Positions 1 through 50,753 of a stretch of DNA of 50,753 nt are shown piece after piece. Each line of letters begins with the position of its first letter. Position 1 is the stretch's first letter. The DNA comes from a virus. A model generated the notes under the pieces. That model was not told where the DNA came from. It was given only the letters and a program-made list of their open reading frames with translations, and searched no databases. The translations under genes were made by a program, and so were the position numbers. The DNA lies in the IMG/VR virus record IMGVR_UViG_3300027859_000483, positions 1-50,753 of that record; one strand, 5' to 3'.

Positions 1-2
1 AT

Positions 3-677
3 AGTATGGGTAATGAACATTTATATCATAGAGATAATATCGAAGGTACACAAAATCTAATCAACGTATGTAAACTACATCAAGTGGAGAAAGTAATATA
101 TGCGTCCACAAGTTCTGTATACAGTGGAACAACTACTTTACCTTGGACAGAAGATAATGTCCAACCACATCAAAGAAATCCTTACGCATATACTAAGTAT
201 GTAAACGAATGTCAATTTAAAATGTCGGGATTACATAATATCGGTCTAAGATTTTTTACAGTATATGGGCCATGGGGTAGACCTGATATGGCACTCTTTG
301 ATTTTAGTACAAGTATTGTAAAAGATAATCCAATCAAAGCATATAACTATGGATTAATGAAAAGAGATTTTACTTACATCGATGATATTGTTGAAGGAAT
401 AAAACTTGTTATCTTTAATCAAGACATAGAGTCTGGAGAGATATTTAATATAGGTAATGGTAAACAAGTTGAACTTATGAAGTTTATAGATAGAATTGGA
501 AAAGAATTAAACAGAGAACCAAAAGTAAATTTAGTACCACCACACCCCGCAGATGTTCTTGAGACTTGGAGTAATACAAACAAACTACAGAAGCTAGGAT
601 ATCAACCTATGGTCGATATAGAAGAAGGCGTTGCACATTTTATGGAATGGTATAAAGATTATATGGAAGTAAACTAA
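3..677 (+). CDS. NAD-dependent sugar-nucleotide epimerase/dehydratase (5' truncated)
   Basis: This is the C-terminal two thirds of an extended short-chain dehydrogenase/reductase acting on nucleotide sugars; the N-terminal Rossmann glycine motif lies beyond the window edge. The reading frame is open to the first bases. Visible signatures are the active-site serine strand ASTSSVY, the YxxxK pair in PYAYTKY, the RFFTVYGPWGRPDMA loop typical of UDP-glucuronate 4-epimerase-like enzymes, and the RDFTYIDDIVEGI segment. The next gene overlaps its stop by one base and encodes a UDP-glucose dehydrogenase-like enzyme, so UDP-glucose to UDP-glucuronate to an epimerised uronate is a plausible two-step route. 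That substrate assignment is inferred from the pairing; dTDP-glucose 4,6-dehydratase-like activity is the main alternative. Confidence 0.85.
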   Translation, partial: SMGNEHLYHRDNIEGTQNLINVCKLHQVEKVIYASTSSVYSGTTTLPWTEDNVQPHQRNPYAYTKYVNECQFKMSGLHNIGLRFFTVYGPWGRPDMALFDFSTSIVKDNPIKAYNYGLMKRDFTYIDDIVEGIKLVIFNQDIESGEIFNIGNGKQVELMKFIDRIGKELNREPKVNLVPPHPADVLETWSNTNKLQKLGYQPMVDIEEGVAHFMEWYKDYMEVN

Positions 678-1531
678 TGGAAAACAAAAAAATAAGAATG
701 GGTATTGTCGGACATGGTTTTGTCGGTAAGGCAATTGACTATGCGTTTACTCATGAACTAGTTGATAAGTTTTTAGTAGACCCATTGTATGATACTACTA
801 TAGATGATTTAGTAGACTATAAACCAATTATGACTTTTGTTACCGCACCCACACCAATGCATGATAATGGTATGGTCGATGCATCAATAGTTGAAGACGC
901 AGTTTTAAAACTTATACGACACACTCAAAGTATTGTTGTTATCAAATCAACAATTACACCAGATGTAATTAATCGTTTGTACAATTCTATACATGATGAA
1001 GATAAACAAAGACTTACTTACAACCCAGAGTTTTTAACAGAAAACTCCGCAAAGGAACAATTTATTTATTCTCCACATCATATCATAGGTGGTTCAACAC
1101 CGCAGTCTTGTGCAAAGGTAATAGAGTTTTATAATAATTTTAGTTTGTGCGTTGGTAAAAACTTTATACAAATGACACCACAAGAAGCATCTTTTGTTAA
1201 GTATGCAATCAATAGTTATCTTGGAATGAAAGTGACATTCTTTAACCAACTACATGATGCGGCTCTTGACTTTAGTTGTAGTCCACAAAGAATTATTGAT
1301 GCTGTATCTGCAGATAAAAGAATAGGATATTCCCATACCCGTGTGCCTGGGTTTGACGGGAAAAAAGGTTTTGGTGGTGCGTGTCTACCAAAAGATATGA
1401 ATGCATTTGTTAAATTTAATGAGGACTTGACATTAATTGCGGAGTCTGTTAAAATAAACAATAAAATGCGAGAAGAGTACGAACTCGATGAACGTGAGAA
1501 AAATAATAATATAAAGTTTGAGGATAAATAA
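677..1531 (+). CDS. UDP-glucose/GDP-mannose 6-dehydrogenase-like protein, short form
   Basis: This is an NAD-dependent nucleotide-sugar dehydrogenase. The Rossmann motif GHGFVG is at residues 12-17, the NPEFLTE motif follows in the middle, and the catalytic cysteine is C236 in GFGGACLPKD. At 284 residues it is well short of the usual 390-450, and the C-terminal UDP-binding domain is essentially missing after the catalytic cysteine. It may be a minimal viral form, use a partner subunit, or have relaxed substrate binding. The one-base overlap with the upstream epimerase indicates co-translation. A near-consensus promoter lies inside its 3' end. Family assignment is firm; the exact substrate is not. 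Confidence 0.85.
   Translation: MENKKIRMGIVGHGFVGKAIDYAFTHELVDKFLVDPLYDTTIDDLVDYKPIMTFVTAPTPMHDNGMVDASIVEDAVLKLIRHTQSIVVIKSTITPDVINRLYNSIHDEDKQRLTYNPEFLTENSAKEQFIYSPHHIIGGSTPQSCAKVIEFYNNFSLCVGKNFIQMTPQEASFVKYAINSYLGMKVTFFNQLHDAALDFSCSPQRIIDAVSADKRIGYSHTRVPGFDGKKGFGGACLPKDMNAFVKFNEDLTLIAESVKINNKMREEYELDEREKNNNIKFEDK
1427..1455 (+). promoter_or_regulatory. Near-consensus sigma70 promoter inside the dehydrogenase gene
   Basis: TTGACA (1427-1432), a 17-base spacer and TAAAAT (1450-1455) lie in the 3' end of the dehydrogenase gene, about 78 bases before the uvsX start. It probably gives uvsX and the helicase their own transcript. It is a sequence match only. Confidence 0.55.
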
Positions 1532-1532
1532 T

Positions 1533-2540
1533 ATGCCGTCTATTATGGATAAACTAAAAAAGAACTCTACCATTGCACATACAGAAGTTCTTTCTGAGTC
1601 TCAGTTTTTTGGTGAAACAGATGTAGTACCTACAGATGTACCAATGATGAATGTCGCACTAAGTGGTAATACCGAAGGTGGTATCACGCCTGGACTTACT
1701 GTCCTTGCAGGCCCTAGTAAACATTTTAAAACATCGTTTGCATTAAAGATTGCAAGTTCTTATTTAGAAAACAAGAAAGACTCAGTCTTACTTTTTTATG
1801 ACTCAGAGTTTGGTTCACCACAATCTTACTTTGAACAATTTAATATTCCTATGGATAGAGTATTGCATACACCTATCACAAATGTAGAAGAACTTAAGTT
1901 TGATTTGATTAAACAATTTGAAGAACTAGATAGAGATGACAACGTCATCGTGGTGATTGACTCTATTGGTAATCTTGCATCTAAGAAAGAACTCGAAGAT
2001 GCGTTAAACGAAAAATCAGTTGCAGATATGTCTCGTGCAAAAGCACTGAAAGGATTATTCAGAATGTCTACACCTTATCTTAAGATGAAGAACATTCCAT
2101 TGATTGCAGTAAACCATACTTACAAAGAGATTGGTTTATTTCCAAAAGATGTTGTTGGTGGTGGTACGGGTATTTATTATTCTGCAGATAACATTTGGAT
2201 TGTTGGTAGACAACAAGACAAGTCTGGTACAGAAATAAAAGGGTATCACTTTATTATTAATATAGATAAGAGTAGATATGTTAAAGAAAAGTCGAAAATT
2301 CCTATCTCGGTGTCGTGGGAAGGTGGTATACAATCTTACTCAGGTTTGTTGGACGTTGCTGTTAACGGTGGTTATATCATTAAGCCTAGTAATGGCTGGT
2401 ATATGGTTGTTGATAAAGGGACTGGTGAAGCTATCGGAAACAAGGTTCGTGAGAAAGACACTCTCAATGCTGAGTTCTGGACTCCAATATTTGAAACAAC
2501 AGATTTTAAAGATTACATAAAACAAACATACTCTATATGA
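1533..2540 (+). CDS. uvsX: UvsX-like RecA family recombinase
   Basis: T4 UvsX-type strand-exchange ATPase for recombination-dependent replication and repair. The Walker A motif is GPSKHFKT (residues 60-67), as in T4-type UvsX; Walker B-like VIVVIDSIGNL and the AVNHTYKE and VGGGTG segments follow. I chose the ATG at 1533 (335 residues). It follows a GAGG element at 1520-1523 and lies just after the previous stop, whereas the longer frame would need a TTG at 1518. The gene overlaps the next by 4 bases and leads into the gp41-like helicase, the usual order in T4-like marine phages. An internal promoter at 1427-1455 may drive it. Confidence 0.95.
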   Translation: MPSIMDKLKKNSTIAHTEVLSESQFFGETDVVPTDVPMMNVALSGNTEGGITPGLTVLAGPSKHFKTSFALKIASSYLENKKDSVLLFYDSEFGSPQSYFEQFNIPMDRVLHTPITNVEELKFDLIKQFEELDRDDNVIVVIDSIGNLASKKELEDALNEKSVADMSRAKALKGLFRMSTPYLKMKNIPLIAVNHTYKEIGLFPKDVVGGGTGIYYSADNIWIVGRQQDKSGTEIKGYHFIINIDKSRYVKEKSKIPISVSWEGGIQSYSGLLDVAVNGGYIIKPSNGWYMVVDKGTGEAIGNKVREKDTLNAEFWTPIFETTDFKDYIKQTYSI

Positions 2541-2920
2541 ACAATATCTTAGATAAACTCAGTGAAGGAGTTCACTATGAGATTATCCCACAATCAGATG
2601 ATACAAGGGGTTGGGACGTAAGACTACTAGAAGAATATCCCGAAACGGTAATTCGATATGGTAAGGTTGCGTTTGACGGAAAAAAAGACGCACTTACATT
2701 TAATTATGATATAGTTAGCAGTCCTGACCCCGACTTATCCATAGAAACAGATTTGACATTTCAAGAGTACTGTGGTAGAATACTCTCCAATATAATTGAA
2801 CAATCAATCTCGGAAGGTACTTTACTTGCACAAGATAAAGATACGGGAGAGGTTGGTGCAACTCAAGAAACTTTAGAATGGTTAGAAGATGAATATAAAC
2901 CTAGAACAGACGATACTTAG
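2537..2920 (+). CDS. Conserved acidic hypothetical protein between uvsX and the helicase
   Basis: A 127-residue acidic protein I cannot assign. The start overlaps the uvsX stop (ATGA) and its 3' end overlaps the helicase start by 32 bases, so it is translated as part of the replication operon. No membrane segment, signal or metal motif is seen. The C-terminal part (GEVGATQETLEWLEDEYKPR) is strongly charged. Its position suggests a role near recombination or helicase loading, but no similarity to UvsY or gp59 is evident. Confidence 0.75.
   Translation: MNNILDKLSEGVHYEIIPQSDDTRGWDVRLLEEYPETVIRYGKVAFDGKKDALTFNYDIVSSPDPDLSIETDLTFQEYCGRILSNIIEQSISEGTLLAQDKDTGEVGATQETLEWLEDEYKPRTDDT
2753..2781 (+). 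promoter_or_regulatory. Near-consensus sigma70 promoter upstream of the helicase gene
   Basis: TTGACA (2753-2758), a 17-base spacer and TAGAAT (2776-2781) lie inside the preceding gene, 108 bases before the helicase ATG. The perfect -35 box and exact spacing match the other promoters of the window. Confidence 0.5.
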
Positions 2921-4277
2921 AAACTTACTCACTAATGAAGAGTATACAAGAAGAGTTTTACCTTTTCTTGTTCCCGATTATTTTGACGGTGTGTATAAAG
3001 ATTTATTTAAAGAAGTCGCAAAATTTGTATCCAAGTATAATAAGATACCAACCCTTGAGTCATTCAAGATTGAGATAGATGAAAGTGGTAAACTTAGTGA
3101 AGAGAACTATCGACAAGGTATGGAACTCTTACCAAATATCTTTACACCTGAGTCCGAGAACTTAGATTGGTTAATTGAAAGAACTGAGAAGTGGTGTCAA
3201 GACCGTTCAGTATATAATGCAGTCATGGAGTCTATCTCTATCATTGACGGTAAACATGCAACTCTAAAAAAGAATGCGATACCTGACGTATTGTCAAAGG
3301 CTCTTGGAGTTTCTTTTGATACTAATATCGGACACGATTATCTTGAACAAGTAGATGAACGATATGATTTCTATCATGAACAAGAAGAACGTATACCTTT
3401 TGATTTAGATAACTTCAATAAGATAACCAAAGGTGGATTACCTAACAAGACTTTGAACATCGCACTTGCGGGAACGGGTGTGGGTAAATCTCTATTCATG
3501 TGTCATTGTGCATCTAATATATTATCACAAGGACGTAATGTATTGTATATCACTATGGAGATGGCAGAAGAAAGAATTGCAGAAAGGATTGATGCAAACT
3601 TATTGAATATTCCGATTGACCAAATAGAAAACTTATCTAAAGATATGTTCAAGGATAAAGTATCGCAGATAAATGCAAAGACAGAAGGTAAATTAATTAT
3701 CAAAGAATATCCTACGGGTCAAGCAAACACTTCTCACTTCCGTGCATTATTAAATGAATTAAAACTTAAAAAGAATTTTGTTCCCGAAATAATCTTTATT
3801 GATTATCTAAATATCTGTGCATCAAGTAGAATGAAAATGATTGGTGGTGCAGTAAACTCTTATTCTTATATCAAGAGTATTGCAGAAGAAATGCGTGGAC
3901 TTGCAGTAGAATTTAATTTACCGATTATGAGTGCAACACAAACAAACCGAAGTGGGTTCTCAAGTGACGACCCAGGCCTAGAAGATACTTCCGAGTCATT
4001 TGGTTTGCCCGCAACTGCGGACTTAATGTTTGCATTGGTATCGAATGATGAACTGAACTCTATGGGTAAAATACTTGTCAAACAGTTAAAAAACAGATAT
4101 AACGACCCGACTAAATACAATAGATTTACTTTGAAAGTAGACCGAAGTAAAATGAAACTAGAAGATGATGACAATCAAAATATGGTCACAACTAAAGATG
4201 ATGTACCCGTGTTTGATAAATCTGAGTCTGGTGATAGAGTAAACGCAGAAAAATTTAAAGAATTTAAGTGGAGTTAA
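2889..4277 (+). CDS. Replicative DNA helicase, T4 gp41/DnaB-like
   Basis: A 462-residue replicative helicase of the DnaB/gp41 RecA-like family. Residues 1-130 form the helical N-terminal domain. The ATPase core has Walker A GTGVGKS at 195-201, Walker B in IIFIDYLNICA, the glutamine-containing SATQTNRSG strand, and an arginine-rich RFTLKVDRSKMKLE end. It unwinds the lagging strand at the fork and normally partners a primase; no primase is visible in the window. It starts inside the preceding 127-residue gene, with an internal promoter upstream at 2753-2781. Confidence 0.93.
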   Translation: MNINLEQTILRNLLTNEEYTRRVLPFLVPDYFDGVYKDLFKEVAKFVSKYNKIPTLESFKIEIDESGKLSEENYRQGMELLPNIFTPESENLDWLIERTEKWCQDRSVYNAVMESISIIDGKHATLKKNAIPDVLSKALGVSFDTNIGHDYLEQVDERYDFYHEQEERIPFDLDNFNKITKGGLPNKTLNIALAGTGVGKSLFMCHCASNILSQGRNVLYITMEMAEERIAERIDANLLNIPIDQIENLSKDMFKDKVSQINAKTEGKLIIKEYPTGQANTSHFRALLNELKLKKNFVPEIIFIDYLNICASSRMKMIGGAVNSYSYIKSIAEEMRGLAVEFNLPIMSATQTNRSGFSSDDPGLEDTSESFGLPATADLMFALVSNDELNSMGKILVKQLKNRYNDPTKYNRFTLKVDRSKMKLEDDDNQNMVTTKDDVPVFDKSESGDRVNAEKFKEFKWS

Positions 4278-4278
4278 T

Positions 4279-4545
4279 ATGATTAAAACAGTAGTATCAA
4301 CATATGGAGAATTCATCGGAGACGTTGTTGAAGATGCAGATGTAGTTGTAATAAAAAAACCTAAAATGGTTATTCAATCAGAAAAAGGTTTTGGATTTGC
4401 AAAAGGTGTTTGTGTGACTTCAGAAGAGTCTCCCGAAGAGATATCAATCCAAAAAACAAATGTAGTATTAGTAGTTAATACTCATGCAGATGTTGTTAAG
4501 GCTTACGAAGACTCAGTCTCAGTAATTCAAAAAGTAAATCCGTGA
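4279..4545 (+). CDS. Small conserved protein, possible Sm-like fold
   Basis: An 88-residue protein starting one base after the helicase stop. It is rich in valine and predicted beta strands (TYGEFIGDVVEDADVVVIKKP), with a YEDS segment near the end. The layout resembles LSm/Hfq-like beta barrels in some T4-like marine phages, but this rests on strand pattern only and no diagnostic residue proves it. The next gene starts inside its stop codon (GTGA overlap), indicating translational coupling. Confidence 0.65.
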   Translation: MIKTVVSTYGEFIGDVVEDADVVVIKKPKMVIQSEKGFGFAKGVCVTSEESPEEISIQKTNVVLVVNTHADVVKAYEDSVSVIQKVNP

Positions 4546-5204
4546 AGGTACTAATCACTGGACATACTCATGGTATTGGTAAAGCAATACTAGAGAACTG
4601 TCCTAGTGATTATGAAGTAAAGGGTATGTCTCGGGAAACGGGACACGACCTTGTAAATAATCTTCCTGATACTCTCGGACAGATTAAAGAATACAATCCT
4701 GATATATTTTTTAATAATGCATGGGGTAAAGGTCAACAGAATGAAATCGCATTGTGGTTTATTAAAAACGAAAATCTAAAAGAACCTAGAGTTATGATTA
4801 CTACGGGTTCTTCATTATCCAGTATGATGCATGTGCATGATGAACCAGACTTTTATCCAAAAGCTGTAAAAGTTCCTACACCAGAGTATGCAAATACAAA
4901 AAAGAAATTAGGTTTAGAAGCATATATGCACTGGATAACTAATACTGCAGAAACTTATTGGACTGACTATGCACTTGGTTTTGTAAGAACTAGAATGACA
5001 TGCGGTGAAAATTTAAGTCTTTTTGATGAACTGAATTTATTAGATACAGATAAAGTTGCAAAAAGAATGTGGACTGATATAGAGAATGAAAATTATAAGG
5101 ATACTTTTTCAGTTGGAATGGATTGCAAAAGAAGTGGTACTGAACAAGAAAGAGTAATGTTGTTTATGAAATTTATATCACAAATGAGTAATATAGGATT
5201 ATGA
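4542..5204 (+). CDS. Short-chain dehydrogenase/reductase family protein
   Basis: A 220-residue SDR family oxidoreductase-like protein. The cofactor motif TGxxxGIG appears as TGHTHGIG (residues 6-13), the NNAG-like motif as NNAWG, and the catalytic tyrosine/lysine as EYANTKK, with a serine in TTGSSLSS before it. All parts of the catalytic set are present, though NNAW is unusual. The GTG start overlaps the previous stop and the end overlaps the next start (ATGA). The substrate is unknown; classical SDRs are about 250 residues, so it is slightly compact. Confidence 0.8.
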   Translation: MKVLITGHTHGIGKAILENCPSDYEVKGMSRETGHDLVNNLPDTLGQIKEYNPDIFFNNAWGKGQQNEIALWFIKNENLKEPRVMITTGSSLSSMMHVHDEPDFYPKAVKVPTPEYANTKKKLGLEAYMHWITNTAETYWTDYALGFVRTRMTCGENLSLFDELNLLDTDKVAKRMWTDIENENYKDTFSVGMDCKRSGTEQERVMLFMKFISQMSNIGL

Positions 5205-5470
5205 CAGAGTATACAAAAGTAGTTGAAAGACAAAAAGTATTACTTGATGCGGAAGAATGGGCTAAAGGCATAGAACAAATACATTGTCATAAAATCAACA
5301 CTTGTTATTATGATGACAGACCACAAGATACCGAGAACGGTTCTGTTACTGATATCACATATAATGACGGTAGAATTGAAAGAGAGAAAGACGGAAAACT
5401 CATTCATACTTTTGGTAAGAAACTAGAAGGTGATGCGTTAATAAGAAAATATTTAAAAATGGGTGCATAA
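5201..5470 (+). CDS. Hypothetical protein, 89 residues
   Basis: A small charged protein I do not recognise. It starts in the stop of the SDR gene (ATGA) and ends 5 bases before the next gene, so it belongs to the same transcript. The middle holds HCHKINTCYYDD, whose histidine/cysteine spacing might bind a metal, but there is no recognised motif. No signal or membrane segment is seen. Confidence 0.65.
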   Translation: MTEYTKVVERQKVLLDAEEWAKGIEQIHCHKINTCYYDDRPQDTENGSVTDITYNDGRIEREKDGKLIHTFGKKLEGDALIRKYLKMGA

Positions 5471-5475
5471 AATAA

Positions 5476-6108
5476 ATGGAAGTTGAAATAATTAATCCAT
5501 TTTACTTACGACATCTAGAAAAATTACGTTCAGATTTTTTTGATACCGAAGGTTATCATGATGAAGAATTTTATACTATACATCAAGATTATGATAACGG
5601 TGAATATTATTGTTCACCAGAATATCTAAATGTAATGAGATTAAAAAATCATGACGGTTATCCTGACGCTGGTTTTTGTCAACCATTATCTAAGATGGCT
5701 ACGGTTGACCATAGAAACTGGAAACCATTTTGGGAATATTGGAAATATGAATTCCCACCCTTGTTAGGTGCAACACACAATGCACTTTTAAATTACTATC
5801 CCGCAGGCGGTTACATAGGTTGGCATACTAATCAAAATGCATCTGCATATCAAATGATGTTTACCTATAGTGAAAAAGGTAAAGGTTATTTCAATTACTA
5901 TGATATAGAAGAAAATGTAATTGTAAGTTTAGATGACAAGAAAGGTTGGCAATGTCGTTGGTATTATTTTGGTTCAGACGATGAACCAGAAAAACATTTT
6001 TGGCATTCTGCATATTCTGGTTGTGATAGATTTACAATGACAGTAAAATTTTCAGATAAAAATATGTTAAATATGGCAATAGATGACTTGACATCTTCTG
6101 AACAATAG
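5476..6108 (+). CDS. 2-oxoglutarate/Fe(II) oxygenase-like (AlkB/prolyl-hydroxylase type) protein with altered metal motif
   Basis: A 210-residue protein with the jelly-roll signature of Fe(II)/2OG oxygenases: NYYPAGGYIGWHTN (residues 106-119), the strand AYQMMFTYSEKGKGYF, and a distal H177 followed by R185 in HSAYSGCDRFTMTVKF. The usual HxD metal triad start is H117-T118-N119, so asparagine replaces the acidic ligand. Either metal binding tolerates Asn or the protein is inactive or halogenase-like. Fold assignment is moderately sure; the substrate is unknown. The gene ends in the -35/-10 region of the next promoter. Confidence 0.65.
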   Translation: MEVEIINPFYLRHLEKLRSDFFDTEGYHDEEFYTIHQDYDNGEYYCSPEYLNVMRLKNHDGYPDAGFCQPLSKMATVDHRNWKPFWEYWKYEFPPLLGATHNALLNYYPAGGYIGWHTNQNASAYQMMFTYSEKGKGYFNYYDIEENVIVSLDDKKGWQCRWYYFGSDDEPEKHFWHSAYSGCDRFTMTVKFSDKNMLNMAIDDLTSSEQ

Positions 6109-6116
6109 TATATAAT
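6088..6116 (+). promoter_or_regulatory. Perfect sigma70 promoter upstream of the DUF3310-like gene
   Basis: TTGACA (6088-6093), 17-base spacer and TATAAT (6111-6116), both perfect. It lies across the end of the oxygenase-like gene; ACGGAG at 6117-6122 provides a ribosome site before the ATG at 6131. Confidence 0.8.
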
Positions 6117-6130
6117 ACGGAGTTTAAATT

Positions 6131-6409
6131 ATGAAAACAGACTATAAATATGATGAAGATAAATTCTTAAAAGAACTTGAGTCTTATGTTGATAAAACTT
6201 ATAATCAACATTATTCTAAAAACAAGTTTCAAGCAACGGAGTTTATTATTGACGGTGGACATGGAGAAGGTTTCTGTATCGGAAACATTATGAAGTATGC
6301 ACAACGATATGGAAACAAGAATGGGTATAACAAAGAAGACTTAATGAAGGTTATACACTACGCATTGATTATGCTTCACGTTCACGAGAAGACTCGTTCT
6401 AAAAACTAG
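6131..6409 (+). CDS. DUF3310-like small protein
   Basis: A 92-residue protein with the pattern of phage DUF3310 (SaV-like) proteins: QHYSKNKFQATEFI, then GFCIGNIMKYAQRYGNK, then KEDLMKVIHYALIMLHV. These proteins resemble the MazG-like helical fold and are often listed as putative nucleotide-metabolism proteins; the activity is unproven. It has its own perfect promoter (6088-6116). Its stop codon abuts a small convergent minus-strand gene, marking the boundary with the curli operon. Confidence 0.7.
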   Translation: MKTDYKYDEDKFLKELESYVDKTYNQHYSKNKFQATEFIIDGGHGEGFCIGNIMKYAQRYGNKNGYNKEDLMKVIHYALIMLHVHEKTRSKN

Positions 6410-6549
6410 GGAAATACTCTTCTAGTTACACACTCTAGTTCTTTCTTACCACAAAAAGTACACTTTGCACCGACTGGTACAAAGACTTTATCTTTTCTTT
6501 TTTCACAATGATGTGACCAAAAGGTATTACTGTTGGACGACTGAGACAC
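6406..6549 (-). CDS. Small zinc-ribbon-like protein at the end of the curli operon
   Basis: I propose a 47-residue gene read from a GTG at 6549, preceded on the minus strand by a G-rich run (ggggggt, about 5 bases upstream). The protein has SHHCEKRKDK then AKCTFCGKKELEC, a histidine/cysteine pattern consistent with one zinc site. It overlaps the 3' end of the curlin-like gene in another frame; starting at the ATG at 6606 would put its first 19 residues in pure overlap. It is last in the operon and tail-to-tail with the DUF3310-like gene. Function unknown. Confidence 0.5.
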   Translation of the reverse strand: MSQSSNSNTFWSHHCEKRKDKVFVPVGAKCTFCGKKELECVTRRVFP

Positions 6550-7342
6550 TACAACCCCCCGAAGTTTGACAGTTCTGTGATAAAGAATATGATTGTGCAG
6601 AACCACCTTGTTGAGTTAGATTTAGTGTAGTTGAGAAAGAGCCAGTCAAAGATATGTTTGCAGTATGTGTCGCATAACCACTTTGATACCCAGTCACATT
6701 GTTTCCGTCATTGTATGTAGATAGATTTACAGTTTTTACACCGTCAGTATTTTGTCTCCAGAATACATTGTTGTTATCAGAATAAAGATTGAAAGTTGCT
6801 TGATGTTCACTATAGATACCCGCAGATGAATTTCTTTGACTACCCGCAAGATTATTATTATCTCCGTGAATATCAATAGTTGCATCATGACCACCACCTT
6901 CACTTCCGTCCCATGAAAAAGTTGTATCAGTTAGAGAACTAAGTATATATCCTTGTCCCCAACGAACCGAGTTGTTGTCTCCGTAAATATGAAAACCTAT
7001 ATCAGATGTTTTACAACTTGCACCACGACCACATATTTGTTCAAAGTGTAGTTCATTGAATGTTCCGTCTATATCACCACTACTTAAACTACCCCAGTGT
7101 CCATAGGTCACATGGTTCTTATGTCCGTGTTGTATTATCTTTACTTTGTTTCCCCAGTGTTGCATAGAGAAGTCTACAAGGTTATCTTTACCTTCTTGTT
7201 CTATATACAACTCAATACCGTCTCCACTTTGCGTGATATTTATTTCATTATCTGCATAAAGATATTCTATACTGAGTAATATAATACTAAACCCTATCCA
7301 CCAAGGGAGTATAATCTTTATACCTTCTTTGAAACCTTTCAT
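6527..7342 (-). CDS. Curlin-like secreted repeat protein (second subunit)
   Basis: A 271-residue predicted amyloid-type subunit. Residues 1-30 form a signal peptide ending YLYA before DNEINITQ. Residues 31-75 carry curlin-type Q-x-G units (ITQSGDG, IEQEGKDN, IIQHGHKN). The rest has spaced D-x-N-N-(V/L) units (GDNNSV, GDNNNL, SDNNNV, DGNNV), as in curlin-like beta-solenoids. The C-terminus is SVVQQ. Several cysteines (CGRGASC, NCQTSGGC) are unusual for CsgA. It would be exported by Sec, then through the CsgG pore encoded upstream. Its first 30 mature residues parallel those of the subunit at 8935-9876. Whether it is major subunit or nucleator is unknown. Confidence 0.75.
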   Translation of the reverse strand: MKGFKEGIKIILPWWIGFSIILLSIEYLYADNEINITQSGDGIELYIEQEGKDNLVDFSMQHWGNKVKIIQHGHKNHVTYGHWGSLSSGDIDGTFNELHFEQICGRGASCKTSDIGFHIYGDNNSVRWGQGYILSSLTDTTFSWDGSEGGGHDATIDIHGDNNNLAGSQRNSSAGIYSEHQATFNLYSDNNNVFWRQNTDGVKTVNLSTYNDGNNVTGYQSGYATHTANISLTGSFSTTLNLTQQGGSAQSYSLSQNCQTSGGCSVSVVQQ

Positions 7343-7851
7343 TGATTAGGAGTAAGTTTACGATACTTTGCGTTGTTCTTTGGGTGGTATTCCATGTACT
7401 CTTCACTTTTTGCACGGTCTATCTGGTCTTGAGTAGGAGCTCCTTTCTCTCCTTTCTTTCTCATTTTTTCACCCGAACCTCTTTTAATTCTTTCTTTCTT
7501 TTTACGAATGTTATCCCAAAGACTTTCTTTATTCATCTCTTTGGTTTTCTTTTTCATCTTATTGATGTATTGACGATATACTGCGGCCTCTTCGGTCTTA
7601 CCCATTTCTCTTGCACGTTGTTCCATTGCAATCGCAGCCTGTATCTTATGTGCGTGTTTCTTACCAGAGTTTTCTATCTTCTTGACACTCTTTCTTGCAG
7701 TCTCTACATCTTTAAATCCAAGACCTTGAATAGTCCCTTTTGGATTTTCATCTGTGTATAGGTCAGAATGTTTTTTAGAATTAGCGGGTTGACCTTTCTT
7801 TCTAGGTATTCTAGGATTATCTTCTTCTGCAAAATGTTTAAAACTTTTCAT
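7339..7851 (-). CDS. Lysine-rich phage protein with capsid-targeting-like N-terminus, inside the curli operon
   Basis: A 170-residue very basic protein with no signal peptide, so probably cytoplasmic or virion-borne. It begins MKSFKHFAEED, resembling the T4 internal-protein capsid-targeting sequence. The middle (GLGFKDVETARKSVKKIE then KKHAHKIQAAIAMEQRA) matches a lysine-rich protein type I associate with T4-like marine phages, without a known function. It overlaps both neighbours by 4 bases (curlin-like gene downstream, FecR-like gene upstream), so it is a full member of the operon although nothing links it to curli biology. Confidence 0.75.
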   Translation of the reverse strand: MKSFKHFAEEDNPRIPRKKGQPANSKKHSDLYTDENPKGTIQGLGFKDVETARKSVKKIENSGKKHAHKIQAAIAMEQRAREMGKTEEAAVYRQYINKMKKKTKEMNKESLWDNIRKKKERIKRGSGEKMRKKGEKGAPTQDQIDRAKSEEYMEYHPKNNAKYRKLTPNQ

Positions 7852-8996
7852 TGTTGTATTATCGTTATGTTCGAACCCGAACCGTCTCCTAATATAATGT
7901 CACTTGGTTTCTGGTCAGTTATTGTGACTATCCTTGCATTTGAATAGATAGGTTGAGTAATTCTTATCTTACCAGTTACTTCTCTATTCAATGTGATTTT
8001 ACCCGCACTCTTATCTACTAAAGTATTGTACTGAGTATCTTGGTCAAAACCAACTGTTGTACCTTCTATATTTATACTATCTATCTCTTCTGACTTCCTA
8101 TCTAACTCAGTAAGTTTGTCTAAATCTGCAACAATGTCTAATACATCTTGTAAAAAGTCTACATCTAACAAGTCTATATCTAATTCAGTAAACTCAAATT
8201 CATCTTTATTATCTAACGCATCATCTTCTAATGCATCAAATTCTAAATAATCTATATCTAATATATTATCTTTATCATCGTTACTTTGTTCTTCTTCTTG
8301 TGCAATCTTTTGTATTTCTTTTGGTGGATTTACAATAAACATGTTATCAATCATAGGAATAGTAATACCTTGTAGAATAACAGTTTCTTTTGGTATGACA
8401 TCATAACTTTGTACCAGAGTTGCTTGATATGCTTCGTCCAGAACAATCTCTCCACCTAGATTAGAGACAATGACTGAACCAGAAGGAGCTCCAGTTTCAT
8501 CTGGTAAAAGAACTACTAAAGTTCTACCCAGTTCATCTACCGTGACCGTAAAGTCAGTTCCACGAATACCAATCGTTGCAGAACTTGTATTGATACTAAT
8601 ATTTTCTTTTGGTATTTTACCAGTCTTACTGGTAACAAATCTCGCAGTACCTTTTGCAAAGGTAAGTGCAAGAGTAGATTTTGTAGGGTTGGGGTCATAG
8701 ATAAATTTATCTACAATGACCATAGAATGTTCTGTTATGGTAAAAACACTTTCGTCAATTAGTTCAACTTTCATACGACCCTTCATGGTTTCCATTTTAT
8801 CCATGAAAAGAACCGAAAGGTCTACTGAACCTTCGTATGACTCTCCCGTCTGACGAGTGACTTGACTTGCACCCGTAGACTCTCGAACATCACCAATAGG
8901 TTCTGCGTATAATACAGAACCTATCAGTAATAAACTACTCGCCAGTATCTTGTTGAATAATCGTAATTTCTGAACCGTCTGTAACAAAACTTGCAT
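7848..8996 (-). CDS. Secreted FecR-domain protein with curlin-like C-terminal end
   Basis: A 382-residue exported protein. The N-terminus has a basic stretch and hydrophobic core ending VLYA (about residue 31). Residues 45-180 form a FecR-type domain: SVFTITEHSMVIVDKF, then LTFAKGTARF and INTSSATIGIRGTDF. A very acidic central segment (about 235-300) is rich in Asp/Glu/Leu, and the last residues are SNITIIQQ, matching the end of the curlin-like neighbour. FecR domains usually sense or bind cell-envelope polymers; here the protein could anchor or template the fibre. It overlaps the curlin-like gene upstream by 62 bases, so a shorter start is possible, but the signal peptide supports this one. 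Confidence 0.8.
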   Translation of the reverse strand: MQVLLQTVQKLRLFNKILASSLLLIGSVLYAEPIGDVRESTGASQVTRQTGESYEGSVDLSVLFMDKMETMKGRMKVELIDESVFTITEHSMVIVDKFIYDPNPTKSTLALTFAKGTARFVTSKTGKIPKENISINTSSATIGIRGTDFTVTVDELGRTLVVLLPDETGAPSGSVIVSNLGGEIVLDEAYQATLVQSYDVIPKETVILQGITIPMIDNMFIVNPPKEIQKIAQEEEQSNDDKDNILDIDYLEFDALEDDALDNKDEFEFTELDIDLLDVDFLQDVLDIVADLDKLTELDRKSEEIDSINIEGTTVGFDQDTQYNTLVDKSAGKITLNREVTGKIRITQPIYSNARIVTITDQKPSDIILGDGSGSNITIIQQ

Positions 8997-9876
8997 CTAA
9001 TATCGCCTCAGTACTTGATAAACTTGTACCCGTCCTTTGACCCACAAAGACATAGTTTTTATCTCCAGTAAGGTCTACAGACATTTTATTATCACTACCG
9101 TCTTCTTGAGTTGTTAATATCCAGTTGTTCGAACCAGTGATATCCCAATCCCAAGTTGCGTTTGCAGAGTTTACAAATGCACCAATTGTGTTAGATGCAC
9201 CAGAACCGTCTACTAGTAAATCTAAATTTAGACCGTCTGCACTACCTTCGGTAATAGTCCAACTATCCCAATATGCGGCTGTCGAACCATAGTTGTTAGT
9301 ACACGCAGAACCACCACACGTACCACCGTATGTACCATATTGCGTAATGTTTCCATTTTGAAACGTATGTGCGGAGTAAGTTTGAAATCCCGCACTATTG
9401 TTAAAGAACGCACCGTCTCCTAAATTATTAGGAGTATTATAAGTTTCAGATTTATTACCAAACCTAAATGTCAATTGATTACTACTTCCTTGTAGGTCAA
9501 CATTTAAATCGATATTATCTGCACTATAATTACTATTAGTATTTCCAGTGACATCACCAATCAACTGATTAATTCTGTTTGAAGAACCAGCGACATTGTA
9601 GTCGATATTAAATCCAGTGGACGCAATATCACCAAACAATAAGTTTGAACTACCATTGAACAACCAATATGCATTACCGTCTTCCAACTGCATTTTCATA
9701 TCGGACGCAGAAGAACCCGTACTTGTATTTTGACCAATCAGGTTTCCATTACCCGTTTGTTCAATAATTAATTCAAGTCCGTCTCCTACTTGTTCAATAT
9801 ATATCTCGTTGTCTGCAAACATAATTACAGGCAAATGTGTAATATAAAATAATAACAAACCGAGAACTACTCTCAT
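8935..9876 (-). CDS. Curlin-like secreted repeat protein (first subunit)
   Basis: A 313-residue predicted fibre subunit. The signal peptide (residues 1-21, ending MFA) is followed by DNEIYIEQVGDGLELIIEQ and then glycine/asparagine-rich repeats with G-(S/D)-x-N-x-(I/L/V) cores (GSSNLL, GSSNRI, GSSNQL, GASNTI, GDKNYV). It ends SEITIIQQDTGE. Composition and periodicity fit a beta-solenoid amyloid like CsgA/CsgB but longer, with less regular repeats. It lies immediately downstream of csgG with a 4-base overlap, so pore and substrate are made together. Nucleator and main subunit cannot be told apart from sequence. Confidence 0.75.
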   Translation of the reverse strand: MRVVLGLLLFYITHLPVIMFADNEIYIEQVGDGLELIIEQTGNGNLIGQNTSTGSSASDMKMQLEDGNAYWLFNGSSNLLFGDIASTGFNIDYNVAGSSNRINQLIGDVTGNTNSNYSADNIDLNVDLQGSSNQLTFRFGNKSETYNTPNNLGDGAFFNNSAGFQTYSAHTFQNGNITQYGTYGGTCGGSACTNNYGSTAAYWDSWTITEGSADGLNLDLLVDGSGASNTIGAFVNSANATWDWDITGSNNWILTTQEDGSDNKMSVDLTGDKNYVFVGQRTGTSLSSTEAILDASFVTDGSEITIIQQDTGE

Positions 9877-10742
9877 TTTTTCTCCTTTATTTGGTGTCTA
9901 TCGTTTGTCCCGTCATTCATATGCGGGTGTCGATGTCCACCTTCTATTTCCCAATAACCCCTATCGTGGCCTTGGTAAATAAGTTCTAATACCGCAACTT
10001 CAATCGCAGAACGTGTCGCATATGTGACACTTTCATTAAATCCGTTACCGTCTTCAATTTCCAATAACTGTGTATCCATATCAAAAAATCGGAATACATC
10101 ATATCCACCACCTACAGATAAGATTGTTTTCTTTGTCTGTACGTTTAACAAAACCTCTCCAGTTAGTGTTGATACTACTCGCACACTAACGACTACTGAG
10201 TCTCTTCTATACGTAGTCGATGCACCAATACCTAACCACCTTGCACCACGACCACCAGACTCTAAGTTAGTATCGTATCCTACAATACCACCTTCTACTA
10301 ATAATCCCGCAAATAATAAAGGACTTAACTTTTTCTTTTCGTTAAACTCCTCTCTCGCACTTCTTATAATCTGTCTTTCTTTGACAAGTGCATCTATATT
10401 TGTTCTCTCTACAACTCTAAACCATTCTCCTTTACCCGCAGTTTTCAGTGCATCAATCAGTAAAGTTTCTGCACCTTGAGTCACTGCAGTAGAAAAGTCA
10501 GAAAAGTTATCTCTATATTTTCTTTGACCAGTCTTATCTAAAAACTGATATACTGCAACTACTACCTTATCACCTTTAGGTGGATTAATTTTTTTCAGTG
10601 CTTCGGTTGTTGGTATGTTTTCAACACTTGCACTCTCACGACACATAAATTGTTCATCTTCACAATCTATTTCATGAAACTTAGTTATACTTGCACACCC
10701 GCACATGACTACGATTAGTCCGAGTATAACAAAAAATCTCAT
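9873..10742 (-). CDS. csgG: CsgG-like curli secretion lipoprotein pore
   Basis: A 289-residue outer-membrane lipoprotein of the CsgG family, the nonameric export pore of type VIII secretion. A lipoprotein signal ends at MCGC, giving C16 as the lipidated residue. The family core is clear: VVVAVYQFLDKTGQRKY, then FSTAVTQGAETLLIDAL, then WFRVVERTNIDALVKERQII; the transmembrane hairpin regions RGARWLGIGASTTYRRD and VVSVRVVSTLTGEVLLNV follow, then SAIEVAVLELI. Length matches cellular CsgG (about 277). The C-terminal tail is His-rich (GGHRHPHMNDG). It is flanked by csgF upstream and curlin-like genes downstream with 1- and 4-base overlaps. Confidence 0.93.
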   Translation of the reverse strand: MRFFVILGLIVVMCGCASITKFHEIDCEDEQFMCRESASVENIPTTEALKKINPPKGDKVVVAVYQFLDKTGQRKYRDNFSDFSTAVTQGAETLLIDALKTAGKGEWFRVVERTNIDALVKERQIIRSAREEFNEKKKLSPLLFAGLLVEGGIVGYDTNLESGGRGARWLGIGASTTYRRDSVVVSVRVVSTLTGEVLLNVQTKKTILSVGGGYDVFRFFDMDTQLLEIEDGNGFNESVTYATRSAIEVAVLELIYQGHDRGYWEIEGGHRHPHMNDGTNDRHQIKEKK

Positions 10743-11224
10743 TAGAATAAACCACTTCCTATCGGTACATCTAAACTTGTTGTTGTATTATCCTCACTGG
10801 TAATTGATATTCTTATAACATCAACACCGTCTATTCCACAACCAGTGCATACTTCATAACTTATACTGTTTCCCATTAAATCAAAGAAACCTTCTAATGA
10901 AGCGTCTACCTCTTCTGTACCGAACATCTTATCTACTAGTTGTTTGGATATCTGTGCATAAATCCTAGACTCTAAATTTCTTAGGAATTTTGCTTGTGTT
11001 GTTCCTTCTGCATCTCTTTCTGCAGCCGCAATCGCAGACTCTAAGTCATCTGCAATTTTACCTCTTCTACTTTTCTCTTGGTTTTCAATTGTTAGATAAT
11101 GAGATGACGTAGATATACCAGAGAAACTAGGACTCTTAAATTTATGTACTACTTCGGAAGTGTATAGGTATATATTACTTGCGAGTAGACTTAGTATCCA
11201 AGTTATTGTTAGTATTTTTTTCAT
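10742..11224 (-). CDS. csgF: CsgF-like curli assembly factor
   Basis: A 160-residue protein with an N-terminal hydrophobic export segment followed by VVHKFKSPSFSGISTSSHYL. This aligns with the mature CsgF N-terminus (F-x-F-x-N-P-x-F-G-G) that plugs into the CsgG pore. A helix (KFLRNLESRIYAQISKQLV) and a C-terminal strand region (YEVCTGCGIDGVDVIRISITSEDN) follow in CsgF order; the CxxC is an addition I do not know from cellular CsgF. Length is close to the usual 138. In E. coli, CsgF passes through CsgG and couples secretion to nucleation. It sits directly upstream of csgG. Confidence 0.85.
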   Translation of the reverse strand: MKKILTITWILSLLASNIYLYTSEVVHKFKSPSFSGISTSSHYLTIENQEKSRRGKIADDLESAIAAAERDAEGTTQAKFLRNLESRIYAQISKQLVDKMFGTEEVDASLEGFFDLMGNSISYEVCTGCGIDGVDVIRISITSEDNTTTSLDVPIGSGLF

Positions 11225-11480
11225 TGTTTTCTCTACTTTTTTGTTGATTTCTGTATTCTATTACAGTGTTTACCTTTTGTTGTAATCTAATTAAATCATT
11301 ATCTAACATTCTTATTTGGTCAAGGAGATTGATTAACATTGTATGTGACGCACTAATCGTTGGTTTCAACTTAGTAGTCACATATTGCCATACATACCAG
11401 ATAAAATATCCCATACCAAAAGTCATTAGAACGGGATATCCTAATTCATTAATAATTAAAACTATTTGGTCAATGTTCAT
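11175..11480 (-). CDS. Small membrane protein with coiled coil (curli operon)
   Basis: A 101-residue protein with one N-terminal transmembrane segment (about residues 12-35, VLMTFGMGYFIWYVWQYV), a heptad-like region (LLDQIRMLDNDLIRLQQKVNTVIE) and an Asn/Lys-rich tail. It has the same plan as the protein encoded just upstream (11480-11776), so the two are probably paralogues. Start and upstream stop share bases, and its 3' end overlaps csgF by 50 bases. It may be an inner-membrane partner of the secretion module; holin- or spanin-type function is an alternative. No CsgE similarity. Confidence 0.7.
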   Translation of the reverse strand: MNIDQIVLIINELGYPVLMTFGMGYFIWYVWQYVTTKLKPTISASHTMLINLLDQIRMLDNDLIRLQQKVNTVIEYRNQQKSRENNEKNTNNNLDTKSTRK

Positions 11481-11776
11481 TAATCTCGTCTCGCATCAAT
11501 TTTACCGTCTTCCATAAAATTTTCCGCACGAGCAACCCTATCTACATCGGGTCTTAATTCCAAAGCCTCACTGACGATTAAATCTATTTTAATCATGTCG
11601 TTATTCATTTGACGAACTCTAGACTCTAATCCTTTCATGATGTTAGTAAGTCCTTGTACCGAACCCGCAACACCGTCTAGAATGTATTTCAATGTCAGAA
11701 AGATAAAGAAACCCATAACGATAGCTGAACCTATCGGAATTCCTACTTCCATTAATAATTTTACTACAGTTGTCAT
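11480..11776 (-). CDS. Small membrane protein with coiled coil, first gene of curli operon
   Basis: A 98-residue protein with an N-terminal transmembrane helix (about residues 10-33, IPIGSAIVMGFFIFLTLKYIL) followed by an amphipathic helix (GLESRVRQMNNDMIKIDLIVSEAL) and a charged C-terminus. It is the first gene behind the late promoter at 11784-11791, with GGAG directly before the ATG. Helix order and length match the next gene, which supports duplication. Function unknown. Its place at the head of a curli-type operon suggests an envelope role in secretion or regulation, which is inference. Confidence 0.7.
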   Translation of the reverse strand: MTTVVKLLMEVGIPIGSAIVMGFFIFLTLKYILDGVAGSVQGLTNIMKGLESRVRQMNNDMIKIDLIVSEALELRPDVDRVARAENFMEDGKIDARRD

Positions 11777-11783
11777 ACACTCC

Positions 11784-11791
11784 TATTTATA
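11784..11791 (-). promoter_or_regulatory. T4-type late promoter of the curli operon
   Basis: On the minus strand the sequence reads TATAAATA, the exact T4 late -10 box, followed after 7 bases (GGAGTGT) by the ATG at 11776. This predicts that the secretion module is transcribed late in infection from a transcript with almost no leader. Confidence 0.7.
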
Positions 11792-11830
11792 AGAAAAGGG
11801 GTTTAAAAAACGAATATATACTAGAACAAC

Positions 11831-11859
11831 TTGACAATTATTGTTTTGTCATGTATAAT
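11831..11859 (+). promoter_or_regulatory. Perfect sigma70 promoter of the outer-membrane protein gene
   Basis: TTGACA (11831-11836), 17-base spacer, TATAAT (11854-11859). It is divergent from the late curli promoter within the 113-base region 11777-11889. TTGGAG at 11878-11883 serves as ribosome site for the ATG at 11890. Confidence 0.85.
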
Positions 11860-11889
11860 TCTAAAAAATTATAATATTGGAGTAATATA

Positions 11890-12489
11890 ATGAAAAAACT
11901 TTTAGTATTAATAGTTCTTTTATCTGCACCGATTTTTGCAGAGAATTGGGATAGAGAACAACTAAACTTTAAAGTCCAAACTAAAGATGTCCATTATAGG
12001 TACAGACATTACTTTGGAGAGAGTGATAAAACACATCATCAATTAGGATACAAATATGAGAACTGGCAGTTTTCATATCAGTACATTGAAAAGAAAGGTA
12101 GGATTGAACACCGACCTAGAGTATCCGTAAAACTCTTCAAACAAGATAATGGTTTCTACTTTAGACCTAGAGTAGAGTATCGTGATATCGAAGGTAAAAA
12201 AAGTAACACTTATTACTTTAGAGTATTAACAACTCTTGGTTATAAGGGGAACTTTAATTGTAATTCAGACTTAGTTTGTTTTGCACCACAAGTTCATTTC
12301 TCACCTAGATTTGCATTTGCAAAAGACGGAGTAGATGACGGAGACTTTGAAGATATTCAAACTGATATCATGTTAAATATTAAGTTTGGTAAAAAGTTCA
12401 CTATAAGGCCTGGGGTTAGATACATAGTAGATGATGACTACAATACCGACAAACTCTACGCAACCTTACAGTTTAGTGTCAAATTCTAA
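11890..12489 (+). CDS. Small outer-membrane beta-barrel protein
   Basis: A 199-residue secreted protein. The signal peptide (MKKLLVLIVLLSAPIFA) is followed by alternating strands rich in Tyr/Phe/Arg (VHYRYRHYF, HQLGYKYENWQFSYQYI, PRVSVKLF, FYFRPRVEYRDI, YYFRVLTTLGYK, KFTIRPGVRYIVDDD). The C-terminal strand LYATLQFSVKF ends in phenylalanine, the Bam recognition signature. About eight to ten strands fit the length. It is transcribed from a host-type promoter, opposite in direction and timing to the curli operon. It could alter the host surface, for example to block superinfection, or be a specific porin; neither can be decided. One cysteine pair (CNSDLVC) is present. Confidence 0.8.
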   Translation: MKKLLVLIVLLSAPIFAENWDREQLNFKVQTKDVHYRYRHYFGESDKTHHQLGYKYENWQFSYQYIEKKGRIEHRPRVSVKLFKQDNGFYFRPRVEYRDIEGKKSNTYYFRVLTTLGYKGNFNCNSDLVCFAPQVHFSPRFAFAKDGVDDGDFEDIQTDIMLNIKFGKKFTIRPGVRYIVDDDYNTDKLYATLQFSVKF

Positions 12490-12940
12490 GTACCAAGTAT
12501 TTGATAACTTTTTAGAAGACCCAGATGAAGTATTGGAGTACGCAAGTACATGTCAATACTTCACTGCGGAAGAATATCTAAAAATAAATAAACTAGAGTC
12601 TAAAGGATATTGGCCTGGACTCCGAAGTAATGATTTAAAATTAGAATTTCCTGATATTGTAAATCAATTAAATACTCAATTCAATATCAAAGTAGGTTGG
12701 TTAACATTTTATCAACATTTAGTATCCCAGAACTTAGGAGAACCCGTACCACATATCGACAGAGCATGGGATTTTTCTGGAGTCATCTATCTAAAAGGAA
12801 GTGACGGTACATGGATAGATAATGAGACTGTTCCTTTTAAATATAATCGTGCAGTTTGTTTTGATGCACATACACCACACCACCCATTACATAGTACTAC
12901 TGACCGTTTAGTTCTTACCTTCTTTTCTAAGTACGTATAA
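12476..12940 (+). CDS. 2OG-Fe(II) oxygenase-like protein (DUF6445-like)
   Basis: A 154-residue protein read from GTG at 12476; an ATG at 12431 is in frame but would overlap the barrel gene by 59 bases, and the paralogue at 31216 starts at the equivalent point (VIRDFLDN versus VFDNFLED). The metal set is complete: H93-I-D95, H135-H139 region (HTPHHPLH) and R144 in DRLVLTFF. SGVIYLKGSDG between them matches SGVIHLKGSQG of the paralogue. It is probably a small iron-dependent hydroxylase; target unknown. It overlaps the barrel gene by 14 bases and may be coupled to it. Confidence 0.7.
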   Translation: MSNSKYQVFDNFLEDPDEVLEYASTCQYFTAEEYLKINKLESKGYWPGLRSNDLKLEFPDIVNQLNTQFNIKVGWLTFYQHLVSQNLGEPVPHIDRAWDFSGVIYLKGSDGTWIDNETVPFKYNRAVCFDAHTPHHPLHSTTDRLVLTFFSKYV

Positions 12941-12986
12941 CTGCGACATATTCTGTCGTCTTAAAACATTATTTTCAAAATAAGTA

Positions 12987-13015
12987 TTGACTTTTGTTGT
13001 TAAATACCCTATAAT
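12987..13015 (+). promoter_or_regulatory. Near-perfect sigma70 promoter at a possible leaderless start
   Basis: TTGACT (12987-12992), 17-base spacer and TATAAT (13010-13015). The start codon of the next gene is at 13023, only 7 bases after the -10 box, so transcription would begin at or next to the ATG. Confidence 0.7.
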
Positions 13016-13022
13016 ACTTATT

Positions 13023-13319
13023 ATGAAATCAAGAAAACTTAACACTGAACTCCAATCAAGAGTCTTTAAACTGATAGAAAAAGTAGGAAATGCTACTGAA
13101 CTTAATACCGTAATAAGAGAGATGCAATCTCAATGGGACGATGTAGTAAAAAACTCTTTGGTGGTTGGTGACTATGTAAATGTAGTTGAGGTTAAAAAAA
13201 CTAAAACCGTTAAAACTAAAGGTTGGGTTAAAAAGGTTAATAAATCAAAAGCCTTGGTTGAAATGAGAGGTGGTTCATACAGAGTTCCTTTCAGTATGAT
13301 AGAAAAATTAAATAAGTAG
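13023..13319 (+). CDS. Small protein with C-terminal SH3/KOW-like barrel
   Basis: A 98-residue basic protein. The N-terminal half is helical (LQSRVFKLIEKVGNATELNTVIREM). The C-terminal half has strands VGDYVNVVEV, KGWVKKVNKSKALVEM and YRVPFSMIEKL, typical of a small SH3/KOW-type barrel found in nucleic-acid-binding phage proteins. I chose the ATG at 13023: the longer frame would begin at a TTG inside the -35 box. There is no ribosome-binding site, since the -10 box ends 7 bases upstream, implying a leaderless message. Function unknown; regulatory or RNA-binding roles are guesses. Confidence 0.7.
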   Translation: MKSRKLNTELQSRVFKLIEKVGNATELNTVIREMQSQWDDVVKNSLVVGDYVNVVEVKKTKTVKTKGWVKKVNKSKALVEMRGGSYRVPFSMIEKLNK

Positions 13320-13327
13320 AGGTAAAA

Positions 13328-13492
13328 ATGTCCGTAGACAAAAAAATAGGTAGAAACCGTGCGGGGACTTTTGGTCGCACCACTGGGGGTTATTCTCCGA
13401 AAGTTGCGAAAATGTTCAAAAGGTTCGGTTCTAAAGGTGCGAGAAGAGTCGCAAAAAACAATTTGAAAATAAGTCTTGACAATTCTTGTTAG
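13328..13492 (+). CDS. Small basic protein, 54 residues
   Basis: A short gene starting at ATG 13328, 8 bases after the previous stop and preceded by GAGG (13319-13322). The product is glycine/arginine/lysine-rich: RNRAGTFGRTTGGYSP then AKMFKRFGSKGARR, likely to bind nucleic acid or the phage head. The frame ends inside the -35/-10 spacer of the next promoter. Codon use and the good ribosome site support it as real. Family unknown. Confidence 0.6.
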   Translation: MSVDKKIGRNRAGTFGRTTGGYSPKVAKMFKRFGSKGARRVAKNNLKISLDNSC

Positions 13493-13531
13493 ACTTGTTA
13501 TAATAACAACATAAATTAGAGAGGTAAATAA
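13476..13531 (+). promoter_or_regulatory. Promoter-leader cassette, copy A (perfect sigma70 with palindromic -10)
   Basis: TTGACA (13476-13481), 17-base spacer, TATAAT (13499-13504). The -10 box lies in the palindrome TTGTTAT-A-ATAACAA (13495-13509). The leader ATAAATTAGAGAGGTAAATA supplies the ribosome site before ATG 13532. The same block recurs at 38025 and, in part, at 38755. Confidence 0.85.
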
Positions 13532-13723
13532 ATGTCAAACAATTACAACGAAGCAATCCAAGACCAAATAGAAATGCAAGTCTTAGGTGCAAATTATTCT
13601 TTTGAAGATTTACTAGATGAACTTCAAATGTCTTATCAAGATGCATATGAAGAAAAGTTCGTCTATGACGACTTAATCGATTTAGTAATTCAAAAAAGAT
13701 TTGACGAAAGTCCACAACTATAA
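13532..13723 (+). CDS. Small acidic hypothetical protein, 63 residues
   Basis: An acidic helical protein (SFEDLLDELQMSYQDAYEE then DDLIDLVIQKRF) with a good ribosome site (AGAGAGG) and a perfect promoter. It is first in a transcript with the 144-residue protein and the DUF932 gene. Strong early-type expression is likely from the promoter. I do not recognise it. Confidence 0.65.
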   Translation: MSNNYNEAIQDQIEMQVLGANYSFEDLLDELQMSYQDAYEEKFVYDDLIDLVIQKRFDESPQL

Positions 13724-13734
13724 GAGAGGTATAT

Positions 13735-14169
13735 ATGAAACAAAATATTAGTTATGAAGTATCCGAAGATACGAGTAATATCGGTGGTACATGTCTTCAA
13801 ACATCATTCAGTGAAATGGGTATCAAACCAATGACATTCAAAGAATTAGTTGGTGTACTTGGTGCTCCCACTGACATTATGTTCGGAGACGAAAAAAGTG
13901 AATACACTTGGGCAGTTGAAGGTAAAAGATATTTCTTCAATGAAGAATTACAATGTGATGATTTTGAAACTTTCGAGTTCACTATCTATGATTGGAGAGC
14001 AAGTCTTTATGGAAATCAGTCTTTAGAGACCATGCCTGTAGATTGGCATGTCGGTGGTTTCGACTACAACTCAAGTGTAGATTACGCATACAGAATTTTG
14101 GTTAAAGAAATGAAACCCGAATATAATTTTAATAAATTACCCAAGAATATTTCTTGGGTGCAATCATAA
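13735..14169 (+). CDS. Hypothetical protein, 144 residues
   Basis: A soluble protein with AGAGAGG (13723-13729) before its ATG. Segments include FKELVGVLGAPTDIMFGDEKSEYTWAVE, which looks like an alpha/beta domain, and the aromatic FEFTIYDWRASLYGN. I cannot name the family. A perfect 9-bp hairpin (14139-14159) covers its last codons and lies just before the strong ribosome site of the DUF932 gene. Confidence 0.65.
   Translation: MKQNISYEVSEDTSNIGGTCLQTSFSEMGIKPMTFKELVGVLGAPTDIMFGDEKSEYTWAVEGKRYFFNEELQCDDFETFEFTIYDWRASLYGNQSLETMPVDWHVGGFDYNSSVDYAYRILVKEMKPEYNFNKLPKNISWVQS
14139..14159 (+). other. Perfect 9-bp hairpin before the DUF932 gene
   Basis: ACCCAAGAA, loop TAT, TTCTTGGGT: a perfect 9-bp stem with a 3-base loop inside the last codons of the upstream gene, about 10 bases before AAGGAGG (14168-14174). 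It could be an RNA processing, stabilising or translation-control element; there is no U-run, so it is not a plain terminator. Confidence 0.6.
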
Positions 14170-14178
14170 GGAGGCTAT

Positions 14179-15138
14179 ATGGTAGCAGCAGTAGAAACCA
14201 TGGCGTATGCGGGGGAAGTCCCTTGGCATGGGTTAGGTACTAAAGTCAGTGATGATTTAACACCTAATCAAATCATGGTAAAAGCAAGACTTGATTGGCA
14301 AGTCGACAAGGTGCCAACCTATGCAAAGGTTGGTGATATAGAAGTTCCTACGGGTCAAGAGGCACTCGTAAGAAGTTCTGACAATAAGGTTCTTACTCAG
14401 GTGGGTAAGAAGTGGTATCCCGTACAGAATGAAGAAGCGTTCGAGTTCTTTTCGGAATACTGTTATGCGGGTGACATGAGTATGGAAACTGCGGGGTCTT
14501 TAAGAGACGGTAAAATGGTTTGGGGACTTGCAAAAGTCAAAGAGTCATTTAGTGTCGGTAAGGAAGACCAAGTTGACTCATACTTATTATTTGCAAATCC
14601 GCATGAGTACGGTAAGTCTATTGATATTAGATTTACTCCTATCAGGGTGGTATGTAATAATACTTTGAGTATGGCACTTGCATCGGTTAAAAACCAAGGT
14701 GCAAAACTTAACCATAGAAAAGTATTTGACGCAAACCACGTCAAAGAGACTATGGGTCTTGCAAGTGAGAAGTTCGCACAGTACAAAGAAGTTGCGGAGT
14801 TTCTTGCGAGTAAGAAGTTTAGTTCAAAGGCAATCATTGAGTATTACAATGAAGTCTTTCCTAGAACTTACCAAGGTAAGAAAAAGGTCAAGATTAATAC
14901 ATACAAAAACTTGTCTGCAAATGGACAAGATGCGTATGCAGTCTTGGAGACTCAGCCTGGTGCAGAACTAGGTGCGAAAAACACTTGGTGGGACGCATTA
15001 AATAGTGTGACTTACTTAACCGACCACAAACTCGGTAGAGAGTCAGACTCAAGAATGGCGTCTGCATGGTTTGGTAGAAACCAAACTAGAAAGATTAAAG
15101 CTGTTGAACTTGCGGTAGAGTACGCAGAAGCGGCATAA
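14179..15138 (+). CDS. DUF932 phage/plasmid-like protein
   Basis: A 319-residue protein of the DUF932 family common on phages and plasmids. It has the standard N-terminus VPWHGLGTKV, the QEALVRSSDNKVLTQVG and WYPVQNEEAFEFF segments, the conserved RFTPIRVVCNNTLSMAL strand, and a C-terminal HKLGRESDSRMASAWFG. Length is normal. Biochemical function is unknown; members occur near ssDNA-handling and anti-restriction genes. The ribosome site AAGGAGG is the best in the region and predicts high expression. A terminator-like hairpin follows at 15153-15176. Confidence 0.85.
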   Translation: MVAAVETMAYAGEVPWHGLGTKVSDDLTPNQIMVKARLDWQVDKVPTYAKVGDIEVPTGQEALVRSSDNKVLTQVGKKWYPVQNEEAFEFFSEYCYAGDMSMETAGSLRDGKMVWGLAKVKESFSVGKEDQVDSYLLFANPHEYGKSIDIRFTPIRVVCNNTLSMALASVKNQGAKLNHRKVFDANHVKETMGLASEKFAQYKEVAEFLASKKFSSKAIIEYYNEVFPRTYQGKKKVKINTYKNLSANGQDAYAVLETQPGAELGAKNTWWDALNSVTYLTDHKLGRESDSRMASAWFGRNQTRKIKAVELAVEYAEAA

Positions 15139-15152
15139 TCTAACTGTTAAGG

Positions 15153-15176
15153 AAAGTCAATCTTAGGGTTGACTTT
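15153..15176 (+). terminator. Terminator-like hairpin after the DUF932 gene
   Basis: AAAGTCAA, loop TCTTAGGG, TTGACTTT followed by TCTT. The stem is 8 perfect base pairs with a short T-rich tail, in the 56-base gap before the methyltransferase gene. Confidence 0.65.
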
Positions 15177-15194
15177 TCTTGCATATATAAAAGT

Positions 15195-15866
15195 ATGAAG
15201 ATTGATTTATATAAAAACGCAGAGTCTTTTGCACAATCAAAAAGATTTACTGATTGGAAAAAAGAATTTGTAAAAACAGATTTATATAAAAAACTAGAAG
15301 AAAACTATGACTATGTATTTGATTGGTGGGATTTTAAATTTAGAATGGAACGTAGTTCGTTTTTTTCTCCAAGACATTATCTTGTTTCTAAAATAACGGG
15401 TCTTGTTGGATTTTACTTAATAGAAAATTATTTAGATACAACCGAACAAATAATTGATGTTGGTTGTGGAGTGAACTATTGGAATAAATATTATGATGTA
15501 CACGGAGTAGACCCTAACTATTTTCCTGACGCAGATTATGAATACGAACACTATGAAGATTGGAACAACTATTACAATAAATTTAAAGGTTGTCATAAGA
15601 ATATTATGAGTCAATGTGCATTACATTTTGTATCGGACATAGGAAGTGTTCTAAAGGATTATCACGGTTTACTAGAAAAAGGTGGTAAAGGTTTTGCGAG
15701 TTTGAATTTAATTAGACTATATGAAAACAATAACTCTACATCTTTAACTAAACAGTTAAATAAACTAAAACCAATAGAAGATATTATAGAAGAAGTGATT
15801 GTAGTAGAAGAACCACATGCAAGTGGACTAGACGGGAACTTACATATTATATTTAAAAAGACTTGA
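15195..15866 (+). CDS. SAM-dependent methyltransferase-like protein
   Basis: A 223-residue class I methyltransferase-like protein. Motif I is IIDVGCG (residues 86-92), followed by HGVDPNYF at the end of strand 2 and SQCALHFVSDIGSVLKDY, which fits motifs IV/V of small-molecule methyltransferases. Many aromatic residues precede motif I. No DNA methylase DPPY/NPPF motif is present, so DNA methylation is not supported. TATATAAA (15184-15191) lies 3 bases before the ATG and may be a degenerate late promoter. Substrate unknown. Confidence 0.7.
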   Translation: MKIDLYKNAESFAQSKRFTDWKKEFVKTDLYKKLEENYDYVFDWWDFKFRMERSSFFSPRHYLVSKITGLVGFYLIENYLDTTEQIIDVGCGVNYWNKYYDVHGVDPNYFPDADYEYEHYEDWNNYYNKFKGCHKNIMSQCALHFVSDIGSVLKDYHGLLEKGGKGFASLNLIRLYENNNSTSLTKQLNKLKPIEDIIEEVIVVEEPHASGLDGNLHIIFKKT

Positions 15867-15891
15867 CAATTCTTGTATAAATAGGTATAAT
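15863..15891 (+). promoter_or_regulatory. Perfect sigma70 promoter with a late box nested in the spacer
   Basis: TTGACA (15863-15868), 17-base spacer and TATAAT (15886-15891), overlapping the end of the methyltransferase gene. The spacer itself contains TATAAATA (15876-15883), the T4-type late box, so the peroxiredoxin gene may be read both early and late. Confidence 0.8.
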
Positions 15892-15915
15892 GATAATCAG
15901 AATGGGGAATTGTAC

Positions 15916-16488
15916 ATGGAAAACAATTTAGAATTAAAAACAATAATCGCACCAAATCTCTTGGAAGATTTTGTATTAGGGTCTATACACGATTTATTTA
16001 AAGATAAAAAGATTGTGATATTTGGATTGCCTGGTGCATTTACACCAACGTGTTCTTCTACACACTTGCCTGGCTATGAAGAAAACTTTGCAAAATTCAA
16101 AGAACTTGGTATAGATGAAGTTGTTTGTATGTCAGTGAATGATGATTTTGTTATGCAGGCATGGGGTAAAAGTTTAGGTATTGAGAATGTTAAACTACTT
16201 GCAGACGGTAATCTAGAACTCACGGACTATTTTGGAATGAGAGTTTCTAAAGAGAATGTAGGAATGGGGAATAGATGTTGGAGATTTTCTGCATACGTAG
16301 ATAACGGAACACCTAAGATGATGTTCGTTGAAGACGGTATGACGGACGACAGTCCACAAGACCCTTTAGAGAAATCAGATGCAGATAGTATGATTGCATA
16401 CTTAGAAGTAATACTTGCAAAACCAAAACCTAAAAGAAAAAGAACAACTAGAAAAAAGAAAACAAATGTGGAGTCTACTAAAAAGTAA
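15916..16488 (+). CDS. Peroxiredoxin (Prx5/AhpE-like) with lysine-rich tail
   Basis: A 190-residue peroxiredoxin. The peroxidatic loop PGAFTPTC (residues 39-46, C46 catalytic) is followed by SSTHLPGYEENFAKF, the Prx5-type continuation. Around residue 118 VGMGNRCWRFSAYVDNG holds the conserved arginine region and another cysteine that may resolve. The last 20 or so residues (KPKPKRKRTTRKKKTN) form a strongly basic tail absent from ordinary Prx5 and likely to bind nucleic acid. It reduces peroxides using thiols; the phage also encodes a glutaredoxin domain. I used ATG 15916, not the TTG two codons earlier. Confidence 0.88.
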   Translation: MENNLELKTIIAPNLLEDFVLGSIHDLFKDKKIVIFGLPGAFTPTCSSTHLPGYEENFAKFKELGIDEVVCMSVNDDFVMQAWGKSLGIENVKLLADGNLELTDYFGMRVSKENVGMGNRCWRFSAYVDNGTPKMMFVEDGMTDDSPQDPLEKSDADSMIAYLEVILAKPKPKRKRTTRKKKTNVESTKK

Positions 16489-16627
16489 ATTAGAATTTAT
16501 TAATTTAAATTTTTCAAAACATAAAAAAAGTGAGAAAGAAGATGACACTTGTCCTTATGAAGAATTTATAAAGGAACAAGAAGAAGTCTTAAAAGATGAT
16601 GATAGAAAACAAAAAGTTCATTCATGA
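16466..16627 (+). CDS. Small charged hypothetical protein, 53 residues
   Basis: A short open frame beginning at ATG 16466, overlapping the peroxiredoxin end by 23 bases and the nuclease start by 32. The product (WSLLKSKLEFINLNF then KEDDTCPYEEFIKEQEEVL) is highly charged with one cysteine. Tight overlaps on both sides suit this phage, but no clear ribosome site is visible and similarity is unknown. Confidence 0.45.
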   Translation: MWSLLKSKLEFINLNFSKHKKSEKEDDTCPYEEFIKEQEEVLKDDDRKQKVHS

Positions 16628-17285
16628 ACCCATAAAACTTTCGGAAATGAAATCGGTTACTACTGAACAAGGTAGGAGATACGAAACACCCGAAGGATTA
16701 GAACTACCTTCAATCACTACAGTACTTTCTATATTAAGTAGGAAGAGTATTGCGGCTTGGAGAAAACGAGTAGGTGAGAAGAAGGCAAACGCAATTAGTA
16801 AACAAGCATCTCAACGTGGTACTTCGGTACATACTATATGTGAAAAGTATTTAGATAATGACCCTGAGTATCTTGACGGAGTAATGCCAAATAACATTCA
16901 GACCTTTCAAACTATGAAACCTATTATGAATGACATGATAGGAACTATCTACGCACAAGAAGCTCCATTGTATTCTACGCATCTAGGAGTTGCGGGAAGA
17001 GTGGATTGTGTTGCAGAGTTTAATGGTAAGACATCTATTATTGATTTTAAAACAAGTCGTAAGTTCAAGAAAAGAGATTGGTGTCATTCTTACTTCATGC
17101 AAGAATGTGCATACGCAATCATGTGGGAAGAACGCACGGGTATTCCCATAACCCAACTCATAACATTTATCGCAGTTGACAATAGTTCTCCTTTGATATA
17201 TGTTGAACACAGAGACGATTGGGTCAACCCACTCCGTGATGTCATTAAACAATACGAAGAAGAAAACACATCTGTCAAGTTTTAA
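16596..17285 (+). CDS. RecB/Cas4-like PD-(D/E)XK exonuclease
   Basis: A 229-residue nuclease-like protein of the PD-(D/E)XK superfamily. The conserved histidine segment QRGTSVH (residues 73-79) is followed by GRVD (D137) and the catalytic core SIIDFKTSRK (D150, K152), then the QECAYAIMWEE helix with the motif III-type Gln and Tyr. There is no iron-sulfur cysteine set, so it is closer to phage exonucleases than to Cas4. Such enzymes degrade host DNA or process recombination ends. It overlaps the previous gene and ends 18 bases before the putative capsid-cargo cluster. Confidence 0.82.
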   Translation: MMIENKKFIHEPIKLSEMKSVTTEQGRRYETPEGLELPSITTVLSILSRKSIAAWRKRVGEKKANAISKQASQRGTSVHTICEKYLDNDPEYLDGVMPNNIQTFQTMKPIMNDMIGTIYAQEAPLYSTHLGVAGRVDCVAEFNGKTSIIDFKTSRKFKKRDWCHSYFMQECAYAIMWEERTGIPITQLITFIAVDNSSPLIYVEHRDDWVNPLRDVIKQYEEENTSVKF

Positions 17286-17289
17286 CTAT

Positions 17290-17297
17290 TATAAATA
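17290..17297 (+). promoter_or_regulatory. T4-type late promoter opening the capsid-cargo cluster
   Basis: TATAAATA in the 18-base gap between the nuclease gene and the next gene, ending 6 bases before ATG 17304. There is no room for a conventional leader or ribosome site. Confidence 0.7.
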
Positions 17298-17303
17298 GTA
17301 GTT

Positions 17304-18386
17304 ATGCAATTATTAACAGAAGCATTAAAGGCAGAAGACTACGAGTCCGCAATAGTTATGGGGTTTTATACCGTGACTAAAAATAAAATGGGTTCTCCAA
17401 AGGAACACGGTATCAAACAAAAACTTTACGATAAAATACTAGACACTCCAAAAGCAGTAAAGACGGGTGAGTTAATTGCAAAAAAAATACTTAAAGAATA
17501 TCCACAATTAAAAAACAAAAAGGCAGAAGTATTTGGTAGAACAAAATCTGGTTTAACGGATTTTTGGAAATCATATGGTGCTTCTGATACTACACCAAAA
17601 ACAGATGTAAAAATAGGTGATAAAAACTTTTCAGTTAAAATAGGTTTAGCACAACTAATGTCTGGTGGTAAAGCAGAGTCAACTGCAACATTTCAAGCTG
17701 CAATCAAAAATTCAAATCCAGACTTAGTAAAAAGTAAACAATATGAAAAAACAAATGAAGTATTAGAGGGTTTTGTAAAAAATACATTAGCACCTTCAAA
17801 AATTAGACCTTTAATTAAAGCGGGTACAAACAAAGTAGTTAATGCGGCTGAAAAAGCACATAAAGATTGTATGAAAGAACTTGGTAATTTATTTAATCAG
17901 TCTAAAGAATTTAAAATAGAATTTGCAAGAGAAGCGATGTCAGGTTATGAAAAATTTGGTAAAAGTAGTCCAGCATCTGCAGACTTAATGTTAGTTGCAA
18001 GTGAGGACGGTGGAAGAGTAGAAATTCATGATGTTAATGATGATAGTTATTGTGAAAAAATAGCAACTGCAATGAAACTTCAAACAAGGTTTAAAACAGC
18101 ACAACGAACTAAAAAAGAACTTATATCTCCGACAAATGAGAAAGGTGGAACTGGAGAATATTTTTTCTGGTCAGTAATTTCATTAATAGTAGACTCTATG
18201 ACAGAAGAATTAAATACAAATAATAAAGAAACACTAGTTGAATTTAACATATTAAATAAAGTTAAATCTTTTGTAAGTAGAACTTGGAATAGAGTCACTA
18301 GTTTTTTTAAAAAAGGTGTAAGACAACTTACATCTTTTCTTGGTGCAAAACCAGATATTACGATAAAAAGAAATGTTAAGTTTTAG
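17304..18386 (+). CDS. Conserved T4-like phage protein, possible nuclease-like fold, first of the late cluster
   Basis: A 360-residue lysine-rich protein. The segment SDTTPKTDVKIGDKNFSVKI followed by GLAQLMSGGKAEST resembles proteins of T4-like marine phages, and the D-xn-VK arrangement recalls PD-(D/E)XK nucleases, although a complete catalytic set is not certain. A second block is FAREAMSGYEKFG, followed by the ADLMLVASEDGG strand. The C-terminal 50 residues are basic and aromatic. The N-terminus MQLLTEALKAEDYE is a weak match to the head-tag motif of the following genes. A late promoter lies directly upstream. Confidence 0.7.
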   Translation: MQLLTEALKAEDYESAIVMGFYTVTKNKMGSPKEHGIKQKLYDKILDTPKAVKTGELIAKKILKEYPQLKNKKAEVFGRTKSGLTDFWKSYGASDTTPKTDVKIGDKNFSVKIGLAQLMSGGKAESTATFQAAIKNSNPDLVKSKQYEKTNEVLEGFVKNTLAPSKIRPLIKAGTNKVVNAAEKAHKDCMKELGNLFNQSKEFKIEFAREAMSGYEKFGKSSPASADLMLVASEDGGRVEIHDVNDDSYCEKIATAMKLQTRFKTAQRTKKELISPTNEKGGTGEYFFWSVISLIVDSMTEELNTNNKETLVEFNILNKVKSFVSRTWNRVTSFFKKGVRQLTSFLGAKPDITIKRNVKF

Positions 18387-20277
18387 TCAACACATAGAAA
18401 ATATAGACGAAGGTGTAAACGACCCCGCAATATTCAAAGCAATATTCCTTGCGGGTGGGCCTGGGTCTGGTAAAACATTTATTGTCGGGAAGACTGGACT
18501 TACTTCTTTAGGTTTTCGTGTGGTCAATAGTGATACTGCGTTTGAGAATGCACTGAAAAAGGCGGGGGTTGAAATGAACCCTGATAATATTTTTTCAGTA
18601 AAAGGACAAGAAATAAGAGGTAAGGCAAAAGAACTAACCGCAAAACAACAAGGTTTGTATATCAAAGGTAGACTCGGATTGGTCATTGACGGTACGGGAA
18701 GAGACTCGGAAAAAATACTCAAACAGAAAAAGATGTTAGAAAGACTTGGATATAGTACTGCAATGATACTTGTAAACACCGATAAAGAAACTGCACTGAA
18801 AAGAAATGATGCAAGACCTAGAAGACTAGACCCAAAAGAAGTTGGGAATATGTGGAATGAAGTTCAAAGAAACTTAGGTCAGTATCAAAGAGAATTTAAA
18901 AGTAGATTAACTATAGTTGACAACTCAGACGGAGTAGACTATAATAAAGAAACATTACGTGCATATAGAATAATGAGTAAATTTGCAAACGCAGAACCAA
19001 TGAACCCAATCGCAAAGAAATGGATTGCAACCCAGAAGGAAGAAGTGGTTGTCAAAAGTAGTATGGGTAAAACCTTCACTAATTTTATTACAGAACAAAA
19101 AAATACTCACATGACTCATATAGAAGATAAGGTACTATATGGTGGTGTAAAAGGTACAAGAGAAGCTATCAACGCATTGCGTGAAATAAGAGATATGCTT
19201 GCGGGTAAATCATCAAGTAAGATATCTACTAAGTGGGACGGTGCTCCCGCAATCTTTTGTGGTGAAGACCCAAGAGACGGAGAGTTCTTTGTTGCGAAGA
19301 AAGGTATCTTTGCAAAAAATCCAAAGGTCTATAAAACAAATGCAGACATAGATGCAGATACATCTGGAGACCTTGCAGATAAATTAAAACTTGCATTGAA
19401 ATATTTAAAACCACTTAATATCAAACAAGTAATACAAGGAGACTTCTTGTTTACAAAACAAGACTTAAATAGAGAAAAGATTGAAGGAAAACAGTATGTT
19501 ACTTTCCACCCTAATACTATTGTTTATGCAGTTCCTATGAGTCAATCAAAATCAATCATGAATTCTAAGATAGGTATTGTCTGGCACACTACTTACACTG
19601 GTTCTAGTTTTGAAAACATGAAAGCATCTTTCGGAGTAAAGAACCCACCCATGTCAAAAGATGTCTGGGGACAAGATGCAATGTTAACTAACGCAAGTCA
19701 AGCAACTATGAATGAAAAAGAAACTGCGGAAGTGACTAAACATTTATCTACTGCGGGTTTTCTATTTAATAAAGTTGCGGGAAGTACTTTGAGAGAACTG
19801 GAGAAAAACCAAAAACTTGCACAGACCATAGAACAGTTTAACAATACTTATGTAAGAAAGGGTCAAATGCATGGAGATAGTAAAGTACATACCGAAAAAC
19901 TTATTAAATTTATTCAAAACAAGTATCAACAAATGATTGATAAAAGAAAGACAGATAAAGGTAAAGGCCGTCAACAAGATAAACTAGATGCAATTCTTAA
20001 GTTTTTCTCACCACAGAATAAACAATCTCTTATACAAATGTTTGAATTACAGAAACAATTAGTTTTTGCAAAACTGAAACTTATAAATAGATTAAACAGT
20101 ATTAGTAATATTGACGCATTCGTTAAAACCACTAAAGGTTATAAGACTACGGGTGCAGAAGGTTATGTCGCAATTGATAAGATAGGAAAGGGTGCAGTTA
20201 AGTTAGTTGATAGATTAGAATTTTCTTACAACAACTTTTCACCAGATATATTAAAGGGTTGGGATAAACCCAAATAA
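18373..20277 (+). CDS. Fusion of P-loop polynucleotide-kinase-like and ligase-like (KxDG) domains
   Basis: A 634-residue two-module protein. Residues 1-230: tag-like MLSFSQHIENIDE, then a P-loop kinase (Walker A GGPGSGKT 28-35, LGLVIDGTGRDSE, and an arginine-rich ARPRRLD lid), similar to zeta-toxin/PNK-type kinases. Residues 231-634: a second tag-like start MGKTFTNFITEQ, then a DUF6267-like region with KWDG (K287), the motif I of nucleotidyltransferase/ligases, followed by EFFVAKKGIF and IQGDFLF segments that could be motifs III/IV. Together this suggests end-healing plus end-sealing of nucleic acid. Ligase activity is inferred. A perfect promoter lies in frame at 18917-18945, so the second module may also be made separately. 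Confidence 0.75.
   Translation: MLSFSQHIENIDEGVNDPAIFKAIFLAGGPGSGKTFIVGKTGLTSLGFRVVNSDTAFENALKKAGVEMNPDNIFSVKGQEIRGKAKELTAKQQGLYIKGRLGLVIDGTGRDSEKILKQKKMLERLGYSTAMILVNTDKETALKRNDARPRRLDPKEVGNMWNEVQRNLGQYQREFKSRLTIVDNSDGVDYNKETLRAYRIMSKFANAEPMNPIAKKWIATQKEEVVVKSSMGKTFTNFITEQKNTHMTHIEDKVLYGGVKGTREAINALREIRDMLAGKSSSKISTKWDGAPAIFCGEDPRDGEFFVAKKGIFAKNPKVYKTNADIDADTSGDLADKLKLALKYLKPLNIKQVIQGDFLFTKQDLNREKIEGKQYVTFHPNTIVYAVPMSQSKSIMNSKIGIVWHTTYTGSSFENMKASFGVKNPPMSKDVWGQDAMLTNASQATMNEKETAEVTKHLSTAGFLFNKVAGSTLRELEKNQKLAQTIEQFNNTYVRKGQMHGDSKVHTEKLIKFIQNKYQQMIDKRKTDKGKGRQQDKLDAILKFFSPQNKQSLIQMFELQKQLVFAKLKLINRLNSISNIDAFVKTTKGYKTTGAEGYVAIDKIGKGAVKLVDRLEFSYNNFSPDILKGWDKPK
18917..18945 (+). promoter_or_regulatory. 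Perfect sigma70 promoter inside the kinase-ligase gene
   Basis: TTGACA (18917-18922), 17-base spacer, TATAAT (18940-18945), within kinase-module codons and 118 bases before the internal ATG 19063 that starts the ligase-like module. Chance occurrence of the full 12-base match at fixed spacing is low. Confidence 0.6.
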
Positions 20278-20670
20278 ATGGGAAAGATGAAATCATTCAA
20301 AGAATTTAGTCAAGACGAACAATTAGTAGAACAGTACACGACTGAGGTACTTTCTGTTGCACAAAGATTAAAAAAATCTAGATTGTTTAAAAGGATTGCC
20401 GCAAAGGTAAAACTTGGTAAAAAAAGAGCTGCAAAAAAAATAGTTTCTGACCCCAAAAAACTCATGAAAAGAGCAATCAAACAACAAAGAATGGCGATTG
20501 CAAAAAAACTTTTGAAAGGTACAAGTTATTCTGACATATCTATCGCAAGAAAAGCGGAAATAGAAAAGAAGTTAGCTAAAATGAAAAATAGAATACAAAA
20601 ACTTGCAAGAAAACTTTTGCCTGGAATTAAAAAGAAAGAAAAAGAAAAATTAAAAAACAAAGTTACATAA
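20278..20670 (+). CDS. Small very basic putative head-associated protein
   Basis: A 130-residue lysine/arginine-rich helical protein. The tag MKSFKEFSQDEQ begins at the in-frame ATG 20287, which may be the true start; ATG 20278 directly abuts the preceding stop. The body contains KKSRLFKRIAAKVKLGKKRAAKK and KNRIQKLARKLLPGIKKKEKEK, a pattern I associate with head-region proteins of T4-like marine phages. High charge suggests DNA contact inside the capsid. No enzymatic motif. Confidence 0.72.
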   Translation: MGKMKSFKEFSQDEQLVEQYTTEVLSVAQRLKKSRLFKRIAAKVKLGKKRAAKKIVSDPKKLMKRAIKQQRMAIAKKLLKGTSYSDISIARKAEIEKKLAKMKNRIQKLARKLLPGIKKKEKEKLKNKVT

Positions 20671-20674
20671 TGAC

Positions 20675-22198
20675 ATGGCGATTAAAAACTTTTCACAATA
20701 CCTTGTAGAGTCTGAAAAAGAAGTTTACTTTACTTTTGGTAGAATGAACCCACCGACTGTCGGTCACGGTAAAGTATTTGATACTATCTCAAAAAAATCT
20801 GGTAAGAACGATTATAAAATATTCTTATCACAAGTATCTAATCCAAAGAAAGACCCTTTATCATATTCAGATAAAGTAAAACACATTCGTAAAATGTTTC
20901 CTAAACATGGACGTAATATAATTATTAATAAAGGAGTAAGAACAGCCTTTGATGCAGTCACAGAATTGTATGACCAAGGATATCGTAAAGTAAATATGGT
21001 TGTTGGTTCTGATAGAGTTAGAGAGTTTGATACTATACTACAAAAATATAATGGTGTCAAGGGTAGACATGGGTTCTATAACTTTGAAAGTATTAACATA
21101 GTATCTGCGGGAGAACGTGACCCAGATGCAGAAGGTGTAACTGGAATGTCTGCATCTAAACAGAGAGAGAATGCAAAAGAAAACGATTACACCGCATTCT
21201 CACAAGGAGTACCAAGTAATATGTCAGATAAAGATACTCGTAAACTATTTAACGATGTTCGTAAAGGTATGGGACTTAAAGAAGAAACTCAGTTCAAAAG
21301 ACATGTTGATTTGGGTAAATTAAACGAACTGAGAGAAAACTATGTCAAAGGTAATCTATATGAAATCGGGGATACTGTTGTTATCAAATCAACAGAAGAA
21401 GTCGGTATCGTATCGGTATTAGGTTCTAACTATGTTGTTGTTGAAACAAATGGAAGAAAACTACGTAAGTGGTTACAAGATGTAGAATTATCTGAGAATA
21501 CTGCACAAGCAAAAGAAGACTTTGTAAGATTATCAGTTCGTGCATTTGCAAATATGTCAAACGACTTTAAAAAGGCTGGAGACAACGATACTTCTAAACT
21601 TGCAAGTATGGCTCAAAGAATGGCGGAAAAGGGTTATAACATATTTCAAAATTGGTTTGATGCAAGAGACTCTTTAGATAAAATGTTATTAGCGGGTGAG
21701 ATTGGATTTTATACAAAACAAAAAGATAAAACTATTGAGAAGATGTTAAACTATAGGTTTGAGTCAACTCTATCTCCCGCACAACTTAAAAAGAGAGATG
21801 AAATTAAAAAGGCAATTGATAGAGATGACCCAGACATGGATAAATCTAAAAAGATTGCAATTGCGACTGCGACTGCAAAAAAAGTTGCAGAAACTATTGT
21901 TCATGATATAGATGCATTGTTAGAAAGGGAATTGAAAAAAAAGAAAGAAGCACCGAAAGAAGTCCCACAAGATAAAGATGCAGATGAAGTAAAGGGAACA
22001 CAACCTAAAAAGTATTATTCGGGAGTTGCAAAGAAAAGTAAAATTGCACGTGCAAAACATTTTAACAGAGGTGCAAAGAAGGACGATGATGACCCTAGTG
22101 CATATAAAGATGCGCCTGGAGATAAAAAGGCCAGAAAAGAACCTATGAAAAAGAGTAAACATACAATCGCATTCAAAAAAATGTTTGGAGACGATTAA
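20675..22198 (+). CDS. Nucleotidyltransferase (NadM/cytidylyltransferase-like) with head-type tag
   Basis: A 507-residue protein. Residues 1-14 (MAIKNFSQYLVESE) resemble a capsid-targeting tag. Residues 17-165 form an HxGH-type nucleotidyltransferase: GRMNPPTVGH (22-31), VGSDR (111-115) and GMSASKQR (158-165, the ISSTxxR-like motif), as in NMN adenylyltransferases. The C-terminal 300 residues are helical and lysine-rich with an SH3-like segment (YEIGDTVVIKSTEEVGIVSVLGS) and end in a basic tail. NAD-synthesis activity is possible but the substrate is not fixed by sequence; the large tail suggests a structural or packaged protein. Confidence 0.78.
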   Translation: MAIKNFSQYLVESEKEVYFTFGRMNPPTVGHGKVFDTISKKSGKNDYKIFLSQVSNPKKDPLSYSDKVKHIRKMFPKHGRNIIINKGVRTAFDAVTELYDQGYRKVNMVVGSDRVREFDTILQKYNGVKGRHGFYNFESINIVSAGERDPDAEGVTGMSASKQRENAKENDYTAFSQGVPSNMSDKDTRKLFNDVRKGMGLKEETQFKRHVDLGKLNELRENYVKGNLYEIGDTVVIKSTEEVGIVSVLGSNYVVVETNGRKLRKWLQDVELSENTAQAKEDFVRLSVRAFANMSNDFKKAGDNDTSKLASMAQRMAEKGYNIFQNWFDARDSLDKMLLAGEIGFYTKQKDKTIEKMLNYRFESTLSPAQLKKRDEIKKAIDRDDPDMDKSKKIAIATATAKKVAETIVHDIDALLERELKKKKEAPKEVPQDKDADEVKGTQPKKYYSGVAKKSKIARAKHFNRGAKKDDDDPSAYKDAPGDKKARKEPMKKSKHTIAFKKMFGDD

Positions 22199-22201
22199 AA
22201 G

Positions 22202-22209
22202 TATAAATA
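22202..22209 (+). promoter_or_regulatory. T4-type late promoter
   Basis: TATAAATA, ending 5 bases before ATG 22215 and starting 3 bases after the previous stop. Same spacing as at 29572 and 40629. Confidence 0.7.
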
Positions 22210-22214
22210 GAAGT

Positions 22215-22445
22215 ATGATTTCATTTAAACAGTACATTGAAGAGTCTAAGGGTCTTGCAGATAAAGCTAAAAAATCTGGTATCTCAGTAGGAACATTAAA
22301 AAAAGTTTATAACAGAGGTATGGCCGCATGGAAAACTGGTCACAGACCAGGCACTACTCCACAACAATGGGGACATGCAAGAGTCAATGCATTTATTGTT
22401 AAAAAGAAAAAAGGAACATTAAATCACGATAAAGATTTAGCATAA
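22215..22445 (+). CDS. Small basic protein with head-type tag, 76 residues
   Basis: Begins MISFKQYIEESKG, a good match to the T4 internal-protein tag pattern. The rest (LADKAKKSGISVGTLKKVYN then GMAAWKTGHRPGTTPQQWGHARV) resembles a small DNA-binding-type helical domain found repeatedly in T4-like marine phages. I chose ATG 22215; the longer frame needs a TTG inside the previous gene and would span the late promoter. Probably a virion-associated or injected small protein. Confidence 0.72.
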   Translation: MISFKQYIEESKGLADKAKKSGISVGTLKKVYNRGMAAWKTGHRPGTTPQQWGHARVNAFIVKKKKGTLNHDKDLA

Positions 22446-22456
22446 GGAGATTAAAC

Positions 22457-22720
22457 ATGGCAAGATACATAACACTAAGAGGTAGTGAAGCCGCAATGGG
22501 AACTTCTACTACTAATGGTAGTAATTTTGGAGAACATAGATTAGTTAGAGTAGTAAATACTGGAACTACAGTCAGACTTGTCACACTAGAAACAGCTGGG
22601 GGAGTGACTATCGGAACTTTCTCTATTGCGGGTGGTGAAGAAGAATATATAAAGAAAGGTAAAACAGACGAAATCTTTGCAGCCAGTGCCGAGGTTAAAG
22701 GAGTCGCAATAGGATTTTAA
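22457..22720 (+). CDS. Small beta-rich putative virion protein, 87 residues
   Basis: An 87-residue beta-strand-rich, neutral protein (HRLVRVVNTGTTVRLVTLE then GTFSIAGGEEEYIKKG) preceded by AAGGAG (22444-22449). The composition, unlike its lysine-rich neighbours, suits a small exposed virion component such as a decoration or fibre-type protein. I associate similar short beta proteins with T4-like marine phages; the exact role is unknown. Confidence 0.65.
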   Translation: MARYITLRGSEAAMGTSTTNGSNFGEHRLVRVVNTGTTVRLVTLETAGGVTIGTFSIAGGEEEYIKKGKTDEIFAASAEVKGVAIGF

Positions 22721-23131
22721 ATGAAACTAAAAGATTTACTAGAAAGAGTTAAAGGTGGTAAGTTAGACCCATTGTCTAAAATGGGTAAGTCTAAACTTAC
22801 GGGTCAAGAAGTTGCACAATATTATCGTAAAAATCCAAAAGCAAAACAAGCCGCAAGAGACCCAATGGTCAAGAAGGCAATTGAACTTGCATTAGACTTG
22901 GGTGGTAATCAAACTCTCGCAGTAAAAGAAATCGAAAAGATGAAGAAGGGATTATCTAAAAACTCCGCAGTTATGTCTGCACTTAGAACTGCAAACGAAG
23001 ATATGACAAGTACTTCTTCGGTTGCAATGCCTGAAATACCTTTAGGTAAAGTATTAAAAAGAAAAAAAGACCTTGAAGAAAGTAAAGAAAAGTATCACCA
23101 GCAAAGGCACAATATAAGAAATTTAATATAA
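22721..23131 (+). CDS. Lysine-rich putative head-associated protein, 136 residues
   Basis: A basic helical protein beginning MKLKDLLERVKGGK, a weak form of the head tag. It contains SKLTGQEVAQYYRKNPKAKQA, then VKKAIELALDLGGNQTLAVKE, which looks like a helix-turn-helix-like tract, but no family is certain. It starts at the base after the previous stop and overlaps the next start by one base, so all are one late transcript. Confidence 0.65.
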   Translation: MKLKDLLERVKGGKLDPLSKMGKSKLTGQEVAQYYRKNPKAKQAARDPMVKKAIELALDLGGNQTLAVKEIEKMKKGLSKNSAVMSALRTANEDMTSTSSVAMPEIPLGKVLKRKKDLEESKEKYHQQRHNIRNLI

Positions 23132-25569
23132 TGAGAACCAAACTCTATAGGTTTGTGAAGGCAAAAACTAAAGCACATAAATTTGGAATTGATGACCTAA
23201 TGTTAATGACTTCTCCTAAAGTTATTGAAGGAATGTACAAACAAAATCCTCAAGGTTTTACAAGAATGTTGGACAAGATGTACCCTAACGAAAAAGAAAA
23301 AATGACCAAAATGGATTTTACTGTTCTGGGTGACTTTATTGATGCTAGAGGTAAAGTGATAAAAGGAAAAGGAGACGTAAGTGAAAGTACTTCACTTGAT
23401 GAAGCATCAATGACTTACCGAGTTAAAGATATGCAAAAACCTGAAATGGACAAGTTTACATCATCTTCAAAGTTAATGAAGTTAAAAATGCAAGTTAAGA
23501 GGAGTCCTAGAGGTAAAGAAACTCTTATAACTATGAGTGGTAATAAGAAACAGTTAAGAGATTTTGATGCAGTGGCAAGAGGTAAATCATCTTATGGAGA
23601 CCCTTCTATAGTTGAAGATGCAGTAGAAAGAGCAAAAGAAATGGCAGACTTAAAAGCAAAACACAAAAGAGAAGTTGAACAAGAAAAGGACGAAATAGAA
23701 AGAACTAAACAATCTGCAGAAACAGAAAGTGTACTTGCACAACTAAACTCTCTTGAAGAACAAGTTGACCTGATAGAACAAAGTCTACTAATGGAAAGAC
23801 AATTTAGACTTAATCCAAATAAAAAACCTTCTTTGTTTACACAATGGTATTCTAAAAAAAATCAAAAAGATAAACGTACAAGAAACATGGCGAAGTCAAT
23901 GTTCTCTCCAGAAGATGTATTAGAATATCACTGGAATGCGGGTAATCTTAAAGTGGGTAAAAACATTGTAAAAGATACTGGTGCATCTCTTCTTGCAAGG
24001 TCTCTTGGTAAACTCATGAATGATGAAAGAAAGAAAGCGAGAGATAAGGGTGCAGAGTTTGGTAAAGGTGACCCAAGAGATGAACTGGACGCACCAAGAA
24101 TTAAAAAGATTATTGATACTATCGCAAAAGGTCTTATTATTAATGTTAAGAAAAAAGGTGAAAACAATGTCGCTTTTGAATTTGATAAAAAACAAGGAGA
24201 TTTATTTTACGATTTAGACACCTATACTCGTGATATAGTTTGGGACATTGTGCAAATGGGTTCTGACGGAACTTTCTATCAAGCAGTTTACGGTGAACCA
24301 GAAGGTAGACAATTAAACTTTGAAACACCACCACCATTGGGTAGAGATAGATTAGTTGCACAAACAGAAAGTTTTAACTTAAACGAAGAGTCTGCAACTA
24401 TGAAGAAAGTTCGTCAAGTAATCAAGAAAAAATCTATGATGAATATAGACGGTATGAAACTTGACTTGACAACTGCAAGTATGATTGCATCTGTATATGA
24501 CAAAGTTAATCCAACGAACAAGAAAAGAATGGACTCACTCAAATTACCACAACTTGTTAATCTTACAATGAAAGTTGCGGGTAAATCAAGAAAAGAGTCA
24601 ACTGATTTACAAGAAATGAGACCCAATAAAGACCAAATGCCTACTATCGGTTGGGACGCTGGTAAACAAATGTATAGAGTTACAATGCTTGATAAGAGAA
24701 CTGGAAAGAAAGTAAAAACTAGTCATATTCCAGTAAGTAAAGATTTTCCCGCACCTAAAGATAAAAGTAAAATCAATGCGAAAGAATTAGGTAAAGCAAT
24801 TAAAAGTCTTGAAAAGAGAATGGGTGTGAAGATTGGTGTAGACGAGTCAAGAGACTTACCTTTCTCATTAAGTATATTAGAAAGAATGTCAAAAATACAA
24901 AATAAAAGTACCGACTTTATAAAAGTACCAAAGTTAAATAGTAAAGAAGTTGGTATGATGAATAAAATTAAAAAGAGATTTCCAAAATTACCAGAACCAG
25001 TTGTTTATGAAATCATGAGATTAACTCACAAAGGTAATAAGGTAGACTCTCGAAAATTTGTTGAAATAGGAAACCTATACGATAAAGATTATGTAGGTGG
25101 TACTGGTGGCAAATTTATTCAAAAACTCAGAAACATGGGTGCAAGATTACCACAAGGTCATATGGGAGAAGCAGTATCTCCCGCACAACAGGCTGCAATC
25201 GCAATCTCTAAAAAAGAGAGAGGAGAAAAACCTGAGAAAACTGAGAACCGTGCAAGACGTGATGCAATGAGAGACATGGGTAAACGTAAAGATAAAGAAG
25301 ATGACGGTTACGGTACTGCAACAGATGACGACAGAAAGGCTGCAGATAAAAATGTTATTATGCAAATAAGAAGAGTTGCAGATTTACCTAAAGGTGGTCA
25401 AGTAGAATTACCAAATGGTAAAAAAGTTAAAATGGATAGAAAGTCTGCAATTGCATTAAACAAGAAGTTTGACTCTATTCGTAAACCACAAGATAAACTA
25501 AAACTACAAAAGATGATGAACGATAAGAAAATATCTGTCGTTGCATTAAAAAGACTACTCGGAAAATAA
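23131..25569 (+). CDS. Large multi-segment lysine-rich putative internal head protein
   Basis: An 812-residue, highly charged protein built from several segments separated by acidic Ser/Glu linkers (DVSESTSLDEA, ESFNLNEESA, VDESRDLPFS) that could be prohead-protease sites of the (L/I)-x-E type. Recognisable blocks: YRVKDMQKPEMDKF, a helical KLDLTTASMIASVYDKVNP unit and a GRARRDAM-like basic region near residue 710 that precedes a VELPNGKKVKMDRKSA strand unit. No catalytic motif was recognised. Size and composition suit a structural or injected protein; the start ATG overlaps the previous stop. Confidence 0.65.
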   Translation: MRTKLYRFVKAKTKAHKFGIDDLMLMTSPKVIEGMYKQNPQGFTRMLDKMYPNEKEKMTKMDFTVLGDFIDARGKVIKGKGDVSESTSLDEASMTYRVKDMQKPEMDKFTSSSKLMKLKMQVKRSPRGKETLITMSGNKKQLRDFDAVARGKSSYGDPSIVEDAVERAKEMADLKAKHKREVEQEKDEIERTKQSAETESVLAQLNSLEEQVDLIEQSLLMERQFRLNPNKKPSLFTQWYSKKNQKDKRTRNMAKSMFSPEDVLEYHWNAGNLKVGKNIVKDTGASLLARSLGKLMNDERKKARDKGAEFGKGDPRDELDAPRIKKIIDTIAKGLIINVKKKGENNVAFEFDKKQGDLFYDLDTYTRDIVWDIVQMGSDGTFYQAVYGEPEGRQLNFETPPPLGRDRLVAQTESFNLNEESATMKKVRQVIKKKSMMNIDGMKLDLTTASMIASVYDKVNPTNKKRMDSLKLPQLVNLTMKVAGKSRKESTDLQEMRPNKDQMPTIGWDAGKQMYRVTMLDKRTGKKVKTSHIPVSKDFPAPKDKSKINAKELGKAIKSLEKRMGVKIGVDESRDLPFSLSILERMSKIQNKSTDFIKVPKLNSKEVGMMNKIKKRFPKLPEPVVYEIMRLTHKGNKVDSRKFVEIGNLYDKDYVGGTGGKFIQKLRNMGARLPQGHMGEAVSPAQQAAIAISKKERGEKPEKTENRARRDAMRDMGKRKDKEDDGYGTATDDDRKAADKNVIMQIRRVADLPKGGQVELPNGKKVKMDRKSAIALNKKFDSIRKPQDKLKLQKMMNDKKISVVALKRLLGK

Positions 25570-25570
25570 C

Positions 25571-25807
25571 ATGAAGTTTGATTTAAGAAAAGCAATAGAA
25601 GAAGTTGCACTTAAGGAAGAAAAAGACCTTGAAGAAGCACCTATTAATACACAAAGTATTACTGGATTGAAGATGATGGCCGATAGAATGGTCAGAAAAT
25701 TATCAAAAGAAGGATTGAATAGAAGAGTTCAACTAATGACTCAAGTAGGAAAGATACTTGGTATTAAAGTAAAAATGTTACCGAATGGTAAATTAGAAAT
25801 AGAATGA
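25571..25807 (+). CDS. Small protein with weak head-type tag, 78 residues
   Basis: Begins MKFDLRKAIEEVALKEEKD, a diverged tag, followed by a helical unit (SITGLKMMADRMVRKLSKEG) and a C-terminal basic hairpin (GIKVKMLPNGKLEIE). It starts one base after the previous stop and overlaps the next start by 4 bases. Function unknown. Confidence 0.6.
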   Translation: MKFDLRKAIEEVALKEEKDLEEAPINTQSITGLKMMADRMVRKLSKEGLNRRVQLMTQVGKILGIKVKMLPNGKLEIE

Positions 25808-26109
25808 AAAAGTCTTTTGCGGACTTACTTGTCACAGAGTCAGAATATCAGGGAAAGAAAGTCAAACTTAATGACCCTATCCGTACATCTGAAAACCCCA
25901 ACAAAAAATTTAAAGTATACGTAAAGAATGAAAAGGGTAAAGTCGTAGTAGTTAGATTTGGTGACCCTAACATGTCTATCAAAAGAGACGACCCAGAAAG
26001 AAGAAAATCCTTTCGTGCAAGACACAATTGTGATAATCCTGGCCCTAAGTGGAAAGCGAGATATTGGTCATGTTATCAATGGAGAGGTTCTGCTAAAGTA
26101 GACAATTGA
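25804..26109 (+). CDS. Conserved phage protein with RRKSFRARHNC motif and head-type tag
   Basis: A 101-residue protein. Tag-like MKKSFADLLVTESE, then a beta-rich domain (KFKVYVKNEKGKVVVVRFGD) and the hallmark GDPNMSIKRDDPERRKSFR, followed by ARHNCDNPGPKWKARYWSC. The cysteines and histidine in the last part may bind zinc. The family recurs in T4-like phages, possibly as a head or DNA-associated protein; I recall it as DUF5872-like but cannot verify the label. Confidence 0.72.
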   Translation: MKKSFADLLVTESEYQGKKVKLNDPIRTSENPNKKFKVYVKNEKGKVVVVRFGDPNMSIKRDDPERRKSFRARHNCDNPGPKWKARYWSCYQWRGSAKVDN

Positions 26110-26927
26110 GAAACAAATTACTTAATGTACATTATAGTGGTGGTAATGGTGGTGAGTTCTTTGCTACCATGATGCAAAACCACCCCGATTTTCAGTTCCA
26201 TGAAGATTGTTCTAATGATAGTAAACTAATTAAATACCGATTTGTAAGAGATATGTATGATAATTTATCTCAGTTTTATCTTGGATATGGAATAGATGAA
26301 GGTTGTCTTACTACTTATAGTCCCAAAGAATTCTTTGAAATGTGGGAAACTTCCCCACATAAATGGACAATCAGAGTAGACCATGGCTACGGATATCATC
26401 AAGACTTTGAAGATTGGAGAAAGGGTTTATATTTGGATTGGAATGTTTCCAAAACAATAATATTAAACTGTACCGAAGAAAAGGGTGCAACATATTGTCG
26501 TAATCTATGTAATATGAAAGTGTTTGGACAAAAAGGAGATGCGGTATGGAGAAACCATAAAGCATTTATGAAGAACAATAATATTACTAGATTTGATAAA
26601 GAATTCTATCAACATGAATATGCAATAGATAAGATTGGTGATATGTTGAGAAAACATAAACCAGATTTTGAAAACTTCTGGAATAATCCTTTTAAACATA
26701 ATCTAGACTTAACTAAACTATACATTGATTTAATACCAGAAGGATATGATTATCTGGAAGTAGACCCAATGAAACTATTACATACAACTGATGATATTGA
26801 AAGAGAAGAACAATTAATAAAAATATTTGATTATCTAGAATTTAGTTATGAAACCTTAGATGAATGTGTATTATTGTGTGAAAAATACATGAAAGATAAT
26901 AAAAGAGTATACGAAACTCTTGGATAG
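26106..26927 (+). CDS. Sulfotransferase-like protein
   Basis: A 273-residue protein read from a TTG that overlaps the previous stop; no in-frame ATG lies near. The N-terminus LLNVHYSGGNGGEFFATMM has the glycine-rich loop after strand 1 that resembles the PAPS-binding loop of phage sulfotransferase-like proteins. The rest is helical and aromatic (WNVSKTIILNCTEEKGATYCRN). The protein at 49759 has the analogous SPSGGGGAFFSELL start. Function is a family-level guess; it breaks the run of lysine-rich head proteins and may be a moron-type insertion. Confidence 0.55.
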   Translation: MRNKLLNVHYSGGNGGEFFATMMQNHPDFQFHEDCSNDSKLIKYRFVRDMYDNLSQFYLGYGIDEGCLTTYSPKEFFEMWETSPHKWTIRVDHGYGYHQDFEDWRKGLYLDWNVSKTIILNCTEEKGATYCRNLCNMKVFGQKGDAVWRNHKAFMKNNNITRFDKEFYQHEYAIDKIGDMLRKHKPDFENFWNNPFKHNLDLTKLYIDLIPEGYDYLEVDPMKLLHTTDDIEREEQLIKIFDYLEFSYETLDECVLLCEKYMKDNKRVYETLG

Positions 26928-26940
26928 AGATACCAATTTG

Positions 26941-26948
26941 TATAAATA
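26941..26948 (+). promoter_or_regulatory. T4-type late promoter
   Basis: TATAAATA in the 48-base gap before the membrane/coiled-coil gene at 26976; 27 bases separate box and ATG, so a short leader is possible here. Confidence 0.65.
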
Positions 26949-26975
26949 AAAGTATAATTATTCATATGGGAACTA

Positions 26976-27269
26976 ATGGTCAGAGAAAGTCAAACAACCC
27001 GACTGGATAGAATTGAAGATAAAATCGATAAACTATCCGATGCAATAGTCTCACTCGCAAGAGTAGAAGAGAAGATTGCAAGTATGGAAACACAACTAAC
27101 TAACGGTCATGACCGTATGAATAAACATGGAATTAAATTAGATGCGATTGAGTTTCAAGTACAAACAAACGCACAAACAGTTTCAGTGATACATAAAGTA
27201 TTCTGGATTGTGATTGTTGCTTGTGCCACTGTATCCGCATCTGTCATCGCAAATATGTTCTGGGGATAA
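26976..27269 (+). CDS. XhlA/holin-like coiled-coil protein with C-terminal membrane anchor
   Basis: A 97-residue protein with heptad-rich helices (TTRLDRIEDKIDKLSDAIVSLARVEEKI) and one C-terminal transmembrane segment (VFWIVIVACATVSASVIANMFW). The layout is that of haemolysin XhlA-type proteins associated with holins. It has its own late promoter. A virion membrane-contact role is an alternative because neighbours are head-type genes. Confidence 0.7.
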   Translation: MVRESQTTRLDRIEDKIDKLSDAIVSLARVEEKIASMETQLTNGHDRMNKHGIKLDAIEFQVQTNAQTVSVIHKVFWIVIVACATVSASVIANMFWG

Positions 27270-27271
27270 AC

Positions 27272-28888
27272 ATGACAGAAGTAAATAAAAGTATAATCGA
27301 AGCATACAGAAGTATGTACGAACCAAAAGAAGAAGTTCTTGACGAAACAAACAAGAACGATAAGTCAGATGACGGTGACGGGTTAGACGCAGTTCAACCT
27401 AAAGCTGTTAAGAAGAAGTTTGATGACCGTAAAGATAAAGATATCGATAATGACGGTGATGTAGACTCTTCTGATAAATATCTTCACAAAAGAAGAAAAG
27501 CAGTATCTAAAGCAATATCTAAAGAAAGTCAAAATGGTTTTAGACTGGCTGCAAAGAAAGCAAAAGACAATGGTGATGACAAATTTGTATTTGCTGGTAA
27601 AGAATATGAAACACAATCAGTATACAAAGAGTCATTTACCAGAGATGACATTCGTGCGATGTGTCACTCTAAAGACCACGATTGTGCAACTTATGTAAAC
27701 CACCCAGAGTTTGGTTTAGGTAAACCAGTATATGAGTCTCACGCAATACCAGATGACAACGGATATGTTGAATGGTATGATGTTGAGTTTGCACACGGTA
27801 TTGAAAGAGAAGTACCCGCAAAGGATATGGAAATTATTGACGAAGCAAGTCATACCAGTGGTGACAAGAAAAAGAAAAAAGAACTTGAAGATGATGTCAC
27901 AGTTAATGTTGACAATGATGAAGAAGATGATGCACCACAAATGGACTCAGACGAAAAACCAATGAAGAAAAAGAAACCACCAATGCCTCCTAAGAAAGAC
28001 AATGGTGAGAAAGAAGATGATGTCGAAGAACCAGAAGATGACGGTAAAGATGTCAAAATCATTTCCAAAGATAAGAAAAAGAAAAATGGAAACGGTAATG
28101 GTGACGGTAAGACTGCAGAAATTTCTAAGATTGGAGAACAAGTTTCACAATTCACTTCTTTATTAAATGAATTATCAGGTGCTGATGCAGTTGGTAAAAA
28201 GAAAAAAGAAAAAGACGGTTCTGAACCAGAGTCTTACGAAGATATTAGTAAGGAAAGGGGTACTGGAGAAACCGACTTTATTGATGCACACGGTAAAAAA
28301 GATACTGTTGTAGACGGTGAGAAAGACGCAGAGACTACTACAGATAGTCAAAAGAGTAATAAACAAGGTAAACACGTTAAACAACAAACTGCGAAAGGAG
28401 ACAAGAATGTTATCAAGTCTACTGAAGCACCAGTCAAAGACAAAGAAGTCAAAGACGGTGAAGGTAAAAAATCTGTCACCAAAGAAAGTACTGAACAAAC
28501 AGAATGTATGGACGAAAAAGATTTCAAACCACACATGATGTATGACCCTAAAACGGGTAAAGGTACAATGGCAAAAACTTATGCAGACCACGTGAAAATG
28601 GACAAAATGGGATATACTCATGATGCACCTAAAGAAACCAAAGAGTCTACTCTTATGGATATGGCACTTAAAGCATTAAAAGGTACAACTGTACCAGAAA
28701 TGAAAAATATCATCGCAAGTAAAGAAACTCCAAAAAATCCTTTTGATGCAAGAACTAGAGATGCAAAATCATTTTTAGAAAGAATGGCAAAAAGAAAGAA
28801 TGGAGATAAAGGTACAAGTCAACAATATAAAGACAATGACCCAAAAGACTTACCAATGATTAAAGGAGAAAAAGACAATGGCAAATAA
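27272..28888 (+). CDS. Large acidic/lysine-rich protein with EF-hand-like calcium loop
   Basis: A 538-residue low-complexity protein read from ATG 27272. Near the N-terminus SIIEAYRSMYE is a tag-like helix. DKDIDNDGDVDSSD (residues 55-68) is a canonical EF-hand/dockerin calcium loop, followed by KYLHKRRKAVSK. The middle consists of Glu/Asp/Lys tracts; the C-terminus has KETKESTLMDMALKALKG and a short basic end. Probably an extended virion or scaffold-like internal protein; the charged tracts are not evidence of enzymatic function. Confidence 0.68.
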   Translation: MTEVNKSIIEAYRSMYEPKEEVLDETNKNDKSDDGDGLDAVQPKAVKKKFDDRKDKDIDNDGDVDSSDKYLHKRRKAVSKAISKESQNGFRLAAKKAKDNGDDKFVFAGKEYETQSVYKESFTRDDIRAMCHSKDHDCATYVNHPEFGLGKPVYESHAIPDDNGYVEWYDVEFAHGIEREVPAKDMEIIDEASHTSGDKKKKKELEDDVTVNVDNDEEDDAPQMDSDEKPMKKKKPPMPPKKDNGEKEDDVEEPEDDGKDVKIISKDKKKKNGNGNGDGKTAEISKIGEQVSQFTSLLNELSGADAVGKKKKEKDGSEPESYEDISKERGTGETDFIDAHGKKDTVVDGEKDAETTTDSQKSNKQGKHVKQQTAKGDKNVIKSTEAPVKDKEVKDGEGKKSVTKESTEQTECMDEKDFKPHMMYDPKTGKGTMAKTYADHVKMDKMGYTHDAPKETKESTLMDMALKALKGTTVPEMKNIIASKETPKNPFDARTRDAKSFLERMAKRKNGDKGTSQQYKDNDPKDLPMIKGEKDNGK

Positions 28889-29186
28889 ACCAGTTGCACC
28901 CGCATGGTGCGAAAACGCAGTACCTACTGCAAACGGTTGGGAAGACCCAGACACGGGTGAATTATACGTAAGTGCTGGATTTACTACAGAAGAAATAGAT
29001 TTATTTCACGGTAAGTCAACTAGAAAAGGCGCCCAAGTATTAACCGAAGCTCCAGTAGGAAATAAGTCTATAGACAATATGACTAAACTAGAACTCGAAG
29101 CACTTGCAAGAACGAAAGGTGTTGAGTTAGATAGAAGAAAGTCTAAAGGTAAACTCTTAGAGAAAGTAAAAGACCTTTTTAGTTAG
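28878..29186 (+). CDS. Small phage protein with C-terminal SAP/Rho-N-like helix pair
   Basis: A 102-residue protein overlapping the preceding gene by 11 bases. The N-terminal half (APAWCENAVPTANGWEDPDT then GELYVSAGFTTEEI) suits a structural protein. The C-terminal SIDNMTKLELEALARTKGVE and KGKLLEKVKDLF form the helix-extended-helix of SAP/Rho-N/LEM-type domains that bind DNA. Role unknown, likely virion-associated. Confidence 0.65.
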   Translation: MANKPVAPAWCENAVPTANGWEDPDTGELYVSAGFTTEEIDLFHGKSTRKGAQVLTEAPVGNKSIDNMTKLELEALARTKGVELDRRKSKGKLLEKVKDLFS

Positions 29187-29190
29187 AATT

Positions 29191-29210
29191 GATATACATA
29201 ATAGTATATC
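29191..29210 (+). other. Inverted repeat immediately before a start codon
   Basis: GATATAC, 6-base loop ATAATA, GTATATC, ending at the base before ATG 29211. It fills most of the 24-base gap and leaves no ribosome-binding site, so it may be an operator or an RNA hairpin controlling translation. Confidence 0.5.
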
Positions 29211-29576
29211 ATGAAACTGACGAAAGATAATTTATTACTCTATGCGGCTCAGAACTATTACAATCCAAAGTGTATTGATAGTGAAGAGTTTCTCGAAGAC
29301 TTAAAAAGATTTAAATATATCAAACGATTACTCAATCGTCATCGTGATAGTGGTCAGTTATCTGAAAGACTTATCCTTAATCATCTTATTGTAATCTTCA
29401 ATGTCTTTGACATTGAGGCTGGTCTTAATATCCTAGAACTTAAACTCGAATTAGATTACTGGAATGTAATTAAACCCTTTCTTTTATTCCTTAATGTTAT
29501 TAAAAATGACGAATACACCAATATCAAAATGGATAAAAAGGTCGTTGAGAAGTTAAGAGAAATCAAAAATATATAA
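29211..29576 (+). CDS. Conserved helical hypothetical protein, 121 residues
   Basis: A helical, leucine-rich soluble protein (FKYIKRLLNRHRDSGQLSERLILNHL, then LNILELKLELDYWNVIKPFLLF). I associate this type with T4-like marine phages but know no function. It sits behind the inverted repeat 29191-29210 and its last codons overlap the late promoter at 29572. Confidence 0.65.
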   Translation: MKLTKDNLLLYAAQNYYNPKCIDSEEFLEDLKRFKYIKRLLNRHRDSGQLSERLILNHLIVIFNVFDIEAGLNILELKLELDYWNVIKPFLLFLNVIKNDEYTNIKMDKKVVEKLREIKNI

Positions 29577-29579
29577 ATA
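29572..29579 (+). promoter_or_regulatory. T4-type late promoter
   Basis: TATAAATA overlapping the previous stop region and ending 5 bases before ATG 29585, the same spacing as at 22202 and 40629. Confidence 0.7.
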
Positions 29580-29584
29580 CAAAC

Positions 29585-30190
29585 ATGGGAATTTTAAAAT
29601 CAGCTGCGGACTTTGTATATACAATTCGTTTTCTAAAACTACTTACTACACCCTTTGAGAAAATGGGTGCGTTTGAGATTGGTTTGATTGATAAAGACGG
29701 TAATGTAGATAAGAAGAAGAAAGAAGAACTTAAACTTTCTATGGACGGTAGAGTTGAGTTATCAACACACTGGACTTCTTTTATTAGATTAGTTGTAAAC
29801 CTAAAGAAACTAATGGCAAAGGCGCCTGGTGGTAAATCAGTGGTTGCAAGATATGGTGCGGCTTTATTTCTTATCAAAGAAAGTGGTAATCTGAATGATA
29901 AACAAATACAAAAAATACACGATGAAACTGGTATTAATATTTTAGATGTTCTTGCAGAAGATACGCAGTGGTTTATGTTAGAAAATAAACAACTATCGCC
30001 TGGGGTCTATAGAATGAAACATGATAGTATGTCATCTATTTATGAAGACACAAATAAAGATGACCAGATAAGAATTCTTGAAGAAGAGTCAAAACCCGTA
30101 GGAGAAGTCTTAGGACTTGATGTATATTCTGCAATTCATTTACCCACAAATAAAAGAATGTATGTGACTACGGGAGATATCACCAAGTGA
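29585..30190 (+). CDS. Conserved phage protein, 201 residues, putative virion component
   Basis: A soluble alpha/beta protein: LKSAADFVYTIRFLKLLTTPFEKMGAFEIG at the N-terminus, DKDGNVDKKKKEELKLSMDGRVELS in the middle, and an alpha-helical end with DDQIRILEEESKPVGE. Under a late promoter and co-translated with the next gene (GTGA overlap), so probably structural. I know no function. Confidence 0.65.
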   Translation: MGILKSAADFVYTIRFLKLLTTPFEKMGAFEIGLIDKDGNVDKKKKEELKLSMDGRVELSTHWTSFIRLVVNLKKLMAKAPGGKSVVARYGAALFLIKESGNLNDKQIQKIHDETGINILDVLAEDTQWFMLENKQLSPGVYRMKHDSMSSIYEDTNKDDQIRILEEESKPVGEVLGLDVYSAIHLPTNKRMYVTTGDITK

Positions 30191-31212
30191 GACTCAAAAC
30201 CTACATAGACACTCAGGAACTTACCGAAGGAACTTTCTTGTTTGAACAACAAGTGCATCGTGAATTACAAGAATGTACTTACGAAGATTGGTGCGATATT
30301 CTTGATAACATTGTACTTATTGAAAAGAAAGAACCGTCTTGGGTTGGTAAAGGTGACAAGTACATACAACAATATATAAAAGACAGACCACAGTCTGATA
30401 CCGCAAAAGATATGAAAAAGTATCTTGCGACTAAAGATAAAGATACAAAGAAAGACTCGGAAGATAGTGTTGATACTAAAACAAGTTCTGGTGACCCAGA
30501 CCAACCAAGTAAAAATAGATACAACGAACCTTTAAGTAAACACCCAACATTAAAAAAAGCATTAACAAGTGAAGTCAATAATTTAGTAAAAGACATAGGT
30601 GTTGAACGAGACAATCTAGTAAACGCAATCAAAGAAAAAAGTGTCTTTAAAGCAGTTAAGGCAGTTGGCATGGGTGCGGGTAAAGTTGCACTAGACGGAA
30701 TGAAAACAGTAGATAGTGCAGTAAACTTTGCAGCTGATAAAGTTGCAGCCACTAATGCAGTACAAGGATTACAGAAAGGACTTATAAAGGTAGATGAATT
30801 CATGGATAAGTATCCTAAACTAAAAACTGCAAGTGGTGTTGCAATTGCGGGTTTCTTAACTTATCAGTGGTTGCAAATGTCATTCTCAGGTAATCTAGAT
30901 AGTGATTATGATTTGTCAAATATACCAGAAGCGATTGCGGGTAATATTGGATTTACTGATATACTTGCAACTCCAGCAGGTGTAAAAGGTATGGGACTAC
31001 TTGCAGCTGGTATTGCAACTGGTGGTATGACTGCATTATGGGCGGGTGGTCGTAAAGGATTAATGATGGCAGCCGCATATACGGGTGCAAAAAAACTAGG
31101 GGATAAAAAAACTGAAAACAAATTATTCACAAAAATGAGACAATTTATTAAAGGTGATGCGGGTGAATTAGACGACAAAGACCGAGAACCAGATGACCCA
31201 GAAGTGAAATAA
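30187..31212 (+). CDS. Putative internal virion protein with hydrophobic C-terminal half
   Basis: A 341-residue protein read from GTG. Residues 1-15 (MRLKTYIDTQELTEG) weakly resemble the tag. Residues 50-115 are hydrophilic with SKNRYNEPLSKHPTLKKAL. The C-terminal half has alanine/glycine-rich hydrophobic segments (ASGVAIAGFLTYQWLQMSF; KGMGLLAAGIATGGMTALWA) that could insert in a membrane, as in ejection proteins. A short oxygenase-like gene follows after 3 bases. Confidence 0.62.
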   Translation: MRLKTYIDTQELTEGTFLFEQQVHRELQECTYEDWCDILDNIVLIEKKEPSWVGKGDKYIQQYIKDRPQSDTAKDMKKYLATKDKDTKKDSEDSVDTKTSSGDPDQPSKNRYNEPLSKHPTLKKALTSEVNNLVKDIGVERDNLVNAIKEKSVFKAVKAVGMGAGKVALDGMKTVDSAVNFAADKVAATNAVQGLQKGLIKVDEFMDKYPKLKTASGVAIAGFLTYQWLQMSFSGNLDSDYDLSNIPEAIAGNIGFTDILATPAGVKGMGLLAAGIATGGMTALWAGGRKGLMMAAAYTGAKKLGDKKTENKLFTKMRQFIKGDAGELDDKDREPDDPEVK

Positions 31213-31215
31213 TAT

Positions 31216-31638
31216 ATGATAGTTATTCGTGATTTTTTAGATAATGTAGATGAACTTTTAGATTTTGCAGAAATAACACCATACTATGATTATACTTATT
31301 TTACTGGTGTAGTATTTAAAGGTCTAAGAACTCCTAATCTAGTTAAACTTCTTCCCGAGATAGTAAATAAAATAAATATCGATACTGGTAGTAAACCAGA
31401 ACAACTCTATCTTCACAAACACGAAGATTTAAAAGATTTTAAACCCATACCACATGTAGATAAAAGTACTAAGAGTGGTGTAATACACCTAAAGGGTAGT
31501 CAAGGGTGTGGGACAATTGTAGAAGATAAATTACAAGAATATGAATTTAACAAGTTAATTATGTATGATGCAAACCTATTACATCAACCAGAAGGTTTTC
31601 CAGAAGATAGGTTAGTCATGACATTTTTTTGTAAATAA
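31216..31638 (+). CDS. 2OG-Fe(II) oxygenase-like protein, paralogue of 12476-12940
   Basis: A 140-residue small oxygenase-like protein. Metal residues H80-V-D82 and H123 (NLLHQPEG) and R132 in EDRLVMTFF match H93-I-D95, HPLH and DRLVLTFF of the earlier paralogue. The linker SGVIHLKGSQG is shared. Complete triad predicts activity; target unknown. It follows a late-type gene and precedes a holin, so late expression is likely. Confidence 0.68.
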   Translation: MIVIRDFLDNVDELLDFAEITPYYDYTYFTGVVFKGLRTPNLVKLLPEIVNKINIDTGSKPEQLYLHKHEDLKDFKPIPHVDKSTKSGVIHLKGSQGCGTIVEDKLQEYEFNKLIMYDANLLHQPEGFPEDRLVMTFFCK

Positions 31639-31673
31639 TAATTTGTATATATAAAAAAGACTCGGAGAAAAGT

Positions 31674-32165
31674 ATGTTAAGTTTATTAGGTAGTTTATTA
31701 GGATTTGGGGGTTCAATAATCCCTGGCATACTAGATAGTTTCAAGAAAAAACAAGACCAGAAATACGAACTTCGTAAGTTAGAAGTTCAGGCCGAAATCA
31801 ACAGAGAGAATTTAGAACATCAAGCAAGACTTCAAAAAGAACTTGGAAAACAAAAGATAGAATTATTCCAAGCACAAGCAAAAGACAAAGAACACGAAAG
31901 ATTGATACAACACGATATTGTATTACAATCAGGTACGGGATTTATAGGTGGATTAGCAAGGTCAGTAAGACCAATCATTACATATGCATTCTTTCTTTTA
32001 TTTGCAGTCATAGAGGGTACATTACTCTATGGTGCAATACAAGCGGGAACGGACTTTCAAGACGCAATCAATATATTATGGGACGAAGATACTAAAGCAA
32101 TATTTGCGGCTATCATCTCGTTTTGGTTTGGTTCTCGTGCAATAGATAAAAACCGTTCAAAATAA
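31674..32165 (+). CDS. Holin-like protein of the GTA_holin_3TM type
   Basis: A 163-residue protein. N-terminal hydrophobic MLSLLGSLLGFGGSIIPGIL, then a long charged helix (KYELRKLEVQAEINRENLEH), then SVRPIITYAFFLLFAVIEG and IFAAIISFWFGSRAIDK, the signature of gene-transfer-agent type three-segment holins. It would form the membrane lesion for the M15 endolysin encoded at 42505. CTCGGAG (31662-31668) is the ribosome site; upstream TATATATAAAAA may be a degenerate late box. Confidence 0.8.
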   Translation: MLSLLGSLLGFGGSIIPGILDSFKKKQDQKYELRKLEVQAEINRENLEHQARLQKELGKQKIELFQAQAKDKEHERLIQHDIVLQSGTGFIGGLARSVRPIITYAFFLLFAVIEGTLLYGAIQAGTDFQDAINILWDEDTKAIFAAIISFWFGSRAIDKNRSK

Positions 32166-32168
32166 TCA

Positions 32169-32197
32169 TTGACAACTCTATTTAATTAGAGTATAAT
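32169..32197 (+). promoter_or_regulatory. Perfect sigma70 promoter of the ribonucleotide reductase genes
   Basis: TTGACA (32169-32174), 17-base spacer, TATAAT (32192-32197) in the 65-base gap before nrdA; AAGGAGAG (32219-32226) precedes the TTG start at 32231. Confidence 0.85.
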
Positions 32198-32230
32198 AGT
32201 CCACACTTTTAACTTTAACAAGGAGAGAAC

Positions 32231-34219
32231 TTGGACTTAATCATTGACAAAAAACGAGATAAACTATTAGAAGACTATGCAGTAGGAATGTTAAAAGATT
32301 TCTACTTGAATAAAAATGAGAAGTCTCCACAAGAAGGGTTTGCACGTGCAAGTTGGGCATGGTCAAAATACAACAACAAAGTAGATACAGAACTCGCAGA
32401 AAGACTTTACGAATATGTAAGTAAGAAGTGGTTTATGTTTGCGTCTCCAGTTCTTTCGAACGCACCTAACGGACAAGATACTAAAAGTAAGGGTATGCCC
32501 ATATCTTGTTTCTTAACGTACGTTCCAGACACCCTAGAAGGTCTTATAGAACACTCTAGTGAACTACGTTGGTTATCTATCATGGGTGGTGGAGTCGGTG
32601 GTCATTGGTCAGATGTAAGAACAGTATCAGATATCGCACCAGGCCCAATACCTTTTCTCCATACTGTTGATGCAGATATGATTGCATATCGACAAGGTAA
32701 AACACGAAAGGGTTCTTATGCGGCCTATATGAATGTTGACCACCCAGACATTATGGAGTTTCTAAACATACGTATACCGACTGGTGATGTTCAACGTAAA
32801 GCACTAAACATACACAACGCAATCAATCTAACAGATGAATTTATGTCTGCAGTTATGGAAAACAAACCCTTTGATTTGATTGACCCGAATGATAAGTCAG
32901 TAAAAGAAACGGTCAGTGCAAGAAAACTATGGGAAAGAATACTTGAGATAAGATTTAGAACGGGAGAACCATATCTAAACTTTATTGATACTGCAAATAG
33001 ATATCTACCCCAACCACTCAAAGATAAAGGCCTTGAGATACACGGAAGTAATCTATGCAATGAGATACATTTACCAACAAGTCCTGAGAGAACTGCAGTA
33101 TGTTGTCTATCATCTCTAAATCTAGAATACTATGACGAGTGGAAAGATACTACTATTGTAAGAGACTTAATAAGAATGTTAGACAATGTCCTTGAGTACT
33201 TCATAGAGAACGCTCCTGACTCGATTTCTCGTGCGAAGTACTCTGCAATGCGTGAGAGAAGTTTAGGTCTTGGTGCAATGGGATTTCACTCTCTTCTACA
33301 TAAACATGGTGTTGCATGGGAGTCTGAACTTGCAAAAGAAATTAATCATCAAGCATTTGGTTTTATTCATGACGAAGCACATGCAGAAACCGAACTACTT
33401 GCAAAAGAAAGAGGAGAATATCCTGACGGAAAAGGTTCGGGTAAAAGAAATGCACACTTAACTGCAATAGCTCCTAATGCATCGAGTGGTGTTATTTTAG
33501 GAACAAGTCCTTCTATCGAACCATTGAAAGCAAATGCATATACTCATAGAACTCGTGCGGGTAGTTTTCTAGTAAAGAACAAATACCTAGAACAATTACT
33601 TGAAACCAAAGAAATGAATAACGATAGTATTTGGAGTTCTATTATTACTAATAAGGGGTCTGTACAACACTTATCGTTCCTTACGGAAGGAGAGAAAAGT
33701 ATATATAAGACTGCGGACGAATTAGACCAGAACTGGGTAGTTCAACATGCGGGAGATAGACAGAAATATATATGTCAAGGACAATCTGTTAATCTTTTCT
33801 TTCCCGCTGGTGCAGATAAATCATATGTAAATAAAGTTCATCTACGTGCATGGAGTCACGGGTTGAAAGGTCTTTACTATCTACGAACTGAAGCAAAGTC
33901 TCGTGCAGAGAATGTTTCAGAGAAAGTAGAACGAGTCGCACTGCAAAGTGATACAAGTACAATCGTATATACTAAACCGAATTGTCCTTTCTGTCAACTT
34001 GCAAAAGAAGAACTGAAACTTCGTGGTATACCATATGACGAGATTAATCTTGAAGAGATTGGTAAAACTGCAAGAGAAGTAACGGGTCGAAAAGGAGTCA
34101 AGACAGTTCCACAAATATATTTACAAGGTGAATATGTTGGGGGTTATGAAGAACTCATGGAACTATTTGACAAAACAGAAATCGAAGAGTCGGAAGACTG
34201 CAAAGCATGTGAAGGATAA
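32231..34219 (+). CDS. nrdA: Class Ia ribonucleotide reductase large subunit with inserted glutaredoxin domain
   Basis: A 662-residue enzyme that reduces ribonucleoside diphosphates. Core motifs: MPISCFLTYV with a redox cysteine, SIMGGGVGGHWSDVR, the radical site NLCNEIHLP, the second redox cysteine in VCCLSSLNLEYY, and SQGLKGLYYLRTE-type tyrosines (LKGLYYLRTEA). There is no ATP-cone domain at the N-terminus. Residues about 577-650 are a glutaredoxin with active site CPFC (585-588) and TVPQIYLQGEYVGGYEEL. The last residues DCKACEG (C657, C660) are the shuttle cysteines, so the glutaredoxin sits between core and tail. TTG start, AAGGAGAG upstream; nrdB follows after 2 bases. Confidence 0.95.
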   Translation: MDLIIDKKRDKLLEDYAVGMLKDFYLNKNEKSPQEGFARASWAWSKYNNKVDTELAERLYEYVSKKWFMFASPVLSNAPNGQDTKSKGMPISCFLTYVPDTLEGLIEHSSELRWLSIMGGGVGGHWSDVRTVSDIAPGPIPFLHTVDADMIAYRQGKTRKGSYAAYMNVDHPDIMEFLNIRIPTGDVQRKALNIHNAINLTDEFMSAVMENKPFDLIDPNDKSVKETVSARKLWERILEIRFRTGEPYLNFIDTANRYLPQPLKDKGLEIHGSNLCNEIHLPTSPERTAVCCLSSLNLEYYDEWKDTTIVRDLIRMLDNVLEYFIENAPDSISRAKYSAMRERSLGLGAMGFHSLLHKHGVAWESELAKEINHQAFGFIHDEAHAETELLAKERGEYPDGKGSGKRNAHLTAIAPNASSGVILGTSPSIEPLKANAYTHRTRAGSFLVKNKYLEQLLETKEMNNDSIWSSIITNKGSVQHLSFLTEGEKSIYKTADELDQNWVVQHAGDRQKYICQGQSVNLFFPAGADKSYVNKVHLRAWSHGLKGLYYLRTEAKSRAENVSEKVERVALQSDTSTIVYTKPNCPFCQLAKEELKLRGIPYDEINLEEIGKTAREVTGRKGVKTVPQIYLQGEYVGGYEELMELFDKTEIEESEDCKACEG

Positions 34220-34221
34220 CA

Positions 34222-35244
34222 ATGGCACTATTAGAATTTTCAAAAACATACAAACCTTTTCTATACCCTTGGGCTGTAGAATTAACTAAAAAACACGAAG
34301 AGATACACTGGATAGAAGACGAAGCAGAACTATCCGAAGATGTTCAAGACTGGAGAACTAAACTCACAGAAGATGAAAAGTTATTCATCACACAAGTACT
34401 AAGATTATTTACGCAGTCAGATGTACAAGTCGGAGAGAACTATCACGAACTCCTAATCCCTAAATTTAAAAACAACGAAGTCCGAAACATGTTATCTTCC
34501 TTTGCAAACAGAGAAGGAGTACATCAACGTGCATACGCACTACTCAATGATACTCTTGGTTTACCCGATGAAGACTTTAGTGCATTTCTAGAATACAAAG
34601 AGATGTCAGATAAGATTGACTTTATGAAAGACGGAGATATCTCTACCCAACAAGGACTTGCACTATCACTCGCACAATCAGTATTTAACGAAGGACTATC
34701 AGTCTTTGCATCTTTTGTGATGTTATTAAACTTCCAGAGATTTGGTAAGATGAAAGGTATGGGTACAATTGTTGAATGGTCTATTCGTGACGAGACTTTA
34801 CATGTACAAGGTAATGCAAAACTATTTAGAGAGTTTTGTGCAGAACATACTCGTATTGTTAATGATGAACTTAAATCTAAAATCTATCAGATTGCAAAAG
34901 ATGTAGTTAAGTTAGAAGATAAGTTTATTGACCTTGCGTACAACGGACACAAGATAGAAGGTCTAGACAAAAAAGATGTCAAACAATACATTAGACACAT
35001 TGCAGACCGAAGATTATTACAACTTGGTATGAAACCAAACTTCAATGCAAAAGACAATCCACTCCCTTGGTTAGATTGGGTACTTAATGGTGCATCACAC
35101 GATAACTTCTTTGAGAAGAGAGTCACCGAGTATTCGGTCAATGGTCTTGAAGGAGAATGGGGTTGGGAAGACGTGGATACACCACAACAACTTGAAAGGA
35201 TTGAAGATAAACTAGATGATGCAATCTCAAATGTGGGTTGCTAG
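34222..35244 (+). CDS. nrdB: Class Ia ribonucleotide reductase small subunit
   Basis: A 340-residue ferritin-like radical-generating subunit. Metal ligands and radical tyrosine are present: D67 (SDVQVGENYHEL), E98 and H101 (REGVHQRAYALL), the tyrosyl-radical Y105 at the H+4 position, E in VFNEGLSVFASFV, and E/H in RDETLHVQG. The tyrosine points to a classic di-iron-tyrosyl form. The C-terminus ends SNVGC, the short tail that docks to NrdA. It is 2 bases after nrdA. Confidence 0.95.
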   Translation: MALLEFSKTYKPFLYPWAVELTKKHEEIHWIEDEAELSEDVQDWRTKLTEDEKLFITQVLRLFTQSDVQVGENYHELLIPKFKNNEVRNMLSSFANREGVHQRAYALLNDTLGLPDEDFSAFLEYKEMSDKIDFMKDGDISTQQGLALSLAQSVFNEGLSVFASFVMLLNFQRFGKMKGMGTIVEWSIRDETLHVQGNAKLFREFCAEHTRIVNDELKSKIYQIAKDVVKLEDKFIDLAYNGHKIEGLDKKDVKQYIRHIADRRLLQLGMKPNFNAKDNPLPWLDWVLNGASHDNFFEKRVTEYSVNGLEGEWGWEDVDTPQQLERIEDKLDDAISNVGC

Positions 35245-35246
35245 TT

Positions 35247-35378
35247 TTGGAAGAAAAAGAGTATGAGATAATCTGTCATGTATGCGAGTCACATACTCAC
35301 ATCATCATAGATAATGATGAAGAACCTTTATACTGTCCCATGTGTGGAGCTCACCCAGTAGAGATAAATGAACTCTAA
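35247..35378 (+). CDS. Small zinc-ribbon protein, 43 residues
   Basis: A short gene from TTG 35247, 2 bases after the nrdB stop. The product is EKEYEIICHVCESHTH, a linker IIIDNDEEPLYCPMCGAHP and a short end, giving two CxxC knuckles (CHVC, CPMC), a rubredoxin/zinc-ribbon layout. Acidic and hydrophobic linker codons match phage style. It is transcribed with nrdA/nrdB. Function unknown. Confidence 0.6.
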   Translation: MEEKEYEIICHVCESHTHIIIDNDEEPLYCPMCGAHPVEINEL

Positions 35379-35386
35379 ATAGTCGT

Positions 35387-35818
35387 GTGACTTGGTTATA
35401 CGAAAATAAAGTATTTGATTTGAGTGAAGAAGAACTTGAGAAGTATCAAGGATTTGTTTATGAAGTAGAAGAATGCGATACTGGTATGAAATATATCGGT
35501 AAAAAGTTTTTTTGGAAAAAGAAAGTCCTACCTAAAAACCAATCTCGAAAAAGAAAGATAATCACTCGGGTACAATCCGATTGGAAAGATTATCATGGTT
35601 CAAACGACCAAGTCAAACAACTGCGTGAAGAGGGTAAACTATTTAAACGCAGAATATTATACTTATGTAGAACAAAAGGAGAATGTTCTTACTATGAAGC
35701 AAAACTCCAATTTGAAAATGATGTTTTACTTCGTGATGATTACTATAATGAATTTATAGGGTGTAAGATACATTCTAAATTTATTAAAGATATGAAAGAT
35801 GACTACAATAACTCGTGA
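35387..35818 (+). CDS. GIY-YIG-like endonuclease-domain protein
   Basis: A 143-residue basic protein from GTG 35387. QGFVYEVEECDTGMKYIGKKFFW resembles the GIY-YIG signature (Y-x10-YIG) followed by basic residues. KRRILYLCRTKGECSYYEAKLQF supplies the further conserved arginine/glutamate region expected of the fold. Similar phage proteins may be DNA nicking or packaging-related. Active-site completeness is uncertain, hence the moderate confidence. Confidence 0.6.
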   Translation: MTWLYENKVFDLSEEELEKYQGFVYEVEECDTGMKYIGKKFFWKKKVLPKNQSRKRKIITRVQSDWKDYHGSNDQVKQLREEGKLFKRRILYLCRTKGECSYYEAKLQFENDVLLRDDYYNEFIGCKIHSKFIKDMKDDYNNS

Positions 35819-36776
35819 ACTAATTAATCCAAACTTCTATCACGTCACAGAAAATGTTGACTATAAAACTCTTTGTAAGAAGATAAACAAGTTCAAACAT
35901 TTGTTTCTTTCCAAAGGTGCAACCAAAGAAGATAACATTGGAGTTGGAACATTAACTGCAGACACCGATACTATTGCATGTTATTTTGCAGCTTGGGAAC
36001 TTGGTATATCTCTTTTCTTAGCAAATGACGGTACTTTGGCAAAAGAGACTTCTGGTGAATTGATGTATTCAGACTCACTTGCACATATGAACAAAGTAAT
36101 ATCAGAAAACTTTACTAACTATAATAATCGTACCTTTTTAAGTTCATTTGTAATACATGACATGTATAGACCAATTGACTCAAATAAATCTGGCGGATTA
36201 ACTCGTATGGATTTAAAGGACGGATTGTATCGTAAAATATTAGAAAAGTATGGAGATGATAATACAACTGTTTTAGAAATGCGTGACATTGTACCAATGT
36301 CTGGAACTGATATACAGCCATGGACAGTAGATGAAAATGATATTGCAATAGAGGATATGAACAATATTTTAAAAATAAAAAAGACAACTGATTTTTGGTT
36401 ACCAAGACAATCTACTCACAAAGAAGTATTAGAGTCCACAAAAAGATATCTATCAAATTTTACACAAGATAAAGTTGCGTTATCAAAAACTTTAAATCAT
36501 TTAAATTGTGTTGATTATTATTTTTTACCTACACTTATGACTGCAAGTAAAGTTTATGATATTACCATTATGGAAGAGTATGGTCAAGAAAAAGAAAAAG
36601 TATTTATGGATATTACTGTAGACTACGGTAATAAAATAATACATGATAATAAAGTAGAAAGAATGTTATTAGGAAATCGTGAAAATTATGAGTATATGCA
36701 AAATAGAAAGACACAACCGTATACTCACGAAGTAATATTTAATTTAGGAAAAGAAGAAATTGTCAAAACTTATTAA
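35799..36776 (+). CDS. Degenerate adenylate-forming-enzyme-like paralogue
   Basis: A 325-residue protein aligning by eye to the next gene. The N-terminal NVDYKTLCKKINKFKHLFL and IACYFAAWELGISLFLAND match its ...WKMLFRENYNVRKG... and LACAELGLKIFLID region. Where the neighbour has the nucleotide loop TSGSTKPSR it has only TDFWLPRQSTHKEVLE, so the ATP-binding motif is lost. LNHLNCVDYYFLPTLMTASKV parallels MHHASAMICTLLPSLMISHN. It could be a regulatory or scaffold subunit for the active copy. It overlaps both neighbours (20 and 17 bases). Confidence 0.6.
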   Translation: MTTITRELINPNFYHVTENVDYKTLCKKINKFKHLFLSKGATKEDNIGVGTLTADTDTIACYFAAWELGISLFLANDGTLAKETSGELMYSDSLAHMNKVISENFTNYNNRTFLSSFVIHDMYRPIDSNKSGGLTRMDLKDGLYRKILEKYGDDNTTVLEMRDIVPMSGTDIQPWTVDENDIAIEDMNNILKIKKTTDFWLPRQSTHKEVLESTKRYLSNFTQDKVALSKTLNHLNCVDYYFLPTLMTASKVYDITIMEEYGQEKEKVFMDITVDYGNKIIHDNKVERMLLGNRENYEYMQNRKTQPYTHEVIFNLGKEEIVKTY

Positions 36777-38028
36777 CAGACATATAATAAATGATAACAT
36801 AAACTTTAATGGTAAAACCAAAGAAGAACTTATCCATGAGATTAAAAAATGGAAGATGTTGTTTCGAGAAAACTACAATGTTCGTAAAGGAGAAGTGGTT
36901 GCAATCTCTATACTAGATGTCAACCATTATCATTTAAGTTGTTTACTTGCGTGTGCAGAGTTAGGACTTAAGATATTCCTTATTGACGCACCCGCAACCA
37001 AAGAGTCTTTACCTTATACTAAACTTGCATTGCATGGGCCTGCAGATTATTGTGTGCATCATAAATTTTTGGGAGATGCTTTGTATGACGGACTTCACGG
37101 TCAGATGATAAGAGAATATAGTAAAGAACTAATTGACACTCAAGAACTTATATTCAAAGACCCAAAAGACTTTGAAATGCCTGATAAGGTATCCGAAGAT
37201 GATATCTTTATGATTAGTTCTACATCTGGTTCAACCAAACCTTCTCGTAAAATAGAGTTTACGCATAAAGAAGTTTATGAAATGTCTAGAAGAAATATCG
37301 ATATCTTTAAATTTAAACCTGAGACTCAAGTATTACATACCAAGAATATGCACCATGCATCTGCAATGATATGTACTTTATTACCTTCACTTATGATATC
37401 ACACAATCATAGGTCTTTTACTTTACCAGAAAAGTGGGACTTTCTGGATAATGAAAAGTACATGAAAAGTCTATTACAAAATATGATTGCAGAAGAAAAC
37501 TATAAAGTGGCTGTAGACGGTGGATATCATATAACTGTACCTAATCAACAAATCTTAGAGTTTTTACTTACTTCTATATTTCCTTCTTTTAAAAACAAGA
37601 CTATTATATCAATGTGTGGATTTACTTTACCCGAAGAATATATTGATATTGCAAAGAAATACAATTTAGAGTTTATTTCACATTATGGTAGTATTGATAC
37701 GGGTATACCACTTTTAGTCAATTATCTAGATGAAAACACAGAATACCGTTCAGACTGTCTAGGAGTCCCACCAGACGACTTTTATGATATTCAAGTGTCA
37801 CCCACTACAAATGCGTCTGTAGGGTGTCAGTTGTGGTCAGAAGACCGTATATTAGATGACATACTTTATATTGAAGATAATCTATACTTTTTGAAGGGTA
37901 GAGTAGAAAATCCAAATACTGTCTTTGATATACCCGATGATTTAGATTTAGATAAGTTTTATCAAGATACTAAACTAAACATGGAACAACTTCGTGGTCA
38001 TTTAAAAGAAACTGAAAAAAGTACTTGA
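36760..38028 (+). CDS. Adenylate-forming (ANL/acyl-CoA synthetase-like) enzyme
   Basis: A 422-residue ANL superfamily-like protein from a TTG start. The A3-type phosphate loop ISSTSGSTKPSRKIEFTHKE (residues 152-171, core TSGSTKPSR) is clear, followed by MSRRNIDIFKFKPETQV. Later, ISMCGFTLPEEYIDIAKKY and LEFISHYGSIDTGIPLLVNY match the A4/A5 region (YGSTE-like SHYGSID), and CQLWSEDRILDDILYIEDNLYFLKGR matches the A7/A8 hinge. The C-terminal small domain is shortened. It likely adenylates a carboxylate; no carrier protein or thioester partner is seen, so the product is unknown. Confidence 0.7.
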   Translation: MSKLINRHIINDNINFNGKTKEELIHEIKKWKMLFRENYNVRKGEVVAISILDVNHYHLSCLLACAELGLKIFLIDAPATKESLPYTKLALHGPADYCVHHKFLGDALYDGLHGQMIREYSKELIDTQELIFKDPKDFEMPDKVSEDDIFMISSTSGSTKPSRKIEFTHKEVYEMSRRNIDIFKFKPETQVLHTKNMHHASAMICTLLPSLMISHNHRSFTLPEKWDFLDNEKYMKSLLQNMIAEENYKVAVDGGYHITVPNQQILEFLLTSIFPSFKNKTIISMCGFTLPEEYIDIAKKYNLEFISHYGSIDTGIPLLVNYLDENTEYRSDCLGVPPDDFYDIQVSPTTNASVGCQLWSEDRILDDILYIEDNLYFLKGRVENPNTVFDIPDDLDLDKFYQDTKLNMEQLRGHLKETEKST

Positions 38029-38078
38029 CAATATCTGTTTACCTTGTTATAATAACAACATAAATTAAAGAGGTAAAT
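38025..38078 (+). promoter_or_regulatory. Promoter-leader cassette, copy B (perfect sigma70 with palindromic -10)
   Basis: TTGACA (38025-38030), 17-base spacer, TATAAT (38048-38053). The palindrome TTGTTAT-A-ATAACAA (38044-38058) and leader ATAAATTAAAGAGGTAAATA are almost identical to copy A at 13476-13531. It drives the small-gene block. Confidence 0.85.
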
Positions 38079-38324
38079 ATGACACAATTAACTAAAATAC
38101 AAATCGTAAGAAAGACTGAGAAGTTCTTAACAGAAATAACTGTCTTGTGCGATAATGTAAAGAAAACCAAAAAATGGTTAGATATGGCCATTTTAGAAGA
38201 TAAAATCACAATGCAAAAAAGGTTTGATGAAGAAATCAAATTAGCAGAAGATAAGGTTGCGGAGTTTAGGAAGTTTGAAAAAGAAAATCCATTTGATGAT
38301 GCACCTATGAGGGCAGTTAAGTAA
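38079..38324 (+). CDS. Small coiled-coil hypothetical protein, 81 residues
   Basis: A charged helical protein (KTEKFLTEITVLCDNVKKTKKWLDMAI then RFDEEIKLAEDKVAEFRKFEK) with no recognised family. It is the first gene behind promoter-leader copy B with the AAGAGG ribosome site, so strong early expression is likely. Its stop overlaps the next start by one base. Confidence 0.65.
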   Translation: MTQLTKIQIVRKTEKFLTEITVLCDNVKKTKKWLDMAILEDKITMQKRFDEEIKLAEDKVAEFRKFEKENPFDDAPMRAVK

Positions 38325-38650
38325 TGTTAGACTTAAGTAAGTATGAAACAAAAGGAGAACAATCTCTTTACAAAGGTATTCCGATTGTTTATAGATACGA
38401 CCCACTCGTAAGAGAGTTGATGAAGACAAGATTGTTTTCTGTAAAATACAGAGGTTGTTCTAAAAAAGGTTATAGGAGACCACAAAATGGTTGTCATAAA
38501 GAGTATGCAGATACTTTCGCAATCTATCCCTATTCAAACTATCCTGAGTATAAAGAGGTTAGAAAAGAGTATGCACCCATAAACGGGTATTCATTTATTC
38601 ATGATATGTTGAAACTTAAAGCAAAGAGGATTATCGATGAAAGGTTATAA
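38324..38650 (+). CDS. Hypothetical protein, 108 residues
   Basis: A basic, tyrosine-rich protein (SLYKGIPIVYRYDPLVRELM then SVKYRGCSKKGYRRPQNGCHKEYAD). Two cysteines and a histidine in the middle may bind metal, but no family is recognised. The 3' end overlaps a small 47-residue gene. Confidence 0.6.
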   Translation: MLDLSKYETKGEQSLYKGIPIVYRYDPLVRELMKTRLFSVKYRGCSKKGYRRPQNGCHKEYADTFAIYPYSNYPEYKEVRKEYAPINGYSFIHDMLKLKAKRIIDERL

Positions 38651-38780
38651 AAAAGGTACACTATTAGAAGAATATTTTCTAAACCCACATTTCAAACCTA
38701 CACCAAAGGAAGAGAAAGAATTAGACGATTTCTTTAAAATAGTTAAAAAAAGACTTGACAAAAGATGTTCAAGGGTGTAA
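38637..38780 (+). CDS. Small basic hypothetical protein, 47 residues
   Basis: A short gene from ATG 38637 inside the end of the previous one. The product (KGYKKGTLLEEYFLNPHFKP then KEEKELDDFFKIVKKRLDKR) is highly charged and helical. Its last codons contain the -35 box of the next promoter. Support is frame, coupling and codon style. Confidence 0.5.
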   Translation: MKGYKKGTLLEEYFLNPHFKPTPKEEKELDDFFKIVKKRLDKRCSRV

Positions 38781-38809
38781 GCTAGTCATATAAATTAGAG
38801 AGGTAAATA
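38755..38809 (+). promoter_or_regulatory. Promoter-leader cassette, copy C (diverged)
   Basis: TTGACA (38755-38760) and, at the expected 17-base spacing, a weak TAAGCT (38778-38783). The palindrome is lost but the leader ATAAATTAGAGAGGTAAATA is identical to copy A and leads to ATG 38810. The promoter half may be weak or need an activator. Confidence 0.55.
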
Positions 38810-39127
38810 ATGATAAATGCAATAAGTAAAAGAGAGTATACGGGTACTAACTTCGATACTCTTATGGTAAATGGTGCTGTTGAAGGTCAAGAGTTCGCAA
38901 CTTTCAAACAGATGATTAAATATTTAGGTTGTTCGGGTAAAGACCTTAAAGGTCTTAAGTCGTTTGCAACTTTGTTCTTTGTTAAAGAAGTAGAAAACGA
39001 AAAGGGCGAGACTGAAAAAGTCAGAAGGTTCTTTAATGTTTTCTCAGTAGAGTCTGCAAAACAACAGATTGTTTTGAATGCACTTGATAGTGAGGATTAT
39101 TTAAATTCAGTTAAAGAGGTTGCGTAG
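38810..39127 (+). CDS. ArdC N-terminal-domain-like protein, 105 residues
   Basis: The order REYTGTNFDTLMVNG, FATFKQMIKYLG, then SFATLFFVKEV and KVRRFFNVFSVESAKQQI resembles the ssDNA-binding N-terminal domain of ArdC/DUF1738 antirestriction proteins (YrGiN, TfkQa-lG, then V-F-V-F-N-v-x-Q). Here the domain stands alone, without the metallopeptidase half. A role in protecting entering or replicating phage DNA is inferred. The promoter-leader upstream is cassette copy C. Confidence 0.5.
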   Translation: MINAISKREYTGTNFDTLMVNGAVEGQEFATFKQMIKYLGCSGKDLKGLKSFATLFFVKEVENEKGETEKVRRFFNVFSVESAKQQIVLNALDSEDYLNSVKEVA

Positions 39128-39507
39128 TGGATTATCAAAGACCCTTTAACTATAATACTAATCTTGCACATTGGAGAATAGAAGATTTTCCTTTGTTAAA
39201 GGTTAGTACTAATCAAGGTGGTGGAGATTGTGTAATCCCACACTGTTATTTAGAACTAGAACACATCGCAACGGGTTATAAAGATTGGATACCTTTGAAC
39301 TACAAAGAGTGTCAATTGATTGACCAATACATTTATCTTGATAAAGAGAAAACAATAACGGGTATTAATCTTTGTATCAAGTTATTAGATGATAGATTAA
39401 AAAGAGACGCAGAAGACGTTGGCCAAGAGTGGTTACCTTTAGAGGAAACTCACTTCATTCCAACTGACCCGTGTGAAGTATTCAGACACATTATTAAAAC
39501 AAACTAG
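39127..39507 (+). CDS. Hypothetical protein, 126 residues
   Basis: Read from GTG overlapping the previous stop by one base. A soluble protein (LAHWRIEDFPLLKVSTNQGGGD, CVIPHCYLELEHIATGYKDW) with a CxxxxC pair and aromatic residues. I do not recognise the family. Followed after 9 bases by the next small gene with AGAGAGG (39505-39511). Confidence 0.6.
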   Translation: MDYQRPFNYNTNLAHWRIEDFPLLKVSTNQGGGDCVIPHCYLELEHIATGYKDWIPLNYKECQLIDQYIYLDKEKTITGINLCIKLLDDRLKRDAEDVGQEWLPLEETHFIPTDPCEVFRHIIKTN

Positions 39508-39516
39508 AGAGGTAAT

Positions 39517-39708
39517 ATGAAAAAACAAGAAGTGTTAATAGAGGTTGGTATCTTAGACGAAGTCGAAAGAAAGTTAGATATCATGGAAAAACTAGTTCCA
39601 TTGATTGCGGACTTAGGTTGGGACTACGATAGAATGAGTAGTAGTGGCCAAGAAACTTATGATAAGATAGAAAAGAAACTAATCGATATGGGGGTAATGG
39701 AAGAGTAA
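39517..39708 (+). CDS. Small acidic hypothetical protein, 63 residues
   Basis: A helical acidic protein (VLIEVGILDEVERKLDIMEKL then DRMSSSGQETYDKIEKKLIDMG) with a good AGAGAGG ribosome site. The stop overlaps the next ATG by one base. Family unknown. Confidence 0.6.
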   Translation: MKKQEVLIEVGILDEVERKLDIMEKLVPLIADLGWDYDRMSSSGQETYDKIEKKLIDMGVMEE

Positions 39709-39860
39709 TGCACTACAATGATTTTGTAAAAAAGATGTATGCAGAAAATTGTAAGGAAAGGATTGCATACGGTGAAAAACCTTACGATGATATAAATTAT
39801 TACGAGTCTGCGAACTATATGTTCCTGACTAAGAAGTATAAAGAGACAGTTAACTCTTAA
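39708..39860 (+). CDS. Small hypothetical protein, 50 residues
   Basis: A short gene starting in the previous stop codon (TAATG). The product is tyrosine-rich and charged (HYNDFVKKMYAENCKERIAY then PYDDINYYESANYMFLTKKY). It is followed by the hairpin at 39876-39902. Support comes from coupling, frame and style. Confidence 0.5.
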   Translation: MHYNDFVKKMYAENCKERIAYGEKPYDDINYYESANYMFLTKKYKETVNS

Positions 39861-39875
39861 ATAAATAACTACGGG

Positions 39876-39902
39876 AAATCCCTTTCGTGGAGAGAGGGAT
39901 TT
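39876..39902 (+). terminator. Hairpin, probable terminator of the small-gene block
   Basis: AAATCCCT, 11-base loop, AGGGATTT: a perfect 8-bp stem in the 69-base gap 39861-39929, followed by an AT-rich stretch (GTATATATAATTTTATAG) that may act as a U-rich tail or as a degenerate late promoter for the next gene. Confidence 0.55.
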
Positions 39903-39929
39903 GTATATATAATTTTATAGGAAAAGACT

Positions 39930-40349
39930 ATGGAACTAGAAGTATTTGAAATCCTAGAAAGGTTCGAGAATATAACATCAAAGAATGAACGAGTCGCATA
40001 TCTGCGAGAACAATCTATACCCGCATTGAAAGATGTAGTTAGAGGTTGTTTTGACGAAAGTCTGGAGTTCCTTCTTCCCGCAGGCACACCACCATACAAC
40101 CCAAATAGACCCGAGAGTACACCTTCTACTTTAAGAAGATTGCACAGACAGTTCGGGGAATTTGTGCGTGGTGCGAAGTCTAACGGAGTTGAACAGTTTA
40201 GAATTGAAAAAAAATTCATAATGCTACTCGAGTCTATTCACCCAAGTGATGCACTTATTGTTCTTAAAATGATAAACAAAGAACAACCCGCAAAGTATCT
40301 TACAAGAAACCTTGCAGTAGAAGTGTGGCCTGGGTTGATAAAGAAATAG
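39930..40349 (+). CDS. DUF6433-like conserved phage protein
   Basis: A 139-residue helical protein: EVFEILERFENITSKNERVAYLREQ, then SIPALKDVVRGCFDESLEFL, PAGTPPYNPNRPESTPSTLRR and the end HPSDALIVLKMINKEQPAKYL. This order matches a family I recall as DUF6433 in T4-like cyanophages; function unknown. The gap up to 40410 contains an imperfect hairpin (GAAACTT 40351-40357 with AAGTTTC 40378-40384). Confidence 0.68.
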   Translation: MELEVFEILERFENITSKNERVAYLREQSIPALKDVVRGCFDESLEFLLPAGTPPYNPNRPESTPSTLRRLHRQFGEFVRGAKSNGVEQFRIEKKFIMLLESIHPSDALIVLKMINKEQPAKYLTRNLAVEVWPGLIKK

Positions 40350-40410
40350 GGAAACTTTACGATTAACCTTGACTCCCAAGTTTCGTTATGAACTTTAAGG
40401 AGGCGAATGC

Positions 40411-40584
40411 ATGACATTGGCACAAATAGACCGTTTAAGAGAAGATGAACGAGAACTAAACAATAGAATTTACAAGATGAAAAAGAAAGGTAATAATTCT
40501 ATGGTTCACAAACTGACCAAAAAACGTGACTTCCTTAAACATTCTATAAGTGAAACTATTAACGAAATTTCGCAAAGGGGGTGA
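40411..40584 (+). CDS. Small basic helical protein, 57 residues
   Basis: A short gene from ATG 40411 with the strong ribosome site AAGGAGG (40397-40403). The product is a charged coiled-coil-like helix (AQIDRLREDERELNNRIYKM then VHKLTKKRDFLKHSISETIN). Followed by a UUCG-loop terminator. Family unknown but expression signals are good. Confidence 0.62.
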   Translation: MTLAQIDRLREDERELNNRIYKMKKKGNNSMVHKLTKKRDFLKHSISETINEISQRG

Positions 40585-40598
40585 TACAAGTATCTCGT

Positions 40599-40620
40599 AA
40601 GGGGCTCTTCGGAGTCCCTT
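40599..40620 (+). terminator. Rho-independent-type terminator hairpin with UUCG loop
   Basis: AAGGGGCTC, loop TTCG, GAGTCCCTT: a 9-bp stem with one G-T pair and the very stable UUCG tetraloop, between the small basic gene and the late promoter at 40629. The following tail is ATGTAATTT rather than a pure T-run. Confidence 0.75.
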
Positions 40621-40628
40621 ATGTAATT

Positions 40629-40636
40629 TATAAATA
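40629..40636 (+). promoter_or_regulatory. T4-type late promoter
   Basis: TATAAATA directly after the UUCG terminator, ending 5 bases before ATG 40642. The terminator-promoter pair marks a transcription unit border. Confidence 0.72.
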
Positions 40637-40641
40637 ATGGT

Positions 40642-40911
40642 ATGCCAACATACGTAGTAAAAAATAAAAAGACCGAAGAAGAAAAAGAAATCATTTGTTC
40701 TTATGAAAAACGAAATGAATGGTTGAAAGAAAATCCTGATTGGATTGGAGTAATCGGTTCACCTTCTACAATATCACAACACGGTTCTACACTGCGTAGA
40801 ACAAGTAGTGACTGGCAAAACCTACTTAGTAGTATCAAAAAAGGTTCGGGTGGTAATAACGAAACCGCAGTTAAACATGGCTTCTCAAAGAAAAATACAA
40901 TACACGATTAA
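40642..40911 (+). CDS. FmdB-like small phage protein
   Basis: An 89-residue protein starting MPTYVVKNKKTEEEKEIICS, the N-terminal pattern of FmdB-type and T4-like phage small regulatory proteins, with SYEKRNEWLKENPDW following and a C-terminal SDWQNLLSSIKKG helix. The zinc cysteines of cellular FmdB are absent apart from one. Late promoter upstream, possibly leaderless. The next gene overlaps it by 35 bases. Confidence 0.62.
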   Translation: MPTYVVKNKKTEEEKEIICSYEKRNEWLKENPDWIGVIGSPSTISQHGSTLRRTSSDWQNLLSSIKKGSGGNNETAVKHGFSKKNTIHD

Positions 40912-41224
40912 CGATATTGGTGGAGAAGTTGTCAAGGACAATGAAACCTATCTACTCAGAGATAATAAAACACTTAATAATCTTGTTGTCAGTTCAACAT
41001 TATTAAATGCATTTAAACAAACTACGGGACATAACCATTCGGGACAAGAAGAAGTCTATATCTTTGTGAGTGGTACGGGTCGTATGGAAGTAGATAATAA
41101 AAGTTTTAGTGTAAGTGCAGACGATGTAATTTTAATCCCTGACGGGTCTTTTCATCGTGTCTACAATGAAACTGCAGAACCTTTATACTTTGTTTGCGTC
41201 TTTGACGGTAAGAGAAACCACTAA
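40877..41224 (+). CDS. Cupin-domain protein
   Basis: A 115-residue single cupin. Motif 1 is GHNHSGQEEVYIFVSGTGRM (His, His, Glu metal ligands) and motif 2 is PDGSFHRVYNETAEPLYFV with the second His. I chose ATG 40877 rather than the upstream in-frame start, which would overlap the previous gene by 104 bases. A complete metal site suggests an isomerase, dioxygenase or sugar-binding role; the substrate is not predictable. Confidence 0.75.
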   Translation: MASQRKIQYTINDIGGEVVKDNETYLLRDNKTLNNLVVSSTLLNAFKQTTGHNHSGQEEVYIFVSGTGRMEVDNKSFSVSADDVILIPDGSFHRVYNETAEPLYFVCVFDGKRNH

Positions 41225-41457
41225 TGAAATTTAAAGAATTACAATCTATGTTATTAAAAGATGAATACTTTATTACTTTTCAAAGTATGAATAGTGATAA
41301 AGTGTATACTAAAAAATGTACTCTTAGAGAAACTCCAATGAAAGTAAATCAAAAAGAAGGAAGTAGTATTCTTGTTTATTTGAGAGATGATAAAAGATTT
41401 GAAGATATTAAACTTACATCTATAAAGGATATCAAACCCGCATGGAGAAATTTGTAA
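41224..41457 (+). CDS. Small beta-rich protein (DUF2693-like)
   Basis: A 77-residue protein with strands EYFITFQSMNSDKVYTKKCTL and SSILVYLRDDKRFEDIKLTSI, similar in plan to short phage SH3-like/DUF2693 proteins that carry a (V/F)-x-F-x-K...C-T-L pattern. It starts in the previous stop (TAATG). Function unknown. Confidence 0.6.
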   Translation: MKFKELQSMLLKDEYFITFQSMNSDKVYTKKCTLRETPMKVNQKEGSSILVYLRDDKRFEDIKLTSIKDIKPAWRNL

Positions 41458-41460
41458 TGT

Positions 41461-42111
41461 ATGTTGAAATTAAATAAGATAGAACCCACCACTAAAAACC
41501 AAGAACTTGTTTTCAAAACATGGAAAGACGGAGATAACCTAATACTCAATGGTAGTGCGGGTACGGGTAAAACTTTTGTATCTTTATATCTTGCACTCGA
41601 AAAAGTATTAAGTAAATCAAGGATTAAGAAACTTGTTATCGTAAGAAGTGTTGTACCCACAAGGGATTTAGGCTTTCTGCCTGGAACTGTAGAAGAAAAA
41701 CTATCCGCATTTGAAACACCGTATGTGAATATGTGTGCAGAACTATTTAATGATAAAGGTGCATACGAACAACTCAAGACTAAAAATAAAATAGAGTTTG
41801 TTTCTACATCTTATATTCGGGGTACTACCTATAATGACTCTATCCTTATAATCGATGAATGTCAGAACTTGACATTTCATGAATTAGACAGTATAATTAC
41901 TCGGGTTGGTAATAACTGTCGTATTATTTTTGCGGGAGATTATTACCAAAGTGATTTTAAACAACAAAAAGATAAAGAAGGTATTATTGAATTTATCGAT
42001 ATTATTGAACAACTAAATAAGTTTAGTATTGTAGAATTTAATTGGAAAGATATAGTCCGTTCTGATTTTGTTCGAGATTATATCATGACCAAAGAGATGA
42101 TGAAAAAATGA
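41461..42111 (+). CDS. phoH: PhoH-like ATPase
   Basis: A 216-residue PhoH-family P-loop ATPase. Walker A GSAGTGKT (residues 31-38), VIVRSVVPTRDLGFLPG, the SYIRGTTYNDSILIIDECQN Walker B block and IIFAGDYYQSDF sensor are all present, giving a compact phage-type PhoH. Widespread in marine phages; its role is uncertain and possibly in RNA or phosphate metabolism. It overlaps the next gene by 4 bases, and a perfect promoter lies inside it at 41869. Confidence 0.92.
   Translation: MLKLNKIEPTTKNQELVFKTWKDGDNLILNGSAGTGKTFVSLYLALEKVLSKSRIKKLVIVRSVVPTRDLGFLPGTVEEKLSAFETPYVNMCAELFNDKGAYEQLKTKNKIEFVSTSYIRGTTYNDSILIIDECQNLTFHELDSIITRVGNNCRIIFAGDYYQSDFKQQKDKEGIIEFIDIIEQLNKFSIVEFNWKDIVRSDFVRDYIMTKEMMKK
41869..41897 (+). 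promoter_or_regulatory. Perfect sigma70 promoter inside phoH
   Basis: TTGACA (41869-41874), 17-base spacer, TATAAT (41892-41897), 211 bases before the cytidylyltransferase start at 42108. It would let the downstream block be read without full phoH. Confidence 0.65.
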
Positions 42112-42515
42112 AAATAGGATTTACTTGTAGTACTTTTGACTTACTACATGCGGGTCATGTACAGATGTTGCGTGATGCAAAATCTCAGTGTGAGTATCTT
42201 ATCGTGGGATTACAAATAGACCCGAGTGTAGATAGAAAAGAAAAGAATGCACCCATTCAAACAATCGTTGAAAGGTATACGCAACTCAAAGGTATTAAGT
42301 ATGTTGACGAGATTATACCCTATGCAACTGAACAAGACCTAGAAGACATTCTAAGTCTATATACTATTGACGTAAGAATATTAGGAGATGAATATCGTGA
42401 CAAAGACTTTACGGGAAGAGACATCTGTCGTCAAAGAGATATTGAAATATATTTCAACAAGCGTGACCACAGATTTTCTACTAGTGATTTAAGAAGGAGA
42501 GTTTGTGAAACTTAG
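42108..42515 (+). CDS. Cytidylyltransferase-like (TagD/RfaE type) enzyme
   Basis: A 135-residue HxGH nucleotidyltransferase: FDLLHAGHVQML (HAGH 14-17), the VERYTQLKGIKYVDEII strand, the ILGDEYRDKDF block and ISTSDLRRR-like FSTSDLRRR near the end, the pattern of glycerol-3-phosphate cytidylyltransferase and related sugar-phosphate enzymes. It would supply a CDP- or ADP-activated alcohol. The glycan genes further downstream give a possible context. Confidence 0.85.
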   Translation: MKIGFTCSTFDLLHAGHVQMLRDAKSQCEYLIVGLQIDPSVDRKEKNAPIQTIVERYTQLKGIKYVDEIIPYATEQDLEDILSLYTIDVRILGDEYRDKDFTGRDICRQRDIEIYFNKRDHRFSTSDLRRRVCET

Positions 42516-42987
42516 TGACAACTTTAGTTTAGAAGAATTAATTAGAAGTTCGACTGCAAAAAGAATAGGTATTGATAATATACCGAATGAAGAACATCTA
42601 AAAAATCTACAAGTAGTGGTAGATGAAATTGCACAACCACTTAGAGACCATTTCGGTAAACCCGTTAGAATAAACAGTGGGTATCGTTCTCCCGCATTGA
42701 ATGATGCAATTGGTGGTTCAAAGAAATCCCAACATAGTAAAGGAGAAGCAATTGACCTAGAAATAGACGGGGTATCGAATATGGAAGTTGCGGGTTGGAT
42801 TACAGAGAATTGTGATTATGACCAAGTGATTTTAGAATTCTATAATCCCGCAGAAGGGCCTAACAGTGGTTGGGTTCATGCATCATGTAAAGCAGACTTA
42901 TCACAGAACCGAGAAAGAAATCTGATTGCATTAAAAGACGGAAACAAAACTGTTTACCTAGTGACTGAGGACTTTATCGAAGAATGA
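42505..42987 (+). CDS. Peptidase M15-type endolysin
   Basis: A 160-residue zinc D-Ala-D-Ala carboxypeptidase-like endolysin, from a GTG 11 bases inside the previous gene. Signature: INSGYRSPALNDAIGGSKK, then QHSKGEAIDLEI (H77, D84 zinc ligands) and GWVHAS (H125 ligand). It cleaves the peptide stem of peptidoglycan. No signal peptide, so a holin is needed, as encoded at 31674. The next gene overlaps it by 4 bases. Confidence 0.9.
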   Translation: MKLSDNFSLEELIRSSTAKRIGIDNIPNEEHLKNLQVVVDEIAQPLRDHFGKPVRINSGYRSPALNDAIGGSKKSQHSKGEAIDLEIDGVSNMEVAGWITENCDYDQVILEFYNPAEGPNSGWVHASCKADLSQNRERNLIALKDGNKTVYLVTEDFIEE

Positions 42988-43274
42988 AACAAGATAACCT
43001 TCCTTTAGAACAAATGACAGAGAGTCAAATTAAAAGACTCAATGACCCAAATACACCACCACATGTAAGAGAATATTTACTTAAGTTAAGATATCCAGAG
43101 TATACCGAAGAAGATAAAAAACGAGGTATGAACAATAAAGACCTAGACTTTATGACCAAGAACCCAATGTATTGGGCAGTGTTTTTACCTTCTCTTTTTG
43201 TCATTGGGTTTGGTCTTTTACCATTCATTACAATGTTAATCTTTTTTGACAAACCAGAGTTCCTAAAACCTTGA
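42984..43274 (+). CDS. Membrane protein next to the endolysin gene
   Basis: A 96-residue protein with an N-terminal soluble region (LPLEQMTESQIKRLNDPNTP) and a C-terminal hydrophobic pair (MYWAVFLPSLFVIGFGLLPFITMLIFF). Overlap with the M15 gene suggests a lysis role such as holin or i-spanin, but the topology is not typical and no family is recognised. Confidence 0.6.
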   Translation: MKQDNLPLEQMTESQIKRLNDPNTPPHVREYLLKLRYPEYTEEDKKRGMNNKDLDFMTKNPMYWAVFLPSLFVIGFGLLPFITMLIFFDKPEFLKP

Positions 43275-43311
43275 CATAACTTGCATCATGTAGTATAATA
43301 CCTACATGATG
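43271..43311 (+). promoter_or_regulatory. Perfect sigma70 promoter with 10-bp palindrome around the -10 box
   Basis: TTGACA (43271-43276), 17-base spacer, TATAAT (43294-43299). Arms CATCATGTAG (43284-43293) and CTACATGATG (43302-43311) form a perfect inverted repeat with the -10 box in the 8-base loop. The right arm contains the start codons ATGATG (43306-43311). This looks like an operator. Confidence 0.78.
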
Positions 43312-43902
43312 AATAAAGACCCATACAACAAAGTCATTCTCACTGATTGTGACGGTGTTCTTTTAAACTGGGGATACGCATTTAGTATCTACATGCAACA
43401 ACAAGGTTGTGAGAAAAGACAAGAAGGTTGGGGTTCTTATAATGTTGCAGATAACTTCTATATTAGTAAAGAACAAGCAAAGTATCATATTAGAATGTTT
43501 AACCAATCTGCAGCGATTGGATTTCTTCCCGCACTTAGAGATGCGGCTCACTATGTTCCAAAGATACATAAAGAGTTAGGATATGTCTTTCACTGTATTA
43601 CATCTTTGTCAAAAGACTATTCCGCACAAAGACTCAGAGAACAAAACTTAGAAAAGATATTCGGAGATACTTGTTTTGAAAAGATTATTTGTTTAGATAC
43701 TGGTGAAGACAAAGATAGAATTCTAACAGAATATCAAGATAGTGGTTATCTGTGGATTGAAGACAAAGTTGACAATGCTGAATGTGGTCTAAAATATGGT
43801 CTTGACTCAGTATTGTTTGAACATGGGTTCAATATGGATAACGAACAATTCAAAAAATATCCCACTTGGGAGTCTATCTACGAAGATTTAAAGTCCGCAT
43901 AA
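43306..43902 (+). CDS. HAD superfamily phosphatase-like protein
   Basis: A 198-residue haloacid-dehalogenase-like hydrolase. Motif I is LTDCDGVLLNW, motif II-like CITSLSKDYSAQ, and LWIEDKVDNAECG holds the C-terminal acidic motif, as in phage 5'-nucleotidase-type HAD proteins. It is likely a nucleotide or sugar phosphatase. Start is 6 bases after the -10 box, so the message is probably leaderless (ATGATG at 43306-43311). Confidence 0.75.
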   Translation: MMNKDPYNKVILTDCDGVLLNWGYAFSIYMQQQGCEKRQEGWGSYNVADNFYISKEQAKYHIRMFNQSAAIGFLPALRDAAHYVPKIHKELGYVFHCITSLSKDYSAQRLREQNLEKIFGDTCFEKIICLDTGEDKDRILTEYQDSGYLWIEDKVDNAECGLKYGLDSVLFEHGFNMDNEQFKKYPTWESIYEDLKSA

Positions 43903-43923
43903 ATACTTCTTTTAGGAGATATT

Positions 43924-44250
43924 ATGTCAGAAGATACTTTAAATATAGTACAAAAGAAAGTTGCGGTTGAATTAGAAATTGACCCAACTTTAAAAACACC
44001 AAAGGTAAATAGATATCAATGGTTGATAGATTTATCTGAAGCTGTAGACGCATGGAGAATATTTCCACGTGTCTTTATTTCTACATACATATATCTGTTG
44101 TATAAGACAACCATATGGTTTACAACTTTACCTGACCCTAACACTGCACAAGCGGGTTTAATATCCGTTGTTGTCGGTGCGGGTGCAGCTTGGTTTGGTT
44201 TATATGCGGGTACTGGAAGTAGAGGTGGAAAAACTACTATTGGTAAATAA
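43924..44250 (+). CDS. Small two-helix membrane protein
   Basis: A 108-residue protein with a soluble N-terminus (LNIVQKKVAVELEIDPTLKT) and two hydrophobic segments (IFPRVFISTYIYLLYKTTIWF; AGLISVVVGAGAAWFGLYAG). Similar proteins are common in marine myophages and may act as holins or virion membrane proteins; function unproved. TTAGGAGAT (43912-43920) is the ribosome site; CATAAATA (43899-43906) upstream is one base off the late box. Confidence 0.65.
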   Translation: MSEDTLNIVQKKVAVELEIDPTLKTPKVNRYQWLIDLSEAVDAWRIFPRVFISTYIYLLYKTTIWFTTLPDPNTAQAGLISVVVGAGAAWFGLYAGTGSRGGKTTIGK

Positions 44251-45881
44251 TGCGATACGTAGGATACAGTAGAGGTTTTCATGATGCTGGACTTGCAATC
44301 ATTGAAGAAGACGGAACTGTATCCTATGCATCAAATAGTGAAAGATATAGTAAAACAAAATATGACGCACAACTCACACCAGAGTTAGAGTCAATGATAA
44401 AGAAAGATGATTATGTAGTTTTTTATCAAGACCTAGAACTAAATTCTGAAAAGTATAATTACAGTCCAAACCCGACTTTAGCAATGAATGAAATTGGAAA
44501 CATTTTTACTTTTGACCCAAAAGATGAAATCGGAAAAAGTCTAAGGTACACAAGAGATAATAGAGAGTATAGTTTTGAAGAAGTTTATTTTAATAGTTTA
44601 GAAGATGCAACTTTACCTTTTCATATGCATCACGAGTCTCATGTTGCACAAGGTTTATATACTCGTCCGTGGCAATCAAAAGACGATACTGTTATGGTAT
44701 CAATAGACGGTGTCGGAGAAGAACAATCTGCAGTAATTTATGACTCTAACTACAATGTAAAACTGCAACATTGTTCTCCCCAATCGATTGGTTGGTTATA
44801 TGGTGCAACTACAACATTACTTGGATATAGAAGACTTCAAGAAGAATATATTGTTATGGGTATGTCTGCATACGGAGAACCTAACGATGAAGTAGTAAAA
44901 CTTATAAAAGAGTATTACAACACCTTTGATAATTATACACAAGAAGAACAACGCACAATGCGTAAAACTTTTGTAGACAAAAAAGTTAAGTTTGATACTA
45001 ACGAACAAAAAAGAGTTGCTCAACATATGAATTTGCCAGGCGCTGCAAATATGACATATGATTTTGTAAATAGTTTCTTTACTGAATATAAAAAATTAAT
45101 ATCAAAAACTTCAGCCAACGACATTGCAGCTTCTATTCAAAAGTTTACCGAAGACAAGATATATGAAATTATGGTTCATGCAAGACAGTATGGAAGTAAA
45201 TTAATTTATTCTGGGGGAGTCGCACAAAACATTGTTGCAAATTCTAAGATACGAGATTTATTTGATGATGTACATATTGCAATCGCACCCAGTGATGCTG
45301 GTAGTGCATTAGGTTGTGCAGCTAAATCTTGGAGTGAACAAACGAGTGGTACACACCTTAAATGGTCACCCTATCTAGGATACAATATAGAAAAAGATAT
45401 TAATCCTAAAGAAGTAGTGGATTATCTAATGAAAAACAAAGTATGTGGTGTTGCAAATGGTCGTGCAGAGTTTGGGCCTCGTGCATTAGGTAATCGTAGT
45501 CTTCTTGGAGATGTGAGATACGATATCAAAGATACGGTAAATAAAATAAAACAAAGAGAACTGTTTAGACCTTTTGCACCCGCAATACTAGAAGAATATG
45601 CAGACGAATACTTTGACGGACATAAGAACGAATACATGCAATATACTTGTAATGCAAAACACGATTACGAGTCTGTTATCCATGTAGACGGTACTTCTCG
45701 ATGTCAGGTAGTAAAGAAGGACTGTCAGAGTGTCATACGTCCCATTCTAGAGGAGTATTTTGAAAGGACGGGTATCCCTATGTTGTTAAATACTTCGTTG
45801 AATATAAAGGGTCAACCAATACTTAACGATGAAAAAGATGTAGAAGAGTGGGAAAAAGAATATAAAGTGAGGATATTTTGA
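44250..45881 (+). CDS. Carbamoyltransferase (NodU/TobZ family)
   Basis: A 543-residue O-carbamoyltransferase. N-terminal kinase-like part with GYSRGFHDAGLAII, the ESHVAQGLYTRPW histidine region, VMVSIDGVGEEQSAVIY and IVMGMSAYGEP; then the LIYSGGVAQNIVANSKI and APSDAGSALGCA blocks; and the C-terminal NGRAEFGPRALGNRSLLGD and FRPFAPAILEEYADEYF signatures of the family. It transfers carbamoyl phosphate via ATP to a hydroxyl, for example on a sugar or a modified base. Start ATG overlaps the previous stop; end overlaps the next start. Confidence 0.9.
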   Translation: MRYVGYSRGFHDAGLAIIEEDGTVSYASNSERYSKTKYDAQLTPELESMIKKDDYVVFYQDLELNSEKYNYSPNPTLAMNEIGNIFTFDPKDEIGKSLRYTRDNREYSFEEVYFNSLEDATLPFHMHHESHVAQGLYTRPWQSKDDTVMVSIDGVGEEQSAVIYDSNYNVKLQHCSPQSIGWLYGATTTLLGYRRLQEEYIVMGMSAYGEPNDEVVKLIKEYYNTFDNYTQEEQRTMRKTFVDKKVKFDTNEQKRVAQHMNLPGAANMTYDFVNSFFTEYKKLISKTSANDIAASIQKFTEDKIYEIMVHARQYGSKLIYSGGVAQNIVANSKIRDLFDDVHIAIAPSDAGSALGCAAKSWSEQTSGTHLKWSPYLGYNIEKDINPKEVVDYLMKNKVCGVANGRAEFGPRALGNRSLLGDVRYDIKDTVNKIKQRELFRPFAPAILEEYADEYFDGHKNEYMQYTCNAKHDYESVIHVDGTSRCQVVKKDCQSVIRPILEEYFERTGIPMLLNTSLNIKGQPILNDEKDVEEWEKEYKVRIF

Positions 45882-46591
45882 TATACAAAAATGAATATGG
45901 TGAAGTAGACTTGTTATCAAAACAATTTCTACAATCATTAAAATCAGACAAGGGTGTGATTGGTGCAAAGTTATCAGGTGGTTCTGATACTGCACTTTTA
46001 CTGCATTTACTTGCAAAAGAAATACAAGAAAGAAACTTAAACTTTTCTATTCTACCTTATACGTTTTTAGATAAACCAGATAGAAATATAGTTGCACAAA
46101 TGATAATTGATGAAGTTAAAAGTAATTTTCCTAAAGTATCTTTTGAAAAACATGTTTATACGGAACTAACAATACCATACAGAGATGTATGGAATGAGAG
46201 TGCGATTAAACTATCAAAAGAATATGACATTGTATTTTTTACTAACGCAGTCAATAAATCACCACCAATGGAAGTAGTATCAAATAAAGAACTTGCGAGA
46301 ACGGTTTCATCTGAAAAAGCACTCAGGAATTACGATACTAAAGATTTAGAATACTTAGGTATTTATGACACACCAGAATACAAACCTTTTGAACATTTAG
46401 ATAAAAGATTTACTGCACAAGTGTATGAAGATTTATTTTTATTAGAAACTTTATTTCCATTAACTCGTTCATGTCTAAGTGAAGATGTAGAAAAAACTAA
46501 TTATCATGAAAAACCTTGCAAAGAATGTTATTGGTGTGAAGAAAAGTTTTGGGCATTTGGTCAATATGATGCGGAAGAATATGGATATTAG
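45878..46591 (+). CDS. PP-loop ATPase, QueC-like
   Basis: A 237-residue N-type ATP pyrophosphatase. The PP-loop is LSGGSDTALLLHLLA (SGGSDT 33-38), the second strand FSILPYTFLDKPDRN, and C199, C214, C217 and C220 near the end (TRSCLSED..., PCKECYWCEEKFWAFGQ) reproduce the zinc site of QueC/asparagine-synthetase-type enzymes. QueC makes preQ0 from carboxy-deazaguanine; no other deazaguanine gene is in the window, so another amide or thiol adenylation is equally possible. GTs and radical SAM follow directly. Confidence 0.75.
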   Translation: MIYKNEYGEVDLLSKQFLQSLKSDKGVIGAKLSGGSDTALLLHLLAKEIQERNLNFSILPYTFLDKPDRNIVAQMIIDEVKSNFPKVSFEKHVYTELTIPYRDVWNESAIKLSKEYDIVFFTNAVNKSPPMEVVSNKELARTVSSEKALRNYDTKDLEYLGIYDTPEYKPFEHLDKRFTAQVYEDLFLLETLFPLTRSCLSEDVEKTNYHEKPCKECYWCEEKFWAFGQYDAEEYGY

Positions 46592-47393
46592 GTGGAGAGG
46601 AACTTGGGGTATTGGAGATGCAATGATGGCTCTAAATGTTGCACACAATTATTCCTTTACTTACGATACTCCAGTAAAATTAGAAATGCACTGGCCTCAT
46701 GATGAAGATTTTATTTTAGATAAGAGAGATAGTCAGACTATTGTTGAACAACAAAAGTTTTTACATGACCAATATTATCAAAACGATAGAGTAGAACTAA
46801 CTCATGTTTTTAAAACAACATTGTTTGATTATAGTATTCCTTATGTAGAGGATATGAGAAGAGATAAAGCGAGGTGGTATTTAGATGAAATAGTAAATAG
46901 AAATATAGTAAATTTTATGAATTGGCCATTTAAAGATATACCAAAACCAAAGAATAGTTTTATGATAGAAGATAATTTAAAAGGTGTTTGTTGGACGCCC
47001 ATGCATAATAGTGAACCACCAAGAGAATGGAAAAGAGATTTGACTGAGGAAGATTGGAATTTAAGTAAAGAAAGATTTGGAAGTGTTGCTGACATAACAG
47101 AAATCAGTTATCGCACTCCAGTACAGAATGCATTTCAAATAATTAAAGAGTCTGATTTTGTATTTTGTTACGAAGGTATGTGGCATTTTATTGCACGAAA
47201 CTTTGCAAAACCTATTGTGATACAGGCCAGAGTTACAACGGAAGCAAAACAAAATACACCACAAGTAAAACAACTACAAAGTAGAGAGGACTATCTTGAA
47301 TGGTTAAATAGAGATATGCGAACTAATATAACTGGAATGCAAAATCGTGCAAGAGAATATTATAAAAGATTAATTAAGTATTATGAAGATTGA
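46581..47393 (+). CDS. Glycosyltransferase-like protein (GT9-like)
   Basis: A 270-residue protein from ATG 46581; the longer frame would overlap the previous gene by 86 bases. RWRGTWGIGDAMMALNVAHN is the N-terminal nucleotide-sugar loop of heptosyltransferase/ADP-heptose-type enzymes, and SDFVFCYEGMWHFIARNFAKPIVI is the acceptor-donor loop with the expected Glu/His and a Lys-Pro. The middle (WTPMHNSEPPREWKRDLTEE) is divergent. Likely adds a sugar to lipid or glycan acceptor; the specificity is unknown. Confidence 0.65.
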   Translation: MDIRWRGTWGIGDAMMALNVAHNYSFTYDTPVKLEMHWPHDEDFILDKRDSQTIVEQQKFLHDQYYQNDRVELTHVFKTTLFDYSIPYVEDMRRDKARWYLDEIVNRNIVNFMNWPFKDIPKPKNSFMIEDNLKGVCWTPMHNSEPPREWKRDLTEEDWNLSKERFGSVADITEISYRTPVQNAFQIIKESDFVFCYEGMWHFIARNFAKPIVIQARVTTEAKQNTPQVKQLQSREDYLEWLNRDMRTNITGMQNRAREYYKRLIKYYED

Positions 47394-48342
47394 CAGAGCT
47401 GTCATCGAAGTAAACGGTGGTTGTAATTATTCTTGTACCATGTGTCCGCAAGATAAACGAACTGGTGGACGTGATAAAAGATTTTTACAGAAGATGTCTC
47501 TTTTAGAATTTGAAGATAATGTTAGAGATTGTGCAAAACACGGATTACGAGTAGTTAATCTAGAAGGAAGTGGAGAACCAACTCTTGCAAGAAACTTAGA
47601 TGAATATATTAAGATAGTCAAGAAGTACAACGCACTTGCATTTTGTTTCTCAAATGGTTATCGTATGTTTGGTAGATACATGAAGAAATGTGTTGATGCG
47701 GGACTAGACTTTTATCGGTTCTCAATGATTGGATACGATACGAATAAATATAACGAAATGATGCATAACCGTATAGGTGGAAACTTTGATATGATATGTG
47801 AGAATATTATGGAAATGCAAGACTATGTAGAAAAGTCTGGTAGTGATTGTGTGGTTGCAACTTATCATTTGATTACTAACACTGATAACCAAGAAGAAGA
47901 ATTAGAAAAGTATAAAGAGTTAGTAAAAAGATTAGGAGTAAAATCTGAAATCTGGAGAATGCATAACTGGAGTGGAGTATATGATAACAAAGATAAAAGA
48001 AGTGGTAAAATTAATACTTGTGGTCGTCCTTTCAGTCCTGATGTTGTTATTCGTGCAGGCGGGTTGGACGGTCAAAAAGGAGCAGTCGCACCATGTTGTC
48101 AAGTTCTTGGTCGGGACGAGGAGGCAGTTCTTGGACACACAAGTGTAAATACTATAGAAGAAATATGGAATGGGCCTGCATACACTGAATTAAGAGAACA
48201 ACACACAACTGGAGATTACCCAGACTATTGTAAGTCATGTGACTTTTTATTAGATGACCCAGAAGTTCTGGTATGGACTAATCACGAAAGAGATTTATAT
48301 AAGATGCATGGAACGGAGTTTGATTTAGATGATTATAGATGA
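47383..48342 (+). CDS. Radical SAM / SPASM-type protein
   Basis: A 319-residue radical SAM enzyme. The CxxxCxxC cluster is CNYSCTMC (C14, C18, C21). GLRVVNLEGSGEPTLARNLDEY is the SAM-binding strand. The C-terminal half has additional cysteines (NTCGRPF, APCCQ, YCKSCDF), like a SPASM domain with auxiliary iron-sulfur clusters. Such enzymes modify peptides, tRNA, or sugars; placement among glycosyltransferases and the QueC-like enzyme makes a small-molecule or glycan modification likely. Overlaps neighbours by 11 and 14 bases. Confidence 0.82.
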   Translation: MKIDRAVIEVNGGCNYSCTMCPQDKRTGGRDKRFLQKMSLLEFEDNVRDCAKHGLRVVNLEGSGEPTLARNLDEYIKIVKKYNALAFCFSNGYRMFGRYMKKCVDAGLDFYRFSMIGYDTNKYNEMMHNRIGGNFDMICENIMEMQDYVEKSGSDCVVATYHLITNTDNQEEELEKYKELVKRLGVKSEIWRMHNWSGVYDNKDKRSGKINTCGRPFSPDVVIRAGGLDGQKGAVAPCCQVLGRDEEAVLGHTSVNTIEEIWNGPAYTELREQHTTGDYPDYCKSCDFLLDDPEVLVWTNHERDLYKMHGTEFDLDDYR

Positions 48343-48988
48343 TGAAATTTATATGATACAAAACAGAAACGATGAAGTTTCTGCATATTATAGTGACCAA
48401 GTAATTCCTTCTTGGGATAAGTTTGGATACTATGTAAACATGTTTGATTGTGTTTATCCTGATACTTTACACGAATACGATTACTTAGAGTTTGATAAGT
48501 ATTGGGGACTAAGAGATATGTCCGAAGGAGAAAAGGCTGGTTGGTATAGTCATACTTTATTATGGATTAAATGTGCAATGGAAAACAAAGATATTGCAAT
48601 TATTGAACACGATGTTGAATGTGTTGCACCTTTAGATTTTAACGAACGAGGACTTAACTTCTTTTGTGATTATCAAAACAATGATGAATGGGAAAACTAC
48701 GCAACAAGATTTATAGACCACCCATATTGGGGTAAGAATAATAAAATAGTTCCAGTCACACACGCATATACTCTAACACCAGAGATTGCAACCGATATGT
48801 TAAAACTTGCGATAAGTAGACCACAAGATAATTTTACTGATGACTTTTTATTGAATTATAAAGGACTTGACAAAGTAATAAATAATGTGTATAATTACAC
48901 AAAACCAATTTATCATAAAGAGATTGGTGGTAGTATGAAACATGGTGAAACATCTTTAGATGTAATGTTAGATGAAAAATATAAATAG
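48329..48988 (+). CDS. GT25-like (LPS) glycosyltransferase
   Basis: A 219-residue GT25-like protein: GWYSHTLLWIKCAMENKDIAIIEHDVECV has the His-x3-Trp then the acidic EHD motif that replaces EDD in lipooligosaccharide transferases. FCDYQNNDEWENYATRF and VPVTHAYTLTPEIATDML follow. Weaker conservation than typical GT25. A perfect promoter lies inside at 48867. Acceptor unknown. Confidence 0.6.
   Translation: MIIDDEIYMIQNRNDEVSAYYSDQVIPSWDKFGYYVNMFDCVYPDTLHEYDYLEFDKYWGLRDMSEGEKAGWYSHTLLWIKCAMENKDIAIIEHDVECVAPLDFNERGLNFFCDYQNNDEWENYATRFIDHPYWGKNNKIVPVTHAYTLTPEIATDMLKLAISRPQDNFTDDFLLNYKGLDKVINNVYNYTKPIYHKEIGGSMKHGETSLDVMLDEKYK
48867..48895 (+). promoter_or_regulatory. Perfect sigma70 promoter inside the GT25-like gene
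   Basis: TTGACA (48867-48872), 17-base spacer, TATAAT (48890-48895), in the coding region and about 95 bases before the next glycosyltransferase start. Confidence 0.65.
48980..48987 (+). promoter_or_regulatory. T4-type late box overlapping the gene junction
   Basis: TATAAATA across the final codons and stop of the GT25-like gene, 2 bases before ATG 48990. Its closeness to the ATG makes a functional role less certain than at other sites. Confidence 0.4.
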
Positions 48989-48989
48989 A

Positions 48990-49772
48990 ATGATATTTCA
49001 AGTTGCGGTAGGCCCGCAATCGAAACTATATGAACACTGCATTGAGTCGGTAAAAAACTATTGTGAAAAATATGATATCACGCATCATGTACTAACTCAA
49101 CCAAAACTAAGAATTAAACCAGATGTATTTGCAACTAATCGTAGTAAAGAGTCTTATGAAAAGTATGGTGGATATCTACCTATCTATGAAAAGGAAAACG
49201 CATTTGAGTATATAGATGACTTTGACCAAATTGCAATTATAGATGCAGACATCTACATTCGTCCTAATGCAAGAAACATCTTTGACCAAATGAATTGTAA
49301 ATGTGCGTTTGGAGCTGTGTGTGAAAGAGAAATGGATATTCAAGATTGGTATGAAAAAAAGATAGTTAACTATTCATATATGCAGTATGAAAGATTACAC
49401 GATTTTGGTGGTATAAATTTTAAACCGAATGAATTAGGTTTGGAATTCTTTAATATGGGAATGATTGTTATTAACTCTCAAATATTTAAACCTTATCTAA
49501 ATGGTCAAACACCTAGACAATTTTTAGAAAGAATGGAATTCAAAGATTTTATAGACGGACAAGGTGCATGGAAATGGTCTACAGACCAAACATTATTAAA
49601 CTACTTCTTAAAAAAATATAGTGTACCAACTAAACATATAAACCCAACTTTCAATGGTTTATTTACTGCGGTAAACAATATAAAAGAATGCGACTTTGTT
49701 CATTTCTTTCTCAAAGATAAATTACCAAACAAAGGTGAGAATGTTGAAGAGTTAATGAATGCAATTAATTAA
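48990..49772 (+). CDS. GT-A-type glycosyltransferase
   Basis: A 260-residue glycosyltransferase-like protein starting at ATG 48990 (MIFQVAVGPQSKLYEHC); ATG 48972 is in frame but would put the start inside the previous gene and before the late box. AIIDADIYIRPNARNI carries the D-A-D (DxD) motif that binds the nucleotide-sugar metal. The N-terminal Rossmann strand VAVGPQS and a C-terminal VHFFLKDKLPNKGEN are further features. Donor sugar unknown. Confidence 0.7.
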   Translation: MIFQVAVGPQSKLYEHCIESVKNYCEKYDITHHVLTQPKLRIKPDVFATNRSKESYEKYGGYLPIYEKENAFEYIDDFDQIAIIDADIYIRPNARNIFDQMNCKCAFGAVCEREMDIQDWYEKKIVNYSYMQYERLHDFGGINFKPNELGLEFFNMGMIVINSQIFKPYLNGQTPRQFLERMEFKDFIDGQGAWKWSTDQTLLNYFLKKYSVPTKHINPTFNGLFTAVNNIKECDFVHFFLKDKLPNKGENVEELMNAIN

Positions 49773-50598
49773 TTTTACCATGTGGTCTCCTAGTGGTGGG
49801 GGTGGTGCATTTTTTTCTGAACTACTTGATGATAATTACTCAAAAGATTTTCATTTAAATTACGATAACTATCGTAATCCTATAACAAATGAATATGCGG
49901 GAAGCCCTAACAGTTATCGATATGAAAACTACGAGTTAGAAAAACAACATAACATAATACCAAAGTTTACTGAGAAAAGTATACTACTTGGTAAACGATA
50001 TTCACCATTAGATTTTTTTAAACACGAAGTTAAGTGTCCTGATACTTATGTTATAAATTGTGCGGGATATGAAGAATATGTAGAAGATTTAATATTTGTT
50101 AAAAAAATGGTTGGTGGAACAATGCAACACATGTCTCCATATTTTATTATGTTGACTATGCGAAGAAAAGAAAGAATTTCAAATGAAATTTTTAAAGATG
50201 TTAGTTCTTATGATGACTCAAATAGTCAAATGATATCTTGGAAAAAATATACACAAATGGTAGAAAGTGTTTCTCCTTATATAAATGCTTGGTCAACATT
50301 AAGTCTTAAATATTTTGCGTATCCAACCGATAGGTTTGTTTGGGACAAAGATGAATTTTTGATGCATTTAAAACATGAATATGATTTAAAAAAATACAGT
50401 CCTTTTAAATATAAAAAATGGGATACTATTGATACTGAACCACTCAAAAAATATACTAATGTGCATGTTATAAAGTATGGGGATTTGATGAATGGTAAAG
50501 ATACGGGTACTGCATTTGATGACCATAAAAAAGAAATACATACTTATTTTGAAAACAACACGAGGGTACTAGACGAATTTGAAACGCAGTGTTTATGA
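49759..50598 (+). CDS. Sulfotransferase-like protein (second copy type)
   Basis: A 279-residue protein starting LINFTMWSPSGGGGAFFSEL, where a glycine-rich loop follows strand 1 as in the protein at 26106. YFIMLTMRRKERIS and later LKKYTNVHVIKYGDLMNG are strand-like segments that suit the 3'-phosphate-binding region of sulfotransferase-like folds. Overlaps neighbouring starts by 14 and 4 bases. Family placement is tentative; an ST may cap glycans made by the adjacent genes. Confidence 0.5.
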   Translation: MQLINFTMWSPSGGGGAFFSELLDDNYSKDFHLNYDNYRNPITNEYAGSPNSYRYENYELEKQHNIIPKFTEKSILLGKRYSPLDFFKHEVKCPDTYVINCAGYEEYVEDLIFVKKMVGGTMQHMSPYFIMLTMRRKERISNEIFKDVSSYDDSNSQMISWKKYTQMVESVSPYINAWSTLSLKYFAYPTDRFVWDKDEFLMHLKHEYDLKKYSPFKYKKWDTIDTEPLKKYTNVHVIKYGDLMNGKDTGTAFDDHKKEIHTYFENNTRVLDEFETQCL

Positions 50599-50753
50599 TT
50601 GAATTTATTACTATATTATTATTGGGTACAATATACGGATTAATTATTGGTATCATTCCGACTGCGGGTGCGACTACGGGTCTTATTATAATCTTTTCGT
50701 TTCTACATTTATTTCCAGACCCATATCTTGCAGTAGTATTCTGTATGGCAACG
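50595..50753 (+). CDS. TctA-like integral membrane protein (3' truncated by window end)
   Basis: Only the first 53 codons are inside the window. The start ATG overlaps the previous stop. The sequence has alternating hydrophobic stretches (ITILLLGTIYGLIIGIIP then TGLIIIFSFLHLF) with a short PDPY turn, resembling the first helices of tripartite tricarboxylate transporter TctA-like proteins (GIIPG-type turn as GIIPTAG). The family call is tentative since most of the gene is missing. Confidence 0.45.
   Translation, partial: MIEFITILLLGTIYGLIIGIIPTAGATTGLIIIFSFLHLFPDPYLAVVFCMAT

Follow-up and report, generated by a model that had tools for sequence, protein, structure and literature searches.

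The window analysed here, the whole stretch of viral DNA at its length of 50,753 nucleotides, carries on its minus strand an eight-gene operon (11776 to 6527) that is, judged from its sequence, a phage-borne type VIII (curli) secretion module comprising CsgG, CsgF, two curlin-type proteins and a FecR-domain protein. The system itself is not new, as it is the pelagiphage type VIII secretion system (T8SS) already published (Zaragoza-Solas 2020; Buchholz 2022; Wittmers 2022). What is added here comes from a comparison of about 80 relatives, which suggests that the FecR protein belongs to the fibre, as a component or an anchor, instead of regulating genes; it also suggests that the small proteins encoded at the head of the operon are not kinases. 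The likely function of the operon is to assemble adhesive, curli-like fibres on infected cells. If FecR is regarded as a fibre component and the "histidine kinases" as small membrane proteins, different experiments become worthwhile. Pelagibacter and its phages rank with the most abundant entities in the ocean, and the question at stake is why a complete curli export module, missing from the hosts, is carried by their lytic phages.

Operon Organization and Transcription

This marine phage is T4-like and encodes UvsX recombinase, a DnaB-like replicative helicase and NrdA/B. The eight genes are arranged in the order TM1, TM2, CsgF, CsgG, CurA, FecR-domain protein, a 170-aa insert and CurB, and they overlap or abut throughout, in agreement with the gene overlaps described in the initial annotation. 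That annotation had given the feature as 6406-11776, a span that covers the operon but runs 121 bases past the CurB stop (6527) and includes a terminator-like hairpin with a T-rich tail downstream of CurB (6463-6484, minus strand). On comparison of synteny, the order TM-TM-CsgF-CsgG-Cur-FecR-Cur is kept in most of 83 loci, recurs in about 80 viral contigs, and is also present in HTVC008M and Melnitz; this recurrence indicates that the operon is more than chance.

A match to the T4-type late promoter, TATAAATA, lies at 11784-11791 on the minus strand, 7 bases upstream of the first ATG (11776) and in the context TATAAATAGGAGTGTATG, just where the box had been placed at the outset. The arrangement TATAAATA-N(2-20)-ATG was observed nine times in the window, compared to 2.3 expected, and nine was reached in none of 100 shuffles. 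Of 73 relatives, 33 have TATAAATA within the 80 bases preceding their first TM gene. The plus-strand genes flanking the operon carry perfect sigma70 promoters, and no strong sigma70 match was found on the minus strand just upstream of the operon. The promoter match and this absence suggest that a T4-type promoter drives the operon, probably late in infection.

The Pore and the Curlin-like Subunits

CsgG (289 aa; 9873-10742, minus strand) matches the outer-membrane pore family PF03783 at 1e-49, has an N-terminal signal with a Cys, and gives E=4.6e-46 (phmmer) against the PDB structures of E. coli CsgG. The Phe of its constriction loop, TGQRKYRDNFSDFSTAV, aligns with that of the E. coli constriction loop, and the loop is conserved in relatives. 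CsgF (160 aa with a signal peptide; 10742-11224, minus strand) matches PF10614 at 4.2e-7, above the cut-off, as well as phrog_35372 at 1.2e-35, and the homologue in HTVC008M gives 4.7e-16; a single-sequence search of PDB sequences gave no match for it. Both family matches are significant, so that the CsgG and CsgF assignments first proposed from the letters hold. The CsgE profile found no match in the window or in any of 18 related records, among which HTVC008M and Melnitz are represented by their complete genomes. Alphaproteobacterial T8SS modules without CsgE have been reported (PMC9599517), and the CsgE gate, which is not universal, was not counted as defining type VIII secretion.

CurA (313 aa; 8935-9876, minus strand) has an N-terminal curlin repeat (Curlin_rpt, 0.016) and the C-terminal sequence EITIIQQDTGE. 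CurB (271 aa; 6527-7342, minus strand) matches Curlin_rpt at 0.0028 and ends in NCQTSGGCSVSVVQQ, and its position and C-terminus are conserved in relatives. The two window proteins score 15.6 and 18 bits, below the Pfam cut-off of 20.7, whereas relatives exceed it with 26 and 33 bits; Curlin_rpt matches 27 of 45 CurA relatives, the best at 8.6e-6. Both proteins have a hydrophobic N-terminal segment, and CurA, the one that was folded, is predicted by AlphaFold2 to form a beta-solenoid behind it, which is consistent with the earlier reading of two curlin-like secreted subunits. A search of the PDB with the CurA fold returned only non-significant beta-solenoids, among which the E. coli CsgA fibril ranked 6 (E=2.6). 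In the two structure predictions of this study, alignment rows from named phage records were left out. The CurB of HTVC008M carries a PA14 domain, absent from the window CurB, and this domain suggests a role in adhesion.

The FecR-Domain Protein

The FecR-domain protein (382 aa; 7848-8996, minus strand), whose gene overlaps that of CurA by 62 bases, matches PF04773 at 6e-10, as the initial annotation had led one to expect, and phrog_37870 at 4.6e-55. Its structure model shows a five-domain layout, in which a signal peptide is followed by a FecR beta domain (residues 35-210), an acidic linker of low confidence (about 212-306) and a C-terminal beta domain (310-382). The protein ends in NITIIQQ (7851-7871, minus strand), a curlin-type strand whose Ile377 and Gln381 are invariant in 42 relatives. 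The corresponding C-terminal motif, [IVL]x[IVLF]xQ, is common to the FecR protein and the curlin subunits. It is present in 34 of 35 non-redundant T8SS FecRs, compared to 0 of 105 other FecRs, although the former are one family and the count means conservation, not 34 independent events. A looser version occurs in 2% of other ORFs; a looser pattern that allowed Tyr falsely matched Tyr-rich bacterial tails, and the count of 34 uses the stricter pattern. Comparison of the C-terminal domain with curlins by hhalign was weak, reaching at best 16% probability over 14 columns, with column-shuffled profiles lower, so that only the short motif is claimed.

The N-terminal part of the FecR domain may be remotely like the domain that retains the Marinomonas ice-binding adhesin at the cell surface (5ix9; LapA-type), in both sequence (profile E=0.0018) and fold (Foldseek E=0.014; TM 0.72 on the target over 62 residues). 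This likeness is at the domain level only; the type I secretion pore and the long RTX adhesin of LapA-type systems are missing here. The fold also matches the periplasmic domains of anti-sigma proteins (4m0h and 6ovk; PupR), with fold E-values better than that of 5ix9. FecR anti-sigma regulators share a domain with the operon protein, but they are also anchored in the inner membrane, carry an anti-sigma domain on the cytoplasmic side and have a sigma factor encoded next to them, all of which it lacks. A TM helix beyond the signal segment is present in none of 68 T8SS FecRs, neither a cytoplasmic anti-sigma domain nor any further Pfam domain shared across the family was detected, and there is no sigma factor in the operon.

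Small Membrane Proteins and the 170-aa Insert

TM1 (98 aa; 11480-11776, minus strand; phrog_18771) consists of a single TM segment plus a helical part and has a conserved C-terminus, DARRD; TM2 (101 aa; 11175-11480, minus strand; phrog_18771) is its single-TM paralogue. The genes before CsgF are labelled histidine kinases in PMC9599517, with which the TM genes are equated here by position. At that position, relatives encode TM/coiled-coil paralogues of 54-115 aa, and a kinase identity was rejected on account of this size, the presence of an H-box or GxGxG in 0 of 149 proteins, and the lack of any kinase Pfam match. The pair might belong to the BhlA/holin group, whose layout is similar, but there was no convincing Pfam match, the best being scattered (for example CAAD, 0.004, and YvrJ, 0.024). 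The 170-aa lysine-rich protein (7339-7851, minus strand; phrog_16028/phrog_727), encoded between FecR and CurB, is a lineage-specific insert and probably not part of the export machinery. Its start, MKSFKHFAE, is a candidate capsid-targeting leader, of a type found in this protein only among the window ORFs. The initial annotation had left the two TM genes, the 170-aa gene and the role of FecR unassigned.

Relationship to Known Systems

The closest comparison is with the pelagiphage T8SS of HTVC008M (gp011-gp019) and Melnitz EXVC044M (97-104), which have, in the same order, two small TM proteins, CsgF, CsgG, curlin, FecR and curlin, and likewise no CsgE (PMC7029224; PMC9599517). The curli-like modules of pelagimyophages that the initial annotation mentioned are indeed published (PMC7029224, PMC9599517, PMC9004378). 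The window CsgG is 47.6% identical to that of HTVC008M and 43.4% to that of Melnitz; the window differs in its 170-aa insert and in having the operon on the strand opposite to its neighbours. HTVC008M and Melnitz also have a CHASE2-guanylate cyclase, whereas CHASE2 gave no match within the 50.7-kb record, a genome fragment, so that the usual CHASE2-cyclase gene is missing from the window. An adenylate cyclase is frequent but not universal at the 3′ end of the pelagiphage module; by the same CHASE2 search, none was found in this fragment.

Bacterial curli (csg) loci share CsgG, CsgF and curlin-repeat subunits with the window, which differs from them in lacking CsgE, in its FecR protein and TM pair, and in curlins with few recognisable repeats. 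The TM/coiled-coil pair is absent from the bacterial curli loci examined, and no FecR was seen in the T8SS locus of Azospirillum. A chromosomal operon of Caulobacteraceae (L086, L087), rare in the family (2 of 390 genomes), has the order CsgF-CsgG-curlin-curlin-FecR with the same C-terminal motif, followed by a CHASE2-cyclase, but has no TM pair and places FecR after both curlins. A simple bacterial donor was not upheld: in the tree, whose outgroup is very long, the Caulobacteraceae CsgG is nested among those of the phages (100/94), which fits either direction of transfer.

Proposed Mechanism and Alternative Explanations

From the computed gene content and order, domains, motif conservation and CurA solenoid, we infer export, fibre formation, anchoring, timing and benefit. 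CsgG nonamers with CsgF would form an outer-membrane channel; CurA and CurB would reach the periplasm through the host Sec pathway by their signal peptides and leave via CsgG as surface fibres. The FecR protein would partner the fibre structurally, most likely by anchoring it: the folded FecR/retention-like domain would remain in the periplasm and the acidic linker of ~95 residues would pass through the pore, so that the C-terminal beta domain with its final curlin-type strand would be displayed and join the fibre. The anchor is proposed on the grounds of the signal peptide, the absence of a second TM helix and of an adjacent sigma factor, the shared motif and the likeness to 5ix9. The TM/coiled-coil paralogues would sit in the inner membrane as something added by the phage, perhaps for assembly or gating. 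The likeliest benefit is that late adhesive fibres would tether infected cells, or what is left of them, to nearby hosts. We give this whole model, a late phage T8SS exporting curlin fibres for an adhesive benefit with FecR as structural partner and most likely anchor, a probability of roughly 55%; the absence of observed clumping with phage Melnitz (PMC9004378) counts against it. Only tentatively could it be extended to a new kind of anchor in phage and rare bacterial curli modules, in which a periplasmic retention-like plug, an acidic linker through CsgG and a curlin-like C-terminal strand in the fibre would be accompanied by an inner-membrane complex of paired TM/coiled-coil proteins, which the phage adds and which has no counterpart in the bacterial curli loci examined.

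FecR might instead act as a chaperone or gatekeeper in the periplasm, or take the place of CsgE; it would cap curlins by strand addition and deliver them to CsgG without being exported itself. The missing CsgE and an acidic, secreted, strand-capped protein always adjoining curlin genes would suit such a role, which is nevertheless rather unlikely, as the retention-domain likeness and long acidic linker suit a threaded anchor equally well or better, and alphaproteobacterial loci without FecR, such as that of Azospirillum, are presumably functional. The regulatory scheme proposed for pelagiphages in PMC9599517, with an iron-type FecR regulator, histidine kinases and a cyclase, accords with the PF04773 match, the anti-sigma-like fold and the cyclases of HTVC008M and Melnitz; it appears highly improbable given FecRs with no further TM helix or anti-sigma domain, an operon without a sigma factor, TM proteins that are short and free of kinase features, and a record without the cyclase.

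Two other explanations dispense with the fibre. CsgG and CsgF alone could form a gated pore, or work like a pinholin, to time lysis (PMC9004378), for which the late-type promoter match and the holin-like size and layout of the operon-head TM proteins could be cited. This is improbable, because CurA, FecR and CurB are kept together with CsgG in most loci having enough sequence, the curlin repeats are detectable against its premise of missing subunits, and the constriction loop is retained. Uptake of large nutrients or cofactors through the channel during infection, raised in PMC7029224 and PMC9599517, is scarcely credible: it leaves CsgF, the two curlins and the FecR protein unexplained, although a pore ungated by CsgE would be open and an ORF resembling an outer-membrane barrel adjoins the operon (11890-12489). 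This barrel-like ORF is found in the window's lineage and in two distant matches only.

Operon organization and relatives

The window, a 50,753-base IMG/VR virus record, derives from a T4-like phage as judged by its UvsX-like recombinase, DnaB-like replicative helicase, and ribonucleotide reductase subunits. Eight minus-strand genes (11776-6527) each abut or overlap the next, and the CsgG, CsgF, and FecR-domain homologues among their products exceed the Pfam cut-offs (1e-49, 4e-7, and 6e-10, respectively), confirming both the homologies and the gene overlaps proposed in the initial annotation. Phage families exist in PHROGs for CsgG, CsgF, FecR, and both small membrane (TM) proteins, each labelled "unknown function". 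Scanning IMG/VR with CsgG turned up at least 575 relatives; 80 of these were retained. TM proteins were counted in 77 loci, CsgF in 80, and FecR in 68. With iterated profiles, the window's order, TM-TM-CsgF-CsgG-curlin-FecR-curlin, recurs in most loci of sufficient sequence, and some loci show the variant TM-CsgF-TM-CsgG.

CsgF and CsgG with unknown partners were reported in pelagimyophages together with the idea of "sibling capture" (PMC7029224), which bears out the pelagimyophage modules mentioned in the annotation. Melnitz was described as carrying these genes, with subunits held to be missing and a pinholin-like role put forward (PMC9004378). A complete module, comprising curlin subunits as well as FecR, "histidine kinase", and cyclase, was described in podo- and myophages (PMC9599517), the only report in the literature searched that deals jointly with FecR and phage curli. 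Given these three descriptions, the phage T8SS is already known; the window is a divergent member. The annotated isolates HTVC008M (Pelagibacter; CsgG 47.6% identical to that of the window) and Melnitz (OM43) bear this module and, in addition, a C-terminal adenylate/guanylate cyclase with a CHASE2 domain, whereas the window's 50.7 kb contains no CHASE2 gene and its operon holds a lysine-rich 170-aa insert (7339-7851, minus strand), related to phrog_727/16028 and restricted to its own lineage. CsgE was found neither in the window nor in 18 related records, including the complete HTVC008M and Melnitz genomes. The insert has an internal deletion in two related loci (L006 and L007) and is missing from the operon of a third, L008, where a related C-terminus closes a P-loop ATPase-like ORF (L008:3-1043).

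The 149 relatives of the small membrane proteins (54-115 aa) have one hydrophobic segment followed by a charged helical region, and the two paralogues are distinguishable in every case, one ending in DARRD. Judged by position, they are probably the "histidine kinases" of PMC9599517; H- and G-boxes are absent from all 149, and no kinase domain was found in the small membrane proteins.

Promoter and timing

The putative late-promoter box TATAAATA indeed sits 7 bases upstream of the operon's first ATG. In the window, this box followed by ATG within 2-20 bases occurs 9 times against 2.3 expected, and 33 of 73 related, non-independent loci have TATAAATA in the 80 bases preceding their first TM gene. 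Unlike the adjoining plus-strand genes, which have perfect TTGACA-17-TATAAT promoters (6088-6116 and 11831-11859), the operon has none, and a terminator-like hairpin follows CurB. Together, these sequence features make late transcription plausible.

Curlin-like subunits and the FecR-domain protein

Of the two proposed curlin-like subunits, CurA is modelled as a beta-solenoid, with high confidence except for an insertion at 144-210 (mean pLDDT 70.9, pTM 0.70); the curlin repeats of CurA and CurB are sub-threshold in Pfam. Relatives exceed the curlin cut-off of 20.7 bits (Melnitz CurA, 26; HTVC008M CurB, 33), a result at odds with the premise of missing subunits in Melnitz. CurB is long (441-490 aa) in several relatives, and a PA14 domain also occurs in HTVC008M CurB. 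HTVC008M gp018 (L082:8585-9910), annotated as hypothetical, joins PA14 and curlin repeats in one protein. The CsgG constriction loop (TGQR..STAV) is kept in all relatives.

The FecR-domain protein begins with a hydrophobic signal segment, after which no transmembrane segment was found in any of 68 such proteins. In its model, a FecR beta domain (35-210) is followed by an acidic linker of low confidence, reaching ~306, and then by a well-predicted beta domain at the C-terminus (310-382), whose final residues form a curlin-type strand; across 42 relatives (mean identity 44%), Ile377 and Gln381 do not vary. The strict motif [IVL]x[IVLF]xQ occurs in the last 14 residues of 34 of 35 non-redundant T8SS FecRs, the exception (L077) having ISITQ slightly further inward, and in 0 of 105 non-redundant FecRs of other origin. 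A looser motif, absent from the CsgG and TM proteins, occurs in 2% of 304 other ORFs; on bacterial contigs, exactly the five FecR loci adjoining curlins have the motif. We infer that the protein is an anchor. Its N-terminal FecR part resembles the cell-surface anchoring domain of a Marinomonas ice-binding adhesin (profile E=0.0018; the only PDB match of the profile, the fold match spanning 62 residues), although anti-sigma domains give better E-values against the larger FecR fold. A weak point of the anchor reading is that the C-terminal domain shows no significant similarity to curlins at the profile level.

This is most likely a working T8SS whose curlin-like fibres would be displayed by the infected cell, the FecR-domain protein serving as fibre anchor or partner. 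Adhesion to neighbouring hosts is the likeliest benefit but stays a guess, because no clumping was observed with Melnitz (PMC9004378).

Bacterial counterparts and neighbouring genes

Two Caulobacteraceae MAG contigs (L086 and L087) carry CsgF-CsgG-curlin-curlin-FecR(motif)-CHASE2/cyclase, lacking the TM pair of the phage module, next to chromosomal acyl-CoA dehydrogenase, TonB receptor, and glycosyltransferase-like genes. This operon, seen in 2 of 390 Caulobacteraceae genomes, is an exception to the claim that bacterial curli operons exclude FecR and cyclase; in the other alphaproteobacterial loci seen (Azospirillum, Bosea), no FecR is annotated beside CsgG. Because its CsgG nests inside phage sequences, the operon may be a phage gift. 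Three further MAG contigs with a phage-type module and TM pair (L084, Sphingobacteriales; L085, Planctomycetaceae; L088, Pirellulales) are probably mis-binned phage contigs. A CsgG homologue of 42% identity is also encoded by OR851715.1 ("Salmonella phage S.Kent 1-2-1", 1,499 bases), a record that may stem from the host and not from a phage.

Divergent to the operon, a plus-strand gene (11890-12489) with a perfect sigma70 promoter encodes a 199-aa protein with a signal peptide and beta-barrel-like sequence, conserved within the lineage and distantly matched in two related loci (L027 and L045). The operon is flanked by two short proteins that look like 2OG-Fe(II) oxygenases (5476-6108 and 12431-12940), a type frequent around the T8SS module (HTVC008M gp004, gp005, and gp010).
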